Shown: positions 1-64,000 of the stretch, piece after piece
Layout: each line of letters begins with the position of its first letter
Position numbering within the stretch: position 1 is the first letter of the stretch
Source: Hyphomicrobiales bacterium
GTDB lineage: Bacteria; Pseudomonadota; Alphaproteobacteria; Rhizobiales; OSC116
Direction of reading: 5' to 3'
DNA length: 64,000 nucleotides
NCBI GenBank assembly: GCA_013214705.1
Contig: JABSRZ010000004.1
Coordinates: 1 to 64,000, forward strand
Made by a program: the position numbers and the translations under genes
Notes under the pieces: model-generated
What the model was told of the DNA's origin: nothing
What the model saw: the letters and a program-made list of their open reading frames with translations, nothing else
Databases searched by the model: none

Positions 1-1
1 A

Positions 2-1135
2 TTCTATGCTCAAAAAAACAACCCCGATGCTGTACTATTGGTGCTAGCGGCCGATCACGTGATTGAGAATGAGGCCGCCTTTCATGCGGCGATAAACATA
101 GCCGAAAAATACGCTGAGGATGACAAATTGGTGACCTTTGGCATTGTGCCAACTCACGCCGAAACCGGTTATGGTTATGTAAAACGCGGCAATGCAGTAG
201 ATAATGCTTTTAAAGTGGATAATTTTGTCGAAAAGCCAGATTTAGCCACAGCAGAATCTTATTTGCACAGTGGTGAATACTATTGGAATAGCGGCATGTT
301 TATGTATAAAGCCAGCCGTTATCTACAGGTTTTAAAACAATATCGCCCGGCTATTTATAATGCTTGCCAAAAGGCTGTTAACACCCTCACGTCTGATTTA
401 GACTTTATCCGTCTTGATGAACCTGCATTCTTGGCCTGCCCAGCCGAATCGGTTGATTATGCAGTCATGGAGCCCGCCTGCGCCAGTGACAACAATGAGG
501 TGATGGTTGTGCCGCTAGATGCCGGTTGGAATGATGTCGGTAGTTTTACAGCTTTGTGGGAAGTGTCTAAGCGCGATGAGCAAGGCAATAGCTTCGACGG
601 CGATGTAAAATCGGTCAACACAAAAAACACCTTAGTCCGCAGCCAAGACAGGCTAGTGACCACAGTCGGCGTTGAGGATTTAGTCATCATCGACACCAAG
701 GATTCATTATTAGTCGCCCACAAAGACCACACCCAAGACGTAAAACTAATCGTCAACCAGTTAAAAGCCGATCACAGGCCAGAGGTAAAATTAAACCGTG
801 AGGTATATCGACCATGGGGCAAATATGACAGCATTGACTCTGGCCCAAGGTTCCAAGTCAAACGCATCACCGTCAAGCCCGGGGCAAAGCTGTCCATTCA
901 AATGCATCACCACCGCGCCGAACATTGGGTGGTGGTTACGGGCACGGCCAAAGTTACCATTGGCGATGAGACAAAGTTATTGACCGAAAACCAATCGACT
1001 TATATTCCGCTGGGCACTATCCACGCGCTAGAAAACCCCGGCATAGTGCCGCTCGAGCTTATAGAAGTCCAAACTGGCACATATTTTGGCGAAGATGACA
1101 TTGTTAGATTTGACGATAAATATGGCAGAAAATGA
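2..1135 (+). CDS. manC: Mannose-1-phosphate guanylyltransferase / mannose-6-phosphate isomerase, 5'-truncated
   Basis: The reading frame is open from base 2, so the N-terminal nucleotide-binding part lies outside the window. What remains is the rest of the nucleotidyltransferase domain ([36 protein letters not shown]) followed by a C-terminal cupin of the type II phosphomannose isomerase kind ([11 protein letters not shown], then the metal-ligand motif [10 protein letters not shown]). The family makes GDP-mannose from mannose-1-phosphate for polysaccharide or LPS synthesis, often with isomerase activity in the cupin. The last codon is TGA at 1133-1135. No other polysaccharide gene follows, so the operon, if any, lies upstream. 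The start cannot be judged here. Confidence 0.93.
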
Positions 1136-1153
1136 TAAATATCGATGCAAGCA

Positions 1154-3163
1154 TCACTGGACACCAATTTCCGAAAAATAGTTCAAATAAGCATCCAAAT
1201 CTCGTTTATATTTAAACGGGTAGGTCTGCTTTATATAGGCCAAATCAAATTGCGGCATTGCCTCTTTCAAAACCTTATATTCATGTTTGGCTTCAGATAA
1301 TTTTTCGCCCGCCACCAGCGCAGCTATATAACGCTGCCTGCCGCGTGAATAATCAGGGTCAGACGACAGACATTTCTGCGCATACTCAATGGCCTGTGTG
1401 GTGTGACCGCTCAACAAGTAGCAGGTCGATAAATCACCATATAATACCGAAAGGCTAGGCGCGCAGGGGTCTAACCTCGTCATATAATTGCATTGCTCAA
1501 TGGCTTCTTCAAACTCACCACCAAATTCTAATCCGCATACCAAATAATGCCGGCTTAAAATGTCGGATGGGTTCATTTTAATCGATTCACGGGCGGTTAT
1601 TAGCCCACCGGTAACGTCATGCTGGCCAAATATTTGGGTAATAGACACCGTAGCCAGCGCCATATAGTTACTATTGTCCAACTCCACCGCTTGTTTGGCT
1701 CTAAAAATGGCTCTGTTTAGTGACTTTGCTGGGTCTGCCGACCAACTATTAATCGCATCATGCCAATGGCAAGTGGCTATACCACTAATGGCGTCACTAG
1801 ATGTCGGGTCAAGGGTTGCCACATCCCTATACATCGCCATGGCGATCACATTACTCTGCTTTGTGCCATAGGTGTGCCCACTCTGAAACTTAGTCACCCG
1901 GGCTTTATGCAAAATTTCCCACATCGATAAATTAACCGGGTCTTGCCGATATAATCGGTTATATTCAAACCGGCTTATTTCTGGCTCTAAGCGCCGGGCT
2001 ATTTCATCGCTCAGGCTGTTTTCCATACTATATAAATCGTCAGCTTTGCCTTCAAACCGCCCCGACCATAATATCAAGCCGGTTAATCCATCACATAATT
2101 CAACGGTTATCAGCAAATATTCACCATGCCGGCGCACCGAACCATCTACAATATAGCGCGCGCCCGTCTCGTTAGATATAATGCTTTTATTGCAATTTTT
2201 ATCTCGGTAATGATTGGTAGAATATCTGCCAATAATCGGAAACCAACGCCAAGCGGCCAAACCATTTACAACGTCTTCAGTAATGCCTTCAGCAATAAAG
2301 CTATCTTCTATGTTATCGCTTAAACTTGCAAATGGCAAAACCGCGACGGCCGATCTGTCGCCAAATAATGGTTTTAAAACCGATGATATTTCAGCCACTT
2401 TATGTGCCGCAACAACCGAAGGATCGGTAATTTTTGAAACCAGCCTTTTGCCTAACTCTAATGTGAGTCCCGAAGGGCTAATGCCTAGTTCGGTTTTTAG
2501 CAATAATTTTAATTTTGTGTAACATAACAGAGCCGCCGCCCGGTCCCCCGATAAATTCAATGCCTCTATTAGAATGCGATGACAAATTTCAGACACCGGG
2601 TCAATATGTATAGCATTCTCGGCCCATACACGCGCATTTTCAAAATCGCCAGCGTCAAAATACTGTTGCGCAAGTTTTATCATCAGCGCAATGGCCTTTT
2701 TCTCTAAAACATCACGTTCAATCGAAACCCAATTTTCAAATTCTCTGGATTTTGAATAAATGCCATCCAACAAAGCGCCGCTATAAATAGCCGAGGCAGC
2801 TTTAAAATTTTTTGGCATGGCCGCCTTGGCATTGGCTAAAAATTCCACCACGTCGATGGTCACCAGATCAGGCGAAAGCCAAATATTTTGATGATCCGCC
2901 ACCAATACATCATCGCCAATAATATGTTTTAATTTAGATAATTCTTGGCGCAAACTAGCGCGCGCTTGTTCATCTTCTCTGTCTGACCAAATAAGCCCGG
3001 CGGCTTTTTCGCGGCTTATGATCAAATTGTCGCTAAGCGACAATAAACATAGCAAACACCCAGCCTTGCGCCCTAGATGCAATTTCACATTGTCTGGCGT
3101 TTTTGTAACATTTATGCCGCCAAATAGATTGATACGGATCATTTTCGTCACCTTTAACATCAA
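1154..3163 (-). CDS. BTAD/SARP-type transcriptional regulator with TolB-like domain and TPR repeats
   Basis: This 669-aa protein begins with a winged-helix DNA-binding segment (about residues 8-100; MIRINLFGG, LGRKAGCLLCLLSL). A bacterial transcriptional activator (BTAD) helical domain follows to about 245, then a TolB/FlgO-like domain (VAVLPFASLSD, FIAEGITEDVVNGL, YIVDGSVRR) to about 390, and TPR-like repeats to the C-terminus. This architecture is that of SARP-like activators that sense through the TolB and TPR parts; the ligand is unknown. It is transcribed divergently from the DUF1326/DUF2182 pair, which it may control. An alternative start at 3142 (MIRINLF) removes seven residues and aligns better with the family. 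Function beyond transcriptional regulation is inference. Confidence 0.82.
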   Translation of the reverse strand: MMLKVTKMIRINLFGGINVTKTPDNVKLHLGRKAGCLLCLLSLSDNLIISREKAAGLIWSDREDEQARASLRQELSKLKHIIGDDVLVADHQNIWLSPDLVTIDVVEFLANAKAAMPKNFKAASAIYSGALLDGIYSKSREFENWVSIERDVLEKKAIALMIKLAQQYFDAGDFENARVWAENAIHIDPVSEICHRILIEALNLSGDRAAALLCYTKLKLLLKTELGISPSGLTLELGKRLVSKITDPSVVAAHKVAEISSVLKPLFGDRSAVAVLPFASLSDNIEDSFIAEGITEDVVNGLAAWRWFPIIGRYSTNHYRDKNCNKSIISNETGARYIVDGSVRRHGEYLLITVELCDGLTGLILWSGRFEGKADDLYSMENSLSDEIARRLEPEISRFEYNRLYRQDPVNLSMWEILHKARVTKFQSGHTYGTKQSNVIAMAMYRDVATLDPTSSDAISGIATCHWHDAINSWSADPAKSLNRAIFRAKQAVELDNSNYMALATVSITQIFGQHDVTGGLITARESIKMNPSDILSRHYLVCGLEFGGEFEEAIEQCNYMTRLDPCAPSLSVLYGDLSTCYLLSGHTTQAIEYAQKCLSSDPDYSRGRQRYIAALVAGEKLSEAKHEYKVLKEAMPQFDLAYIKQTYPFKYKRDLDAYLNYFSEIGVQ

Positions 3164-3203
3164 TAAAATACAACACTATCGCGCTATTTTACGCATTTTT
3201 TAC

Positions 3204-3215
3204 GATTGAGCAATC
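3204..3215. promoter_or_regulatory. Short perfect dyad between divergent regulator and DUF1326 gene
   Basis: GATTG-AG-CAATC is a perfect 5-bp inverted repeat in the 134-base spacer between the BTAD regulator and the DUF1326 start. It is a possible operator, but a dyad this short could arise by chance. A second imperfect one (AGGTT-cgact-AACCT) lies at about 3256-3270. Confidence 0.25.
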
Positions 3216-3297
3216 AGTTTATCACGCTTTAATTGCATTCCACTTCTAGCATGTGGAGGTTCGACTAACCTTAAAATTAAAAAAAGAGGAAAAAACA

Positions 3298-3936
3298 ATG
3301 ATACCTTGGGAACTAAAATTCGATGAATTTGTCAATTGCAATTGCGCCTATGGCTGCCCTTGTCAATTTAATGCATTGCCCACTCATGGCAACTGCGAAG
3401 CCATTTCAAGCATGAAAATAACCAAAGGACATTTTGGCGAAGTTGATATTTCCGGCTTAAACGTTATTGGCATATTCTCGTGGCCCAAAGCCATCCATGA
3501 AGGCAATGGGTCTTGCGAAATCATTGTCGATAGCAAAGCCAACGAGGCACAACGAGATGCCATCTTAAAAATAATGTCTGGCGAAGAAACTGTGCCTATG
3601 GCCACAATATTTTCGGTATTTGCAACCACACTTACCACCGTTCACCCGCCAGTTTTTGCGCCGATTACAATTGATGTCGATGTCGAAAACCGTGTAGCAA
3701 ACATAAAAGTCGCCAACCACATTGATGTGGTCGGCGAACCAATTCGCAACCCAGTATCGGGCGAAATTCATCAAGCGCGGATAGATTTACCACATGGTTT
3801 TGAATATTCCATTGCAGAAATGGGTTCTGGCACCGGCAAATCTAGTGGCAAAATCAAACTAGATCTGACTGACTCTTATGGCCAATTTGCCCATGTACAC
3901 ATGACCAATGAAGGCCCAGTGCGCGCGGCAGCTTAG
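3298..3936 (+). CDS. DUF1326 family protein (Cys-rich N-terminus)
   Basis: This is a 212-aa protein when started at ATG 3298, which has the purine-rich Shine-Dalgarno AAGAGGAA just upstream; the longer frame from 3253 has no such site. The N-terminal signature CNCAYGCPCQFNALPTHGNC puts five cysteines in about 20 residues and marks the DUF1326 family, whose biochemical role is unknown. The remainder is predicted soluble, with no signal peptide or membrane segment. The gene is followed after 24 bases by a DUF2182 membrane protein, so the two probably share a transcript. The cysteine cluster suggests metal or redox chemistry; this is inference. Confidence 0.88.
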   Translation: MIPWELKFDEFVNCNCAYGCPCQFNALPTHGNCEAISSMKITKGHFGEVDISGLNVIGIFSWPKAIHEGNGSCEIIVDSKANEAQRDAILKIMSGEETVPMATIFSVFATTLTTVHPPVFAPITIDVDVENRVANIKVANHIDVVGEPIRNPVSGEIHQARIDLPHGFEYSIAEMGSGTGKSSGKIKLDLTDSYGQFAHVHMTNEGPVRAAA

Positions 3937-3960
3937 CCACATATAAAAACGGAGGTTAAA

Positions 3961-4710
3961 ATGTTAGAAACGATCATAAAACATGACCGCATGGTCGTTT
4001 TTACCAGTTTAATCTTCATCATCACCGTTTCTTGGCTCTTTCTACTAGACGGAGCTGGGATGGCTATGAATATGTCAGCTATCAGCATGTCAGAAGGCTG
4101 GTCATTGTCATATTTTATCACCATATTTATAATGTGGTGGGTGATGATGATCGCCATGATGTTGCCCAGCGCCGCACCGATGATATTATTATTCGCCACG
4201 GTGAGTAAAAAACACTTTCCGCAAACAACCGCCGCCCTCTCGACCGCCATATTTACCAGCAGTTATTTAATTATGTGGGCATTCTTTAGCTTGCTGGCAA
4301 CCATGGCTCAATGGCTTTTAGCAACGCATAACTTGCTTGATATGATGCAAATAAACAATCATTTCATCAATGCAGCTTTGCTTATCACCGCCGGAATTTA
4401 CCAATTTACACCGCTTAAAGATGCCTGTTTGCGCCTTTGCCGCACGCCGGTGCAATTTGTTATGCTGCACTGGATGCCCGGCCGCACCGGCGCGGTAAAA
4501 ATGGGGCTGCTACATGGTACATTTTGTTTAGGCTGTTGTTGGTTTTTAATGGCCTTATTATTTGTCGGCGGTGTGATGAACATACTGTGGATCGGCGGGT
4601 TAGCCCTTTATGTGCTGATCGAAAAGTTAACCCCATACAATCAAACAGTAGAAAGAATTGTTGGCATAATACTCATCGCCAGCGGCGTCGTAACATTACT
4701 CATTAACTAA
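3961..4710 (+). CDS. DUF2182 family Met/Cys-rich integral membrane protein
   Basis: This 249-aa polytopic membrane protein has about seven hydrophobic segments (near residues 11-30, 48-72, 88-112, 129-147, 180-200, 205-222 and 230-248). Family marks are MMIAMMLPSAAPMI in the second segment, the loop YQFTPLKDACLRLCRTP, and GTFCLGCCWFLMALLFVGG near the C-terminus. Many methionines (GMAMNMSAISMSEG) and conserved cysteines explain the usual label of predicted metal-binding membrane protein, although substrate and direction are not established. Its Shine-Dalgarno (GGAGG at 3951-3955) sits just downstream of the DUF1326 gene, supporting a two-gene operon. Confidence 0.9.
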   Translation: MLETIIKHDRMVVFTSLIFIITVSWLFLLDGAGMAMNMSAISMSEGWSLSYFITIFIMWWVMMIAMMLPSAAPMILLFATVSKKHFPQTTAALSTAIFTSSYLIMWAFFSLLATMAQWLLATHNLLDMMQINNHFINAALLITAGIYQFTPLKDACLRLCRTPVQFVMLHWMPGRTGAVKMGLLHGTFCLGCCWFLMALLFVGGVMNILWIGGLALYVLIEKLTPYNQTVERIVGIILIASGVVTLLIN

Positions 4711-4805
4711 TCTGCCATCACAACAGCCTGACCACCGAACCAAGTTGCAATCAACAGCTATTTAGGTTACCAACAATCTGCATCATTTAAACAACAGGCT
4801 ATAAC

Positions 4806-5567
4806 GTGCAAATTGTAATATCTCCCGCAAAAACCTTAGATTTCGACTCTAAACCGACCACAAATATCTACACAGACTCAATATTTTTAGACCAATCTTC
4901 ATTGCTAATTGACCGTTTGGCAAAATATAGCGTCGCGCGCATTGCCAAGCTGATGAGCCTTAGCAAAAACCTCGCCACATTAAACGCCGAGCGCTATAAA
5001 AGCTGGCAACTGCCTTTTAACCCAGACAATGCCAAGCAAGCCATATTGGCCTTTAAAGGTGATGTATATTTAGGCCTTGTTGCCGAAACAATGAGCCAGG
5101 CTGACCTAGATTTTGCTCAGCAAAATTTGCGCATATTATCGGGTCTTTATGGCGTGCTAAAACCGTTAGATTTAATCCAGCCCTACCGGCTTGAAATGGG
5201 CACAAGCTTAAAATACCAGCGGGCAAATAACCTATATCAATTTTGGGGCGATAAAATTACCAATTCGTTAAATGAAGAAGGCCAAGACACGCTAATTAAT
5301 CTAGCCTCCAACGAATATTTCAAGGCCATAAAACCTAAAAAACTAAATGCCAATATCATCACACCAATTTTCAAAGATTGCAAAGCCGGTAATTATAAAG
5401 TCATCAGTTTTTTTGCCAAAAAAGCCCGTGGCATGATGGCCAGATACATCATCGACAACCGCCTTACCCAACCAGAGAACATAAAGTCATTCCAAGTTGC
5501 AGGCTATTATTTCAATGCCGAACAATCAACCGCCAATGAGTGGGTTTTTCTGCGCGAAGAACAATAG
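4806..5567 (+). CDS. yaaA: YaaA family peroxide-stress protein
   Basis: This 253-aa protein matches the YaaA (DUF328/UPF0246) family over its full length. It has N-terminal ISPAKTLDF, central GDVYLGL and [14 protein letters not shown], and the C-terminal basic motif [14 protein letters not shown]. In E. coli YaaA limits intracellular iron and DNA damage during peroxide stress. Translation starts at GTG 4806. A HAD phosphatase gene follows after 6 bases, so the two are probably co-transcribed. Confidence 0.93.
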
Positions 5568-5573
5568 GCAATT

Positions 5574-6269
5574 ATGCAACCAAAATTGGTGATATTTGAT
5601 TTAGATGGCACGTTAATAGACGGCGCACAGGCCTGCATTCCGGCCATGCAACATGCCTTTAGAACGGTCAATCTGCCCGTGCCAAATGCGGTGCAGGTTA
5701 AAAATATGATAGGCCTTTCCATCACCCCGGCCATTTACCATATTCTCAGTAGTTTCAACGATATAAGGCACGTATCTGAATCAGAAGTTGAGCAGATTGG
5801 CGATATATATAAAGACTATTTCTACCAATCTCGCATTGCCAACAAACATCAATCGCCAATTTATTCCGGGGCGTTAAAATGCTTGGCCAAATTACATGCC
5901 AACCCCAACATTTTGTTAAGCATTGCCACCGGCAAAAGCCGACGTGGGGTGAACGCATTTCTCGATAAATATGAATTAAATAATCTATTTAGCACCAGTT
6001 GGTGCGCCACCGAATGCCACTCCAAACCCCACCCAGAAATGATAGATCAAGCCATGAATACATTGGGTATAGACGCTGAAAACACCATAATGGTTGGCGA
6101 CACAGAATTTGACATGCAGATGGCCAAAAACGCCAAAGTGCATGCCATCGGTGTCGATTGGGGCTATCACAGCCAAGAGCTGATGCTAAAGTCTGGAGCC
6201 AATCAAATTGTCGATAATTTTGAACAGCTAACACTGGCCATTTTTGAACGGTTCAAAAATGCCAATTAA
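5574..6269 (+). CDS. HAD-superfamily (subfamily IA) phosphatase, phosphoglycolate-phosphatase-like
   Basis: This 231-aa protein carries all four HAD motifs: FDLDGTLID (nucleophile Asp at residue 9, acid Asp at 11), SIATGKS, the lysine of KPHPEM, and MVGDTEFDM with its acidic pair. The helical cap inserted after motif I makes it subfamily IA, like Gph and related phosphatases; the natural substrate cannot be told from sequence. It lies just upstream of the ATP12 chaperone gene, an association I recall from many alphaproteobacterial genomes, where rluC is often beside them too. Confidence 0.88.
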   Translation: MQPKLVIFDLDGTLIDGAQACIPAMQHAFRTVNLPVPNAVQVKNMIGLSITPAIYHILSSFNDIRHVSESEVEQIGDIYKDYFYQSRIANKHQSPIYSGALKCLAKLHANPNILLSIATGKSRRGVNAFLDKYELNNLFSTSWCATECHSKPHPEMIDQAMNTLGIDAENTIMVGDTEFDMQMAKNAKVHAIGVDWGYHSQELMLKSGANQIVDNFEQLTLAIFERFKNAN

Positions 6270-6328
6270 ACCGCTTACCAACACTGGCAAAAAATGCTAT
6301 GCAGCATTTAACAATTTATGGACAAAAA

Positions 6329-7144
6329 ATGACTGACGAAAAACGACCCACCCCCGCCACAATTTTCGATTATTTGCCAATGGGTGATATTGACACTGAC
6401 AGCATCCAAGAAGATGTCAAAAAACAATTCAAACGCAAATTTCCTAAAAAATTCTTTGACTTAGCCACTTATGCGGACTCAAAAACTGAAGCTGGTTATG
6501 TGATTAATTTGGATGGCCGCACCCTCAAAACTCCACTTAAAAATACCCTCACCTTGCCCACCATGCGGTTAGCAAGTGCCGTTTGTGACGAGTGGAATGC
6601 TCTGGGTGAATTTATAAATCCTGACCATTTACCGCTCACCAAAACCGCCAATTCTGCCATCGAAAAAACCGCCCCCAACAAATTACATGTGGTGGCCGAA
6701 ATGGTGCGCTTTGGCGAAACTGATCTGATATTTTACCAGCAAAATACACCAGATGGCCTTGCAAAATTGCAAGAGTTACACTGGAACCCGATATTATTGT
6801 GGGCCGAAAACCTGTGGAATGTAAAATATAAAACCACCTTCGGCATCACCCATGTGGCGCAAGACATCAAAATATTAACTCAATATGAGGCCGACATCGC
6901 CGTCCTAGATGAACACCAGCTTTCGGCATTATATCTGCTAACCACAAGCTGTGGTTCATTGCTCATCGCCTTGGCCTATAAAGCCAATATGTTGAGCAAA
7001 GATGGCGTGGCCAAAGCCGCGTTTGTCGATGAGGATTGGCAAATTAGCCAATGGGGCGAGGACGAAGAAGCCAAGCAAATTCGCCAATTTAAACTGGCCG
7101 AAATAGACAGCTTTTGCACCTATCTCGACCTGCTCAAAAACTAA
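6329..7144 (+). CDS. ATP12 family F1-ATPase assembly chaperone
   Basis: At 271 aa from ATG 6329 (MTDEKRPTP), this resembles the ATP12 family shared by mitochondria and Alphaproteobacteria, which binds the alpha subunit of F1 during ATP synthase assembly. Visible family features are KKFFDLATYADS, GYVINLDGRTLKTP, the CDEWNALGEFI region, RFGETDLIFY, and the C-terminal QWGEDEEAKQIR. The longer frame starts at 6299 without a clear ribosome site and is less likely. The gene ends 4 bases inside the convergent MerR regulator frame (7141-7144). Its presence supports the alphaproteobacterial assignment. Confidence 0.92.
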   Translation: MTDEKRPTPATIFDYLPMGDIDTDSIQEDVKKQFKRKFPKKFFDLATYADSKTEAGYVINLDGRTLKTPLKNTLTLPTMRLASAVCDEWNALGEFINPDHLPLTKTANSAIEKTAPNKLHVVAEMVRFGETDLIFYQQNTPDGLAKLQELHWNPILLWAENLWNVKYKTTFGITHVAQDIKILTQYEADIAVLDEHQLSALYLLTTSCGSLLIALAYKANMLSKDGVAKAAFVDEDWQISQWGEDEEAKQIRQFKLAEIDSFCTYLDLLKN

Positions 7145-7860
7145 GCCAATTTGGCGATTAATTTGGGGCCTATAAATTCACCAAGTTCGGCCGAAAAGAA
7201 TTGTCTATCCTCTGGCCAATCATGCATCGCCGCATAGCTATTAAAAATAGCTTCCATTGTCGGTTTATTGTCAATAAATTGCCCGACGGTAGCAATCCAT
7301 TCATCTGCCAACTTGTCAAACGTAGTGGCATCATAGTGGTCAAATTGCGCATAGGCGCGTTTTATCAAGTCATCCCATTTCGATTTAAGTTGTTGTTTTT
7401 CAACGACATCAGGAATATATGTGCCTAATTTAGCCATATCTGCCTCCGACTGGTCTAAATACCAATCTATATTTCTGGATTCCATTTTCATTTCCTTTAT
7501 TAAGTCAACCCAATCCTGCAACTCGCTGTTCTGATTGCGATTTTCAACTTTATCAATAAGCCCGATAACCCGTTTGATTTCATTAAGTTTTTTGTTCAAC
7601 GCAGTCTTTTGTGTGGCTAAATTCAAAGTCAACATTTGGTTATTATGTTTAAAATGCTGGCCAATTTCAGTTAAACTAAACCCCAATAATTTAAGCGCCA
7701 GCACCGATTCAATTTGGTTTATATGCTTCAAATCATAACGCCTATAACCGTTATCAGGGTTATAATTTGGCAACACCAAACCAAGCTTTTCATAATGCCG
7801 CAAAGTTTTAACGGTTAGATTTGTTAGTTTGGCAAACTCGCCGATAGAATAAATTTTCAT
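7141..7860 (-). CDS. MerR family transcriptional regulator with TipAS-like C-terminal domain
   Basis: This 239-aa protein has an N-terminal MerR helix-turn-helix (YSIGEFAKLTNLTVKTLRHY, residues 4-23), a wing to about residue 70 (YRRYDLKHINQIESV), a coiled-coil dimerisation helix to about 110, and a C-terminal domain resembling TipAS (multidrug or peptide-antibiotic binding; YAQFDHYDATTFDKLADEW). No cysteine pair typical of metal-sensing MerR proteins is visible, so an organic ligand is more likely. Its own promoter has the overlong 19-base spacer typical of MerR targets, so it is probably autoregulated. It is divergent from pccBA. Confidence 0.9.
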   Translation of the reverse strand: MKIYSIGEFAKLTNLTVKTLRHYEKLGLVLPNYNPDNGYRRYDLKHINQIESVLALKLLGFSLTEIGQHFKHNNQMLTLNLATQKTALNKKLNEIKRVIGLIDKVENRNQNSELQDWVDLIKEMKMESRNIDWYLDQSEADMAKLGTYIPDVVEKQQLKSKWDDLIKRAYAQFDHYDATTFDKLADEWIATVGQFIDNKPTMEAIFNSYAAMHDWPEDRQFFSAELGEFIGPKLIAKLA

Positions 7861-7884
7861 GACCTACCTTTTAAAGATTATTCT

Positions 7885-7915
7885 GTTGTAAACGCTGACC
7901 TAAGGTACGGGTCAA
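7885..7915 (-). promoter_or_regulatory. MerR-type promoter with 19-base spacer driving the MerR regulator gene
   Basis: On the minus strand, a -35 TTGACC (7910-7915) and a -10 TACAAC (7885-7890) are separated by exactly 19 bases, the stretched spacing characteristic of promoters activated by DNA-distorting MerR proteins. The spacer contains the inverted repeat TGACC-N9-GGTCA, formed with the end of the -35 box. The start codon of the MerR gene lies 25 bases downstream of the -10. Autoregulation is inferred. Confidence 0.7.
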
Positions 7916-7953
7916 GCCACGATGCAAAATAAAATAAACTAATCATATTATTC

Positions 7954-7970
7954 TACCATACGGTATGGTA
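7954..7970. promoter_or_regulatory. 17-bp perfect palindrome, candidate repressor operator for pccBA
   Basis: TACCATAC-G-GTATGGTA is a perfect inverted repeat with 8-bp arms, 50 bases before the pccB start. A -10-like TATTAT lies immediately upstream (7946-7951), so the palindrome would cover the transcription start, as expected of a repressor site. Arm length and single-base centre resemble TetR-family operators. No TetR gene is present nearby and the adjacent MerR protein has its own site, so the cognate regulator is unknown. Confidence 0.55.
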
Positions 7971-8019
7971 TGGTGAGCTAGTTATGCAACCAGAATCAAT
8001 CAAAAAATACGGATAGATT

Positions 8020-9552
8020 ATGCAAAATATATTAGAGCAACTCGAGCAACGGCGCAAGATTGCGCGCTTAGGTGGTGGCCAAGCCCGCATCGACCGGCAG
8101 CATAAGAAAGGCAAATTAACCGCCCGAGAGCGCATAGACTTGCTGGTAGATAGAGGCAGTTTCGAAGAGTTTGATATGTTTGTCGAGCATAAATGTGTCG
8201 ATTTTGGCATGGCAGAACAAAAAATTCCCGGCGATGGCGTGGTGACCGGTTGGGGCACAGTTAATGGCCGCATCATATATTTATTCGCCAAAGATTTTAC
8301 GGTTTTTGGCGGTTCATTATCCGAAACTCATGCCAAAAAAATTCAAAAAGTGCAAGACATGGCGTTGCGCAACCGCGCACCCATTATCGGCCTGTTTGAT
8401 GCCGGTGGCGCGCGCATTCAAGAAGGCGTAGCGGCTTTAGGTGGTTATGGCGAAGTGTTCAAACGCAACGTGCAAGCCTCAGGCGTTATCCCACAAATAT
8501 CACTCATTATGGGGCCATGTGCCGGTGGCGATGTTTACAGCCCAGCCATGACCGATTTTATTTTCATGGTCAAAGACACATCTTATATGTTTGTCACCGG
8601 GCCAGACGTGGTCAAAACCGTCACCAATGAAACCGTAACTGCCGAACAATTGGGCGGCGCGTCCATCCATGCGGTTAAATCTTCAGTGGTCGATGTGGCG
8701 TTTGAAAATGACGTCGAAGCTCTTCTGCAATTGCGGCGGTTTATAGATTTTCTACCGGCCAGCAACGTGCAAGCCGCCCCCACCCTGCCGGTCATAGATA
8801 GCCCCAACCGGTTAGACAATGCGTTAGACACGCTGGTGCCCGAAAACCCCAACCACCCTTATGATATGAAAGAGCTGATTTACAGCGTTGTCGATGACAA
8901 AGACTTTTTCGAAATCCAGCCAAGCCATGCGCCCAACATCATCATTGGATACGGCCGTATAGAAGGCAAAACCGTTGGCTTTGTTGCCAACCAACCATTG
9001 GCATTGGCCGGCGTGTTAGACAGCAATGCCAGCCGCAAAGCCGCTCGTTTCATACGCTTCTGCGATTGTTTCAACATCCCCATCGTCTCATTTGTCGATG
9101 TGCCCGGCTTCCTGCCCGGCACCGACCAAGAATATGGCGGCCTCATTAAACATGGCGCAAAACTACTGTTTGCCTATGCCGAAGCCACCGTACCGCTAGT
9201 AACCGTCATCACCCGCAAGGCCTATGGCGGCGCTTATGACGTGATGAGCAGCAAACATATCGGCGGCGATGTAAATTACGCGTGGCCAAGTGCCGAAATC
9301 GCGGTAATGGGTGCCAAAGGCGCCATCGAAATTATTTTCCGCAAAGACATTGGCGATGCCGAAAAGATTAAAGCCAAAATTGCCGATTATGAAGAGCGAT
9401 TTTGCTCTCCATTTGTGGCCGCAGAACGTGGTTATATTGACGATGTCATCATGCCGCATTCGACCCGCCGGCGGATAGCCAACGCGCTAAAATCATTAAT
9501 CCATAAATCGGTCGAAACCCCGTGGCGCAAACATGACAATATCCCTCTATAA
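8020..9552 (+). CDS. pccB: Propionyl-CoA carboxylase beta subunit (carboxyltransferase)
   Basis: This 510-aa protein has the two crotonase-like halves of acyl-CoA carboxyltransferases. It shows the N-terminal [19 protein letters not shown], the CoA-site motifs [20 protein letters not shown] and [13 protein letters not shown], and in the second half [16 protein letters not shown] and [15 protein letters not shown]. Length and motifs fit PccB, which transfers CO2 from carboxybiotin to propionyl-CoA, giving methylmalonyl-CoA. The partner biotin carboxylase subunit follows after 21 bases. No methylmalonyl-CoA epimerase or mutase is in the window. Acetyl-CoA or another acyl-CoA as substrate is the main alternative. 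Confidence 0.93.
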
Positions 9553-9573
9553 GGCTCAATAAGGCTCTAAAGC

Positions 9574-11586
9574 ATGACAATACAAAAAATACTGATCGCC
9601 AATAGAGGCGAAATCGCCTGTCGGGTTATAAAAACCGCAAAATTAATGGGCATCAAAACCGTGGCGGTATATTCAGATGCCGACAAAAATTCGCTTCATG
9701 TCTCGATGGCCGATGAAGCCGTGCATATCGGCGCTTCGCCCGCCAGCGAATCCTATTTAATCATCGACAAAATTTTAGCTGCTTGCGAGCAAACAGGAGC
9801 AGACGCGGTGCACCCCGGCTATGGTTTTCTGTCCGAAAACGCGGCATTCGCCAAAGCTTTGGCCAAGGCCAATATCGCCTTCATTGGCCCTAATATAGAA
9901 GCCATCGAGGTGATGGGCGATAAAATTGCTAGCAAGCTATTTGCCGAACAAGCCAACGTGGACATCGTACCGGGCAATACCGAGCTTATGTTAAGCGCCG
10001 AACAGGCGGTTAAAACCGCTAACCAAGTTGGCTACCCGGTTATGATAAAAGCCTCCGCCGGTGGTGGTGGCAAGGGCATGCGCGTGGCATATAATGATGC
10101 CGAAGCTGCCCAAGGTTTCGCCTTAGCCAGAAGCGAAGCCAAGTCCAGTTTTGGTGATGACCGCATATTCATCGAAAAATTTATTGAAGACCCACGCCAC
10201 ATAGAAATTCAAGTGCTTGCTGACAAGCACGGCAATTGCATCTATTTAGCCGAGCGCGAATGTTCAATTCAACGGCGCAACCAAAAAGTGGTGGAGGAAG
10301 CCCCAAGTTCGTTTTTAACCGAAGCCACCCGCAAAAAAATGGGCGAGCAATCTGTCGCTTTGGCCAAAGCGGTCAATTATGAAAGCGCCGGCACGGTCGA
10401 ATTTATTGTCGATAAAAACCAGAATTTCTACTTTCTAGAAATGAACACACGGCTGCAAGTAGAACATCCGGTTACCGAATTAATAACCGGCATTGACCTC
10501 GTCGAGCAGATGATAAATATCGCTGCAGGTGATGAGCTAAAATTTAAGCAGGCCGATATAAAAATCGACGGCTGGGCGATAGAAAGCCGCATCTATGCCG
10601 AAGACCCCTTTCGCAATTTTCTGCCTTCCACCGGCCGCCTAACCAGCTATGCCCCGCCAAAAGAACAAGTCAATGATGGCATCACCATCCGCAATGACAC
10701 TGGCGTTTACGCGGGCGGCGAGATTGCCATATATTACGACCCGATGATCGCCAAATTATGCACCCATGCCCCCACACGTACTGCCGCAATTGCCGCCATG
10801 GCAGACGCGCTCGATCAATTCATCATTAGTGGCATTTCGCACAACATCCCATTTGTCGCCAGCCTGATGCAACACCCCGATTGGCTATCTGGCGACATTT
10901 CGACCAGTTTTATCGCCACACAATATCCCGATGGTTTTGATTGGGCGGATATGCCCATCGATATAGAGGCGCAATTCAGCGCCATTGCGGTGTTTTTAGA
11001 CCATAAATTTAACCGCCGAAAAAGCCATATATCGGTTAGCAATCGGCATAAAATATACCAAACATCCGACCAGCGCGTGGTGAAAATTAATGGCCACTAT
11101 ATCGATGCCCAGATCGAAAGTTCAGCCGATACAAGCTTGTCTATCCGCTGCCAAGAGCAAACATATAGTTTAATTTCCGAGTGGGATTTAGGTAACCCAC
11201 TATGGGTCGGCAACGTCAACGGCACAGCAAAATATTTCAAAATATCACCAATATTAAATGGCTTCGAAATCGAGCATAAAGCCTATAAAGCCAGCGTGCA
11301 TATATTGTCCAAACGCGAGGCCGAGCTGGACAGATTAATGCTGGAAAAAGTAGCACCAGATACCTCTAATTTGCTATTATGCCCCATGCCCGGCATGTTA
11401 AATTCAATAAATGTTATAGCCGGTGATGTGGTCGACATTGGCCAAGCCCTATGCGTGGTGGAGGCGATGAAGATGGAGAATATTTTGGTTGCCGAAAAAG
11501 CCGCCACCGTAAAACTGGTTAACTTTAAAGCCGGCGATAATTTGAAAATAGATGACGTGATTGTAGAATTTGAGATTGCTGATTAA
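9574..11586 (+). CDS. pccA: Propionyl-CoA carboxylase alpha subunit (biotin carboxylase + BCCP)
   Basis: The 670-aa protein opens with a biotin carboxylase domain (ILIANRGEIACRVIKTAK at about 6-23, ATP-grasp GGGGKGMRV, EFIEKFIEDPRHIEIQ region, FLEMNTRLQVEHPVTE) to about residue 450. A PCC-specific linker/BT region follows, and a C-terminal biotinyl domain with the lysine of VVEAMKMENIL. It carboxylates its own biotin using ATP and bicarbonate and works in an alpha6-beta6 complex with PccB. It links to the bio genes elsewhere in the window through its cofactor. Its end faces lipB with only 14 bases between. Confidence 0.94.
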   Translation: MTIQKILIANRGEIACRVIKTAKLMGIKTVAVYSDADKNSLHVSMADEAVHIGASPASESYLIIDKILAACEQTGADAVHPGYGFLSENAAFAKALAKANIAFIGPNIEAIEVMGDKIASKLFAEQANVDIVPGNTELMLSAEQAVKTANQVGYPVMIKASAGGGGKGMRVAYNDAEAAQGFALARSEAKSSFGDDRIFIEKFIEDPRHIEIQVLADKHGNCIYLAERECSIQRRNQKVVEEAPSSFLTEATRKKMGEQSVALAKAVNYESAGTVEFIVDKNQNFYFLEMNTRLQVEHPVTELITGIDLVEQMINIAAGDELKFKQADIKIDGWAIESRIYAEDPFRNFLPSTGRLTSYAPPKEQVNDGITIRNDTGVYAGGEIAIYYDPMIAKLCTHAPTRTAAIAAMADALDQFIISGISHNIPFVASLMQHPDWLSGDISTSFIATQYPDGFDWADMPIDIEAQFSAIAVFLDHKFNRRKSHISVSNRHKIYQTSDQRVVKINGHYIDAQIESSADTSLSIRCQEQTYSLISEWDLGNPLWVGNVNGTAKYFKISPILNGFEIEHKAYKASVHILSKREAELDRLMLEKVAPDTSNLLLCPMPGMLNSINVIAGDVVDIGQALCVVEAMKMENILVAEKAATVKLVNFKAGDNLKIDDVIVEFEIAD

Positions 11587-11600
11587 GCCCAAAACTAAAA

Positions 11601-12314
11601 CTAAGCTTTGTCGATCAGCCTAAGTTTACCGCCAAATATGGCTTTAAACTTGTCCATCAATACACCATCAAGGTCGGCCATGCTCACCGGCAAGCCAAGG
11701 TCGACCAAGCTCGTCACCCCATGGCCACTAATGCCACAAGGCACAATGCCGCTAAAATGCTCAAGCTCTGGCTCGACATTTATGCTAATGCCATGATAAC
11801 TAACCCATTTACGTAACCTGATGCCCAGCGCGGCTATTTTATCTTCTTTGCCCAAACTCAACGGTTCGCGCCTCACCCATACGCCAACACGGTCTTCGCG
11901 CCGCTCGCCATCAACGTTAAAAGCCGCTAAACTTTCTATAATCCAAGCCTCTAACGCGGCCACAAACATCCGCACATCTTTGCCGCGTTTGTTTAAGTTC
12001 AACATCACATAGACAATGCGCTGCCCCGGGCCATGATAAGTATATTCACCGCCCCGGCCAGTGTGATAAACCGCAAACCGCTTGGGCGTTAAGAGGTCTT
12101 TGTCCTCAGCACTTGTGCCCGCCGTATAAAGTGGTTCATGCTCCACAAACCAGATCAATTCATTCGAATCACCCGCCGCTATTTGAGCCGCTTTGTCCTG
12201 CATAAATTGCTCAGCATATGTATAATCTGTCAAACCAGATGAAATAAGGCAATCAACGCTATGATTTGCAAATAATTTGGAGGTTTTTATGATTTCGTCT
12301 CTTGAATTAACCAT
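11601..12314 (-). CDS. lipB: Lipoyl(octanoyl) transferase
   Basis: This 237-aa protein matches LipB, which moves octanoyl from acyl carrier protein to lipoyl domains of 2-oxoacid dehydrogenases and GcvH. Visible signatures are [37 protein letters not shown], the catalytic lysine region [19 protein letters not shown], and the nucleophilic cysteine in [15 protein letters not shown]. It is convergent with pccA and divergent from the FliN-like gene, so it is probably monocistronic. LipA is not in the window. Confidence 0.95.
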
Positions 12315-12379
12315 CTATTTACCATATTGAAAGCATTAGTTATTAATATAAATCATCGCCAATTATCAATTGTTAACAT

Positions 12380-12613
12380 ATGTCATATCTAAACAATATT
12401 AAAATTGACCTCTCAGTGGTTTTAGGCCGCTCCAAAATGCAAGTGCATCAGTTGCTGCGTTTAGGCCGGGGCGCGATTATCGACCTAGATACCAATGAAA
12501 ATGGCGAAGTGGATATTTTGGCCAATGACCAAATTGTCGCGCGCGGCGAAATCATTGTGGTTGATGACGCAATATCCATTAAAATCACCGAAAAAATCGC
12601 CAAATTCTTTTAG
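12380..12613 (+). CDS. FliN/SpoA-domain protein, orphan flagellar C-ring-like
   Basis: This 77-aa protein consists essentially of one SpoA (FliN/FliM C-terminal) domain: LSVVLGRSKMQVHQLLRLGRG near the start and IVARGEIIVVDDAISIKITE at the end. FliN builds the lower C-ring of the flagellar switch, and the same fold occurs in type III secretion. It lacks the N-terminal extension of most FliN proteins and no flagellar gene is nearby. No convincing Shine-Dalgarno precedes the ATG (TTAACAT), so translation may be weak or leaderless. The domain call is firm, but a flagellar role is only likely. Confidence 0.75.
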   Translation: MSYLNNIKIDLSVVLGRSKMQVHQLLRLGRGAIIDLDTNENGEVDILANDQIVARGEIIVVDDAISIKITEKIAKFF

Positions 12614-12620
12614 TCTAGCG

Positions 12621-13646
12621 TTAACGATTTTCGAATTTTTCTAACACCAAATCACCGGCTTCTTCATCAAACCCAAATGAGTGGAATGAGTTTTTAATGT
12701 GCCCAGAAATCGGCGCCGTAATTTCGAATATCTCACCATTAGACGGGTGGGGAATTTTGATATGCCGCGCGTGCAAATGCAATTTACGCGAAATCTCACC
12801 ACCAATATGCGCGTCTGTGCCGCCATATTTACCGTCACCCACTATTACATTGCCCATTTCTGCCATATGCACCCGTAGTTGATGTGTGCGGCCGGTAATT
12901 GGTCGCAACACCATAAAGCTAGCCAAAGCTGGCACACTGGCGACAGTGGCAAACAATGTGATGGCCGATTTGGCATTTTCATGGCCTTTGGCATCTTCTT
13001 CTGCGGCAATTATTTTTTCATGGCCTTTAGTGCCTAACTTAACCAAAGGCATGTTAATTTTGCCTTCACGCAGCCTTGGCACGCCATTCACAATCGCCCA
13101 ATAGTATTTTTCTGTGGTTTTGGTCTGAAATTGCTTAGTCAGCTTTTGCGCCGCCACTCGCGTGCGGGCGATGAGCAACAGGCCAGATGTATCTTTGTCT
13201 AACCGATGCACCAATTTAGGCTTTTCGGTTAAATCATATTTCAGCGCATCTAACATGCCGTCTATATGGCGTTTGGTATTAGAGCCGCCCTGCACTGCCA
13301 AACCAGATGGCTTGTTAAGCACAATTAAATGGTCATCAATGTGCAGCACCATATTCTGCATATAATAAATATCATCTTGATGCAGCTCAGATGGCGGTTT
13401 TTTGTCGTAAATACGAACCTCCAAATTCAGCGGCGGCACCCGAATAATTTGCTCAGCTTCAACTCGTGTGTTGCTTTTGGCGCGTTTGCCATCAACCCGA
13501 ATATGCCCTTTGCGCAACAACTTTTGCAACATACCAAACGTCACATCGGGGTAATGCTCTTTAAACCAGCGGTCTAAACGCATTTCATGTTCATCTGCCA
13601 ATACGGCAATTTTGGCGACACCGCCAGTAGATTTAATCTCACTCAT
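12621..13646 (-). CDS. rluC: RluA/RluC family 23S rRNA pseudouridine synthase
   Basis: At 341 aa it has an N-terminal S4 RNA-binding domain (RLDRWFKEHYPDVTFGMLQK, about 23-42) and a pseudouridine synthase domain with the catalytic aspartate in VHRLDKDTSGLLLIA and the later GRTHQLRVHMAEMG. It isomerises uridines in 23S rRNA; RluC versus RluD specificity is judged from context and is less certain. Its ATG shares one base with the TAA of crcB (TAATG), so the two are translationally coupled. Confidence 0.88.
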   Translation of the reverse strand: MSEIKSTGGVAKIAVLADEHEMRLDRWFKEHYPDVTFGMLQKLLRKGHIRVDGKRAKSNTRVEAEQIIRVPPLNLEVRIYDKKPPSELHQDDIYYMQNMVLHIDDHLIVLNKPSGLAVQGGSNTKRHIDGMLDALKYDLTEKPKLVHRLDKDTSGLLLIARTRVAAQKLTKQFQTKTTEKYYWAIVNGVPRLREGKINMPLVKLGTKGHEKIIAAEEDAKGHENAKSAITLFATVASVPALASFMVLRPITGRTHQLRVHMAEMGNVIVGDGKYGGTDAHIGGEISRKLHLHARHIKIPHPSNGEIFEITAPISGHIKNSFHSFGFDEEAGDLVLEKFENR

Positions 13647-14047
13647 TAGGTGACACTCCGTGTAATATATATCGCCAAAATAAGCGCCGATATAGACAAT
13701 AGAAAACTAAACGCGATGTATGACAATGCGCCAATATAGGCTTGGCGTTCAATCATTTGCCAAGCATCCAACGAAAAGGCGCTAAAAGTGGTAAACCCAC
13801 CCAATATGCCGGTCATTAAAAATACCCGCAAATATTCGCTCATACCTTGGCCAACATTTAACCGTTCGGCAAACAATACGAATAATATTCCCATCAAAAA
13901 TGAGCCTAATATATTCACAATTAATGTGCCATAAGGCAGGGCAGAACCCCATATATTTGCCGCAACCTGCGTGGTTATATAGCGCAATGCCGCGCCAATA
14001 GCTCCGCCCAATGCTGCACTGATGGCATATCCAAACAATTTGTTCAC
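13646..14047 (-). CDS. crcB: CrcB/Fluc fluoride channel
   Basis: This 133-aa protein has four hydrophobic helices and the Fluc signatures GGAIGAALRY near the N-terminus, GTLIVNILGSFLMG with its conserved Asn, and GGFTTFSAFSLDA with the Phe-box and sodium-site region. Dual-topology CrcB proteins dimerise to export fluoride. It lies between rarA (10-base gap) and rluC (1-base overlap), probably in one operon. No crcB-type fluoride riboswitch was seen, as expected for an internal operon gene. Confidence 0.93.
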   Translation of the reverse strand: MNKLFGYAISAALGGAIGAALRYITTQVAANIWGSALPYGTLIVNILGSFLMGILFVLFAERLNVGQGMSEYLRVFLMTGILGGFTTFSAFSLDAWQMIERQAYIGALSYIAFSFLLSISALILAIYITRSVT

Positions 14048-14057
14048 TCTTTATAGT

Positions 14058-15365
14058 TTAGCTGTTTCTTTCTTTGCGCAGCTTATGCCACCAATTGAGT
14101 CGTTTGGCAATGTCTCTCTCAAAACCACGCTCCACTGGTTGATAAAACTGCGCCCTTTCCACCTCATCCGGAAAATATTCCTGACCCGAAAACGCATCAG
14201 GGCAATCATGGTCATATTGGTAACCATCCTTATAACCTTGGTCTTTCATCAATTGTGTGGGGGCGTTTAATATATGTTTTGGCGGCATATAATTGCCATG
14301 CTGTTTAACAAAACTACGCGCTTGATTATAAGCGACGGTGACTGCGTTAGATTTCGGCGCTGTGGTCACATAGATCAAGGCCTGCGCCAAGGCTAGCTCG
14401 CCCTCGGGGCTGCCCAAAAACTCATAAGCATCTCTAGCCGCCATGCATTGCACTAGGGCTTGCGGGTCAGCCATCCCCACCTCTTCAGATGCCATGCGCA
14501 CAATGCGCCGCGCCAAAAACCGCGGGCTTTCACCCGCATCTAACATGCGCCCAAACCAATATAATGCACCGTCAACATCACTGCCACGTACCGATTTATG
14601 CAAAGCGCTAATCAGGTTATAATGGCCGTCTTTATTTTTATCATAATTGGCCGCGCGCTTTTGCAACAATAATTGTAATGTTTCGGCATCAATCGGCTTG
14701 TCGACATGATTAACTGCAAATAATTGCTCCAGCATATTCAGCAAAGACCGCCCATCGCCATCGGCCATATTCAGCAGCATATCCAATGCGCCATCTTCAA
14801 TATTTAAAGCAATCTCTTCCAATTCCTCGGCACGCATAACCAATTGTTCAAGCTCAGCATTCTCAAGCCTGTCTAGCACCATCACTTGGCATCTAGATAA
14901 TAAAGCGGCATTCAAATCAAAACTTGGGTTCTCGGTCGTGGCCCCAAATAAAATGATCGTACCATCTTCAATATAAGGTAAAAACATATCTTGTTGGCTG
15001 CGGTTAAAACGGTGTATTTCATCGACAAATAACAAGGTCGATTTGCCTTCCTGATGGCGCATTTTGGCCGCGGCAAATATTTTTTTCAAATCCGCAACGC
15101 CAGACTGTATGGCGCTTAACTGCTCCAAATACATATCTGTTTGTTTGGCAACAATGCGCGCCAAGGTGGTTTTGCCAGTGCCGGGCGGCCCCCAAAAAAT
15201 TATCGACGGTATGCGTCCACTATTTAGCAGTTTAATTAAGCTGCCATTGGCGCCAACCAGCTTTTCTTGCCCCACCACTTCGCTTAATTCTTGCGGGCGA
15301 ATGCGGTCGGCCAATGGGCGTTTTAGCGCCTCGGGCGCCACGTCTTTTAAAAATAAATCACTCAC
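14058..15365 (-). CDS. rarA: Replication-associated recombination protein A (AAA+ ATPase)
   Basis: This 435-aa clamp-loader-like AAA+ ATPase has Walker A GPPGTGKTTLARIVAKQ, Walker B TLLFVDEIHRFNRSQQD, sensor region GATTENPSF, and the C-terminal RarA/MgsA domain (GSDVDGALYWFGRMLDAGE, ARRIVRMASEEVG, GYKYDHD-like end). RarA acts at stalled replication forks with SSB and in recombination. It begins 33 bases downstream of the degQ-like gene, so a degQ-rarA-crcB-rluC transcript is plausible. Confidence 0.94.
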   Translation of the reverse strand: MSDLFLKDVAPEALKRPLADRIRPQELSEVVGQEKLVGANGSLIKLLNSGRIPSIIFWGPPGTGKTTLARIVAKQTDMYLEQLSAIQSGVADLKKIFAAAKMRHQEGKSTLLFVDEIHRFNRSQQDMFLPYIEDGTIILFGATTENPSFDLNAALLSRCQVMVLDRLENAELEQLVMRAEELEEIALNIEDGALDMLLNMADGDGRSLLNMLEQLFAVNHVDKPIDAETLQLLLQKRAANYDKNKDGHYNLISALHKSVRGSDVDGALYWFGRMLDAGESPRFLARRIVRMASEEVGMADPQALVQCMAARDAYEFLGSPEGELALAQALIYVTTAPKSNAVTVAYNQARSFVKQHGNYMPPKHILNAPTQLMKDQGYKDGYQYDHDCPDAFSGQEYFPDEVERAQFYQPVERGFERDIAKRLNWWHKLRKERNS

Positions 15366-15398
15366 TATTGCACCCGTTTTACAAGCTTTCTAAGGCTG

Positions 15399-16793
15399 TT
15401 AACCGTTAACAATCGAGTTTATAACCCGGCCACCACGATTGATAGAAAACCGCCAGAATTTTTTGCCATAGCTAACTTCTGTCAGCAAGTCGCCCACGCG
15501 CCTAATTTTAACGTTAGAAATAGACACTATAATGTCGCCAATTTTAAAGCCAAACCTTTGCGCCACACTGCCTATTTCTATATGGCTGATGATAACGCCT
15601 TCGCTGTCCAATGGCAAAGACATTTCTTCGGCAACGGCTGGCGATATATTCACCACTTCAATGCCAGCAAATGGGTTATTGCCGTCAATGACCGTCTGTC
15701 GACGCGGCGGGTTTTCTGGCGCCACCACCATATTTACCGATATTTCTATTATTTCATCATCCCGCAATACCGAAAACACCGAAACCGAGCCGATAAATTT
15801 TTGGCTCAATTGATAGCCAAATTGCTCTTCATTGATAATTTTTTTGCCGTCCATAGCAATGATTAAATCACCACGTTGTATACCAGACTGGTATAGCGGC
15901 GCATCATTGAGGCCACTTAATACCAGCACCCCTTCGGGTTTTTCCAACCCTAAACTCAGAGCAATTTCATTGTTTAAAGATTGCAACTTCGCCCCCATCC
16001 ATGGCCGCTGCACCCTATTGCCAATTTTTGCCGCGTTCACCACCAGTTTGACCATATTGGCGGGAATGGCAAAGCCAATGCCGTTAGAGCCACCACTGCG
16101 CGAAAATATGGCCGTATTCACCCCAATTAACCGCCCCAAACTATCAACCAAGGCCCCGCCGCTATTGCCGGGGTTTATCGCCGCATCAGTCTGGATGAAA
16201 AACTGAAAATCAGATATGCCGATATTGGTGCGCGCCACTGCCGAAACAATGCCGCTGGTTACGGTTTGCCCAACCCCAAATGGGTTGCCAAGTGCCAGAG
16301 TTAAATCACCAACTTCGACAGCGTCGCTATCGGCAAAAATAATATGCTCAAATTCAATATCTTTGTCGGCTATAATTTCTAGCACAGCCAAGTCACTGCG
16401 CTCATCTTTTAATATCACTCGGGCTTCATATTCTCTAAAATCGGCCAATACCACGCGTATTTTTGTGCCACCCTCAATCACATGATAATTGGTCACAATT
16501 GTGCCCTTGGCATCGACAATAATGCCACTGCCTAAAGATTTTTGCACTCTAGGTTGGCTGCGACCAAACTGGCCGCCAAAAAATTGCTCGAAAAAAGAAT
16601 TATTGCTAAATATTGACCGCTGTCCAGCCACAACTTTGCTCGAAAATACATTCACCACCGTTGGCGATACTTTTTTTACCGTTTTCGAAAACGACAATTG
16701 AATTTCTGCATGAGATTCAGGCAAGCGTTTATCTGCCGCCAACACCCAACCATAACTTGCCAACACTATAATTGCGGTTAAAAATATACGCAT
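15399..16793 (-). CDS. DegP/DegQ-type periplasmic serine protease
   Basis: The 464-aa protein starts with a signal peptide (MRIFLTAIIVLASYGWVLA). A trypsin-like domain follows with the catalytic triad visible as TNYHVIEGG (His), DERSDLAVLEI (Asp) and NPGNSGGALVD (Ser), then two PDZ domains (GVLVLSGLNDAPLYQSGIQR and GVIISHIEIGSVAQRFGFK). It is a Do-family protease/chaperone for misfolded envelope proteins. DegP, DegQ and MucD cannot be separated from sequence here. A strong terminator at 16879-16907 isolates it from rplQ upstream. Confidence 0.92.
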   Translation of the reverse strand: MRIFLTAIIVLASYGWVLAADKRLPESHAEIQLSFSKTVKKVSPTVVNVFSSKVVAGQRSIFSNNSFFEQFFGGQFGRSQPRVQKSLGSGIIVDAKGTIVTNYHVIEGGTKIRVVLADFREYEARVILKDERSDLAVLEIIADKDIEFEHIIFADSDAVEVGDLTLALGNPFGVGQTVTSGIVSAVARTNIGISDFQFFIQTDAAINPGNSGGALVDSLGRLIGVNTAIFSRSGGSNGIGFAIPANMVKLVVNAAKIGNRVQRPWMGAKLQSLNNEIALSLGLEKPEGVLVLSGLNDAPLYQSGIQRGDLIIAMDGKKIINEEQFGYQLSQKFIGSVSVFSVLRDDEIIEISVNMVVAPENPPRRQTVIDGNNPFAGIEVVNISPAVAEEMSLPLDSEGVIISHIEIGSVAQRFGFKIGDIIVSISNVKIRRVGDLLTEVSYGKKFWRFSINRGGRVINSIVNG

Positions 16794-16878
16794 AAATAAC
16801 TCCTGTAATTGTCACCCCAATATAGTTGAAATTTAGGCGAAATTAAGTCAGACGATATATTTTCAATTAATTTTAGGC

Positions 16879-16907
16879 AAAAAAAAGATGGCTATAAGCC
16901 ATCTTTT
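16879..16907 (-). terminator. Intrinsic terminator of the ribosomal protein block, after rplQ
   Basis: On the minus strand, AAAAGATGGCT-tat-AGCCATCTTTT forms an 11-bp perfect stem with a 3-base loop, and the T-tract continues to eight T residues. It lies 23-51 bases after the rplQ stop and ends the long minus-strand cluster before the degQ-like gene. Confidence 0.92.
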
Positions 16908-16929
16908 CAAAATCATATATGATCAGCAA

Positions 16930-17352
16930 TTACGCTGCGTCTTGATTTGCATCTTGGTCTTGCGTTGGGCCAGAATCTTTACCCTTAGCAGATACATCAC
17001 GGTCTACCAGCTCAATAACTGCCATTGGCGCATTATCACCATAACGGAAGCCAGCTTTAAGCACGCGGGTGTAACCGCCGTTACGTTCTGCATAACGTGG
17101 GCCCAAAACATCAAACAATTTTTTAGCTTGTTCTTTATCGCGCATTTTAGCAATCGCGTGGCGACGTGCATGCAAGTCACCTTTTTTACCAAGTGTGATA
17201 AGACGGTCAACAATGGCACGAAGTTCTTTGGCTTTTGGCAAAGTGGTCGTGATTTGTTCATGTTTAATCAGTGCAGCCGCCATGTTTGCAAATAATGCTT
17301 TACGGTGACTAGCGGTTCTATTTAATTTACGGCCTTTTAAGCGATGACGCAT
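16930..17352 (-). CDS. rplQ: 50S ribosomal protein L17
   Basis: The 140-aa product begins [20 protein letters not shown], the hallmark of bacterial L17, with KRAKELR-like and [20 protein letters not shown] motifs after it and an acidic/Gln-rich tail ([13 protein letters not shown]). It is a large-subunit protein near the peptide exit tunnel. It is the last gene of the block, after rpoA with a 36-base gap, and is followed by a terminator. Confidence 0.98.
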
Positions 17353-17388
17353 TTTAGGTCTCCTTAATTTACGTTAGGTGTTTAAAAC

Positions 17389-18405
17389 CTAAAAACGTTC
17401 TTCAAATTTTTTCGCAAGATCTTCGATATTCTCAGGCGGCCAGTTTGGCACGTCCATACCAAGATGGAGACCCATCTGAGCGAGAACTTCTTTAATCTCA
17501 TTTAATGACTTACGACCAAAGTTAGGTGTGCGTAGCATTTCTGCTTCTGTTTTAAGAATAAGATCGCCAATATAAACGATGTTATCATTTTTAAGACAGT
17601 TAGCCGAACGAACGCTAAGCTCTAATTCATCAACTTTCTTCAGCAGCGCAGGGTTAAAGGCAAGGTCTGGGCTTGGCTCTTCAACTTCTTTCACTTCTGG
17701 TTCTTCAAAGTTTACAAATACTTGCAGTTGATCTTGGATGATACGAGCCGAAAACGCCACAGCGTCTTCAGGGCTAATCACGCCATTGGTTTCAACTTCA
17801 AGCGTAAGCTTATCATAATCTAGCACTTGGCCTTCGCGTGTGTCTTCCACTTTGTAAGACACTTTGCGCACGGGGCTAAACAAACTATCTACAGGTATAA
17901 AACCAACCGGGCTATCCTCAGTACGGTTTTCGACAGCTGTCACATAGCCTTTGCCAGTTTCAACTGTAAATTCCATACGCAAATGGCCACCTTCATCCAA
18001 ATTACAGATGAAATGTTCAGGGTTAAGCACCTCAATGTCAGAACCGGCTTCAATATCACCAGCTGTAACAACACAAGGGCCTTGCTTGTCTATAATCATG
18101 CGCTTAACAGATTCGCTGTGTTGAGCCACAGCGATTTCTTTAATGTTAAGCACCACATTGGCCACGTCTTCACGAACACCTGAAATAGATGAAAATTCGT
18201 GCAGCACGCTATCAATTTGCACACCCGTAACCGCTGCACCTTGCAACGATGATAAAAGCACACGGCGCAAAGCATTACCAAGTGTTAAGCCATAACCACG
18301 TTCAAGCGGTTCGACAACAATCTTAGCAAATTTGCGCGGATCATGGCCAGGAACCACTTCAATTTTTGTAGGCTTGATAAGCTCTTGCCAGTTTTTCTGG
18401 ATCAC
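17389..18405 (-). CDS. rpoA: RNA polymerase alpha subunit
   Basis: At 338 aa it has the usual two domains. The N-terminal assembly domain includes [20 protein letters not shown] and [17 protein letters not shown]. The C-terminal alpha-CTD includes [16 protein letters not shown] and the [15 protein letters not shown] helix that contacts UP elements and activators. It lies between rpsK and rplQ, the standard order of the alpha operon. Confidence 0.98.
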
Positions 18406-18454
18406 AATAAAACCCTTTCGGACAATAAATATATACCACTAACGTGGCAACGTA

Positions 18455-18844
18455 TTAAATACGACGACGTTTTGGAGGACGACAGCCATTATGTGGAATT
18501 GGTGTTACATCACGAATAGATGTAATTTGAAAACCAATCGATTGAAGCGCGCGCAATGCACTTTCACGGCCAGAACCTGGACCCTTAACTTCAACTTCAA
18601 GCGTTTTCATACCATGTTCTTGTGCTTTACGACCAGCATCTTCAGCAGCAACCTGTGCGGCATAAGGGGTAGATTTACGAGAACCCTTAAAACCCATGGT
18701 GCCAGCGGACGACCATGCCACTGTATTGCCCTGAACATCACTTATGGTGATCATTGTATTATTAAATGTAGAATTTACATGCACAACACCAGAGGCAATA
18801 TTTTTGCGCTCACGGCGCCTAACTTTTACTTTTTCTTTAGCCAT
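18455..18844 (-). CDS. rpsK: 30S ribosomal protein S11
   Basis: The 129-aa protein shows the S11 signatures [36 protein letters not shown] and the conserved C-terminal [17 protein letters not shown]11 sits on the platform of the small subunit. It follows rpsM after 15 bases. Confidence 0.98.
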
Positions 18845-18859
18845 TAAACTAAACCTCTA

Positions 18860-19228
18860 TTATTTCTTCTTGCCAGCGATAGCAACGGCAGGGCCCTTGC
18901 GTGTGCGTGCGTTGTTTTTAGTGTTTTGACCACGAACTGGCAAACCACGACGGTGACGAAGACCACGGTAACAACCAAGGTCCATCAAGCGTTTAATGTT
19001 CATCGAAACTTCACGACGCAAATCACCTTCTACAAGATGGTCAGCATCAATAGCTTCACGAATTTTAATGACGTCTTGGTCAGACAATTGGTTTACGCGT
19101 ACTTCGCGGGCAATGCCCACTTTTTCGCAAATTTGTTTGGCACCATGCGTACCAATACCATGAATATATGTGAGCGCAATCTCGACACGTTTACCTGTCG
19201 GAATGTTCACACCTGAAATACGAGCCAC
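18860..19228 (-). CDS. rpsM: 30S ribosomal protein S13
   Basis: The 122-aa product starts [20 protein letters not shown] and has the helix-two-turn-helix region [17 protein letters not shown], the [20 protein letters not shown] motif and the basic tail [17 protein letters not shown]. It contacts the P-site tRNA and L5. It is first in the alpha operon, with a 198-base spacer before it that may hold a promoter and leader. Confidence 0.98.
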
Positions 19229-19379
19229 GTGTTATTCTCCTTATAATTTAGCCACCCGTCTATCACGTTATAAAAGTCGGGGCAGCCAAATGCCGCTATT
19301 TTTACGGCAGTTCAACCAGTAGAACACCTTGTCGATTCAAAAAATCAACAACATGTTCCGTTTTTTCTATTGTGGATGC

Positions 19380-19409
19380 CTTGTAAAGGATTCCATACCC
19401 CTTAGTCAA
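19380..19409 (-). promoter_or_regulatory. Possible promoter for rpsM-rpsK-rpoA-rplQ
   Basis: Minus-strand TTGACT (19404-19409) and TACAAG (19380-19385) are 18 bases apart, just after the adk stop. A transcript from here would have a leader of about 145 bases, room for autoregulatory structure as in the S4-controlled alpha operon of E. coli. Only a small TGCCG/CGGCA hairpin (about 19291-19309) was seen. Weak evidence. Confidence 0.35.
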
Positions 19410-19426
19410 CAACAAACAATAAATAA

Positions 19427-20002
19427 TTATACTTCAGCCAGAATGTCGCTAATTTGGGCTGAAACAGCGTCAATTTGCGCCATACCATCCACAGTCTTTA
19501 ACACACCTTGATCACCATAATATTTAATCAAGGGGGCTGTTTGTTCATGATAAACCTCAAGCCGTTTTTTTAGCGCCTTAACATTATCATCGGCACGGGG
19601 GCCGCCTACTGTTTCTTTGGCCCGCTGCTCAATGCGGTCAAACAAATCTTTTTCCACCACCTCAAGCGAAATGACGGTGTCTAATTTCATGCCTTTTTCA
19701 TCAAGCATTTTATCCAAAGCCTCGGCTTGGGCGGTGTTTCTAGGAAACCCATCTAAAATAAAACCTTTGGCACAATCAGGAGCTTCGACACGGTCAGAAA
19801 TAATACCAACAACCACTTCATCTGGCACTAAATCGCCACGGTCCATAATGTCTTTGGCTTGTTTGCCAACTTCGCTACCAGCCGCAACAGCGGCTCTTAG
19901 CATGTCACCGGTAGACAATTGCGCATAACCATAATCAGATACTAATTTTTGAGCTTGAGTGCCTTTTCCTGCACCCGGTGGTCCCAATAGTATTAGCTTC
20001 AT
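19427..20002 (-). CDS. adk: Adenylate kinase (short form)
   Basis: At 191 aa it begins [20 protein letters not shown] with the P-loop and has [33 protein letters not shown] and the LID region replaced by a short loop ([15 protein letters not shown]), as in short-type bacterial enzymes without a zinc-binding LID. It equilibrates ATP, ADP and AMP. Its start overlaps the end of secY by 4 bases, the usual spc-operon arrangement. Confidence 0.98.
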
Positions 20003-21333
20003 TTTTTACGTCTCCCTCTTAGCTTAGACTTCTTAATGAGTCCCTCATACTGATGCGCGAGCAAACGAGACTGCACTTGTTGCACAGTGTCCATGGTCAC
20101 ACTCACCACAATAAGCAGTGATGTGCCGCCAAAATAAAATGGCAAAGCAAATTGAGATTGTAAAATTTCCGGCAATATACAAACCGCCACCAAATAAGCC
20201 GAGCCTATCACAGTGATGCGGGTGAGTACAAAATCTATATATTCAGCGGTTCTAGCGCCCGGGCGAATGCCGGGTATAAAGCCGCCCTGTTTCTTCAAAT
20301 TGTCGGCGGTATCAGTTGGGTCCATCGCCACACTAGTTTGGTAGAAGGCAAAAAACACAATCAGCACCACAAAGAATAACAGATAAAGCGGTTGGCCACG
20401 GCCAAGCAGAGCCGAAACAGTGGCAATAACTTCGTTTTCAGATGTACCGGCAAGGTTAGAAATCGTCACCGGAATCATCAACAACGCGGTGGCAAAAATA
20501 GGCGGTATAACACCAGCGGTGTTAAGTTTTAGCGGCAAATGAGAGCTTTCGCCACCATACATTTGGTTGTTCATTTGGCGTTTAGGATATTGCACCAATA
20601 ATTTACGTTGTGCACGCTCTACAAATACGATGAAGGCAATAACCACAACCGCCAATATCAAAATACCGATGATGAGGAAAGTAGAAATAGTGCCCTGCTG
20701 ACCAAGTTGCAACATTTGCACCAAACCAACCGGAATGTTGGCCACAATGCCAGAGAAAATGATCAGCGAAACGCCATTACCAATGCCGCGTGCGGTGATT
20801 TGTTCACCCAGCCACATTAGAAATAACACACCACCAACAATGGTAATCACCGTGGAGAACTCAAACATGAGCCCGGGGTTAACCACCAGCCCGGGGCTAG
20901 CTTCGAGGCTGACCGCCAATGTGTAACCTTGTATAGAGGCCAATAATACCGCGCCATAACGCGTATATTGGGTAATTTTCTTTTGGCCAGACGCGCCTTC
21001 TTTTTTAAGCGCTTTTAAGGCCGGTATCATGCTGGTCATCAGCTGAATGATGATAGATGCGGTGATATATGGTATCACGTTGAGCGCAAAAATCGCCATC
21101 CGACCAACCGCACCACCGGCAAACATATCAAGCACGCCCAATAACCCAGATTGGTTATTATCAAACGCTGTGGCCAACACCGTTGCGTCGATGCCAGGGA
21201 TAGGAATAAATGTGCCAAGCCGATAGATAAGAAGCGCACCCAGTGTAAACCAAATACGCTTTTTAAGATCTTCAGCTTTACCAAAAGCTGAAAAGTTCAA
21301 ATTGGAGGCTAGCTGTTCTGCTGCTGATGCCAT
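19999..21333 (-). CDS. secY: Protein translocase subunit SecY
   Basis: This 444-aa protein has ten hydrophobic segments. SecY signatures include [36 protein letters not shown] in the second segment and [11 protein letters not shown] in the later half, with a basic C-terminal end ([11 protein letters not shown]). It forms the inner-membrane channel with SecE (gene at 47492) and SecG. A 166-base hairpin-rich spacer separates it from rplO; downstream it overlaps adk by 4 bases. Confidence 0.98.
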
Positions 21334-21365
21334 TAAATTTGCTCCTAAGATGCGTTTACAATTTT

Positions 21366-21491
21366 TTTGAAATTAATTTCAAACCCAATGAAACAAATTT
21401 CAAAAACATCATAAAAGCATAAAAGCTATAGCGACATTTGAGTCGCAATAGCAATTCATATGCAAAGTTTAAAGGCAGGTTGCCCTGCCTT
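21366..21491 (-). promoter_or_regulatory. Hairpin-rich rplO-secY spacer
   Basis: Three perfect dyads occupy the spacer: AAGGCAGG-ttgc-CCTGCCTT (21472-21491), GCGAC-N6-GTCGC (21431-21446) and the uninterrupted palindrome TTTGAAATTAATTTCAAA (21366-21383). The first is placed like a weak attenuator after rplO but has only a broken T-tract. They may set the ratio between ribosomal proteins and SecY, or protect mRNA ends after processing. Confidence 0.4.
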
Positions 21492-21499
21492 CAAGCTTA

Positions 21500-21982
21500 T
21501 TATGATTTTTCTGCCGCTTTAGCGCGTTTTAGCACTTTAACACTGCCACCAGCTTTTTCGATCGCCGCAACTGCACCAGCACTTGCGCCATAAACTTCAA
21601 AATTAAGCTTGGCTTTAAGTTCACCAGTGCCCAAAATACGCACACCGTCTAATACACGGCGCAAAACGCCTGCTGCTACCAATGTAGCGGCTGTGATGGT
21701 TGCATCTTTAGCCAATTTACCAGCATCAATCGCTTCTTGAATGCGACCAATATTAACACCGGTTAATTTTTTAGCAAAAATATTGTTAAAACCACGTTTA
21801 GGTAGACGCATATGGATCGGCATTTGACCGCCTTCAAAACCCTTAATCGCGACACCTGAGCGAGATTTTTGACCCTTAACGCCACGACCACATGTTTTGC
21901 CCTTACCAGAGCCAATACCACGGCCTACGCGTTTGCTATTATAACGGGCACCTTCTTTATCTGCAATTTCATTAAGACGCAT
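21500..21982 (-). CDS. rplO: 50S ribosomal protein L15
   Basis: The 160-aa protein has [20 protein letters not shown], the Gly-rich [20 protein letters not shown] extension that threads into r[23 protein letters not shown], and a folded C-terminal half ending in basic residues. It follows rpmD as in other spc operons. Confidence 0.98.
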
Positions 21983-22011
21983 AATAATATCCTTTAACTA
22001 GTAAAAAGCGC

Positions 22012-22200
22012 TTACGCTTCTTCTACGATACGCACCATATGCGAAACTTTATTAATCATACCACGTATAGATGGTGTGTCTTCTAAAGTTCTAACACGAT
22101 GCATTTTATTAAGGCCAAGACCCACTAATGTAGCACGTTGGCTAGCTTCACGACGAATTGGGCTACCAATTTGTTCAATGGTAATTGTTTTTTTAGCCAT
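22012..22200 (-). CDS. rpmD: 50S ribosomal protein L30
   Basis: The 62-aa product is a typical bacterial L30 with [40 protein letters not shown] and a short end [17 protein letters not shown]. It lies between rpsE and rplO with small gaps, in the expected order. Confidence 0.97.
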
Positions 22201-22235
22201 TGTTTGTATCCTTCAATTTGGAATAAGCAAAAAGC

Positions 22236-22796
22236 TTATGCACCAGTTTCAACTGCATCACCTGCGCCATCACGACGGCGAGCCACAATATCAGAAACCT
22301 TTTTACCACGACGTGCAGCCACTTTACGGGGGCTATTCTCTTTCTTGAGAGCGTCGAAAGTAGCACGAACCATGTTATATGGGTTCGATGTGCCAATAGA
22401 TTTCGCAACAACGTCCTGAATGCCAACAGTTTCAAAAACTGCACGCATAGGACCACCAGCAATAATACCAGTACCTGGAGGCGCTGCACGTAGCATAACC
22501 TTGCCAGCACCGTGATGTCCTTCAACATCATGATGAAGTGTACGGCCTTCACGTAGCGGCACACGTATCATTTGGCGTTTTGCTTCTTCTGTAGCTTTGC
22601 GGATGGCTTCAGGCACTTCTTTTGCTTTACCTTTACCAAAACCCACACGGCCTTTTTGATCACCAAGCACCACAAGTGCGGCGAAACCAAAACGACGGCC
22701 ACCTTTTACAACTTTAGCTACGCGGTTGATATGAACAAGGCGGTCAACAAATTCGCTGTCGCGCTCGTCATTATTTCTATCATTATTTCGTGCCAT
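22236..22796 (-). CDS. rpsE: 30S ribosomal protein S5
   Basis: The 186-aa protein carries [40 protein letters not shown] and the second-domain motif [20 protein letters not shown]5 acts in decoding fidelity and mRNA unwinding at the entry channel. The C-terminal tail is longer than in E. coli S5 ([13 protein letters not shown]). It follows rplR after 11 bases. Confidence 0.98.
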
Positions 22797-22807
22797 TATT
22801 CTATCCT

Positions 22808-23173
22808 TTAAAACTTAAGACCGGCTTCACGCGCTGCTTCCGCAAGCGCCTTAACACGTCCATGATACAAATAACTACCACGATCAAATACCACGCTGGT
22901 TAAACCAGCAGCACTTGCGCGTTCAGCAACTAATTTACCGACTGCGGTTGCAGCAGCAACATCAGCACCGGTTTTAAGCGACGCTTTAACATCTTTTTCA
23001 ATAGATGAAGCACATGCCAATGTTTTGCCTAAACCATCATCGATAATTTGGGCATATATATGTTTTGAAGACCGAAATACTGAAAGACGCGGACGACCAT
23101 TAGCCACTTTTTTGAGGCTGGCGCGTACACGATTCTTACGGCGTTCAGTTGTTTTCCTGTTGGAAACTGCCAT
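22808..23173 (-). CDS. rplR: 50S ribosomal protein L18
   Basis: The 121-aa product has the basic N-terminus [17 protein letters not shown], then [20 protein letters not shown] and the C-terminal [20 protein letters not shown] typical of L18, which binds 5S rRNA with L5. It lies between rplF and rpsE. Confidence 0.98.
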
Positions 23174-23185
23174 TTTATAAGACTC

Positions 23186-23719
23186 CTATTTCTTCTTACC
23201 TTCTTTGCGGAACACATATTCGCCTTTATAACGAATGCCTTTGCCTTTAAACGGCTCAGGTTTACGATATTTGCGAATGTTTGCAGCAACTTGACCAACC
23301 AATTGCTTATCGATACCCGATATAACAATTTCAGTAGGTTTTGTTACTTTTAATTCCACACCTTCAGGGGCTTCATAATTTACCTCATGAGAGAGGCCTA
23401 GATTAAGGCTAAGAATCTTACCTTTTAGCGCTGCACGATAACCAACACCCTGAATTTCCAGAGTTTTAGAGTATCCATCCGTAACACCAATAACAATATT
23501 TGCTACCAGTGTGCGGCTCAGACCCCACATGCTACGTGCGCGTTTGGAATCATCGCTAGGGCTAATTAATAAACCAGCTTCAGTTTTAGAAATTGAAACC
23601 TCATTAACCAACACGACTGAAAGACTGCCCTTAGGACCTTTTACCGAAATTTCCTGACCATCAATGTTGAACTCAACATTTGCAGGCAACGGTATTGCTT
23701 TTTTACCAATACGTGACAT
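23186..23719 (-). CDS. rplF: 50S ribosomal protein L6
   Basis: At 177 aa it starts [20 protein letters not shown] and has [27 protein letters not shown] and the C-terminal signature [21 protein letters not shown]6 has two repeated domains near the sarcin-ricin loop. It follows rpsH after 43 bases. Confidence 0.98.
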
Positions 23720-23762
23720 ATTATTTTCCTAATCAATAGATGAAAATCCCATCAACCATTCG

Positions 23763-24161
23763 TTAGAATAGTTGACAAAGAACTTCACCACCAACATTTT
23801 CTTCTCTGGCTTTCCAATCTGCCATAACACCTTTAGGTGTCGACAGGATAGAAATACCCAGACCATTATAAACAGCCGTAATGTTTTTCACAGATGAATA
23901 AACACGACGTCCAGGTTTTGAAACACGCTTAACTTCCTGAATAACAGGAGCGCCTTCAAAATACTTGAGTTCGATTTCATACTCTAGTTTGCCACCGTCA
24001 AATTCAACAGCTGCATAACCACGTATAAAACCTTCATCAGCTAATACGTCTAAAACACGGCCACGTAGGTTAGAAGCCGGTGTAGACACCACACTTTTAC
24101 CACGCATTTGCGCATTACGAATCCGCGTTAGCATATCACCGAGAGGATCTGTCATAACCAT
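23763..24161 (-). CDS. rpsH: 30S ribosomal protein S8
   Basis: The 132-aa frame starts [19 protein letters not shown]. The Shine-Dalgarno GGAG is 8 bases from this first ATG and 14 from the second, so the first is preferred. C-terminal [20 protein letters not shown], ending in GGEVLCQLF, is diagnostic. In E. coli S8 binds 16S rRNA and represses the spc operon at L5 mRNA. Confidence 0.97.
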
Positions 24162-24172
24162 AATTTTATCTC

Positions 24173-24478
24173 CTACCAGCTAGATTTAACAAGGCCAGGA
24201 ATCTTACCTTGAGAACCAAGTTCTCTTAGTGCAATCCGTGACATTTTAAGTTTACGATAATATCCGCGAGGACGACCTGTAACTTCACAACGGTTTTTAA
24301 GACGGGTCTTAGAGCCATTGCGAGGTAATTTCGCTAGGTCCATACGCGCTTTAAACCGTTCTTCTGGTTTAAGGTTACTATCTTTAGAGACCGCTACAAG
24401 TGCTGCCCGTTTTGTAGCATATTTTGCTACAATGCGTTGGCGCTTAAGCTCTCTTTGAATCATACTTACTTTAGCCAT
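24173..24478 (-). CDS. rpsN: 30S ribosomal protein S14 (zinc-independent type)
   Basis: The 101-aa length and the absence of the CxxC pairs of short S14 indicate the C-minus form. Signatures are [20 protein letters not shown] and [20 protein letters not shown]-like residues, with [20 protein letters not shown] at the end. It lies between rplE and rpsH. Confidence 0.98.
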
Positions 24479-24487
24479 ATCTAAGTC

Positions 24488-25048
24488 CTAATCCTTATTC
24501 TTTGGGAAAGGGAAATTAAACCCTTTTAACAATGAACGAGCTTCGTCATCAGTTTTAGCTGTTGTACAAACAATAATATCCATACCCCACATTTGATCAA
24601 TCTTATCATAATCAATTTCAGGGAAAATAATATGTTCTTTAACACCCATAGCAAAGTTACCATTGCCATCAAAACTTTTTGGGTTAAGACCACGAAAGTC
24701 ACGACCACGAGGCAGAGCAATTGTAATCAAACGATCCAAAAACTCATAAGCTAAAGTTCCGCGCAAAGTCACTTTACAGCCAAGTGGCATTTCTTCGCGA
24801 ACTTTAAAAGTAGCTATCGATTTGCGAGCTTTGGTGATAACCGGTTTTTGACCAGAAATTAGTGTCAAAGCTTCAACAGCAGATCTAATTTTCTTGGTGT
24901 CTTGAACGGTTTCGCCAACACCCATGTTGATCACAACTTTTTCAAGCTGAGGAATGAGCATTTCATTTGAATAGTTATATTCAGTCTTCAGCTCACCACG
25001 TACAACATCGTTATAATGCTTTTTCAAGCGTGCCATATTATCAGCCAT
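24488..25048 (-). CDS. rplE: 50S ribosomal protein L5
   Basis: The 186-aa protein has [60 protein letters not shown] and a C-terminal [20 protein letters not shown]. It binds 5S rRNA and contacts P-site tRNA. Its start overlaps the end of rplX by 8 bases, implying translational coupling. Confidence 0.98.
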
Positions 25049-25361
25049 CGATCACTTCTCCCGAACGTCTAGCAAAACGAACTTTTTTGCCGTCTACGGT
25101 TTTATAACCAACCTTAGTTGGTTTGCCGTCTTTAGGGTCTTCAATCGCAATGTTAGAAATATTGATTGTCGCTTCTTTTGTAAAAATACCACCCTCAGCA
25201 GTTTGCGTCGGTTTTGTGTGGCGTTTCACTAGGTTTACACCTGAAACGATGGCCCGGTTTTCTTTAGGGATAACTTTAACAACTTGTCCTTTTTTACCAG
25301 CATCGCGGCCAGTTAAAACAACAACATTATCGCCTTTTTTGATTTTCAACTTAATCGGCAT
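25041..25361 (-). CDS. rplX: 50S ribosomal protein L24
   Basis: The 106-aa product begins [20 protein letters not shown] with the KOW motif [20 protein letters not shown], and continues [18 protein letters not shown]. It is an early 50S assembly protein. It starts one base after the rplN stop and overlaps rplE. Confidence 0.98.
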
Positions 25362-25362
25362 G

Positions 25363-25731
25363 TTATAGAACCTCCGGTGCTAGTGACACAATTTTCATGT
25401 GTTTCTTGGCACGTAGTTCACGCACAACTGGGCCAAAAATACGTGTACCGATGGGTTCGCCATTTTGGTTCACAAGAACCGCAGCGTTGCCATCAAAACG
25501 GATCATTGAACCATCTTTACGTTGGATGTCTTTTTTCGTACGCACGATAACCGCACGACGAACGTCACCCTTTTTAACTTTACCGTTAGGTGTAGCTTCT
25601 TTTACACTAACCACTATAGTGTCGCCTACAGACGCAGTTTTGCGTTTTGACCCACCAAGTACTTTTATACACTGAACGCGTTTAGCACCTGAGTTGTCGG
25701 CAACTTCTAGATTTGTTTGCATTTGAATCAT
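25363..25731 (-). CDS. rplN: 50S ribosomal protein L14
   Basis: The 122-aa protein starts [20 protein letters not shown] and contains [40 protein letters not shown] and the end [12 protein letters not shown]14 lies at the subunit interface and is the binding site of the silencing factor RsfS. It follows rpsQ after 70 bases. Confidence 0.98.
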
Positions 25732-25801
25732 GACATATGTCCTTCAAATAGCCCCTACTCAATCGAATGAATAGAGGCGATGCTCAACAAATAAAAATCA
25801 G

Positions 25802-26029
25802 TTATTTAATAACTGCCCATTTTTTGTTTTTCGATACCGGCTTGGTTTCTTCGATACGTATAATATCTCCGACCTTAACCGAGTTATTTTCATCATGCGC
25901 ATGATACTTTTTAGTACTACGCACTGTCTTCTTCAATAGAGGGTCTGTAAAACGACGTTCTACTTTTACCACCACTGTTTTGTCATTGGCGTCGCTAGTC
26001 ACAACACCTTGTAGGATACGCTTTGGCAT
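25802..26029 (-). CDS. rpsQ: 30S ribosomal protein S17
   Basis: The 75-aa OB-fold protein has [40 protein letters not shown] and [20 protein letters not shown]. It binds the 5' domain of 16S rRNA. It lies between rpmC and rplN. Confidence 0.97.
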
Positions 26030-26040
26030 ATCAAATCCCT

Positions 26041-26241
26041 TTACGCTTTAGTTTCAGCGCGCAATTGCTGCTGAACTGTTTGAACTCTTGCAATGTCGCG
26101 ACGCACTTGACGTACACGAGATGAATTTTCCAATTGGCCAGTGGCCTTTTGAAAACGCAAATTAAACTGCTCTTTTTTTAAGCCGAGCAATTCATCATTA
26201 AGTTCATCCAAACTTTTGTTTTTTAATTCATTGGCCTGCAT
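26041..26241 (-). CDS. rpmC: 50S ribosomal protein L29
   Basis: The 66-aa two-helix protein ([55 protein letters not shown]) is a standard L29, which surrounds the tunnel exit and helps form the trigger factor/SRP docking site. It is separated from rplP by 91 bases carrying a structured element. Confidence 0.96.
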
Positions 26242-26268
26242 GGGCCTGTCCTCTCAACAAATTTGTCC

Positions 26269-26316
26269 GGCTGCGTAACGAATGATCGGTATATAGACCA
26301 GATTCGTAGGGCAGCC
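26269..26316. promoter_or_regulatory. Two-tier hairpin between rplP and rpmC
   Basis: GGCTGC (26269-26274) pairs with GCAGCC (26311-26316). After a 3x3 internal loop ACGAAT (26278-26283) pairs with ATTCGT (26302-26307), and GGT/ACC can close an apical loop. There is no T-tract on either side, so it is not a normal terminator. It may be an RNA-processing or autoregulatory site within the S10 operon. Confidence 0.5.
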
Positions 26317-26332
26317 AAACAAATAATTAAAG

Positions 26333-26746
26333 TTATACGTCCAAACGTTGCACAAACTTCACCTTAATAGGCAGTTTTTGTGCGCCAAGACGTAAGGCTT
26401 CTTTAGCGGTGTCTAAATCTACACCGTCAATTTCAAACATGATCCGACCCGGTTTAACCCGAGCGGCCCAAAATTCTACCGAACCTTTACCCTTACCCAT
26501 ACGCACTTCAAGTGGCTTCTTAGACACTGGTACATCTGGGAAAATCCGTATCCAAACACGGCCAACACGCTTCATGTGGCGCGTAATAGCACGCCGACAA
26601 GCTTCGATTTGACGTGCGGTAACACGGTCAGGTTCCAAGGCTTTTAAACCATAGGTTCCGAAATTCATATCCGTACCGCCTTTAGCCTTACCCTTGATAC
26701 GGCCTTTATGGGCTTTACGGAATTTTGTGCGTTTTGGTTGCAACAT
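26333..26746 (-). CDS. rplP: 50S ribosomal protein L16
   Basis: The 137-aa protein starts [20 protein letters not shown] and has [40 protein letters not shown] and [21 protein letters not shown]16 shapes the A-site tRNA elbow contact. It follows rpsC after 21 bases. Confidence 0.98.
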
Positions 26747-26767
26747 TTCCTAATCTCCAATCAAAAG

Positions 26768-27493
26768 TTAACGACCACGAGGTCGGTTACGGTCACCACC
26801 ACGATTACGATCACCGCCACGACCGCCAGCAGCAAGTGCTAAACGTTCCTGAGCCATCGGATCATGCTCCATGATTTCACCTTTAAATATCCACACTTTA
26901 ATGCCAATAACACCATATGCTGTATGCGCTTGGGCAACACCATAATCAATGTTAGAGCGCAAAGTGTGCAAAGGCACACGGCCTTCACGATACCATTCAG
27001 TACGCGCAATCTCTGCACCGCCAAGGCGGCCAGCACAGTTAATACGAATGCCAAGTGCGCCTTGGCGCATAGCGGCTTGAACAGAGCGTTTCATGGCCCG
27101 GCGGAAAGCCACACGGCGTTCCAACTGCTGAGCAATAGCTTCAGCAACCAAACGAGCATCAACTTCAGGCTTGCGAACTTCAATAATATTGATGGTCACT
27201 TCAGCGTCAGTCATTTTGCCAACCATGCGCTTGATACGTTCAATATCAGAGCCTTTTTTACCAATAACCACACCAGGGCGGGCTGTATGGATAGACACAC
27301 GACAGGTTTTGTGGGGGCGCTCAATCACAACTTTTGAAATGCCCGCAGCTTTGAGTTTTTTCTCAAGCATGTTGCGGATTTTCAAATCTTCATGAAGAAG
27401 TTTGCCATATTCACCAGCATCTGCATACCAGCGAGAATCCCAAGTGCGGTTGATGCCGAGGCGAAAACCAATAGGGTTAACTTTTTGTCCCAT
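26768..27493 (-). CDS. rpsC: 30S ribosomal protein S3
   Basis: The 241-aa protein has [20 protein letters not shown], the KH domain with [40 protein letters not shown] and [12 protein letters not shown], followed by a Gly/Arg-rich tail [19 protein letters not shown] that extends beyond E. coli S3. It lines the mRNA entry channel. The start shares one base with the stop of rplV. Confidence 0.98.
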
Positions 27494-27873
27494 TACGCTT
27501 GCTCCTCAGCTTCTTTAACGATGATTGTTAGCTGACTGAATGGTTTCAGAATTTTGCCAACACGTCCACGAGCTCTAGGCTGCCAACGTTTCATCACTAA
27601 GTTTTTACCAACATATGCTTCGCTAACCACAAGTGCGTCTACATCGAGACCATGGTTATTTTCTGCATTTGCAATCGCCGATTGGAGAGTTTTCAATACC
27701 GTACCAGAAATACGCTTGTGTGAAAACTGTAGATCAGCCAATGCTGTTTCAACTTTTTTGCCACGAATGAGCTGTGCGAGTAGATTAAGCTTTTGAGGGC
27801 TAGTTCTAATCATGCGGGTTACCGCTTGTGCTTCATTATCAGCCAAAGAGCGTTCTCTTTTTGCCTTACCCAT
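27493..27873 (-). CDS. rplV: 50S ribosomal protein L22
   Basis: The 126-aa product shows [20 protein letters not shown], a [17 protein letters not shown] motif and the hairpin loop [20 protein letters not shown] that reaches into the exit tunnel. The tunnel-loop sequence looks like the macrolide-sensitive form, with no insertion visible. It follows rpsS after 2 bases. Confidence 0.98.
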
Positions 27874-27875
27874 GA

Positions 27876-28154
27876 CTATTTCCTTCTCGCTTTTTTATCA
27901 GCCAAATGGCCATAATATGTACGAGTTGGTGAAAATTCACCAAACTTATGACCGATCATGTCTTCAGATACATTCACTGGTATATGTTTTTTACCATTGT
28001 GAACACCGAAAGTTAGACCAACGAATTGAGGTAGAATCGTAGAACGTCTACTCCAAATTTTAATTACTTCATTACGCCCAGATTCACGCACTTTTTCTGC
28101 TTTCTTAAGCAAATAAGCGTCAATATAAGGACCTTTCCATAAAGAACGTGCCAT
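27876..28154 (-). CDS. rpsS: 30S ribosomal protein S19
   Basis: The 92-aa protein has [40 protein letters not shown], the signature HVPV-like [20 protein letters not shown] and a [16 protein letters not shown] tail. It binds S13 in the head of the small subunit. Confidence 0.98.
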
Positions 28155-28163
28155 TTATAATTC

Positions 28164-29003
28164 CTAACGTTTATTTTTGCGCAAATGACGGCTACGAACG
28201 ATAAATTTATCAGTAGCTTTATTTGAACGAGTGCGTTTACCTTTGGTAGGTTTACCCCAAGGTGTCACAGGATGACGACCACCAGAAGTTCTACCTTCAC
28301 CACCACCATGTGGATGATCCACAGGGTTCATCGCAACACCACGAACAGAAGGGCGTTTGCCTTTCCAACGGCTACGACCGGCTTTACCAAAGTTTTGGTT
28401 CGAATTGTCAGGGTTTGAAACGGCACCAATAGTTGCCATACATTCGCTACGCACAATGCGTTGCTCACCTGAGTTAAGGCGCAAGATGGCATAACCACTG
28501 TCACGGCCAACCAATTGCACATAAGCACCAGCTGCACGGGCAATTTGACCACCCTTACCAGCTTTAAGTTCTACATTATGTATAATTGTACCAATTGGCA
28601 TACTAGCCAACGGCATGGCGTTACCAGGTTTTACATCAACCTTGTTGCCTGCAACAACAACATCGCCAGCGGCTAAACGTTGTGGTGCAATTATGTAAGA
28701 CAATTCGCCATCTTCATAACGGACCAAAGCAATAAATGCAGTACGGTTAGGGTCGTATTCAATACGCTCTACCGTAGCTACCATATCCCATTTCCGACGT
28801 TTAAAGTCGATCATACGATATGTACGCTTATGCCCGCCACCACGGCGACGTGCTGTTATGCGACCGCTATTATTACGACCGCCAGATTTTGTTAAGCCCT
28901 CTGTAAGGCTTTTGACTGGTTTCCCTTTCCAGAGGTCAGAGCGGTCGATCAAAATCAGACCGCGTTGACCAGGACTGGTAGGTTTATAACTCTTGAGTGC
29001 CAT
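28164..29003 (-). CDS. rplB: 50S ribosomal protein L2
   Basis: The 279-aa protein has [40 protein letters not shown], and the conserved peptidyl-transferase-proximal segment [20 protein letters not shown] with its histidine. It is among the most conserved large-subunit proteins. It follows rplW after 30 bases. Confidence 0.99.
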
Positions 29004-29033
29004 AGTTTATTTCTTTCGGCTTAGAGGACTGGC

Positions 29034-29327
29034 TTAAAGGCCAGTCGTCACATCAATCATTTGACCTTCTTCGAGGGTCACGATTGCTCTCTTAATATCA
29101 CTGCGTTTGCCCATAATGCCTTTAAAGCGTTTTGCTTTACCCTTGCGGATAAGAGTGTTAACAGCTCTAACTTTAACATTAAACAAAGCTTCCACAGCCT
29201 GCTTGATTTCTGGTTTAGAAGCGGTTTTCGCCACATCAAAAACCACTTGGTTATGTTCCGAAGCACCTGAAGTTTTTTCAGTGATTGCAGGCCCAACGAT
29301 AATATCATATAGATCAACTTTATCCAT
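29034..29327 (-). CDS. rplW: 50S ribosomal protein L23
   Basis: The 97-aa product starts [20 protein letters not shown] and has [20 protein letters not shown] and [20 protein letters not shown], typical of L23 at the tunnel exit. Its start overlaps rplD by 8 bases, suggesting translational coupling. Confidence 0.98.
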
Positions 29328-29943
29328 TGAAACGTACCTCCAAAGCTTCTACTGCGGCTTTAGTAAGAACTAACTTCTTACGGCGCAATATGTCGTAAAC
29401 ATTAATACCTTGAATTGGCAACACATCAATATTCGGAATATTACGTGCAGCTAAACCAAAGTTTGCATCCACTTCAGCACCAGCGATAAACAAAGCGTTG
29501 CTCAAACCCAATTTTTCGAATTGTGCTTTTACATCTTTAGTTTTTGCTGTTTTGCTTGTGACGTTCTCTATAACGATAATTTCACCAGCTTGAGCTTTAG
29601 TAGATAAAGCGTGCTTTAATGCCAAAGCACGAATTTTCTTAGGCAAAGAATGGGCATGTGAACGAGGCACAGGACCAAATGCTTTACCACCACCACGGAA
29701 AAGCGGAGCTTTTCTGTTACCGTGACGCGCGCCGCCAGAACCTTTTTGACGAACAAATTTCTTTGTTGAGCCAGTAACTTCTGAACGACCTAATGTTTTA
29801 TGAGTACCAGATTGGCGTTTGGCCAACTGATAATTCACCATACGATGCAATATGTCAGCACGAGGTTCTAGGCCGAAAATATCTTCAGATAATTCGATAG
29901 AGCCTTTGGCTTTTGCTTCGAGTGTTGTTACATTTAATTTCAT
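29320..29943 (-). CDS. rplD: 50S ribosomal protein L4
   Basis: The 207-aa protein has the family hallmark [40 protein letters not shown] and [20 protein letters not shown], plus a C-terminal Rossmann-like half. L4 lines the tunnel constriction and in E. coli also represses the S10 operon. The start is 2 bases after the rplC stop. Confidence 0.98.
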
Positions 29944-29945
29944 GA

Positions 29946-30647
29946 TTATTCACCCTTCTCTGCAGAAGCACCAGCAGCGATAAAGCTACCTGGTGTAGGT
30001 AGACCATCTGGTGTTGGCAGTTTAACAGCGTCGTTTAAGAACACCCAACCACCTTTAGAACCGGGGATAGCACCCTTAACAAGGATAATATCTCGTGCAA
30101 CATCTGATTTTACAACAGTAAGGTTTTGAACAGTTATACGAGTGTTACCCATATGACCGGCCATTTTCTTACCCTTGAAAACTTTACCAGGATCTTGACA
30201 TTGACCTGTTGAACCATGGCTACGATGTGAAATAGACACACCATGAGAAGCACGTAAACCTTTAAAGTTATGACGCTTCATAGCACCGGCAAAACCTTTA
30301 CCGATTGAGATGCCAGTGGCATCGACCTTTTGGCCATCGATAAAATGATCAGCTTTAATTGTCGCACCAACTTCGATTAGGTTTTCAGGAGAAACCCTGA
30401 ATTCCGCAATCTTTTTCTTAGGTTCAACTTTAGCTTTCGCAAAGTGGCCACGTTGGGCTTTAGATACATTTTTAACTTTTGCAAAACCACTACCCAGCTG
30501 TAATGCTGTGTAGCCATTTTCTTCTTCAGTTCGCTGGGCAATAACCTGACAATTGTCTAATAATAGCACTGTCACTGGCACATGTTCACCATTTTCGGCA
30601 AATACACGTGTCATACCTAGCTTCTGAGCGATAACGCCTGAACGCAT
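29946..30647 (-). CDS. rplC: 50S ribosomal protein L3
   Basis: The 233-aa protein has [20 protein letters not shown], the loop [20 protein letters not shown] near the peptidyl transferase centre, and [20 protein letters not shown]. The C-terminus is slightly extended ([14 protein letters not shown]). It lies between rpsJ and rplD. Confidence 0.98.
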
Positions 30648-30658
30648 GAGCTCTGTCC

Positions 30659-30973
30659 TTACAGTTTGATTTCTACATCAACACCGGCAGCAAGGTCTAG
30701 CTTCATCAAAGCGTCAACTGTCTGCGGTGTCGGATCAACAATATCTAATACGCGTTTATGTGTGCGCATCTCGAATTGTTCACGACTTTTCTTATCAATG
30801 TGTGGACCACGCAGAACTGTATATTTTTCAATACGAGTTGGAAGCGGAATTGGACCACGCACTTGGGCGCCCGTACGGCGGGCAGTATTCACTATCTCTT
30901 TGGTCGAAGCATCTAAGATGCGATGATCAAAAGCTTTGAGACGAATACGAATATTTTGTCCGTGCATGTTCAT
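30659..30973 (-). CDS. rpsJ: 30S ribosomal protein S10
   Basis: The 104-aa product has [40 protein letters not shown] and [21 protein letters not shown]10 (NusE) is part of the 30S head and of antitermination complexes with NusB and NusG. It follows tuf, with a hairpin in the 60-base spacer. Confidence 0.98.
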
Positions 30974-30998
30974 ACCTTTGGTATATTAAATTAAAGAA

Positions 30999-31017
30999 GA
31001 GGGTGGAAACCACCCTC
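30999..31017 (-). terminator. Hairpin between tuf and rpsJ (partial terminator)
   Basis: GAGGGTGG-N3-CCACCCTC is an 8-bp perfect stem just after the tuf stop. On the minus strand it is followed by TTCTTTAATTT, an interrupted T-tract. It could reduce read-through from tuf into the S10 operon or stabilise the tuf mRNA 3' end. Confidence 0.6.
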
Positions 31018-31033
31018 GCCTATATCATTGTTA

Positions 31034-32224
31034 TTATGCGATAATTTTACCAACAACACCGGCACCAACTGTGCGGCCACCTTCGCGGATAGAGAAGCGT
31101 AATTGCTCTTCCATAGCGATTGGTGCGATTAGTTCAACATCAATGTTAACATTGTCACCCGGCATTACCATCTCTGTGCCCTCTTGTAAAGACACTACGC
31201 CTGTTACATCGGTTGTACGGAAATAGAACTGTGGACGATATTTTGTAAAGAATGGAGTGTGACGTCCACCTTCTTCTTTAGTAAGGATGTAAGCTTCAGC
31301 TACAAACTTAGTATGTGGTGTGATTGAACCCGGAGCACATAGCACTTGGCCACGTACAACGTCTTCACGTTTCGTACCACGTAGTAGAACACCAACATTG
31401 TCGCCAGCTTGACCACGGTCAAGCAATTTGCGGAACATTTCAACACCAGTACAAGTGGTTGTTGTTGTGTCTTTCATGCCAACGATTTCAATGTTGTCGC
31501 CAACATTAACAATACCACGTTCAACGCGGCCAGTTACCACAGTACCACGGCCTGAAATTGAGAACACATCTTCAATAGGCAATAGGAACGGCAGATCAAC
31601 AGGACGGTCTGGAGTTGGGATATATTCGTCAACAGCAGCCATCAATTTAATGATAGAGTTTTTGCCGATTTCTTCGTCGCGGCCTTCAACAGCAGCAAGG
31701 GCAGAACCCATTACGATAGGAATATCATCACCCGGGAATTGATATTCAGATAGCAATTCACGAATTTCCATTTCAACCAATTCTAGTAGCTCTTCATCGT
31801 CAACTTGGTCAACTTTATTCATGTAGATCACTAGATAAGGCACACCACATTGGCGAGCCAATAGGATATGTTCACGTGTTTGTGGCATCGGGCCATCAGC
31901 AGCAGAAACAACCAATATACCACCATCCATTTGCGCAGCACCAGTGATCATGTTTTTCACATAATCGGCATGGCCGGGACAATCAACATGGGCATAGTGA
32001 CGGTTTTCAGTTTCATATTCAACATGAGCTGTTGAAATGGTAATGCCGCGTTCACGTTCTTCAGGTGCACCATCAATGTCAGCATATGCCATAGCAACGC
32101 CGCCAGTGATTTCAGCCATTACCATTGTGATAGCAGCTGTTAGAGTTGTTTTACCATGGTCAACGTGGCCAATAGTACCTACGTTAACATGAGGTTTAGT
32201 ACGCTCAAACTTTTCTTTAGCCAT
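31034..32224 (-). CDS. tuf: Elongation factor Tu
   Basis: This 396-aa GTPase starts at ATG 32224 ([20 protein letters not shown]); the nine upstream codons in the same frame are not part of the family. It shows the P-loop [10 protein letters not shown], the [12 protein letters not shown] switch II region, NKVD, and the C-terminal [19 protein letters not shown]. It delivers aminoacyl-tRNA to the ribosome. It is the only tuf in the window, placed after fusA. The second copy often found before secE is not present here. Confidence 0.99.
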
Positions 32225-32287
32225 TAGGGCTCTCCATTTATTAATGCCCAACTTATTTAAGCCAGACGTAAGTTTTATTTTCTATAT

Positions 32288-34363
32288 TCAAGCAAGTTTT
32301 GCGATGATTTCATCCGCAACCGCTTGAGGTACTTGATCATAATGATCGAATTGCATAGTAAATTGCGCACGGCCCTGAGTTGCAGAACGTAGATTATTTA
32401 CATAGCCAAACATGTTTGCCAAAGGCACCATCGCGTCAACAACTTGAGTGTTACCACGAGGTTCAGTTCCAGAAATCATACCACGACGAGAGTTAAGGTC
32501 ACCAATAACATCGCCGACATAATCTTCTGGAGTTACCACTTCAACCTTCATTATCGGTTCAAGTAATTTCAGACCTGCATCACGTACACCTTCACGGAAG
32601 CCCGCACGGCCAGCAAGTTCAAATGCCATTACAGATGAGTCAACATCATGGTAAGCGCCGTCTATAAGCGTCACCTTAATGTTTAACATTGGGAAGCCAG
32701 CCAGCGCACCTGATTCAACAACAGATTTGATGCCTTTTTCCACACCTGGAATATATTCTTTAGGAACATTACCGCCAACAATTTTACTTACGAAGTCAAA
32801 GCCTTCGTTATTGTCACCAGGTTCAATGATCATTTTAATTTTGGCAAATTGGCCAGAACCACCAGATTGTTTCTTATGCGTGTAATTCACTTCGGTTTCC
32901 CGGGTGATGGTTTCACGATAAGCCACTTGTGGTGCACCAACATTCGCTTCAACACCAAATTCACGGCGCAAACGATCGACCAGAATGTCCAAATGAAGTT
33001 CGCCCATACCGGCAATAATTGTTTGACCCGATTCAAAATCAGATGAAACCCGGAATGAAGGATCTTCAGCCGCCAAACGTTGTAGGCCAGCGCCTAGTTT
33101 TTCTTGGTCAGCTTTGGTTTTTGGCTCAATGGCAATCTCGATCACTGGATCAGGGAATTCCATACGTTCCAAAATAACTGGTTTTAACATGTCAGACAAT
33201 GTGTCGCCAGTAGTGGTATATTTAAGCCCAGCAAGAGCCACAATGTCACCAGCACGAGCTTCTTTAACATCTTCACGTGAGTTAGAATGCATTTGCAGCA
33301 TACGGCCAACACGTTCTTTTTTATCTTTAACTGTGTTAATAACTGTCTTACCAGATTCTAACACACCAGAATAAATACGAACAAATGTTAGTGTGCCCAC
33401 AAATGGGTCATTCATAATTTTGAATGCCAATAAGCTCAAAGGCTCATCATCAGATGCGGTACGTGATGTTTCTTCATCTGTCTTAGCATCGATAGCTTTG
33501 ATAGAAGGAATGTCAACAGGTGAAGGCAAATAATCGACAACGGCATCAAGCAAAGGTTGAACGCCTTTGTTTTTAAATGCAGAACCACAACATACAGGGT
33601 GGAACAACACGTCAATTGTACCTTGACGTATCAAAGCTTTCAATTCAGCGATGTCGGGCATTTCGCCTTCAAGATAACGGTCCATAGCTGCTTCGTCAGC
33701 TTCAACAGCCACTTCAATTAGCTTTTCGCGCCATTCTTCGGCTTGCTCTTGATATTCAGCCGGTATATCACCCACTGTAAATTCAGCACCCAATTTTTCT
33801 TCAGCCCACGTGATGGCTTTCATTTCAACAAGGTCAATACAGCCCTTGAATTCATTTTCAGCACCAATTGGTAGTTGGACCACACAAGGTGTGCAACCCA
33901 AGCGGCTAACCATCATTTCAACACAGTTGAAAAAATCAGCACCAATTTTGTCCATCTTGTTCACAAAGAACATACGCGGCACATTATACTTTTCAGCTTG
34001 ACGCCAAACAGTTTCTGTTTGCGGTTCAACACCAGCATTGGCGTCCAACAAAGTTACCGCGCCATCGAGCACGCGCAAGCTACGTTCAACTTCAATTGTG
34101 AAGTCAACGTGGCCTGGTGTGTCAATAATGTTTAGGCGATGGTCTTTCCAGAATGTAGTGGTCGCAGCGGACGTAATGGTAATACCACGTTCTTGCTCTT
34201 GCTCCATCCAGTCCATTGTCGCCGCGCCATCATGCACTTCGCCAATTTTATGACTTTTACCTGTATAGTATAGGATCCGTTCCGTAGCCGTGGTTTTACC
34301 CGCATCAATATGCGCCATAATACCAAAATTACGATAATCCTCAATTTTATGCTCACGAGCCAT
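32288..34363 (-). CDS. fusA: Elongation factor G
   Basis: The 691-aa protein has the G domain ([50 protein letters not shown]) and domains II-V ([40 protein letters not shown]). Length and motifs fit the translocation-type EF-G. It lies between rpsG and tuf in the str operon. Confidence 0.99.
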
Positions 34364-34387
34364 GATTTATCTCCTAAATACTCTGGC

Positions 34388-34858
34388 TTACCAACGATAA
34401 TGAGAAAAGGCACGGTTGGCTTCAGCCATACGATGCGTATCTTCACGTTTCTTAACTGCGTTACCACGATTGTTTGCAGCGTCTAACAATTCGCCAGATA
34501 GGCGAGCTGTCATAGTTGTTTCGTTACGGCCACGGGCAGCAGCGATTAACCAACGAATGGCCAATGCACGGCGGCGCTCAGGGCGAACTTCAACTGGCAC
34601 TTGGTATGTAGCACCACCAACCCGGCGCGAACGCACTTCGGTCATTGGTTGTACATTTTCCAACGCTTCATGGAATGTCACTAAAGGCTCTGAGCTAGTT
34701 TTAGCTTCAATAGTCTCCAGCGCACCATAAACAATGCGTTCAGCAACTGATTTTTTACCATCTAACATAAGACAGTTCATAAATTTATTTAATACGATAT
34801 CGCCGTATTTTGCATCTGGCAATATTTGGCGCTTTTCTGCGCGATGACGTCTAGACAT
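34388..34858 (-). CDS. rpsG: 30S ribosomal protein S7
   Basis: The 156-aa protein has [40 protein letters not shown] and [20 protein letters not shown]. It nucleates 30S head assembly and in E. coli represses the str operon. It follows rpsL after 13 bases. Confidence 0.98.
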
Positions 34859-34871
34859 ATTACATCACCTC

Positions 34872-35243
34872 CTATTTAGGGCGTTTGGCGCCGTATTTCG
34901 AACGACGTTGTTTACGATCTTTAACACCTTGAGTATCAAGAACACCACGGATTATATGATAGCGAACACCAGGTAAATCTTTTACCCGGCCACCACGAAT
35001 AAGAACAACACTATGCTCTTGTAGGTTATGGCCTTCACCAGGGATATAGCTAGTCACTTCAAAACCATTTACCAAACGTACACGGGCAACTTTACGTAGC
35101 GCCGAGTTTGGCTTTTTAGGAGTTGTTGTATAAACGCGTGTGCATACACCACGTTTTTGCGGGCAAGCTTCCATCGCAGGCACCTTGTTGCGTTTAACAG
35201 GTGCTTTGCGCGGCTTGCGTAGTAGTTGGTTGATTGTTGGCAT
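34872..35243 (-). CDS. rpsL: 30S ribosomal protein S12
   Basis: The 123-aa protein has [40 protein letters not shown] and [20 protein letters not shown]. The two lysine positions commonly changed in streptomycin resistance appear wild type (in TPKKPNS and RVKDLPG). It is the first gene of the str operon, behind a long leader. Confidence 0.98.
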
Positions 35244-35446
35244 TTCTGCTTTTTAACCTTCACAAATTACATCATATTGGACACGTCTTTTCACAAACAT
35301 TTCCAACATGCACTTTACACAGAAGTAAGTTACCCTACCCTGTGCGCTCGGATGACAATAAATTGCCGATTAGTTCTTCATTTGTACAATAAGGTATAGT
35401 TTTTTGACGGATCAAAACCCTACTACTTATTTTATAAAGTGGCCGC
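35244..35446 (-). promoter_or_regulatory. Long 5' leader of rpsL-rpsG-fusA-tuf
   Basis: This part of the 401-base gene-free stretch between rpsL and rpoC would be transcribed from the promoter at 35447-35475 as a leader of roughly 195 bases. No ORF of note and no strong hairpin was seen by eye. Its length leaves room for regulation of the str operon, but that is inference only. Confidence 0.35.
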
Positions 35447-35475
35447 AACATAGAAGCATAATAAAGAGTCGTCAA
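35447..35475 (-). promoter_or_regulatory. Promoter of the str operon
   Basis: Minus-strand TTGACG (35470-35475) and TATGTT (35447-35452) are separated by exactly 17 bases, a good housekeeping-sigma promoter. It lies after the rpoC terminator and is the evident start of rpsL transcription, and possibly of the whole downstream ribosomal cluster. Confidence 0.7.
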
Positions 35476-35592
35476 GCGCATTTTTTTGAGATCTTAATTA
35501 TTTATCAAATATATTCGAAACAAGGCTAATTTCGCGCTTATTTCTCTATATTTGACTGCCTTCTGTTACCGATTCATACCGGTCAGCGCCAC

Positions 35593-35624
35593 AAAAAAGC
35601 CGCACTCAAATGAATGCGGCTTTT
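35593..35624 (-). terminator. Intrinsic terminator after rpoC
   Basis: AAAAGCCGCA (35595-35604) and TGCGGCTTTT (35615-35624) form a 10-bp perfect stem around a 10-base loop. On the minus strand the T-tract is six bases long. It sits 20 bases after the rpoC stop and ends the rplKAJL-rpoBC transcript. Confidence 0.88.
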
Positions 35625-35644
35625 AATTTTTATTCTAGTTTTGC

Positions 35645-38600
35645 TTATTCACCAATGTCTGGCAAAGCCAATGGTTCGGCAAATATAGCGCTTTCAGCGG
35701 CTTCTTCGCGGGCTTTGGCAGCCAAGGCATCAGCACGTTCTTGTTCGGCCAGTATAAGCTGGTCGCGTTTGTTGGCAATTTTCTTCATACGGGCAAGCAT
35801 GGCGCCTGTACCGGCTGGCAACAACCGCCCAACAATCACATTTTCTTTCAAGCCTTCAAGTGTATCAACTTTGCCATGTATGGCGGCTTCAGTTAGCACA
35901 CGAGTGGTTTCTTGGAATGATGCGGCAGAGAAAACACTCTTGGTTTGCAATGAAGCTTTGGTTATGCCCAATAATATTGGCATGGCTTTGGCTTCACGTT
36001 TACCTTCAGCTTTAAGCTTGGCATTCATATCTGCAAAATCATGGCGGTCAATTTGTTCGTTTTTAAACAAAGTACCATCACCTTGGTCGGTAATTTCCAC
36101 TTTTTGCAGCATGTTACGCACAATAACTTCGATATGCTTGTCGTTAATTGGCACACCTTGCAAACGGTAAACTTCTTGAATTTCATTCACCAAATAGTTT
36201 GAAAGCTCTTCAACGCCTTTAATTGCCAAAATATCATGCGGCGCTGGGTTGCCATCCAAAATATATTCACCCAATTCGATAAAGTCACCATCTTGCACTT
36301 GCAAATGTTTGCCTTTAGGAATTAGATATTCTGCTGGCTCTAGCTCATCATTTTCCGGAACGATAGAAATACGGCGTTTATTTTTGTAATCACGGCCAAA
36401 TTTAATGGTACCAGAAATTTCAGCAATAACCGCATGGTCTTTAGGCCGACGCGCTTCAAACAATTCAGCAACACGTGGCAGACCACCTGTAATGTCTCGA
36501 GTCTTAGCCGATTCTTGCGGCATACGCGCCAATACATCACCTGGTTTCACCACAGTACCTGGTTCAACCGATAAAATAGCGCCCACACTCATCATATAAG
36601 AAGCGTCACCGCCTTTAGACAATTTTTTCATATTGCCTTCATCATCCACAATCACCATGGCAGGTGTAAGGCCTGCACCACGAGTGTTTGAACGCCAATC
36701 GGAAATCACCCGTTGGGTAATGCCGGTCGCATCATCGGTAGTTTCTTGCACCGAAACAGTCTCAACCAGGTCAACAAATTTAATCGTACCGCCAACCTCA
36801 GTCATAATCGGGCGTGAATAAGGGTCCCAATCTGCAATCCGGTCGCCACGTTTCACTTTAGCGCCGTCCTTAAATTTAATGTGCGAGCCATAAGACAATT
36901 TATGCGAAGCCAATTCAGCGCCATCAAGGTCGAGAATTTGAACTACCATGTTACGGCCCATGACCACCAGGTCTTTGCCTTGAGCTTTAATGGCGCTGTC
37001 ATTTTTAAACTTAATCACACCATCTTGTTTGCTTTCAACATATGAGTTATCGACAACCTGCGCCGTGCCACCAATATGGAAAGTACGCATGGTTAGCTGT
37101 GTACCCGGTTCACCAATCGACTGCGCGGCGATAACACCAACCGCTTCGCCAATGTTAACCTTTGTACCACGGGCAAGGTCACGGCCATAACAAGTCGCAC
37201 ACACACCATTGGTAGATTTGCAGGTCAAAATTGAGCGAATTTCAATTTGTTGCAAATTGTTGGATTCAATTTTTTCGGCATCCACTTCGTCAATCATCGT
37301 GTCTCTTTTGATCAACAAGGTTTTTGTACCCGGTATATATGTGTCTGTCGCCACTGTACGGCCAAGCACGCGCTCAGCAACAGAAGCCACAATTTCACCA
37401 GAGTCAACAATCGGGCGCACCACAATAAAGTCTTCACTACCGCAATTATCTTCGGTAATGATACTATCTTGCGCCACGTCAACCAAACGACGGGTCAAAT
37501 AACCAGAACTCGCAGTTTTCATCGCCGTATCGGCAAGGCCTTTACGCGCACCATGGGTGGAGTTAAAGTATTCGTTAACCGTCAAACCTTCTTTAAAGTT
37601 CGAAATAATCGGTGTTTCGATAATTTCACCATTCGGCTTGGCCATCAAGCCACGCATACCAGCAAGCTGTTTCATTTGCGCTGGCGAGCCACGCGCACCA
37701 GAATGCGACATCATGTAAACCGAGTTAATCGGTTTTTGACGTCCGGTTTCTTTATCAACCTCAACCGCACTAATGCGTGCCATCATCGCGTCAGCAATTT
37801 TGTCGGTACATTTAGACCAAGCATCGACAACTTTATTGTATTTTTCACCTTTGGTAATCAAACCATCAAGATATTGTTGCTCAAACTCTTGGGTAAGTGC
37901 AGTTGTATCGGCAACAATTTTCTCTTTGGTAGCAGGGATAACCATGTCATCCTTACCAAACGAAATACCGGATTTACAAGCCCATTTAAAGCCCATGCCC
38001 ATCATTCTATCGCAAAATATAACCGTCTCTTTTTGGCCACAATGACGATAAACAACGTCAATCATTTTTGAGATTTCTTTTTTGGTCAACAGCTTGTTGA
38101 TAATGTCAAAATTAATTTTGGCATTTTTTGGCAACAATTGAGCCAAAATTAAACGCCCAGGTGTGGTGTCGTAAATTTTCGAAACTTCATTGCCTTCAGC
38201 ATCAACGCCCTTATAACGACCTTTGATTTTTGTGTGCAAAGTTACAGCACCAGTGTCTAACGCAAATTCAATTTCAGCTTGATCAGACAATAACATGCCT
38301 TCGCCCGGTTCATTTGGCGCTTCAAGTGAAAGATAATAAAGCCCCAAAACAATATCTTGGCTCGGCACAATAATCGGGTCGCCAGAAGCCGGATGCAAAA
38401 TATTGTTGGTCGACATCATCAACACACGACATTCAATCTGCGCTTCTAATGACAATGGCACATGCACCGCCATTTGGTCACCATCAAAGTCAGCATTAAA
38501 CGCTGTACATACCAGCGGATGTAGCTGAATGGCTTTGCCTTCAATCAATACCGGTTCAAAAGCTTGAATGCCCAATCTATGCAAAGTTGGTGCGCGGTTT

Positions 38601-39874
38601 AACATCACCGGATGCTCGCGGATCACTTCATCAAGAATGTCCCAAACTTCAGGACGGGCTTTTTCAACCAATTTCTTAGCTTGTTTCACCGTGGTGCTTA
38701 AACCGCGGGCTTCAAGTTTAGAATAAATAAACGGTTTAAACAGCTCTAGTGCCATCTTCTTTGGCAAGCCACACTGATGCAGCTTAAGCTCTGGGCCAAC
38801 CACAATCACCGAACGGCCAGAATAATCCACTCGTTTACCCAACAAGTTTTGGCGGAAACGACCCTGTTTACCTTTGAGCATTTCAGACAAAGATTTAAGC
38901 GGGCGTTTATTGGCGCCTGTAATGGTACGGCCACGGCGGCCATTGTCAAACAACGCATCGACTGATTCTTGCAACATACGTTTTTCGTTACGCACAATAA
39001 TGTCCGGCGCACGCAATTCGATAAGCCGTTTCAAACGGTTGTTACGGTTAATCACCCGGCGGTATAAATCATTCAAATCAGAGGTTGCAAACCGGCCACC
39101 ATCTAGCGGCACTAGAGGGCGCAATTCAGGCGGTATAACCGGCACAACCGTCATAATCATCCATTCTGGTTTGTTGTCAGAATAAATAAACGCATCAACT
39201 ACTTTAAGCCGTTTGGCCAATTTTTTAGGTTTCAGCTCAGTTGTCGCTTCAGAAATTTCAACCCGTAAATCGGCAGCAATTTGCTCCAAATTTAGATTGC
39301 GTAATAATTCTTGGATGGCTTCTGCGCCGATAGATGCAGTGAAGCTATCTTCACCATAAGCATCGCAGCAATCCATATATTCTTCTTCGCTCAACAATTG
39401 GTTTGGCTTTAGGTCGGTAAGGCCAGGCTCAATGATGATATAGCTTTCAAAATATAGCACCCGCTCAAGGTTTTTAAGCGTCATGTCCAATAGCAAACCA
39501 ATACGGCTTGGTAGTGATTTCAAAAACCAAATATGCGCAACTGGTGCAGCAAGGTCGATATGCCCCATGCGCTCGCGGCGCACTTTAGACAATGTCACTT
39601 CCACGCCACATTTTTCGCAAATAATGCCTTTATATTTCATGCGCTTATATTTACCGCAAAGACATTCATAGTCTTTCATCGGGCCAAATATACGCGAACA
39701 AAACAAGCCGTCTTTTTCTGGTTTGAAAGTACGGTAGTTTAAGGTTTCTGGCTTTTTAATTTCGCCATGTGACCAGGAAAGTATCTTCTCTGGGCTAGCA
39801 ATAGAGATTCGGATTTGGTCAAAATTTTGTTGACCAGCCGCTGGATTGAAAATATTCATGACCTCTTGGTTCAT
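35645..39874 (-). CDS. rpoC: RNA polymerase beta' subunit
   Basis: This 1409-aa protein has the N-terminal zinc ribbon ([20 protein letters not shown]), the rudder/lid region, the catalytic loop [16 protein letters not shown] with the three magnesium-binding aspartates, the second zinc site ([20 protein letters not shown]) and the trigger helix region [18 protein letters not shown]. It forms the active centre with RpoB. The gene lies 91 bases after rpoB, a spacer containing two hairpins. Confidence 0.99.
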
Positions 39875-39892
39875 GGCTTTCTCCTTAGAGCA

Positions 39893-39957
39893 GAAGGGCT
39901 ACCCCTTCAATAAATAAAATATCCGATATATGAGCGAAAGTCGTCACCTTCGCTCAT
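39893..39957 (-). promoter_or_regulatory. Two hairpins in the rpoB-rpoC spacer
   Basis: ATGAGCGAA (39930-39938) pairs perfectly with TTCGCTCAT (39949-39957), and GAAGGG (39893-39898) with CCCTTC (39903-39908). The second stands just before the rpoC Shine-Dalgarno (TAAGGAG). Neither has a strong T-tract, so mRNA processing or translation control is more likely than termination. Confidence 0.45.
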
Positions 39958-39965
39958 TTTATTAA

Positions 39966-42900
39966 TCATTCGGCGGCTGTTGGTGTGTCTTCTTCAGCTT
40001 TTGCGGCCAACAATTCAGCAGAGTTTTCCAACTGAACATTCAAACCTAATGATCTCATTTCTTTGATCAATACGTTAAAGCTTTCTGGCAAACCGGCTTC
40101 AAACGAGTCATCACCGCGCACAATAGATTCGTAAACCTTAGTCCGGCCAGCCACGTCATCAGATTTCACTGTCAACATTTCTTGCAATGTATAAGCAGCA
40201 CCATATGCCATCAGCGCCCACACTTCCATTTCACCGAAGCGTTGGCCACCAAATTGAGCTTTACCGCCCAATGGTTGTTGCGTAACCAAACTATATGGCC
40301 CAATAGAACGGGCATGGATTTTATCATCCACTAAATGATGAAGTTTGAGTATATATTTATACCCCACTGTCACTTTACGATCAAATCGCTCACCAGTACG
40401 GCCATCACGCAACCAAGATTGGCCACTGCTATCCAAACCAGAACGTTCAAGCAAATCAACAATGTCAGCCTCATGCGCACCATCAAACACAGGTGTCGCA
40501 ATTGGCACACCACGTTTCAGGTTGCCCGCAAGCTCAACAATCGCTTCATCATCCATGCTGTTCAGCACTTCATGGTCATCGCCATAAGCAATTCTAAGCG
40601 TTTCTTTTAAGCCTTCGATTTTTTCTTGTCCACGTTGGTAAGTCTCAAGCGCATCACCAATTTGGCGACCAAGTCCAGCAGACGCCCAACCCATATGAGT
40701 TTCCAAAATTTGGCCAACATTCATCCGCGATGGCACACCCAATGGGTTTAATACTACGTCAACAGGCGTTCCATCTTCAAGATAAGGCATATCTTCAAGT
40801 GGCATAATTTTAGAAATCACACCTTTATTGCCATGACGACCGGCCATTTTATCACCCGGCTGTAGCTTACGTTTCACCGCCACAAACACTTTGACCATTT
40901 TCATAACGCCAGGTGGCAATTCATCACCACGTTGAATTTTGTCAACTTTGTCCATAAAGCGTTCTTCAAGCAGGCGTTTGCTTTCGTCATATTGGCGAAT
41001 AATCGCTTCAATATGAGCCATCTCAGCTTCGTCTGCCAAGGCAATGTCCCACCAGCGCGAACGCGGTAGACTGTCTAAAGATTGGTCAGTTAATGGGATA
41101 CCAGCTTCAATGCCACTTGGGCCAGAAGCGGCTTTTTTGCCAACCAATGCAGCACGTAACTGGCCAAATATGGCGCGGTCAAGTATCAGCATTTCGTCAT
41201 CGCGGTCTTTGGCCAAACGTTCAATTTCTTCACGTTCAATGGCTAAGCCACGTTCATCTTTGTCAATGCCATGGCGGTTAAATACCCGCACTTCAACCAC
41301 GGTGCCAGCAACACCCGGCGGTAGTTTCATAGATGTATCACGCACATCGGCAGCTTTTTCACCAAAAATGGCGCGCAGTAGTTTTTCTTCTGGCGTCATT
41401 GGGCTTTCGCCTTTAGGGGTAATTTTACCCACCAAAAAGTCACCCGGTTTCACTTCAGCACCAATATAAACAATGCCCGATTCATCGAGGTTTTTAAGCT
41501 GTTCTTCACCAACATTTGGTATGTCACGGGTGATTTCTTCTGCGCCTAATTTTGTATCACGTGCCGAAACTTCAAATTCTTCAATATGAATAGATGTAAA
41601 CACGTCATCGCGCACAATGCGTTCAGATATAAGAATACTATCTTCGAAGTTATAACCATTCCATGGCATAAATGCCACCAGCACGTTTTTACCCAACGCC
41701 AACTCACCAAGGTCAGTCGACGGGCCGTCAGCAATGATGTCAAATGTATCAACATGGTCGCCAACTTTAACCAATGGACGCTGGTTAATGCAGGTATTTT
41801 GGTTAGACCGTTGGAATTTCAGCAAATTGTAAATATCAACGCCAGATTTACTCGGGTCAACATCGCCAGTTGCGCGCACCACAATACGGGTGGCATCCAC
41901 TTGGTCAACCACACCTGGGCGGCGGGCAGTAACCGAAGCACCACTATCACGCGCCACAATCGCTTCCATACCTGTACCCACCAATGGGGCTTCGGCTTTT
42001 AGCAATGGCACCGCTTGGCGTTGCATGTTCGAGCCCATAAGCGCTCTGTTGGCATCATCATTTTCCAAAAACGGAATAAGCGATGCGGCCACAGAAACCA
42101 GCTGCTTAGGCGAAACGTCAACAAAGTCAACTTCGTTGGCTGGCACTTTAAGCACTTCACCAGCTTGACGACAAATTAACAATTCATCAACAAATTTACG
42201 ATCATCAGTCAAAGGCACGTTGGCTTGGCCAATTTTAAATTTGGCTTCTTCCATGGCTGAAAGATAAATCACTTCATCCGTCAGTTGACCGTTAATAACT
42301 TTAACATATGGGCTTTCAATAAAGCCATATTTATTCACTCTAGCAAATGTCGCTAATGAGTTAATCAGGCCAATATTTGGGCCTTCAGGTGTTTCAATAG
42401 GGCAGATGCGGCCATAATGGGTGGGATGCACGTCACGCACTTCAAAACCAGCACGTTCACGCGTCAAACCGCCGGGCCCAAGCGCAGAAATACGGCGCTT
42501 ATGCGTCACTTCCGAAAGTGGGTTGGTCTGATCCATAAATTGTGACAATTGCGATGAACCAAAGAATTCACGCACAGTGGCTTGAATTGGCTTGGCATTA
42601 ATCAAATCATGCGGCATCACTGTGTCAATTTCGACACTGCTCATACGCTCTTTAATCGCCCGTTCCATGCGCAACAAACCAACACGATATTGGTTTTCAA
42701 GCAATTCACCAACACTACGCACACGGCGGTTACCAAGGTTATCAATATCATCGATAAGGCCTTTGCCATCGCGCAAGTTAACCAATGTACGCACAACTTC
42801 AATAACGTCTTCTTTGCGCAAAACACCAACCGTGTCTTCACAATCAAGGTCAAGGCGCATGTTCATTTTAACCCGGCCAACAGCCGATAAGTCATAACGT

Positions 42901-44102
42901 TCAGAACTAAAGAACAAGCTTTCAAACAACGCACTAGAGGCTTCTAGGGTTGGTGGCTCACCCGGGCGCATAACCCGGTAAATGTCAGACAACGCGCCTT
43001 CACGGTTAACCGATTTATCAACTTTTAGCGTATTGCGGATATATGGGCCCACATTAATATGGTCAATATCAAGCACTGGTAATTTCTTAAACCCAAGCTC
43101 AACCAAAGTGGCTAGCACTTCTTCGTTTAGCTCATCGCCAGATTCTACATAAATTTCGCCAGTTTCTTCGTTCACAACTTCTTCGGCAATATAATGACCA
43201 AACAAATCTTCATCAGAAAATAGCAAATCTTTCAGGCCATCTTCGGCGGCTTTTTTAGCTTTGCGGGCAGTAATTTTTGTGTCAGCGGCAAAAACCACTT
43301 CACCAGTTTTAGCGTCCACCAAATCTACCGAAGTTTTAGAACCTTTATAGTTAGTGGCTACAAATGGACGTTTCCAACCATTTTTCACTTTGGTGTAATA
43401 AACTTTATCATAAAATGTGTCTAAAATTTCTTCATCAGACATGCCCAAAGCGTGCAACATAGCGGTTGCTGGCAATTTACGGCGGCGGTCAATACGCACA
43501 TTTACAATGTCTTTAGGGTCAAATTCTAGGTCGAGCCACGAGCCACGGTAAGGGATAACCCGCGCCGCAAATAGCAATTTGCCAGAGGCGTGAGTTTTGC
43601 CTTTGTCATGGTCAAAGAACACACCCGGGCTACGATGCATTTGCGAAACAATAACCCGCTCAGTGCCGTTCACCACAAATGTGCCGTTTTTGGTCATAAG
43701 CGGAATGTCACCCATGTAAACTTCTTGCTCTTTAATGTCTTTTACAGAGCGCGCACCGGTTTCTTCATCTTCTTCAAATACAATCAGACGAAGAGTTACT
43801 TTTAGAGGTGCGGCGTAGGTCATGTCGCGTTGCTGACATTCTTCTACGTCAAATTTTGGTTTGTCAAACTCGTAGCGAGAATATTCCATCATCGCATTGC
43901 CTGAAAAATCTGTTATCGGAAAAACAGAGCTGAATACCGAATGCAAACCTTGCATTGGGCGGCCGCCTTCTGGCTCTTTAACAAGCAAAAATTGATCATA
44001 AGAATATTTTTGGACTTCGATAAGATTTGGCATTTTAGCCACTTCTTTTACTTTGCCAAAATATTTACGGATACGTTTTCTACCGGTAAAGGTACTAGCC
44101 AT
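39966..44102 (-). CDS. rpoB: RNA polymerase beta subunit
   Basis: The 1378-aa protein shows the rifampicin-site cluster [20 protein letters not shown] and [20 protein letters not shown], with the usual susceptible residues. It also has [40 protein letters not shown] and the C-terminal [20 protein letters not shown]. It builds the catalytic core with RpoC. The start is ATG 44102 ([17 protein letters not shown]). Confidence 0.99.
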
Positions 44103-44310
44103 ATTCGATCCTCGTCATAAATTTATATGCAAGCAAGTTGCATGTGTCACATAGCACAAATCGCACTCAAAAATACCCATGCTCTGGAAATTTTGGAGTG
44201 CGGTTTAAATTTTTAGGTGCCTTCGTTAACTATAATATAAAAGATTCGGCTTCAAAGGCAATATATAATTGCTTTATAAACCCCTTTTAAACCCAAAGGC
44301 TACAAAAATA

Positions 44311-44341
44311 TTGAAGGCAGAGCGCAAAGCCCCACCTTCAA
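44311..44341 (-). promoter_or_regulatory. Attenuator-like hairpin between rplL and rpoB
   Basis: TTGAAGG (44311-44317) pairs with CCTTCAA (44335-44341), with an inner GC/GC pair; on the minus strand it is followed by TATTTTTG. A second structure, AAATCGCACTC / GAGTGCGGTTT, lies around 44158-44209, and ATGCAA-N5-TTGCAT at about 44127-44143. The rplL-rpoB junction is where E. coli attenuates and processes the transcript, so a similar role is inferred. Confidence 0.5.
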
Positions 44342-44359
44342 TTTTATTCGCAATTGAAA

Positions 44360-44728
44360 TTATTTAATTTCAACAGTCGCGCCAGCAGCTTCTAGCTTGC
44401 CTTTAACGTCAGCGGCTTCTTCTTTAGTTACACCTTCTTTAACAACTTTAGGTGCACTTTCAACAAGATCTTTCGCTTCTTTCAGGCCAAGACCTGTTAG
44501 GCTACGAACTTCTTTAATCACGTTGATTTTCTTTTCGCCGAAAGAGGCTAGAATTACGTCGAATTCTGTTTGCTCTTCAACAGCTTCTGCAGGTCCAGCA
44601 GCGGCAGCAACAGCTACAGGTGCAGAAGCAGAAACGCCCCATTTGTCTTCAAGAAGTTTAGCAAGGTCTGCTGCTTCCATTACTGTCAATGCAGATAGTG
44701 TTTCTACGATTTTGTCGATATCAGCCAT
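44360..44728 (-). CDS. rplL: 50S ribosomal protein L7/L12
   Basis: The 122-aa acidic protein has an N-terminal dimerisation part ([20 protein letters not shown]-like), an Ala-rich hinge ([18 protein letters not shown]) and the C-terminal factor-binding domain [20 protein letters not shown] and [20 protein letters not shown]. It recruits translation factors. It follows rplJ after 88 bases. Confidence 0.98.
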
Positions 44729-44816
44729 TTAATAAATCCTATTAGGTTTGATACATCATTAATGAATGGGTTATTCTTCATAACCCGATTATTCTATATA
44801 AGAGCCTTACGGCAAC

Positions 44817-45326
44817 TTAACCCTTATCAGCATAAGCGCCAATTACCCGCGCCACTTGGCCACCAGGTGCAGCAAGCACACCAGCGATTTTTGTAGCAGG
44901 AGCATTGATGAGACCAACAAGCTTACCACGAAGCTCGTCAAGTGAAGGCATAGAAGCAAGGCTCTTAACCCCCTTCTCATCAAGTATTGTTGTGCCCATT
45001 GCACCACCAAGAATAACGAAATCTTCGTTATCTTTAGCAAATGCAGCAGCCACTTTTGGCGCGGCAATCACGTCATCTGCATATGAGATAACAGTTTGCC
45101 CTACAAACAGGTCGGAAATACCTTCCATGTCTGTGCCTTTGAGAGCCAGCTTAACCAAACGGTTTTTGGCAACTTTAACAGTTGCGCCCGCAGCAGTTGA
45201 TCTACGACGTAGATCAGTCATTTGCTTAACCGAAAGACCTTTATAGTGGGCAACCACACACACGGCTTTAGTCGAAAACACGTCATGCAATGTAGCAATA
45301 AGCTTTTCTTTTTGTGCTCTATCCAC
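44817..45326 (-). CDS. rplJ: 50S ribosomal protein L10
   Basis: At 169 aa it has [60 protein letters not shown] and the C-terminal L12-binding helix region [19 protein letters not shown]. It forms the stalk base. With L12 it is expected to bind the leader upstream of its own gene. Confidence 0.98.
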
Positions 45327-45600
45327 TAGCTTTCTCCAGTTTATGCAATCAACGCAAAAAATGCGCCAACCGCGTTGGCTTTAATTGCTTAATAAATTAA
45401 ACAATTTCTAAGCCTGTCCTGAGTTCGATGAAGTCAAACAAAACAGCCGTTATAAAATAACTGCCATTCGCTCGCCCCTATCTATTACTGGCAAAAATAT
45501 TTAATAAAATCACTCGCGCAATTTTAACCGGTAGTCTTGGACAGGACTGCCCGAACATTATCCCGTTCGAGCAATATTGAAGGGGCTATACCCCTTCAAA
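45327..45600 (-). promoter_or_regulatory. Structured rplA-rplJ spacer, candidate L10 autoregulatory leader
   Basis: This 293-base spacer holds the 9-bp perfect hairpin TTGAAGGGG-ctata-CCCCTTCAA (45577-45599) after rplA, without a T-tract. A long-range 7-bp helix CCTGTCC (45413-45419) / GGACAGG (45539-45545) encloses about 120 bases, and GCCAAC-N3-GTTGGC (45365-45379) lies near the rplJ start. A closed domain of this size in this place is what the L10-(L12)4 feedback leader of other bacteria looks like. Assignment is by position and structure only. Confidence 0.5.
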
Positions 45601-45619
45601 TTCATTACGTCAACCTAAT

Positions 45620-46312
45620 TTATGCAACAGTTGACAAATTAACCCGAATACCTGGGCCCATTGTCGAGCTTACAGATATACGTTGTAGATAAGTGCCTTT
45701 AACGCCAGATGGCTTAGCTTTAATCACCGCGCCAATAATGGTTTGTAGGTTGGCCAAAATATCAGCTTCAGAAAAGCTGGCTTTGCCAACACCAGCATGA
45801 ATAATGCCAGTTTTTTCAACGCGAAATTCAACCGAGCCAGATTTTGCGGCTTTAACAGCTTCAGCAACATTTGGTGTAACCGTACCAACACGCGGGTTAG
45901 GCATTAGACCACGTGGGCCCAATATCTTGCCCAAACGGCCAACAATAGGCATCATGTCTGGTGAAGCTATGCAACGGTCAAAGTCCATTTTTCCGCCTTG
46001 TATGGCTTCCATAAGGTCTTCAGCGCCAACAATGTCAGCACCAGCAGCTTTAGCTTCATCAGCTTTATCACCACGGGCAAACACAGCCACACGTATGTCT
46101 TTACCAGTACCAGCCGGCAAGTTACAAACGCCGCGAACCATTTGGTCTGCATGGCGAGGGTCAACACCTAGGTTGATGGCAACGTCAATGGTTTCGTCAA
46201 ATTTGGCCAAAGCAGCAGCTTTAACCAACTTAGCTGTATCAGCTAAAGAATATAGTGTATCTGAATCGATATTTTCGCGAGATTTAACAACGCGTTTTGC
46301 AAGTTTAGCCAT
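45620..46312 (-). CDS. rplA: 50S ribosomal protein L1
   Basis: The 230-aa protein has [60 protein letters not shown] and [21 protein letters not shown]1 forms the mobile stalk at the E site and usually represses the rplKA mRNA. It starts 2 bases after rplK. Confidence 0.99.
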
Positions 46313-46314
46313 GA

Positions 46315-46746
46315 TTATTTACCTTCCACATTAAAGCCCATTGAGCGTGCAGAACCGGCAATAATTAAGCCAGCTGCGTCAATGTCATTTGCACTAAGAT
46401 CTTTCATCTTAGCTTCGCCAATTTCGCGGCACTGAGCCATAGTCACTGTGGCGGTCATTTCACGGCCAGGGTGGTTAGAGCCAGATTTCACTTTGGCAGC
46501 TTTTTTCAAGTAATAAGATGCAGGCGCAGTCTTCACTTCAAAGCTAAATGATTTATCCTGATAAACAGTGATGATGGTCGGGCAAGGCATGCCTTTTTCA
46601 AGATCAGCTGTTTTGGCGTTAAACGCTTTACAGAATTCCATAATGTTAATTTGGCGTTGGCCTAGGGCCGGGCCAATTGGCGGGGATGGTGTTGCACTGG
46701 CAGCAGGCACTTGCAACTTTAGGTAACCTTCGACTTTTTTAGCCAT
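46315..46746 (-). CDS. rplK: 50S ribosomal protein L11
   Basis: The 143-aa protein has [40 protein letters not shown] and the C-terminal RNA-binding [20 protein letters not shown]. It is the GTPase-associated-centre protein bound by thiostrepton. Upstream, the strong ribosome site AAGGAAGGG can pair with CCCTTC about 20 bases before it, which could sequester it. Confidence 0.98.
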
Positions 46747-46906
46747 TTTAATTTCCCTTCCTTATTTAAAAGGAGCTGAAGGGTTAAAGTGGTACGGTTG
46801 TTTAACAACAGGCTTCTCTGCTTTGCATTTCATCAAGATAAATCTCAACTCAATGTGTTAAACTTCCTCCCACAACAAATACACGATATAAAAATGTAAT
46901 AATTTC

Positions 46907-47446
46907 CTAAGAAATCATCACTTTTTCAACCTGTGTATACTCAAGTTCAACAGGGGTAGCCCTGCCAAAAATAGACACTGATACTTTAAGCCGGTGACGC
47001 TCTTCATCAACTTCATCCACCAGACCAGAGAATGAGGCAAACGGACCATCAGAAACTTTAACTTCTTCACCCACTTCGAATGAAATGGTGATTTCTGGCG
47101 CTTCAACACCTTTTTCAACCTGACCAAGAATGCGCTCGGCTTCTTTTTCGGTAATCGGTTGAGGTTTGTTATTTGCACCCAAAAAGCCAGTTACTTTTGG
47201 TGTATCTTTAATCAATAAATGCGCCGCATCGGTCATTTCCATTTTCACCAGCACATAACCCGGGAAAAATTTGCGTTCAGATATTACTTTTTTACCACGG
47301 CGAATTTCGGCCACTTCTTCTTTAGGCACCAAAACTTCCTCAAACAAATGAGTCAAGCCTTTGCGCTCTGCTTCACGTGTAATAGATTCTGCAACTTTGC
47401 CTTCAAAGTTCGAGTAAGCTTGCACAATATACCAGCGTTTTGCCAT
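46907..47446 (-). CDS. nusG: Transcription antitermination/termination factor NusG
   Basis: The 179-aa protein starts MAKRWYIVQAYSNFEGKVAE with the NGN domain (FFPGYVLVKMEMTDAAHLLI) and ends with the KOW domain (FEVGEEVKVSDGPFASFSGL, VSIFGRATPVELEYTQVEKV). It links RNA polymerase to Rho or to ribosomal S10. It follows secE after 45 bases; the 160-base spacer to rplK shows no clear promoter. Confidence 0.98.
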   Translation of the reverse strand: MAKRWYIVQAYSNFEGKVAESITREAERKGLTHLFEEVLVPKEEVAEIRRGKKVISERKFFPGYVLVKMEMTDAAHLLIKDTPKVTGFLGANNKPQPITEKEAERILGQVEKGVEAPEITISFEVGEEVKVSDGPFASFSGLVDEVDEERHRLKVSVSIFGRATPVELEYTQVEKVMIS

Positions 47447-47491
47447 GGTTATAATCCCGTTTAAATTTCTAATAAATTATTGCAGTTAGCT

Positions 47492-47683
47492 TTATATGCC
47501 CAGCAACAAGCCAACGCCCCAGCTAAACACTTTATCCGCCAATAAAAAGAATATCGCCGCCAAAGTGGCCATTATAAACACCATAATAGTGGTCACAATT
47601 GTTTCGCGCCGTGTAGGCCAGACAACGCGTCTTGCCTCGGCACTCACTTCTTTTGCAAATTTAACAGGAGACTTTTTAGCCAT
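47492..47683 (-). CDS. secE: Protein translocase subunit SecE
   Basis: This is a short single-membrane-span SecE of 63 aa from ATG 47683 (MAKKSPVKFAKEVSAEARRV). The conserved amphipathic stretch RRVVWPTRRETIVTTIMVFI leads into one transmembrane helix. The five extra N-terminal codons in the frame up to 47698 lack a better ribosome site. It clamps SecY in the translocon. It heads the minus-strand block. Confidence 0.95.
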   Translation of the reverse strand: MAKKSPVKFAKEVSAEARRVVWPTRRETIVTTIMVFIMATLAAIFFLLADKVFSWGVGLLLGI

Positions 47684-47700
47684 ACTATTCACCAACAATA

Positions 47701-47736
47701 AAAAGCCCGCTTTATACCTCTAATGCAAGGTAAAGC
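47701..47736 (-). terminator. Terminator-like hairpin in the secE leader
   Basis: On the minus strand, GCTTTACC (47729-47736) can pair with GGTATAAAGC (47709-47718) with one bulge; it is followed by GGGCTTTTTATT. This lies only about 20 bases before the secE start, so it could be an attenuator or the end of an upstream short transcript. Confidence 0.4.
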
Positions 47737-47813
47737 AGACAGATTCATATAATTATTGGTGGCTTATGACATGCTTTTATGGGTCAAGCAAGCATAAACA
47801 CGATAATTCACCC

Positions 47814-47842
47814 AAATTATGCAAGTTTTTTTACCCCGTCAA
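47814..47842 (-). promoter_or_regulatory. Probable promoter upstream of secE-nusG
   Basis: Minus-strand TTGACG (47837-47842) is followed by TAATTT after 17 bases (47814-47819) or CATAAT after 15 (47816-47821). It is the best promoter match in the 301 bases upstream of secE. No tRNA-Trp or second tuf, the usual neighbours here, was found between it and 47985. Confidence 0.45.
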
Positions 47843-47938
47843 TATTTTTAATTTTTCACCCTCAGAATCTAGTTTGTTGGGATTTGTGATCCACGTCATA
47901 GACGCGTGCTAACGAATCCTCATAAATCAAATCCCAAA

Positions 47939-47974
47939 ACTTAATTTCAAAAACCAAGACTTAATTTCAAAAAT
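47939..47974. repeat. Short tandem duplication before FMN reductase gene
   Basis: A 20-base unit beginning ACTTAATTTCAAAAA occurs twice in tandem (47939-47958 and, shortened, 47959-47974), directly before the Shine-Dalgarno of the gene at 47985. The copy nearest the gene ends in TAGAGG, which forms the ribosome site. It looks like a recent slippage duplication. Confidence 0.7.
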
Positions 47975-47984
47975 AGAGGATCAA

Positions 47985-48656
47985 ATGACAAATCTACTTT
48001 TCATCGCCGGCAGCAGCCGCAAACAATCATTCAACAAACAATTGGCAAATGCCGCGCTAAAAACTGTGCAGCAAAGCCCAGGTGCCACAAACATCACCAC
48101 CCGCTATATCGATTTGGCTCATTTCGACATCCCGCTATATAATGGCGATCTAGAAGACGAGTTTGGCATACCGGCCGACGCGCTTAGATTGGCCGCCATA
48201 TTCACCATGCAAGATGGCATATTCATCGCCTCACCCGAATATAATGGGGTCTATTCGGCTTTGCTCAAAAACACCATAGATTGGATGTTTCGCGCCATTG
48301 GCCATCACATTGGCGATGACATCGGCGATGACAATGCCTATGACAAAGGTGATGATATTGAACCATTTAAAGATAAAGTTATTTGCCTAGCCGCGGCATC
48401 CACATTAGATGGCGGCGGCGCGCGTGGGCTTATCCAATTGCGCACGCTTATGGGTTATATGCATAGCCATGTCATTCCCAATCAATTCACATTGGGCAAT
48501 GCCGACCAAGCATTTAATGCCAATGGCAACATAACCGATCAAACCAAACAAGCTTGCCTAGAGCAGGTGTTAGGTCAATTTGTTGCCACCACAACCGCTC
48601 TAAGCGGCTCCGAACTTGACCAAAACTTAGCCCAAACAACATTAGCCTATTTATAA
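47985..48656 (+). CDS. NADPH-dependent FMN reductase family protein (paralog 1)
   Basis: The 223-aa flavodoxin-like protein has the FMN phosphate-loop LLFIAGSSRKQSFNKQLANA, the DLAHFDIPLYNGDLE segment and the flavin-contact motif IASPEYNGVYSALLKNTIDW. Family members reduce FMN, quinones, azo compounds or chromate with NAD(P)H; the substrate here is unknown. It is about 28 residues longer than its neighbour at 48742, partly through an Asp-rich insert (IGDDIGDDNAYDKGDD) encoded by a 12-base tandem repeat. The two genes probably arose by duplication. Confidence 0.88.
   Translation: MTNLLFIAGSSRKQSFNKQLANAALKTVQQSPGATNITTRYIDLAHFDIPLYNGDLEDEFGIPADALRLAAIFTMQDGIFIASPEYNGVYSALLKNTIDWMFRAIGHHIGDDIGDDNAYDKGDDIEPFKDKVICLAAASTLDGGGARGLIQLRTLMGYMHSHVIPNQFTLGNADQAFNANGNITDQTKQACLEQVLGQFVATTTALSGSELDQNLAQTTLAYL
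48309..48356 (+). repeat. In-frame 12-base tandem repeat coding for an Asp-rich insert
   Basis: Four consecutive 12-base units (starting 48309, 48321, 48333, 48345) follow the pattern ATYGGCGATGAC with decay in the third and fourth. They encode IGDD-IGDD-NAYD-KGDD within FMN reductase paralog 1 and are absent from paralog 2. The unit length is a multiple of three, so copy-number changes would keep the frame. Confidence 0.75.
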
Positions 48657-48741
48657 CCGTTATATGCCTGTCAGCCAGTTCAATCAAAGGTTGACAGATG
48701 GCGCGCAATACATAGTATAGCCTCAATTTTGGAGATATATT

Positions 48742-49329
48742 ATGATTAAATTGGTGTTTTTTGCTGGCAGTAGCCGTAGCGATTCGCTTAACAAACGCTT
48801 GGCAAAAGCCGCGGCAACTGCCGCCAAAAGTGCCACCAGAGGTGTCCCCAACGGCCCCGAAGTCGAAACCACATTCATCGACCTTGCCGATTTTGACATC
48901 CCGATGTTTAATGGCGATTTAGAACATGAACTTGGCAAACCGGTTGACGTCGTAAAGCTCAAAGCCATGCTGGCCGATTGTGATGGCATATTCATCGCCT
49001 CGCCCGAATATAATGGCGCTTATACCGGCCTGCTCAAAAATACCGTAGATTGGATGTCGCGTAATATTGGTGGCCAAGAAATCACCCCGTTTAAAGATGC
49101 CACCATCGCCATTTGCTCTGCCTCTCCCGGCCCGCGCGGTGGCCTTGCCAGCCTGTCGCCCTTGCGCCTATTGCTCAGCCACATTGGCAGCATGGTCATC
49201 CCAAGCCAAGCCGCTTTCGGCGGCGCTACATTTAACGATGATGGCAGCCTAAAAGATGAAAAACAGCAAAAATTATTAGACGCCGTATTAACAAACCTAA
49301 TCAAAACCGCCAAAGCGCTAAAAAGCTAG
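48742..49329 (+). CDS. NADPH-dependent FMN reductase family protein (paralog 2)
   Basis: The 195-aa protein has the same marks as the preceding gene: LVFFAGSSRSDSLNKRLAKA, DLADFDIPMFNGDLEHELGK and IASPEYNGAYTGLLKNTVDW. Its WMSRNIGGQEITPFKDA region is compact and lacks the Asp-rich repeat. It begins 85 bases after paralog 1 with GGAG before the ATG, so the two are possibly co-transcribed. Function is a flavin-dependent oxidoreductase of unknown substrate. Confidence 0.9.
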   Translation: MIKLVFFAGSSRSDSLNKRLAKAAATAAKSATRGVPNGPEVETTFIDLADFDIPMFNGDLEHELGKPVDVVKLKAMLADCDGIFIASPEYNGAYTGLLKNTVDWMSRNIGGQEITPFKDATIAICSASPGPRGGLASLSPLRLLLSHIGSMVIPSQAAFGGATFNDDGSLKDEKQQKLLDAVLTNLIKTAKALKS

Positions 49330-49334
49330 CATAA

Positions 49335-49634
49335 TCAGCTTTCGCCACCAACTCGAATGGTGTATTCACGCGCTAGGCCGTCCGAAGCCGCAAACCAAGC
49401 AGACGCCTTAGCTCGCGTCTGGTGGTCATCAAATGTCGCTTGGTTAGTGAATATTTCAGACACTAAAAACCGCCCCTCAACGGTTTTGCAGGGTATCACT
49501 TCAAACGACACACAACCAACTTCTTCACGAGTGAGGTCAATATGAATGACCAGCGCCGCTTCAACGGTTGCCATTCGATCCGCAGGCACATCAATATAAC
49601 CATCCAAATGAATTCTCTGATCTTCAGTCATCAC
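49335..49634 (-). CDS. Antibiotic biosynthesis monooxygenase (ABM) domain protein
   Basis: This 99-aa protein is a single ferredoxin-like ABM domain (GYIDVPADRMATVEAALVIH, EEVGCVSFEVIPCKTVEGRF, VSEIFTNQATFDDHQTRAKA). Relatives such as YgiN act as quinol monooxygenases or simply bind small ligands. It is convergent with the FMN reductase pair, 5 bases from paralog 2. A redox link with those genes is suggestive but unproven. Confidence 0.82.
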   Translation of the reverse strand: MMTEDQRIHLDGYIDVPADRMATVEAALVIHIDLTREEVGCVSFEVIPCKTVEGRFLVSEIFTNQATFDDHQTRAKASAWFAASDGLAREYTIRVGGES

Positions 49635-49664
49635 AAGTCTCCAATATCACACTCATCCGAGGCG

Positions 49665-49964
49665 CTAAGCAGCTTCACTATCAATCTTCTTAAGGCCTTT
49701 TTGTATTTTACCGGCATTTTTGCGGATGCTAAATTCGTCATAATTGGCTTGCATTCTCAACCAATTGCCAGCTGTAGAGCCTAAAACCACCTCAAGTCTT
49801 AATGCCATTTCAGGCGATATTGACGCGCCTTCATTATTCAACAGATTATTCAGCGTTTGGCGCGCAACCTTAAGCGCCTTAGCCGCCGCCGTCACCGTAA
49901 TTTCCAACTCATCCAGCATATTTTTAATCATTTCACCGGGTCGACTAGGTTTCGCCATACTCAT
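49665..49964 (-). CDS. HigA/VapI-type HTH antitoxin-like regulator, no toxin partner
   Basis: At 99 aa from ATG 49964 (spacing of 6 bases from GGAG; earlier in-frame starts overlap the Shine-Dalgarno), it has the HigA N-terminal motif KPSRPGEMIKNMLDELEI and an XRE helix-turn-helix ITVTAAAKALKVARQTLNNL. GNWLRMQANYDEFSIRKNAG follows, all typical of HigA addiction-module antidotes. HigB toxin genes normally precede higA, but no RelE-like frame occurs in the 124 bases upstream on this strand. It is either an orphan antitoxin or a stand-alone repressor. Confidence 0.82.
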   Translation of the reverse strand: MSMAKPSRPGEMIKNMLDELEITVTAAAKALKVARQTLNNLLNNEGASISPEMALRLEVVLGSTAGNWLRMQANYDEFSIRKNAGKIQKGLKKIDSEAA

Positions 49965-50016
49965 ATTCATCTCCTTCAATGATATCTAAAAATTAGTGGC
50001 CCAAAATTTGTTAAAT

Positions 50017-50062
50017 ATTGTATCACACAATTTGTTGACTGTATTCGCTAATATCTTACAGT
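50017..50062 (+). promoter_or_regulatory. Promoter and operator-like dyad between HigA gene and 141-aa protein gene
   Basis: ATTGT-atcac-ACAAT (50017-50031) is a perfect 5-bp inverted repeat beside a plus-strand promoter TTGACT (50035-50040) and TACAGT (50057-50062, 16-base spacing). Antitoxins of the HigA type usually bind a dyad in their own promoter region, so this is a candidate site controlling one or both divergent genes. Confidence 0.4.
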
Positions 50063-50088
50063 ATAAGCTAACTTTGGGAGCTGTATCG

Positions 50089-50514
50089 ATGCAATCAATA
50101 AAAAACATATGGCAAAAAATGCCGCGTTTATTTAAACTATTCATCTTTTTAGGTTTAGTGGCGTGGTTCATTGGGTATGGTGTGGGAGAACAGATAAACA
50201 ATCAAACTGAAATTGTGAAAAAACTTTCATACAATGATCTTGTTATAGCTGTTGGAGTTGCTGTCACAGTTGATGGAATGTGCAATGACATTACCTTTTG
50301 GCCAAATTCCCTTGGGTATGTTCTAAGCCTGAAAGATATATCATGGGACAGCTTGACAAACGAAACAGGAGACAATTATGATTTATTCATGTCTTCAGTT
50401 TCAAGAACTCGATCAAGATTGGGGACCCCACCAACAGATGCAAACTGCAACGAATTTATGCAACTATTTGGCGACAACGGAACTTTTATCCCTAATTTTC
50501 TAGACTTTAAATAA
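50089..50514 (+). CDS. Small membrane-anchored protein of unknown function
   Basis: At 141 aa from ATG 50089, with GGGAG 8 bases upstream; the frame extends to 49996 but those codons lie in the promoter. Residues about 12-28 (LFKLFIFLGLVAWFIGYGVG) form a single N-terminal hydrophobic segment preceded by basic residues, so the rest is probably periplasmic. The mature part has two cysteines (GMCNDITFW and DANCNEFMQLF) that may form a disulfide. I recognise no family. It is divergent from the HigA-like gene and convergent with bioZ. Confidence 0.62.
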   Translation: MQSIKNIWQKMPRLFKLFIFLGLVAWFIGYGVGEQINNQTEIVKKLSYNDLVIAVGVAVTVDGMCNDITFWPNSLGYVLSLKDISWDSLTNETGDNYDLFMSSVSRTRSRLGTPPTDANCNEFMQLFGDNGTFIPNFLDFK

Positions 50515-50552
50515 TAGCCAAATATGGTTCAACTCAGCCACTTTTTCGGTGG

Positions 50553-51533
50553 CTAGACCCGCAACAAAGTCGCTCCGCCAATAAAGCCTGCGCCTATAGT
50601 GGCCATTAATATAATGTCATTTGGCTTAATCAACCCACGTTGGTGATATAAAGACAGTGTCAAAGGTATAGTCGCGGCGCTACTATTGCCATATTTATCG
50701 AGGCTAATCGCCACCTTGCTGGCCTCAATCGCCAACCTATCACTCACTTTGTTGATAATGCGTATATTGGCCTGGTGCGGTATAAAATGCTGAATATCAG
50801 CAGCGCCAATATTTGCCTCGTTTAGGCAATGCTGGCTCACATCGCTCATCATCTCCACCGCATGGGCAAACACTTTTTTGCCGTCCTGCATGGTCATGCG
50901 GGTGTCCATAAGCTGGGTATCATCACTAAATGGTTGGCGCGAGCCACCGGCGGGTATTTTTATCAAATCATAATCTGTCGCGTCCGACACCAATTTTGCC
51001 GACAATATGCAGCTTTTGGCATCTGGCTTGGGCGCCAGCACCACCGCCCCCGCGCCATCAGCAAACAATATCGCACTGGCTATTTCATCGGGGTTTATAC
51101 GTTTGCTCAATATATTTGCCGCCACAATTAACACCGGCTTGTTTTGAGTTTGCACAAACCCATCGCCCAAGGTCAAAGCGTATAAAAACCCACTACACGC
51201 CCCGGCAAGGTCAATAGCACCGGCATTGGCCAGCCCCAATTTATGTGCCAATAAGGGCGCAGATGGTGGCAATAAATGGTCAGGCGTGCTGGTGGCTAAC
51301 AACAGCATGGCAAATTCATCTAAACCATAGCCGCTTTGCTCTATGGCCATTTTGGCCGCCCCATAGGCAATGTCGGTTAAGGCTTGGTCATCATTCACGT
51401 AACGCCGTTCACAAATGCCCGAGCGTTTTTCAATCCAACCGGCATCAAGGCCAAATCTAGCCTCAATTTCACTATTTTTAATAATATTATCAGGCACATA
51501 ATGCCCAAAACCAATTATCTGGCTGCCATTCAT
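50553..51533 (-). CDS. bioZ: 3-oxopimeloyl-ACP synthase BioZ (FabH-like KAS III)
   Basis: The 326-aa protein is a beta-ketoacyl-ACP synthase III with Cys113 in LAGACSGFLYA, His253 in PHQAN and Asn283 in YGNSSAAT. FabH and BioZ share these residues. The assignment rests on the gene following bioF and bioD on the same strand. In Alphaproteobacteria BioZ condenses glutaryl-CoA with malonyl-ACP to start pimeloyl-ACP synthesis for biotin, replacing BioC/BioH. It starts 30 bases after bioD. A housekeeping FabH is the alternative; I judge BioZ more likely. Confidence 0.8.
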   Translation of the reverse strand: MNGSQIIGFGHYVPDNIIKNSEIEARFGLDAGWIEKRSGICERRYVNDDQALTDIAYGAAKMAIEQSGYGLDEFAMLLLATSTPDHLLPPSAPLLAHKLGLANAGAIDLAGACSGFLYALTLGDGFVQTQNKPVLIVAANILSKRINPDEIASAILFADGAGAVVLAPKPDAKSCILSAKLVSDATDYDLIKIPAGGSRQPFSDDTQLMDTRMTMQDGKKVFAHAVEMMSDVSQHCLNEANIGAADIQHFIPHQANIRIINKVSDRLAIEASKVAISLDKYGNSSAATIPLTLSLYHQRGLIKPNDIILMATIGAGFIGGATLLRV

Positions 51534-51563
51534 ATTAACTCATCCACCGCTGCATCAATTTTT

Positions 51564-52217
51564 TCATAATTTCATTAATTCCAGCCGAATTTCAGCCTGG
51601 ATAGCCGCTAATAAGCTTTCGCGGGTCAGCGGGTTTAAAATCGGCAAACGGCCCAAATCAGGCACATTTGCAAATTCGATAATGGTTTGTTGGCTATCTA
51701 TATTCTCATCACCAATAAATACAATGCCCATAATGGCGATGCCTGCATCTTTAAGCGCTTTGACCGATAATAAACTGTGGTTAATAGTGCCCAAACTGGT
51801 GCGCGCGCATAAAATAGTCGGCACACCCCATGTGGCAAACATATCAATGGCCAAAATGCCGCCTTGGCCATTTGAGTCTGGCCGCTTTAACGGCACCATC
51901 AATCCGCCAGCCGCTTCAATAATTAAATGTCCACCACCACTAATTTCAGGTATGGTTAGGTTTCCCAACTCTAGCTCAACATTATCTTGTTCGGCCGCAT
52001 AATGTGGCGATGCCGGGGTGGCCAACTTATACGCCTCGGGCACTATTGGCTGGCCAGAAAATCTGGCCACCACCTCACTATCAGTACCCGCATCAAAACC
52101 CGCTTGTATCGGTTTCCAATATGTGGCGTTGAGCGCTGCGGTCAGTCCGGCGGCAAAAATGGTTTTGCCAACATCCGTATCTGTACCGGTAATTAATATG
52201 TTTTTTTGGCTAATCAT
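51564..52217 (-). CDS. bioD: Dethiobiotin synthetase
   Basis: The 217-aa protein starts MISQKNILITGTDTDVGKTI with the P-loop GTDTDVGKT, and has WKPIQAGFDAGTDS with the substrate lysine, and IIEAAGGLMVPLKRPD. It closes the ureido ring of biotin from diaminopelargonate, CO2 and ATP. Its start overlaps the end of bioF by 8 bases, so the two are translationally coupled. Confidence 0.93.
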   Translation of the reverse strand: MISQKNILITGTDTDVGKTIFAAGLTAALNATYWKPIQAGFDAGTDSEVVARFSGQPIVPEAYKLATPASPHYAAEQDNVELELGNLTIPEISGGGHLIIEAAGGLMVPLKRPDSNGQGGILAIDMFATWGVPTILCARTSLGTINHSLLSVKALKDAGIAIMGIVFIGDENIDSQQTIIEFANVPDLGRLPILNPLTRESLLAAIQAEIRLELMKL

Positions 52218-53355
52218 GACTTGCCTCCCATAATGGTTTTAATAGGCTCACCATGTCGCCAATGTCTCGCTCGGTTACATTCAACGTCAAGGTTATGCGC
52301 AGGCGCGAGCTGCCATCGGGCACAGTTGGTGGTCGCACGCCTCTAATGTCAAACCCAGCTTGCTGTAACTGGCGGGCAATTTGCATGGTTTTTGCTGCAT
52401 CGCCAATAATTACCGGCTGTATTTGCGTGCCCGATGGCTTAATGCCCAATTCAGCAAACAAGCCAGATGCATATTTTATCAGCTGTTTTAATGTAGCGCT
52501 AAGTTCAGGTTCGGTTTGCAATATCTCGAGCGATTTTGCCACCGTGAATGCCATTAATGGCGCGGGCGCGGTCGAAAATATAAACGGCCGCGAAAAGTTG
52601 ACCATATAATCATAGATAGTTTGCGGCGCGCAGATAAACGCGCCAGATGCCCCCAAAGCTTTGCCGCATGTATGTATGGTTATCAGGTTTTCAGCCCCTT
52701 CCCACTTTGCCATCAGGCCTTTGCCGCCCTGCCCCCAAACCCCGGTTGCATGGGCTTCATCGACCACCAAAAAAGCATCATATTTATTGGCCAACCGCAT
52801 AAAATTAGCTGCGGATGCCATGTCGCCATCCATCGAATAGATAGATTCTATTGCCAGCCAAATCCGGCCTTTAACGCCTTTATTACGCGCGTTTATAATT
52901 TTATCTTCAAAATCTTGCAAATCATTATGCAATGCGGCGCGCGTCGTGGCTTTGCTGGCCAACATGCCATCATGTATCGAAGCGTGCACCAATTCATCGT
53001 AAATAACCAAATCGCCAAGTTTTGGCAAACAGGTAAACAGCGCATAATTGGCCATAAACCCATTGGCAAAATATAACGCGGCCTGACTGCCGAAAAACTG
53101 TGCCGCTTGGGTTTCTAAAACTTGGTGCTCTGTATGATGACCGCGCAATAAACGCGATCCTGTCGCCCCCAACCCCACACCTTCGGCTAAAGCAATCGTC
53201 ACCGCCGCAAGCAATTTAGGATGTTGGCTCATCGCCAAATAATCATTGGATGAAAAATCTAACCCACTGCCCGATAACACCAATTCGCGGTGGCGCGCGC
53301 GGCGTTTTAAACCATTTAGGCTTTTTTCAAATCGGGTTAAAAAATCACTCATCAC
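52210..53355 (-). CDS. bioF: 8-amino-7-oxononanoate synthase
   Basis: The 381-aa PLP enzyme has GLGATGSRLLRGHHTEHQVL, the DEAHATGVWGQGG motif (Asp199, His202) and the PLP lysine in HTCGKALGASGAF (Lys232). It joins pimeloyl-ACP or -CoA with alanine, the first ring-forming step of biotin synthesis. The second ATG (MSDFLTRFEKS) is an equally possible start. It begins 4 bases inside the yigZ end and runs into bioD. Confidence 0.93.
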   Translation of the reverse strand: MMSDFLTRFEKSLNGLKRRARHRELVLSGSGLDFSSNDYLAMSQHPKLLAAVTIALAEGVGLGATGSRLLRGHHTEHQVLETQAAQFFGSQAALYFANGFMANYALFTCLPKLGDLVIYDELVHASIHDGMLASKATTRAALHNDLQDFEDKIINARNKGVKGRIWLAIESIYSMDGDMASAANFMRLANKYDAFLVVDEAHATGVWGQGGKGLMAKWEGAENLITIHTCGKALGASGAFICAPQTIYDYMVNFSRPFIFSTAPAPLMAFTVAKSLEILQTEPELSATLKQLIKYASGLFAELGIKPSGTQIQPVIIGDAAKTMQIARQLQQAGFDIRGVRPPTVPDGSSRLRITLTLNVTERDIGDMVSLLKPLWEASHD

Positions 53356-53978
53356 TCTTCTACTTCAAATTGTGCATTGGCGCTGGTGCGCTCGGTTATA
53401 ATGTGGATCGCATCTTTTGCCTGGCGTGCATCCATTTTAACGCACCAAACCACCTTGTCACCAAATTGCTTATCTATATCCACAATCTCATAGGCTTGCA
53501 AAACCTGTTCTATCACCTGTTGATGAGTATAATCCGAACTACCAATAATATTCACCAGCGGTATTTTATTAGCAATATCAAGCTGTTGCATAGCTTGGTT
53601 TAAACTGCCGCCATACGCCCGCACCAAGCCACCGGTGCCTAATTTTATGCCGCCAAAATAGCGGGTTATCACTGCGGTTATATCGCCCAAATCTGAACCT
53701 AGTAATACGTTTAGCATTGGTTTGCCGGCGGTTCCGTTGGGTTCGCCATCGTCTGAAAAGCCCAGAACGTGGCTGCCACCGGGCTCTCCAGCCACATGCG
53801 CCCAACAATGATGGCCGGCGTCTGGGTATTTATTTTTAATGTCAGCTATAAAGTTTTTGGCAGCATTTAGGTCGGAAGTTGGTGAAATATCGACAATAAA
53901 ACGGCTTTTTTTGACCATAAATTGGCAATTTATGGCTGTTTTTGGCACATTATAGGCGGTTTTTTGGCGGTTTTTCAT
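53352..53978 (-). CDS. yigZ: YigZ/IMPACT family protein
   Basis: The 208-aa protein has the UPF0029/IMPACT N-terminal domain (VKKSRFIVDISPTSDLNAAK, HHCWAHVAGEPGG, FSDDGEPNGTAGKPMLNVL) with the typical GEP(N/S)GTAG stretch, VITRYFGGIKLGTGGLVRAY, and a C-terminal DUF1949-like ferredoxin fold. The bacterial role is unclear; the eukaryotic relative modulates Gcn2 signalling. It overlaps bioF by 4 bases (ATGA) and probably heads the bioF-bioD-bioZ transcript. Confidence 0.92.
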   Translation of the reverse strand: MKNRQKTAYNVPKTAINCQFMVKKSRFIVDISPTSDLNAAKNFIADIKNKYPDAGHHCWAHVAGEPGGSHVLGFSDDGEPNGTAGKPMLNVLLGSDLGDITAVITRYFGGIKLGTGGLVRAYGGSLNQAMQQLDIANKIPLVNIIGSSDYTHQQVIEQVLQAYEIVDIDKQFGDKVVWCVKMDARQAKDAIHIITERTSANAQFEVEE

Positions 53979-54128
53979 GGTTATTTATAGCAAAAAATTT
54001 ATAAATCATGCCCAAATAACACAAAATTGCCAATATTCATCTGGATAAAGTCAAAAAACATCAGCAAATTTGCCCAAATTTATCTACAGTCATGGGCAAT
54101 ATAATTTTATATTAGAAAACGGATTATT

Positions 54129-54869
54129 ATGAAATCTTCTAAAATTTCTCCCGAATTTATTTTGATCGCTTTTGGCATATTAGTGGCAGCGGCAATCGGT
54201 ATATTCTACATCACCTATAACCCAGTTAGCGCCCCCACAAAAATATCAGGATCAGACATGCAGACAAATGAACAAATCGCCTCTTACTCAATTGGCCACA
54301 ATATCGGCAACCAAGTTAAAGCTGAAAAAGAAGTTTTTAAGGTGGATTTGCCTTTATTGCTAAAAGGTTTGGATGATGCCTTTAACGAAATTGACTCGCC
54401 GCTTTCTGGCGAGCAAATAACCGAAGCTTTTGAACATATTCAGAAACTATCTGAAGCCAAAAAAGCCAAAGAAGGCGAAGCCGCTTTGGCCTTAAATGTG
54501 GCTTATTTGGCCGAAAATGGCAAAAAAGATGGCGTTACCACCACCGCATCTGGTTTGCAATATGAAGTTATAACCAAAGGCAGCGGCACTGAAAAACCAC
54601 TAGCCACGCACCAAGTGAAAACTCATTATCATGGCACATTAACCAATGGCACCGTGTTTGATTCGAGCGTTGAACGCGGCGAGCCGATTACATTCCCAGT
54701 CAATGGGGTTATTAAAGGCTGGATAGAAGCTTTGCAACTTATGGTGGTTGGCGATAAATGGCGTTTAACCGTGCCATCTGAACTGGCTTATGGCGCGCAA
54801 GCCCAAGGCCAAATACCTGCCAATAGCGTGTTGATTTTTGAAGTCGAGCTTATCGAAATCATCAAATAA
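54129..54869 (+). CDS. FKBP-type peptidyl-prolyl isomerase, FkpA/Mip-like, membrane-anchored
   Basis: The 246-aa protein has an uncleaved-looking signal anchor (residues about 10-30, FILIAFGILVAAAIGIFYIT). A Mip-like N-terminal dimerisation domain follows (QIASYSIGHNIGNQVKAEKE, LLLKGLDDAFN), then a C-terminal FKBP domain (VKTHYHGTLTNGTVFDSSVE, VNGVIKGWIEALQLMVVGDK, PSELAYGAQAQGQIPANSVL). It catalyses proline isomerisation in the envelope. It is convergent with the M32 peptidase gene, with a shared terminator between. Confidence 0.92.
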   Translation: MKSSKISPEFILIAFGILVAAAIGIFYITYNPVSAPTKISGSDMQTNEQIASYSIGHNIGNQVKAEKEVFKVDLPLLLKGLDDAFNEIDSPLSGEQITEAFEHIQKLSEAKKAKEGEAALALNVAYLAENGKKDGVTTTASGLQYEVITKGSGTEKPLATHQVKTHYHGTLTNGTVFDSSVERGEPITFPVNGVIKGWIEALQLMVVGDKWRLTVPSELAYGAQAQGQIPANSVLIFEVELIEIIK

Positions 54870-54893
54870 TTTGTAAGAAATTTATAAGTTTAA

Positions 54894-54930
54894 AAAGGCA
54901 AGTTGCTTTACGCAGCTTGCCTTTAATTTT
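54894..54930. terminator. Bidirectional terminator between FKBP and M32 genes
   Basis: AAAGGCAAGTTGC (54894-54906) pairs with GCAGCTTGCCTTT (54912-54924) with one G-U pair and a 5-base loop. T-rich TTTAATTTT follows on the plus strand and TTTTTAAAC on the minus, serving both convergent genes. Confidence 0.9.
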
Positions 54931-54939
54931 GCGCTCAAT

Positions 54940-56430
54940 TTACAAATATCTAGCTTGCAAATGGGCTTTAAAATGCGCGGCATTTAAAGGCTCGCCAGTC
55001 GCCTGTGTTACCAAATCATCTGTGCCATAGAGACTGGCTTTTTGCCAAATATTACTGCGCAACCAGTCAAATATTGGCGATAAATCACCGCTGCTTATGG
55101 CGGCATTTACATCGACAGTTTTGAGCATAGAGGCTTTAAATTGCGCGGCATACATAGCGCCCAATGTGTAGCTAGGAAAATAGCCAAACGCCCCCATTGT
55201 CCAATGTATATCTTGGATGCAGCCATTTTTATAATTGCCTTTGGTGTCCAAGCCCAAATAGTCTTGCATTTTTTGCGCCCAAATATCTGGCACATCTTTA
55301 TAGCCAATGTTTCCATTCATTAAATCGCGCTCAATTTCATAACGCAATATAATATGCGCCGGGTATGTCACCTCATCGGCATCGACCCGAATATAGCCCG
55401 GCTCGACCCGTGTATAGGCTTTAAACAGATTTTCTGCGCCAAATGCGGCGGTTTGGTTGGTGCCAAATAACTCGCTTAACAATGGTGAAACCAGCGCCAA
55501 AAACTCTTGGCTGCGGCCTAACTGCATTTCGAAAAACAGGCTTTGCGATTCGTGAATGCCCATAGAGCGCGCCTCGCCAGCTGGCAGGCCAGATAGGTTT
55601 TTGGGCAGGCCTTGCTCGTAACAAGCATGGCCAGTTTCGTGCACCACGCCCATCATCGCGCTGACAAATTCGGTTTCATCATAGCGGGTGGTGATGCGCA
55701 CATCGCTAGGCACACCGCCACAAAATGGGTGAACCGAAACGTCTAACCGGCCATGATCAAAATCAAAACCCAGCAATTTCATGGTTTTTTGGCCGAGCTG
55801 CTTTTGCGCCTCTATCGGAAAATTATCGCCAAACCCTATGGCTTTTTCTGATTTTTGCTTTTGCGCAATTTCCGCCACCATAGTGGGCAACCAAGTTTTG
55901 ACATCGGCAAATAATGTGTCGAGCGATGCGGTGGTTGTGCCCGGCTCATATAGGTTGAGCATGGCATCATAATTGGTTTGGTTACTAACACTAGAATGGC
56001 CAGCGCGAATTTGTGCCTCTTGTTGCGATAAGCTCACCACCTCGGCAAAATTTTCGGCAAACCCCGCCCAATCGTTTTCGCCGCGCTGAGTGCGCCACGC
56101 ATGCTCGCATTTAGACCCAGCCAACGAAGCCGCCTCGACCATATCGGCGGGGATTATCTTATCATTCATCCACACCCGCTTCATCTCGCGTAAGCTAGAT
56201 TTTTGGTCAGCCGATAACGCCTCGGTTTCGGCCGCTGCATATAAATCTGCCAATTCTGGTTGGCTTTGCAACTGATGGACGTGCAAGGCAAGCTCGGCCA
56301 TGGCCTCGCTGCGGGCGGTATTGCCACCAGATGGCATCATGGCCGCTTGATCCCAACTGCAAATGGCCGCTAAATGGTTGAATTTGGATATTTTGATGAA
56401 GTGTTTTTCTAACTTTTGATAATTTTTCAT
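54940..56430 (-). CDS. Carboxypeptidase Taq (M32) family metallopeptidase
   Basis: The 496-aa protein shows the zinc site HETGH (His264, Glu265, His268, in MMGVVHETGHACYEQGLP) with the downstream glutamate in GIHESQSLFFE, and the family motifs SVHPFCGGVPSDVRITTRY and RVDADEVTYPAHIILRYEIE. M32 enzymes release C-terminal amino acids in the cytoplasm. It is convergent with the FKBP gene, and its 5' side faces the repeat-rich islet. Confidence 0.95.
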   Translation of the reverse strand: MKNYQKLEKHFIKISKFNHLAAICSWDQAAMMPSGGNTARSEAMAELALHVHQLQSQPELADLYAAAETEALSADQKSSLREMKRVWMNDKIIPADMVEAASLAGSKCEHAWRTQRGENDWAGFAENFAEVVSLSQQEAQIRAGHSSVSNQTNYDAMLNLYEPGTTTASLDTLFADVKTWLPTMVAEIAQKQKSEKAIGFGDNFPIEAQKQLGQKTMKLLGFDFDHGRLDVSVHPFCGGVPSDVRITTRYDETEFVSAMMGVVHETGHACYEQGLPKNLSGLPAGEARSMGIHESQSLFFEMQLGRSQEFLALVSPLLSELFGTNQTAAFGAENLFKAYTRVEPGYIRVDADEVTYPAHIILRYEIERDLMNGNIGYKDVPDIWAQKMQDYLGLDTKGNYKNGCIQDIHWTMGAFGYFPSYTLGAMYAAQFKASMLKTVDVNAAISSGDLSPIFDWLRSNIWQKASLYGTDDLVTQATGEPLNAAHFKAHLQARYL

Positions 56431-56503
56431 AATCGCTCATTTCTGTTGAATGAACGATAAAACATTCCAAAATTTTGGCAACAAAAAACACAAACCCACA
56501 CCC

Positions 56504-56700
56504 ACATTTCGTATGCCCCCAAGAATCCCAGCGATTCGGCGAGTGCGCCCAAAAGCCAAAAGGCAAACGCTGAGGCCAACGCGCGGAGGCTAGCCGCCAC
56601 TTGCAAAGCAAGTGGCGGCGCACGCACCCCAAGGGCACTTCCTCGCTTCGCTCACGGCGCAAATATGCCAACAGCCCACCGAAAGGTGGGCGTATAAATG
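56504..56700 (+). repeat. Dispersed GC-rich repeat, copy 1 (direct)
   Basis: The copy opens with TTTCGTATGCCCCCAAGAAT and GATTCGGCGAGTGCGCCC, contains CGCGCGGAGGCTAG and an 11-bp perfect hairpin CCGCCACTTGC-aaa-GCAAGTGGCGG (56595-56619), and closes with CGTATAAATG. Copies 2 and 4 share both ends; copy 3 has only the first half. It encodes no plausible protein. The M32 gene lies to the left; the 88-aa membrane protein is to the right. Confidence 0.85.
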
Positions 56701-56975
56701 AAACTCCCAGAGCGCTGGCAGGACTGCTAACTTAATTATATCCATTATTACAACCCACTGACTGCAATAGCCATTGCTTACTTTTCGCGCAAATGATAGT
56801 TTGAAGTTGGATTGATTCATATGAATAAATCTGGGGTTTAGAAACCTCTCACATAGTGGTTGTGTCAACCAAAATGACATCATCTCGATCTTATGGTCGG
56901 GGTGGTGGCGTCATGTTCAGGCTTGTGCTTCGGCGCGGACTAAAAGCGTTGCAGTTGTCTATGTGCAACTTTCTA
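56701..56975. other. Gene-free stretch between repeat copy 1 and the 88-aa gene leader
   Basis: No gene, tRNA or clear promoter was recognised. Open frames here are short and partly overlap the repeat. A small stem AGTTG-N8-CAACT lies at about 56953-56970, just before the larger hairpin. Confidence 0.4.
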
Positions 56976-57024
56976 ACACCCCGATCACCAGAGTTTTCTC
57001 TGGTGGTTATTTAAACTGGGGTGT
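56976..57024 (+). promoter_or_regulatory. Nested hairpin immediately before the 88-aa membrane protein gene
   Basis: Outer arms ACACCCC (56976-56982) and GGGGTGT (57018-57024) are perfectly complementary and enclose a second perfect stem CACCAGAG-tttt-CTCTGGTG (56986-57005). The right outer arm is the only purine-rich segment before ATG 57031, so the fold would occlude the ribosome site. This is the layout of a translational switch; no known riboswitch class was recognised. Confidence 0.5.
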
Positions 57025-57030
57025 AGTTTC

Positions 57031-57297
57031 ATGACTTATTTCTGGGTAATTTTTGTATCAATTCTGCCTATTGCAGCGTTTTATATTGTGCAAGGCACAA
57101 TTCGCCCAATGCTCATACCCAAAGCCGAAATCAGATTAATAGCCGCCAAGCTTATTAAAGAACACGGCCTAAACGCCTATGAATTTGCAGAAATAGCCGA
57201 AGAACGCGCTTGGCGATATAGCCGCATATACGACCAAGGCAAATGGAAACGCATAAGACAAGAAATAGCGCAACAATTAAGCCAAGAACATACCTAG
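57031..57297 (+). CDS. Small single-span membrane protein of unknown function
   Basis: The 88-aa frame begins MTYFWVIFVSILPIAAFYIV, a clear N-terminal membrane helix, followed by a charged cytoplasmic-looking part (EIRLIAAKLIKEHGLNAYEF, AEERAWRYSRIYDQGKWKRI). I know no family for it. Codon use and composition fit a real gene, and a strong hairpin precedes it. Repeat copy 2 begins 14 bases after its stop and copy 1 lies 330 bases before its start, so it sits between direct repeats. Confidence 0.6.
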   Translation: MTYFWVIFVSILPIAAFYIVQGTIRPMLIPKAEIRLIAAKLIKEHGLNAYEFAEIAEERAWRYSRIYDQGKWKRIRQEIAQQLSQEHT

Positions 57298-57310
57298 CCG
57301 CGAAGCCGCT

Positions 57311-57479
57311 ACATTTCGCATGCCCCCAAGAATCCCAGCGATTCGGCGAGTGCGCCCAGAAGCCAAACGGCAAACTATGAGGCCAACGCGCGGAGGCTAG
57401 CCGACACTTGCAAAGCAAGTGGCTGCGCACGCAAGTGCCAACAGTGACAAGGCCGACAGGCCGCAGGAACGTATAAATG
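57311..57479 (+). repeat. Dispersed GC-rich repeat, copy 2 (direct)
   Basis: It starts ACATTTCGCATGCCCCCAAG and follows copy 1 closely through GATTCGGCGAGTGCGCCC, CGCGCGGAGGCTAG and the stem CACTTGC-aaa-GCAAGTG, and ends with CGTATAAATG. The central part after the hairpin is shorter than in copy 1. About 190 bases beyond it, with no recognised gene, lead to the KAP NTPase. Confidence 0.85.
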
Positions 57480-57667
57480 GGAGTACCCGTAAAGTCGGCC
57501 ATATGGTGGTGTGGCTTGGGGGTGGAGTGGATACCCGCTATTTGAAAATCATGATATGCAAAACGGAAAATATCCAACTCTTTAATATTACGGGATTTTT
57601 ATACTTTGTAATGTGCACATATTGATGTAGTTTTCATTGATACATTAACCGGGAAACATTAATAACC
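57480..57667. other. AT-rich region upstream of the KAP NTPase gene
   Basis: After repeat copy 2 the composition changes to AT-rich from about 57540. It should contain the NTPase promoter, but -10-like TATACT and TAATGT near 57600-57615 have no good -35 partner. Nothing else was seen. Confidence 0.35.
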
Positions 57668-59653
57668 ATGTTTAATTCAATAATATTAATGTTGAAAAAT
57701 ATGTTGAAAATGGGAAATTCTAGCATGGAAGAAACATCAAATAACCCAAACCAACACCTAACTGACTATTTGAATTATTTTTCTACCCAGAAAGAGACTG
57801 ACTTTGCGGTTCTAATCACCGCTCCATGGGGGGCTGGAAAAACATACTTTATCCAAAACTATTTGAAACAATACAGAAACACTCGTCGAGAAAATAAGTA
57901 TAGTACATGTTATATCAGTTTAAATGGTGTAGCAGATACAGCACAAATTGACCGAATGATTGTAAGTTATAAATTTAAAGAAGCGTTACTCAGTGACACA
58001 AATAAATCAATTAAACACGAAAGAAGGAAAATTGCATCCCAAGCATCTGAAGTTGTGAGCAATATCAGGATTTTTGGTGTAAGTGTTAACATTTCAAATA
58101 TGGACTTTTTGAAACACCTGTCACCTAGCGACTATTTGGACGGAAAACTGGTTGTTTTTGATGATTTGGAACGATCAAAAATTCCACTTGATCAGCTACT
58201 TGGCTATATTAACCAACTTGTAGAACATGGTAACCAAAGAGTAATTTTAATAGCCAACGAAACAAATATCAAAAATGAAAACCTCGAGGAATACGATGCT
58301 AAAAAAGAGAAATTAATAGGAGTAACATTTGAGTATATAAATGATTTGAATGTTGTATTACCCAATTTGCTTGGAAACTTAGAAAATTGTTCTGCCAAGA
58401 CATATTTAATGAAACTCCAGCCCGAGCTATCGGAGTTATTTCACTTATTTCCAACAATAAGTTTACGTAAAATTAAATATGTTTTACGGGATTATATGCG
58501 GTTTTATAACGCAATTGGATCCAATTTTAAGGAAAAAGAATATGAATTTTACCAACTAACAAATATGTTTCTATTACTAAATTTAATGGAGAAAAATAAT
58601 TGGTTGGGAAATGAAAGATTTGATTATTTGCCTACATTTGTTTTTGAAGTTTTCGGACAACCAGATCGCGCATTAGAAGAAATTAGCAATGAAAACTCCC
58701 TGAACGTAGTCGAATTAGGAGGCTTTATTAGGAAAGCGGACGACCAATTCATACCTGATAACATAATTTTAACTAATCAGTTATGGGTTGATATTATTCG
58801 TAATAACTACATAAATAGTTATGATTTGGAAAATAATCTGGCCAATAACCCTTTGTTCCTTAACGAATCGGAAAATCCTATATGGTATAGAATATTGTCA
58901 ATACACAGCCAGCTAGATGACGTGTTTGAACGCAACCTGAGCGCATGGACTACTGCTTTCATAAATAGAGAGTATAAGAACGCTGAAGCCATGTTGCACA
59001 TGTTTGGATTCAGGTTGTTTCTAAGTAATACAAATATTATCGATGAAAATAGCGATGAAGTTATTAAAAAATCCAAAAAATATATTGATGATATATTGGG
59101 TAATAAGCATTATATAGACGATTTGAATTGGGAATTTGGAAGTCATTCCCCCAGTGGCGTTGGCTACTTTCTATCGGATAAGCCACAATTTATTGAAATT
59201 TTGAATTACTTGAAACAAGAATCAAAGAAATACAAGTTAGCAAAGTATGAGAAACTAAATCAAAAATTGATGGATGTGTTAAAAATAAGCTGTATTGAGT
59301 TTAGAAACAAGTTGAAAAATTTCGAAGAACATTATTATTCTCATCCTTCACTCAATAATTTGAATGTTAAAGAATTTGTTGAAATTATTCTTCAAAAAGA
59401 AGACCACAACGACCAAGTTAAAATTTTTTGGCTATTTGGAAGCAGGTGGGAACATAATGATCATTACAAATTGTTAGTAAAAGAATACTTTTGGCTCAAA
59501 AATTTGAAGCATGAGTTTATTGCACAGCTTAAGAAAGAAAGTAAATTGACCCAGTATAGAATTCATTCTTTCATAAACGAATATATTGACCCAACATTGA
59601 TTTCAAACCGTAAGCAATACGATCAGGATTTTATTGGCCCACCGCCGAAATAA
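57668..59653 (+). CDS. KAP-family P-loop NTPase, putative phage-defence or exclusion protein
   Basis: The 661-aa protein has a Walker A motif APWGAGKT (residues 52-59), a Walker B motif LVVFDDLER (161-169) and a following strand RVILIANETN, the pattern of KAP NTPases, whose members include PifA (phage exclusion) and QatA. The membrane helices often inserted between the Walker motifs in KAP proteins are absent. The C-terminal two thirds match nothing I recognise. A start at 57725 (MEETSNNPNQHL, with GGGAAA upstream) is also possible. Base composition is clearly more AT-rich than neighbours (58441-58500 has 16 G/C of 60 by hand count), suggesting transfer. Repeats flank it. Confidence 0.75.
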   Translation: MFNSIILMLKNMLKMGNSSMEETSNNPNQHLTDYLNYFSTQKETDFAVLITAPWGAGKTYFIQNYLKQYRNTRRENKYSTCYISLNGVADTAQIDRMIVSYKFKEALLSDTNKSIKHERRKIASQASEVVSNIRIFGVSVNISNMDFLKHLSPSDYLDGKLVVFDDLERSKIPLDQLLGYINQLVEHGNQRVILIANETNIKNENLEEYDAKKEKLIGVTFEYINDLNVVLPNLLGNLENCSAKTYLMKLQPELSELFHLFPTISLRKIKYVLRDYMRFYNAIGSNFKEKEYEFYQLTNMFLLLNLMEKNNWLGNERFDYLPTFVFEVFGQPDRALEEISNENSLNVVELGGFIRKADDQFIPDNIILTNQLWVDIIRNNYINSYDLENNLANNPLFLNESENPIWYRILSIHSQLDDVFERNLSAWTTAFINREYKNAEAMLHMFGFRLFLSNTNIIDENSDEVIKKSKKYIDDILGNKHYIDDLNWEFGSHSPSGVGYFLSDKPQFIEILNYLKQESKKYKLAKYEKLNQKLMDVLKISCIEFRNKLKNFEEHYYSHPSLNNLNVKEFVEIILQKEDHNDQVKIFWLFGSRWEHNDHYKLLVKEYFWLKNLKHEFIAQLKKESKLTQYRIHSFINEYIDPTLISNRKQYDQDFIGPPPK

Positions 59654-59780
59654 ATATTTAGTCTCTGTATGGTTAGTTGTGTATCAGCCCCACGGCCTTC
59701 GGCCTCGCCCCTGCTCCCACCCGCACCCGCACTTTGTCGCTACGCTCGGGCGCGTGCGCTCCAATCGCTCCGCTCAATAC

Positions 59781-59868
59781 ACTAGCCTCCGCGCGTAGCC
59801 CTCAGCGTTTGCCTTAAGGCTTCTGGGCGCACTCACCGAATGGCAGGGATTCTTGCGGGCAAACGAAA
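59781..59868 (-). repeat. Dispersed GC-rich repeat, copy 3 (inverted, half length)
   Basis: Read on the minus strand it gives TTTCGTTTGCCCGCAAGAAT, CATTCGGTGAGTGCGCCC, AAGGCAAACGCTGAGG and CGCGCGGAGGCTAG, matching the first half of copies 1 and 2. The closing CGTATAAATG is missing. The 130 bases between it and the KAP stop are GC-rich with no gene. Homology with copy 4 continues to about 59907, outside the part shared with the left copies. Confidence 0.8.
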
Positions 59869-59935
59869 ACCCAGAGGCTGTTGTTAGAAACTCAGCCCAA
59901 ACACACCACCAGCCGGCCAACACTCTGGAAGTCTG

Positions 59936-60147
59936 CATTTATACGTTCTTTCGGCTTCGCCTCTTTCACTGTTAGCGCATTTCGCTTTGCTCTTATGCTT
60001 ACCTGCGGGCGCACGCCTCCGCGCGCTTGCTACGCCCTAACGGGCGGCCTCAGCCGGCAAGTTCGCCAACAAGTTGGCTCGCCTCTTTGCTCACGAAAAA
60101 TCGGGGCGCACTCGCCGAATCACCGGGGTTCTTGCGGGCAGACGAAA
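59936..60147 (-). repeat. Dispersed GC-rich repeat, copy 4 (inverted, full length)
   Basis: On the minus strand it begins TTTCGTCTGCCCGCAAGAAC and GATTCGGCGAGTGCGCCC, contains CGCGCGGAGGC and ends CGTATAAATG (59936-59945), so both ends match copies 1 and 2 in opposite orientation. The middle is longer and diverged, with its own small stems such as GCCAAC-AAG-TTGGC. It lies 112 bases before the small basic protein gene. Confidence 0.8.
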
Positions 60148-60259
60148 CTCTGAGTTTGCTGCTAGTAACTCAACGCTAACCCACAATATGCGTTAGTCGC
60201 CCTTCCCTTTAACCCGAATCTAGGCTAATCTATAGGCTAACCAAAAAAGGGTCATTCCG

Positions 60260-60469
60260 ATGAGTAAAGCCAGAGCGCGCGAGCGCAAGAAAAAAAGATT
60301 AGCCCAAGCCCATGCAACCGGCAAAGAGCATGTGCCCGCCGGTGTTGCCGAGCAAAAGCACACGGCCAACAAATTTGACACCCAGTTAAACCAACACGGC
60401 AAAAACACTGGTGGCAAGAATATACCTAACCTAGCGGCCTCTAGCCGCGGTGCTGCCCGCTCTGGCTAG
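60260..60469 (+). CDS. Small highly basic protein of unknown function
   Basis: The 69-aa frame starts MSKARARERKKKRLAQAHAT and ends NIPNLAASSRGAARSG. It is rich in Lys, Arg and Ala with no hydrophobic core, suggesting nucleic-acid binding or disorder. An AAGGG ribosome site precedes the ATG, and a duplicated TAGGCTAA lies upstream. It could be a genuine small gene; no family was recognised and a chance frame is not excluded. Confidence 0.5.
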   Translation: MSKARARERKKKRLAQAHATGKEHVPAGVAEQKHTANKFDTQLNQHGKNTGGKNIPNLAASSRGAARSG

Positions 60470-60521
60470 CTACATTTGGTGCAGCTTACCCAAGTTTAGG
60501 TTTATCGAACGGGGGTAAGTT

Positions 60522-61034
60522 GTGACCATAACAGAAATAACCATTGCCAAAACCGACGCCGATTTTGCGGTAGCGCGGGCGCTTGGTTTTGAGTGGGTCG
60601 CAACCCAGTTGGATGATTTTCCTGATTATCAACATATTATTGATCGGGTTTTTGAGCCGGTAGAATATCAACAAACGATGGAAAATCTGCCGCTTATTCA
60701 TGCGCGGCCGAAAGGCGCTGTGTTGTTAGCTAAGTTAGATGGCGAGCCGGTAGGTTGTGTGATGTATCTGGAGTTAGAACCCGGGGTGGCAGAAGTGAAG
60801 CGGCTTTACGTTAAATCTAGCGCCCGTGGGCATAGGCTCGGCCATGCGCTGCTGCACGAAATGTTCGCGCGGATGAAGGCCGACCATTATTCATCTGCCC
60901 GGTTTAGCTCTGCTAAATTCCTAACCCATGCCCGCGCGTTATATGTGAGCGTCGGGTTTACGGAAATTCCGCAACCCGATGATCTGCCTGTTTTTCTGCA
61001 TGATGTGGTTTATTTTATGCAGCGGCGGCTTTAG
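60522..61034 (+). CDS. GNAT family N-acetyltransferase
   Basis: The 170-aa protein has the GNAT core: VGCVMYLELEPGVAEVKRLY for strands 3-4, the acetyl-CoA loop RGHRLGHALLHEMFARMK, and ALYVSVGFTEIPQ near the end. It starts at GTG 60522 with GGGGG upstream. The substrate is unknown. It stands alone between the basic protein gene and the convergent GFA gene. Confidence 0.88.
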   Translation: MTITEITIAKTDADFAVARALGFEWVATQLDDFPDYQHIIDRVFEPVEYQQTMENLPLIHARPKGAVLLAKLDGEPVGCVMYLELEPGVAEVKRLYVKSSARGHRLGHALLHEMFARMKADHYSSARFSSAKFLTHARALYVSVGFTEIPQPDDLPVFLHDVVYFMQRRL

Positions 61035-61058
61035 CCAGTTGGGGTTTGTTTTGGCAAT

Positions 61059-61556
61059 CTACATACCTGCTGCGGCTTTTAGCTTTGCCAAGCGCGCCCG
61101 GCTTTGCGCCGACCATGTCTGTTCATATTCATAAAACTCATCGACGCTTTGGTCGGCTTTTGGCAGCACCACCCATGGCTGTTTTGAGCAGGTGTAAATA
61201 TGCACATCTGGCGGCATTTGGTCTGGGTTATCTAACGTGCCAACGCGGAGGAATTTTATGCGCTCACGCAACCCGCCCATGTTATAATGGCTCCACACCG
61301 CGACTTTGCATTTGGCACAGCGGGTGATGTCTTGCCCGGTGCCGCTGGGTGTTGGCACAGTGATTTTTTCGACCTCGCCTGCTAGCAACACCACGCGGTC
61401 GGCCTCGTAAAGTGCGTTGATGGCAAAGGCAGAGCCAGAGTTTTGCTGGCAACCGCGGCAGTGGCAGGCATGGACGATCAGCGGGTCTGAGCTGATTTGA
61501 TAGCGCACATGGCCGCAAGTGCAGCCACCTTGTCTGGTTGGGGAATTGTTGCTCAT
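61059..61556 (-). CDS. GFA family (CENP-V/Mss4-like) zinc protein
   Basis: The 165-aa protein has the cysteine pattern of the GFA family: GGCTCGHVRYQI, ACHCRGCQQNSGSAFA and RCAKCKVAVWSHY, which bind zinc. The founding member was described as a glutathione-dependent formaldehyde-activating enzyme, but most relatives have no proven function. It is followed on the same strand by no close gene; the OsmC gene lies 99 bases upstream of its start. Confidence 0.88.
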   Translation of the reverse strand: MSNNSPTRQGGCTCGHVRYQISSDPLIVHACHCRGCQQNSGSAFAINALYEADRVVLLAGEVEKITVPTPSGTGQDITRCAKCKVAVWSHYNMGGLRERIKFLRVGTLDNPDQMPPDVHIYTCSKQPWVVLPKADQSVDEFYEYEQTWSAQSRARLAKLKAAAGM

Positions 61557-61655
61557 AATGTCCTCTTTGGGTATTGGCGTGTGATTGGGTGATTGGGTGA
61601 TTGGCTAAATGGGTTTGGCTTAAGCTTAAGGCGCTATGTTGGTATATCACTTGGC

Positions 61656-62171
61656 TTAGGCAATGCGAACCTCTACTTTTGATGGTATTGCCCGGCGGCA
61701 AGCATCGGCCACTGGCGAATGGGTTACCGAGAAATCAACAATATCGCGCAGGACTTTTTCTTCTATTCCGGTGGCGCCAATTTTCACTCGTGTGCGCAAG
61801 CTTAGCGCCCCAGCTGGTACAGATTTATCGAGGCCAAATAGACCACGGTCATCATCTACGCTGTCGGTTTTGACCTCGAGCGTATCGAGTGTTATGCCCA
61901 ACTCTGCGGCGCGTAATTTTATGCGGGTGCAGTCGCAGGTCGCCAACGCGGCCATTAACAGCCAGCCCGGCGAAGGGGCAGAACCACCGCCACCAACGGC
62001 TTTGGGCATATCGGTTACAATAGACCGGTCATTTGAGCCCGTAACTCGGCAGCGTAAGTCATCCTCCATAACCGCGACAAATGGCGGGCTGGTGCTTACC
62101 GCCTCTTGCGGGTTATCATTCACATAGGCGATGACATCTTTAACAGAATTCTGAATATGTTTGACTGACAT
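61656..62171 (-). CDS. OsmC family protein
   Basis: At 171 aa from ATG 62171 (MSVKHIQNSVKDVIAYVNDN), with GGGAG in place; the longer frame to 62207 has no ribosome site. Motifs are GGGGSAPSPGWLLMAALATC with the reactive cysteine of the CDCTRIKLRAAELG helix, and a C-terminal VTHSPVADACRRAI. Only part of the second catalytic cysteine pattern is clear. OsmC proteins reduce organic peroxides or act as related detoxification proteins. It is divergent from a LysR regulator. Confidence 0.87.
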   Translation of the reverse strand: MSVKHIQNSVKDVIAYVNDNPQEAVSTSPPFVAVMEDDLRCRVTGSNDRSIVTDMPKAVGGGGSAPSPGWLLMAALATCDCTRIKLRAAELGITLDTLEVKTDSVDDDRGLFGLDKSVPAGALSLRTRVKIGATGIEEKVLRDIVDFSVTHSPVADACRRAIPSKVEVRIA

Positions 62172-62292
62172 TATAAACTCCCTTTTTTGGCCGCATGGGT
62201 TCAGCATTGAGCCCAGCCGGTGGTTTTTTATCTTGCTAAAATTCTAGCACTTGTTAACGTTTATGAGAATTGGCCAAAAATCGACAATCGTT

Positions 62293-62306
62293 TTGCAAAA
62301 ATGCAC
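62293..62306. promoter_or_regulatory. LysR-type T-N11-A site between osmC-like and LysR genes
   Basis: TTGCA-aaaa-TGCAC fits the T-N11-A form of LysR binding sites, with an inner TGCA/TGCA dyad. It lies in the 163-base intergenic space of the divergent pair, 29 bases before the LysR start. Control of the OsmC-like gene by this regulator is a reasonable inference. Confidence 0.4.
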
Positions 62307-62334
62307 AATGCGGTGGACAGCGGAAGGAAACCGG

Positions 62335-63204
62335 ATGAAATGGGATGACGCGCGGATATTTTTAGCCGTGGCCCGCGAAGGCTCATTAAGTGGTGCCGCC
62401 AAACGTTTAGGCGTACAGCATTCAACAGTTTCGCGCCGGATTCACGCGATGGAGAAAGACCTGGCCACGCCATTGGTTGAGCGCCATGCATCCGGCTATG
62501 TGCTGACCGAGGCTGGCGAAGAGTTAAAGCATGCCGCCCGCAGAATTGAAAAAGAATTAATATCATTTGAAGGCGCGATAGGCGGGCAATCCGCAGACGC
62601 GGCTGGCGAATTACGGGTGACCGCCATTGCCAACATAGCCTCGACCGTGCTGATGCCGTATTTTGCCCGTTTCAGCGCCGCTTACCCCAAAATCAAACTG
62701 AGCATCGAGGTTACCAATAACTCTGTCAGCCTGTCTGACCGTGATGCCGATGTGGCCATTAGGCAGACCAATAAACCGTCTGATACCTTAATTGGCACGC
62801 GGCTAACCACCGTGGCTTCGGCAGTCTATGGCGCGCGCGATTATTGCGCAGCGGTAAAATCTGGCAAAGCGGCAGAAAAATGGATTGGCGTGGATTGCTG
62901 CGAATATCATCGGAATTGGACCAAGCAGGCGTGGCCACAAGCTGACCATGAGTTTTATGTCGATGAAACTTCACTGACCCTCGCCGCGCTAAAACAGGGG
63001 CTAGGCGTAGGTTTTTTGCCGTGTTTTTTGGGTGATAACGACCCAGAATTGGTGCGGTTTAAACCACCCGAAAAACAACATGAACTGGGGCTATGGCTGT
63101 TGTATCACCGGGATTTACGTGATACCAAACGCGTGGCGCTGTTTCGGCAGCATTTGCAGCGTGAGATAAAACAAGCCGCTGCGTTGTTTGAAGGCGTAAA
63201 ATAG
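62335..63204 (+). CDS. LysR family transcriptional regulator
   Basis: At 289 aa from ATG 62335 (MKWDDARIFLAVAREGSLSG), preceded by GGAAGGAAA; the frame is open further upstream to 62251 but those codons are not in the family. The HTH is GSLSGAAKRLGVQHSTVSRR and the effector domain includes ELRVTAIANIASTVLMPYFA and GLGVGFLPCFLGDN. It is divergent from the OsmC-like gene, its likely target. Confidence 0.9.
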   Translation: MKWDDARIFLAVAREGSLSGAAKRLGVQHSTVSRRIHAMEKDLATPLVERHASGYVLTEAGEELKHAARRIEKELISFEGAIGGQSADAAGELRVTAIANIASTVLMPYFARFSAAYPKIKLSIEVTNNSVSLSDRDADVAIRQTNKPSDTLIGTRLTTVASAVYGARDYCAAVKSGKAAEKWIGVDCCEYHRNWTKQAWPQADHEFYVDETSLTLAALKQGLGVGFLPCFLGDNDPELVRFKPPEKQHELGLWLLYHRDLRDTKRVALFRQHLQREIKQAAALFEGVK

Positions 63205-63253
63205 CCCACCAAACAAAACAAACCTCCCTAAGACAGATAATGAGTGACGTAAA

Positions 63254-64000
63254 ATGCAATTAAAATTTAACAATGCGCGGGCAAAATTTAACAATGTGCA
63301 GGAATGGCTAGATTTTGACCGTGAGCATTTGTGGCATCCCTATACCTCGATGATCGACCCGTTGCCGTGCTACCCAATAGTGGGGGCGCAAGATGTTTAT
63401 TTGGAATTGGCCGATGGGCGCAAATTGGTTGACGGCACATCATCTTGGTGGAGCGCCTTGCACGGGTATAACCACCCCAAGCTAAATAACGCCTTGATTG
63501 AACAGTCAAAAAAAATGTCGCATGTGATGTTTGGCGGCATCGCCCACCAGCCAGCATCGGAACTTGGCGCGCGGTTATTGGCCATCACGCCAGATTGTTT
63601 TGAATATGTATTTTTGGCCGATTCAGGATCGATTTCGATAGAAGTGGCGCTTAAAATGGCGCTGCAATATTGGCAATCTATCAAGCGGTATGACAAAGCA
63701 AAATTTTTAACGGTGCGTGGCGGCTACCATGGCGACCCATTTACCTGCATGTCAGTTGGTGACCCAGAAGGTGGGCAGCATCATATGTTTAGAAGCGTAA
63801 TTGCCCAACATATTTATGTAGATAGACCGCAAGTTAAGTTTGATGAAGAGTGGCGGCAAGATGACATTGCCGAATTTGCCGAGGCCATAAAGGCCAATCA
63901 TCATAAAATTGCCGCCGTGATTATTGAGCCAATTATGCAAGGCACCGGCGGCATGCGCTTTTACCACCCCGAATATTTACGCCAAATGCGCGCGTTATGC
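63254..64000 (+). CDS. bioA: Adenosylmethionine-8-amino-7-oxononanoate aminotransferase, 3'-truncated
   Basis: The frame from ATG 63254 runs open to the window end (249 codons). It matches BioA: LWHPYTSMIDPLPC, DGTSSWWSALHGYNHP, FLADSGSISIEVALKMALQY, GGYHGDPFTCMSVGDPEGG and AAVIIEPIMQGTGGM. The PLP lysine lies beyond the window. BioA uses S-adenosylmethionine to aminate the BioF product. It is about 10 kb from bioFDZ and on the opposite strand, so the biotin genes are split. Confidence 0.92.
   Translation, partial: MQLKFNNARAKFNNVQEWLDFDREHLWHPYTSMIDPLPCYPIVGAQDVYLELADGRKLVDGTSSWWSALHGYNHPKLNNALIEQSKKMSHVMFGGIAHQPASELGARLLAITPDCFEYVFLADSGSISIEVALKMALQYWQSIKRYDKAKFLTVRGGYHGDPFTCMSVGDPEGGQHHMFRSVIAQHIYVDRPQVKFDEEWRQDDIAEFAEAIKANHHKIAAVIIEPIMQGTGGMRFYHPEYLRQMRALC

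Follow-up and report, generated by a model that had tools for sequence, protein, structure and literature searches.

The window, meaning the whole 64,000-nt stretch of DNA analyzed, contains an AT-rich gene for a KAP-type NTPase bracketed by four copies of a GC-rich repeat, two of them direct and two inverted. This layout had been described in a first-pass annotation, and both its coordinates and its composition were confirmed. The locus has the nested order arm > TM88 > arm > KAP < arm < arm. The outer left arm of a palindromic repeat element (56507-56699, forward strand), recognized by profile match, has its inverted partner in the outer right arm (59937-60147, reverse strand), which was placed by pairwise comparison and profile match. 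A remnant of about 35 nt of the element core follows the outer left arm (56700-56734, forward strand); the core homology stops there and the cargo starts. The leader on the same strand comprises a 52-aa reading frame with the motif SRSYGRG (56856-57014), detected by translation and leader comparison, and an attenuator- or terminator-like hairpin, ACACCCC...GGGGTGT (56976-57024), detected by folding and leader alignment. The hairpin lies directly ahead of the gene for TM88, an 88-aa single-span membrane protein (57031-57297, forward strand) assigned by hydropathy and homologues. The inner left arm (57314-57478, forward strand; pairwise comparison and profile match) is followed by the KAP gene (57725-59653, forward strand), identified by PF07693, the family PDC-S49 and invariant motifs. 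The inner right arm (59752-59869, reverse strand) is degenerate at its inner end and matches profile positions 1-121 only. Between both right arms, a strandless remnant of the outer element's core (59870-59936) is of the GGCCGGCTGGTGGTGTG end type, which recurs in other loaded elements. The direct copies 56504-56626 and 57311-57433 are 94% identical across 123 nt; their complementarity to the inverted arms at 59782-59868 and 60101/60104-60147 is 85-89%. GC content is 0.337 in the KAP cassette, whereas the background averages 0.454 (sd 0.024) and contains no equally GC-poor window among the 1,334 overlapping ones measured. Below 0.37 GC fall 15 of the 630 one-kb windows in the 64 kb, all 15 at the KAP locus.

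The KAP reading frame is open from 57668 to 59653 (661 aa), while alignment to relatives makes the start at 57725 (642 aa) likelier. The protein matches PF07693 with 49.2 bits (cut-off 20). PDC-S49, a PADLOC candidate defence family of KAP NTPases, is matched over the full length (E 7.8e-114, profile 3-615 of 624), with no difference in layout seen. Walker A is intact and Walker B is of the KAP type; the motifs WG.GK and FDD.ER are invariant in 41 sequences (W35, G36, G38, K39; F145, D146, D147, E149, R150). Classical KAP proteins such as PifA carry membrane segments between Walker A and B. None was found in the window KAP (top 19-aa hydropathy 0.95), which by its sequence is a member of a soluble branch; hence, a PifA-like mode of action is not claimed. 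Structure prediction gave a mean pLDDT of 35.4 without an alignment and 81.9 in the alignment-based model used. In fold comparison, the predicted N-terminal domain resembles TnsC/ORC AAA+ motors and RdrA of RADAR; the listed chains mainly cover residues 5-337 and barely the C-terminal half. TM-scores against RdrA are low (0.26-0.29), and the resemblance is taken as a lead. The viral structure library yielded general AAA+ proteins only. A sequence search of solved structures gave no match, NCBIfam had none for KAP or TM88, and no mention of PDC-S49 by name was found in open-licence literature.

No KAP gene was found in five other genomes of the genus, two of which are less than 80% complete, and none of 33 pattern stretches in genome contigs was confirmed as a KAP relative. 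Viral contigs hold 70 distant relatives, whose loci are AT-rich versus their surroundings in 36 of 38 measured cases. An anti-phage role of KAP is probable from its sequence relationships. The protein would need no partner and would be a soluble ATPase of the AAA+/STAND-like type. Its N-terminal part would be the motor, while the C-terminal part, long and helical, may sense infection and halt growth or phage replication.

TM88 (maximum 19-aa hydropathy 2.09) had been suggested as a partner of the NTPase. A dedicated partnership with KAP is not supported: an arm separates the two genes, and TM88 is not specific for KAP because it precedes different cargo in three further cassettes. Four further copies occur in the genus, two each in genomes G005 and G001, and a homologue is present in one viral contig; phage records yielded no match. 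The order arm > TM88 > arm > cargo is unchanged, orientation included, in four of the five copies of the genus. The leader DNA is alignable in all three other cassette copies, and the SRSYGRG motif recurs in two of them. The 52-aa frame matched no Pfam family at a meaningful E-value (best 0.16). TM88 is a separate cassette gene that probably originates from a phage or satellite, namely from its repressor region, and may function in superinfection exclusion.

Each arm represents one half of a palindromic element of ~480 nt, which in its basic form consists of an arm (~165 nt), a core of ~154 nt and an inverted arm. The arm is repeated throughout the genome with 50 matches; other pattern scans gave 42 and 57, and their two controls 0 each. 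When 84,980 species were scanned with an exact pattern, the repeat was seen only in a few alphaproteobacterial assemblies: three of them (G005, G001 and G002) account for 46 of 49 stretches, the other 3 lying outside these. The DNA fetched from genome G000 contains 38 '+-' arm pairs. Twenty-six enclose a gap of 140-171 nt, defined as compact, while 11 have gaps of 300-3,300 nt and one is shorter than 140 nt; longer enclosed DNA defines the loaded state. The orientation of non-compact neighboring arms is only mildly biased (+- 12, -+ 8, -- 6, ++ 4). Among the loci examined, 55 distinct cores of 150-158 nt were present. A coding function of the core was rejected, as 54 cores gave no codon-phase signal. 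A conserved RNA is disfavored as well, with little conserved besides the outer stem; the consensus energy is -3.58 on one strand versus a column-shuffled mean of -1.08 (sd 1.19), and -1.07 versus -1.51 on the other. Rfam had no match over the window at gathering thresholds. In four element-bearing loci searched at E<=5, only one match, a tRNA located outside the element, exceeded its family's gathering score. Among the matches listed from open-licence papers, no description of such a repeat or family was found.

The '+-' cassettes make up 5.0% of the 332,979 bases fetched, yet contain 47 of the 56 very AT-rich windows. Defence-type cargo comprises KAP/PDC-S49, a ThsB TIR protein, ThsB with ThsA-macro, a PARIS AriA-like protein, and HD-CE with an Hsp90-like ATPase. 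Toxin-antitoxin pairs and genes without assigned role occur besides. PADLOC models matched 5 of 21 cargo proteins versus 1 of 10 flanking controls, an enrichment not significant by itself; the single control match was a methyltransferase-like protein against the mads_2 model. At most junctions, the arm and some 13-50 nt of the core are kept before the cargo begins, so the core was replaced by cargo. Several arm-bounded gaps (L075/L113, L110, L098, L078 and L106) contain ordinary genes of normal GC, and some brackets are therefore chance neighbors. Scattering of the repeats over the genome, without relation to such genes, had been named as an argument against an islet. The scattering is real, but the repeats are not independent of such cargo, since different foreign genes occupy further copies.

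Corresponding sites in different species differ in content. At the L027 site, G000 and G001 show the compact form, and G005 has a kinase gene. The L115 site is compact in G000 and contains a DUF805 gene in G001, whereas the ThsB site is loaded in G000 and compact in G005. Next to leuD, the cargo is a 569-aa gene in G000 and an AriA/AriAB-like gene in G002, while G005 carries VapBC, a 235-aa protein, TM88 and YefM-YoeB. G001 and G005 have part of this cargo in common, as their VapBC pairs beside leuD are 86-91% identical. The borders are the repeat arms, which are conserved at a shared site, and the species have matched flanks about 70-87% identical. The relatives' loci were picked for holding arms, which biases the count of shared sites upward. 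Content turnover is observed at sibling sites rather than at the KAP locus itself. Within about 1.5 kb of flank per locus in the relatives, no compact or empty counterpart of the exact KAP site was found, and the copies of the two KAP-neighboring genes adjoin neither each other nor an arm. Of the mobile defence islet initially proposed, the repeat-bounded islet with a probable defence gene stands, while its targeted insertion is therefore unproven at this site.

The likeliest explanation, favored with some reserve, is that the palindromic elements stay in place as sockets, while recombination through their arms renews the cargo. The elements would be old, inherited fixtures at many chromosomal positions. 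Most inverted arm pairs enclose the ~154-nt core as a filler, in place of which some elements carry foreign, usually AT-rich genes. Homologous recombination in the conserved arms may exchange the cargo without a dedicated recombinase, so that the elements could serve as interchangeable sockets. ComEC is encoded in five of the six genomes, but also in 10 of 14 control genomes, and says little. A more far-reaching version is put forward tentatively: in one lineage, the long palindromes at dozens of positions would have evolved or been domesticated for a genome-wide, recombinase-free exchange. Genes for anti-phage functions, toxin-antitoxin pairs and phage-derived immunity would enter these interchangeable sockets, be nested one within another and be swapped through recombination between the common arms, any cargo being able to move to any socket.

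Non-autonomous transposition appears unlikely, although it survives best among the alternatives. The elements would be large MITE-like transposons with the arms as terminal inverted repeats, a transposase acting in trans and the cargo as passenger. The inverted arms are multi-copy with fairly conserved outer ends, and a single-arm copy in G000 corresponds to an element-free site in G005, with a candidate 7-nt duplication (TGCATTT). This is, however, the one candidate target duplication, and elements at shared sites occur in species with matched flanks of ~70-87% identity and differ in content. The cargo reading frames scanned included no recognized transposase. Y1/RAYT (PF01797), the only transposase family searched genome-wide, was found in G004 and not in G000, G001, G002, G003 and G005; four of these five genomes are rich in elements. 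A RAYT-mobilized REP element was rejected, as G000 lacks a Y1/RAYT match. It is rather improbable that the arms are recombination sites between cassettes of a site-specific system, whether related to integrons or dependent on a serine recombinase. Such a system would fit the array arm-VapBC-arm-235aa-arm-TM88-arm-YefM/YoeB-arm in G005 and a serine resolvase gene between arms in the same genome. The element-rich genomes G000 and G001 have only a weak, partial match to the resolvase in the first case and no match in the second, and the enzyme was rejected as common mobility factor. The retained core lengths vary, and therefore no fixed crossover point exists. An integron was rejected: none of the six genomes has an integrase above the TIGR02249 cut-off, and matches below it also occur in 14 of 14 control genomes.

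Coincidence, with a horizontally acquired gene lying by chance between copies of a common intergenic repeat, is very improbable. The genome-wide distribution of the repeats and the ordinary genes bracketed by some arm pairs agree with it. It is opposed by the concentration of AT-rich windows in 5% of the fetched DNA, the presence of core sequence in the gap directly beyond the arm at most junctions, the alternation of compact and loaded states at shared sites, and the equal placement of TM88 in four of five copies. An assembly artefact, in which collapsed or misjoined repeats put foreign DNA between arms, is hardly credible. In its favor, the named relatives are metagenome assemblies, and trmD and leuD are in an odd order on a G001 contig of 7,413 nt. 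Against it, the contig containing the window is 560,936 nt long, and the pattern is repeated in several genomes, where several of the sites have matches on both flanks.

The gain and swapping of chromosomal defence genes without a visible integrase or transposase is treated as an open question in parts of the literature (PMC9122126, PMC10250203). A dispersed repeat that marks exact cassette borders would allow a position-by-position comparison of borders and of compact and loaded alleles. It also supplies a simple search rule, under which genes of unassigned role between arms, such as those of 569 aa, 235 aa and 229 aa, become candidates for defence.

Several known systems resemble the sockets proposed here. 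Minimal mobile elements of Neisseria are described as small variable regions with a fixed place in the chromosome, in which different strains have incorporated different whole-gene cassettes by homologous recombination (PMC3082526). Different whole-gene cassettes likewise occur at the leuD and L027 sites, between species of the genus. The Neisseria loci are bordered by two conserved genes in the account given there, in contrast to dispersed palindromic arms, dozens of sites and nested cassettes. Correia repeat enclosed elements share genus-restricted inverted repeats around a conserved core, many copies and the lack of an encoded transposase, and have been linked to rearrangement (PMC2649163). 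They have ends of 26 nt and mostly measure 104-108 or 153-157 nt in total, whereas the arms here are ~165 nt long and the whole element ~480 nt; replacement of the core by cargo is seen here and does not appear in the source passages (PMC2649163). The two core defence hotspots of Pseudomonas aeruginosa, of which cDHS1 ranges from 1 to 224 kb, are chromosomal sites that combine fixed flanks with changing defence genes, and recombination through the conserved flanks has been suggested (PMC10250203). Their flanks consist of core genes and genes for non-coding RNAs, and the passages of that source describe no dispersed repeat family. Defence loci of phages and satellites are similar in size (1-5 kb) and in their high turnover of defence systems, including PARIS, for which recombination was proposed. 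These loci sit between phage genes, whereas the elements described here are chromosomal, bounded by repeats and distributed over many sites.

The KAP-type NTPase gene (KAP) of the window lies in a nested pair of repeat elements, arranged as arm > TM88 > arm > KAP < arm < arm. The arms are GC-rich repeats of about 165 nt, and the four copies reported in the first-pass annotation hold in position. A profile built from the genome's own copies places them at 56507-56699 (outer left, + strand), 57314-57478 (inner left, +), 59752-59869 (inner right, -) and 59937-60147 (outer right, -). TM88, a single-span membrane protein of 88 aa, is encoded at 57031-57297. The KAP gene extends from 57725 (the likelier start, 642 aa) or 57668 (the full ORF, 661 aa) to 59653. 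With a GC content of 0.337, the KAP cassette is lower than all 1,334 overlapping background windows of equal length from the fetched DNA of this genome (G000), and all 15 one-kb windows below 0.37 GC in the 64-kb window fall at the KAP locus. Elsewhere in the window, an 89-nt repeat with 81% identity is common to the neighbouring stretches 48213-48301 and 48982-49070, perhaps a tandem gene duplication.

The repeat had been regarded as the border of a local islet. Copies do bracket KAP, but mapping revealed a genome-wide family. With the first repeat copy as query, at least 50 matches were listed in the 3.5-Mb genome; a 31-nt pattern yielded 42 matches and a second pattern 57, each with none in the control. 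Thirty-one stretches fetched around repeat copies (332,979 bases) contain 99 arms. The basic element is a palindrome of about 480 nt, comprising an arm, a core of about 154 nt and an inverted arm. Neighbouring arms form 38 pairs of arm and inverted arm in the fetched DNA: 26 with a compact gap (140-171 nt), 11 with 300-3,300 nt between the arms and one with a gap under 140 nt. The loci examined hold 55 distinct cores of 150-158 nt; no coding phase was seen in the core, and little of its folding is conserved beyond the outer stem. Another dispersed repeat (GAGCCAACTTGTTGGCGAACTTGCC...GAGGCCGCCCGTTAGGGCGTAGCAAGC) occurs at 60025-60090 of the window and in element flanks, e.g. at locus L007 3486-3600. 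Several arms are fused with it or directly adjoin it, giving mosaic elements.

Element DNA is present in all six genomes of the genus and abundant in four (96, 58, 55 and 53 matches vs 4 and 3). When 84,980 species, a set that may not include the window's own genome, were scanned for an exact pattern, 49 stretches turned up in six assemblies, all alphaproteobacterial metagenome assemblies. NORP194, NORP94 and NORP83 (the relatives G005, G001 and G002) account for 46, and three further assemblies for the other three; one of the former carries the label OCS116 cluster, a name for an unplaced alphaproteobacterial clade. The exact pattern had no match in viral contigs. No description of the family was found among the matches listed in a search of open-licence papers.

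Other repeat copies enclose other genes. The cargo in G000 includes a 99-aa ORF with a 204-aa ORF, the latter weakly methyltransferase-like (E 9.2e-4), three ORFs without matches, a ThsB TIR protein (PF08937, E 1.1e-18) with a 208-aa ORF, a DUF6119/TIGR04141 protein, a protein with a Tle1-like phospholipase domain, and a 569-aa protein without assigned family. Right of the window, beyond the bioA-like gene at its end, a loaded element (L013 14619-18099, about 64618-68098 of contig C34) carries an 806-aa HD-CE and Hsp90-like ATPase and a 99-aa ORF. Cargo in relatives comprises a PARIS AriA/AriAB-like ATPase (E 4.4e-34), ThsB with ThsA-macro (E 3.6e-21 and 1.8e-27), toxin-antitoxin pairs of the VapBC, HigBA and YefM-YoeB types, an AAA_33 kinase-like protein, a DUF805 protein and, between inverted arms in G005, a serine resolvase (L085 271-840, contig C79). 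Some arm pairs hold ordinary genes of normal GC, and thus not every bracket is a cassette. In a measure that ignores gene identity, the cassettes between inverted arms that span 300-3,300 nt cover 16,668 of the 332,979 bases (5.0%), yet contain 47 of the 56 one-kb windows below 0.37 GC. Tested individually, five gaps are lower in GC than every background window; the remaining gaps are not. PADLOC labels alone gave no significant difference between cargo (5/21 proteins) and flanking proteins (1/10).

Site comparison covered 46 arm clusters of G000 with enough flank; for 15 of them, a relative's locus matched on both sides. Arms lie between the matched flanks in 14 of the 15, a proportion inflated by the selection of relatives' loci for having arms, which leaves changed content as the informative part. 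Eleven of the 14 show a regular inverted pair (two entries being one place in G005), two show a single arm and one an irregular pair; the fifteenth site is element-free in the relative. G000 and G001 both carry a compact element at the L027 site (155 and 128 nt, respectively); in G005, where arms and flanks align, a kinase-like gene stands in place of the core. The L115 site is compact in G000 and holds the DUF805 gene in G001 (left flank match starting only 718 nt away). Conversely, two cassettes of G000 have compact counterparts: the ThsB cassette in G005, where the right flank starts again about 640 nt away, and the three-ORF cassette in G001, where the left flank does so at 1.2 kb. Downstream of leuD, G000 carries the 569-aa gene, G002 an AriA-like gene and G005 an array of VapBC, a 235-aa protein, TM88 and YefM-YoeB. 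Beside leuD in G001 is a VapBC pair with 86-91% identity to that of G005. The names leuD, trmD, truB, rbfA, bioA, fliI and carboxypeptidase were read off translations by eye and are putative. At most cassette ends, about 13-50 nt of core remain next to the arm, and at a few ends 70-110 nt; the core was therefore replaced, in whole or part. Changed content at sibling sites and core replacement are the main sequence evidence suggesting that the elements are lasting fixtures within which cargo turns over. The KAP site offers no such comparison because its flank genes lie elsewhere or armless in relatives: the carboxypeptidase on the left occurs in four of five with no arms within 1.4-1.5 kb upstream, and the small gene on the right in four of five, but in different surroundings.

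Homologous recombination via shared arms, without a dedicated enzyme, would explain the shared sites, changing content, core replacement and nesting, as well as the rearranged flanks near leuD in G005 and G001. In G001 (L048, contig C32, 7,413 nt), rplS-leuC-leuD is inverted beside trmD relative to G000 (L025), with elements at the junction; it could be as if two elements recombined, or alternatively an assembly error. Transposition is still a live account of the elements' origin, with one candidate target duplication: a single-arm copy in G000 (L026 13397-13545), opposite an element-free intergenic region in G005 (L071 7367-7383), has a candidate TGCATTT duplication on both sides. Mobilization by a RAYT is less compatible with the transposase search, which covered Y1/RAYT only and gave no match in five of six genomes. 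The resolvase carried by one cassette is an unlikely common mobility enzyme, since G001 lacks a match to it and G000 has only a weak partial one, although both genomes are element-rich. An integron-type cassette system is opposed by the lack of integron integrases above cut-off in all six genomes.

KAP matches PDC-S49, a candidate defence family of PADLOC, over its full length (E 7.8e-114), and also PF07693. Its P-loop and FDD.ER motif are invariant, and no membrane segment was found. A search of the genus's five other genomes did not find KAP; two of 55 same-order genomes hold distant matches, and distant relatives are on 39 plasmid records and 70 viral contigs. Among the longer viral loci, the KAP-matched region exceeds its own locus in AT content in 36 of 38. 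Residues 5-337 of the predicted model (pLDDT 81.9) align with AAA+ motors (TnsC, Z 14.7, rmsd 4.0-5.1 Å, 223-249 residues; also ORC/Cdc6) and with RdrA of RADAR (Z 13.1, rmsd 6.3 Å, 302 residues), which tops the Foldseek list (E 8.9e-05, TM 0.29). On this model, KAP may fairly be read as a sensor-ATPase.

Four homologues of TM88 occur in the genus. Of the five copies in all, four (that of the window, two from G005 and one from G001) stand in an identical arrangement, arm > TM88 > arm > cargo, the cargo being KAP, ThsB with ThsA, a 235-aa protein and a 229-aa protein. The copies near leuD in G005 and G001 may share a common ancestry. No arms were found at the fifth copy, on contig C14 of G001. 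This copy (L060 1033-1758) and one on a viral contig (L112 3539-4255) adjoin ORFs judged by eye to be HTH-repressor-like; a RepA-like AAA ATPase occurs near the L112 / L060 homologues. The DNA leader is alignable across the cassette copies; an SRSYGRG motif can be read in three of the four, and upstream of the gene lies a strong hairpin. The likeliest reading of TM88, whose function we infer, is a gene from the immunity region of a phage or satellite.

As far as the available text of the sources describes them, several known systems are related in part, and border type and size here fall outside their strict definitions. The element is reminiscent of the Correia element (PMC2649163), although larger. 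Turnover is similar at the P2/P4 (PMC9122126) and Pseudomonas (PMC10250203) defence hotspots. In its workings, the cassette system resembles a minimal mobile element (PMC3082526) bordered by repeat arms rather than genes.
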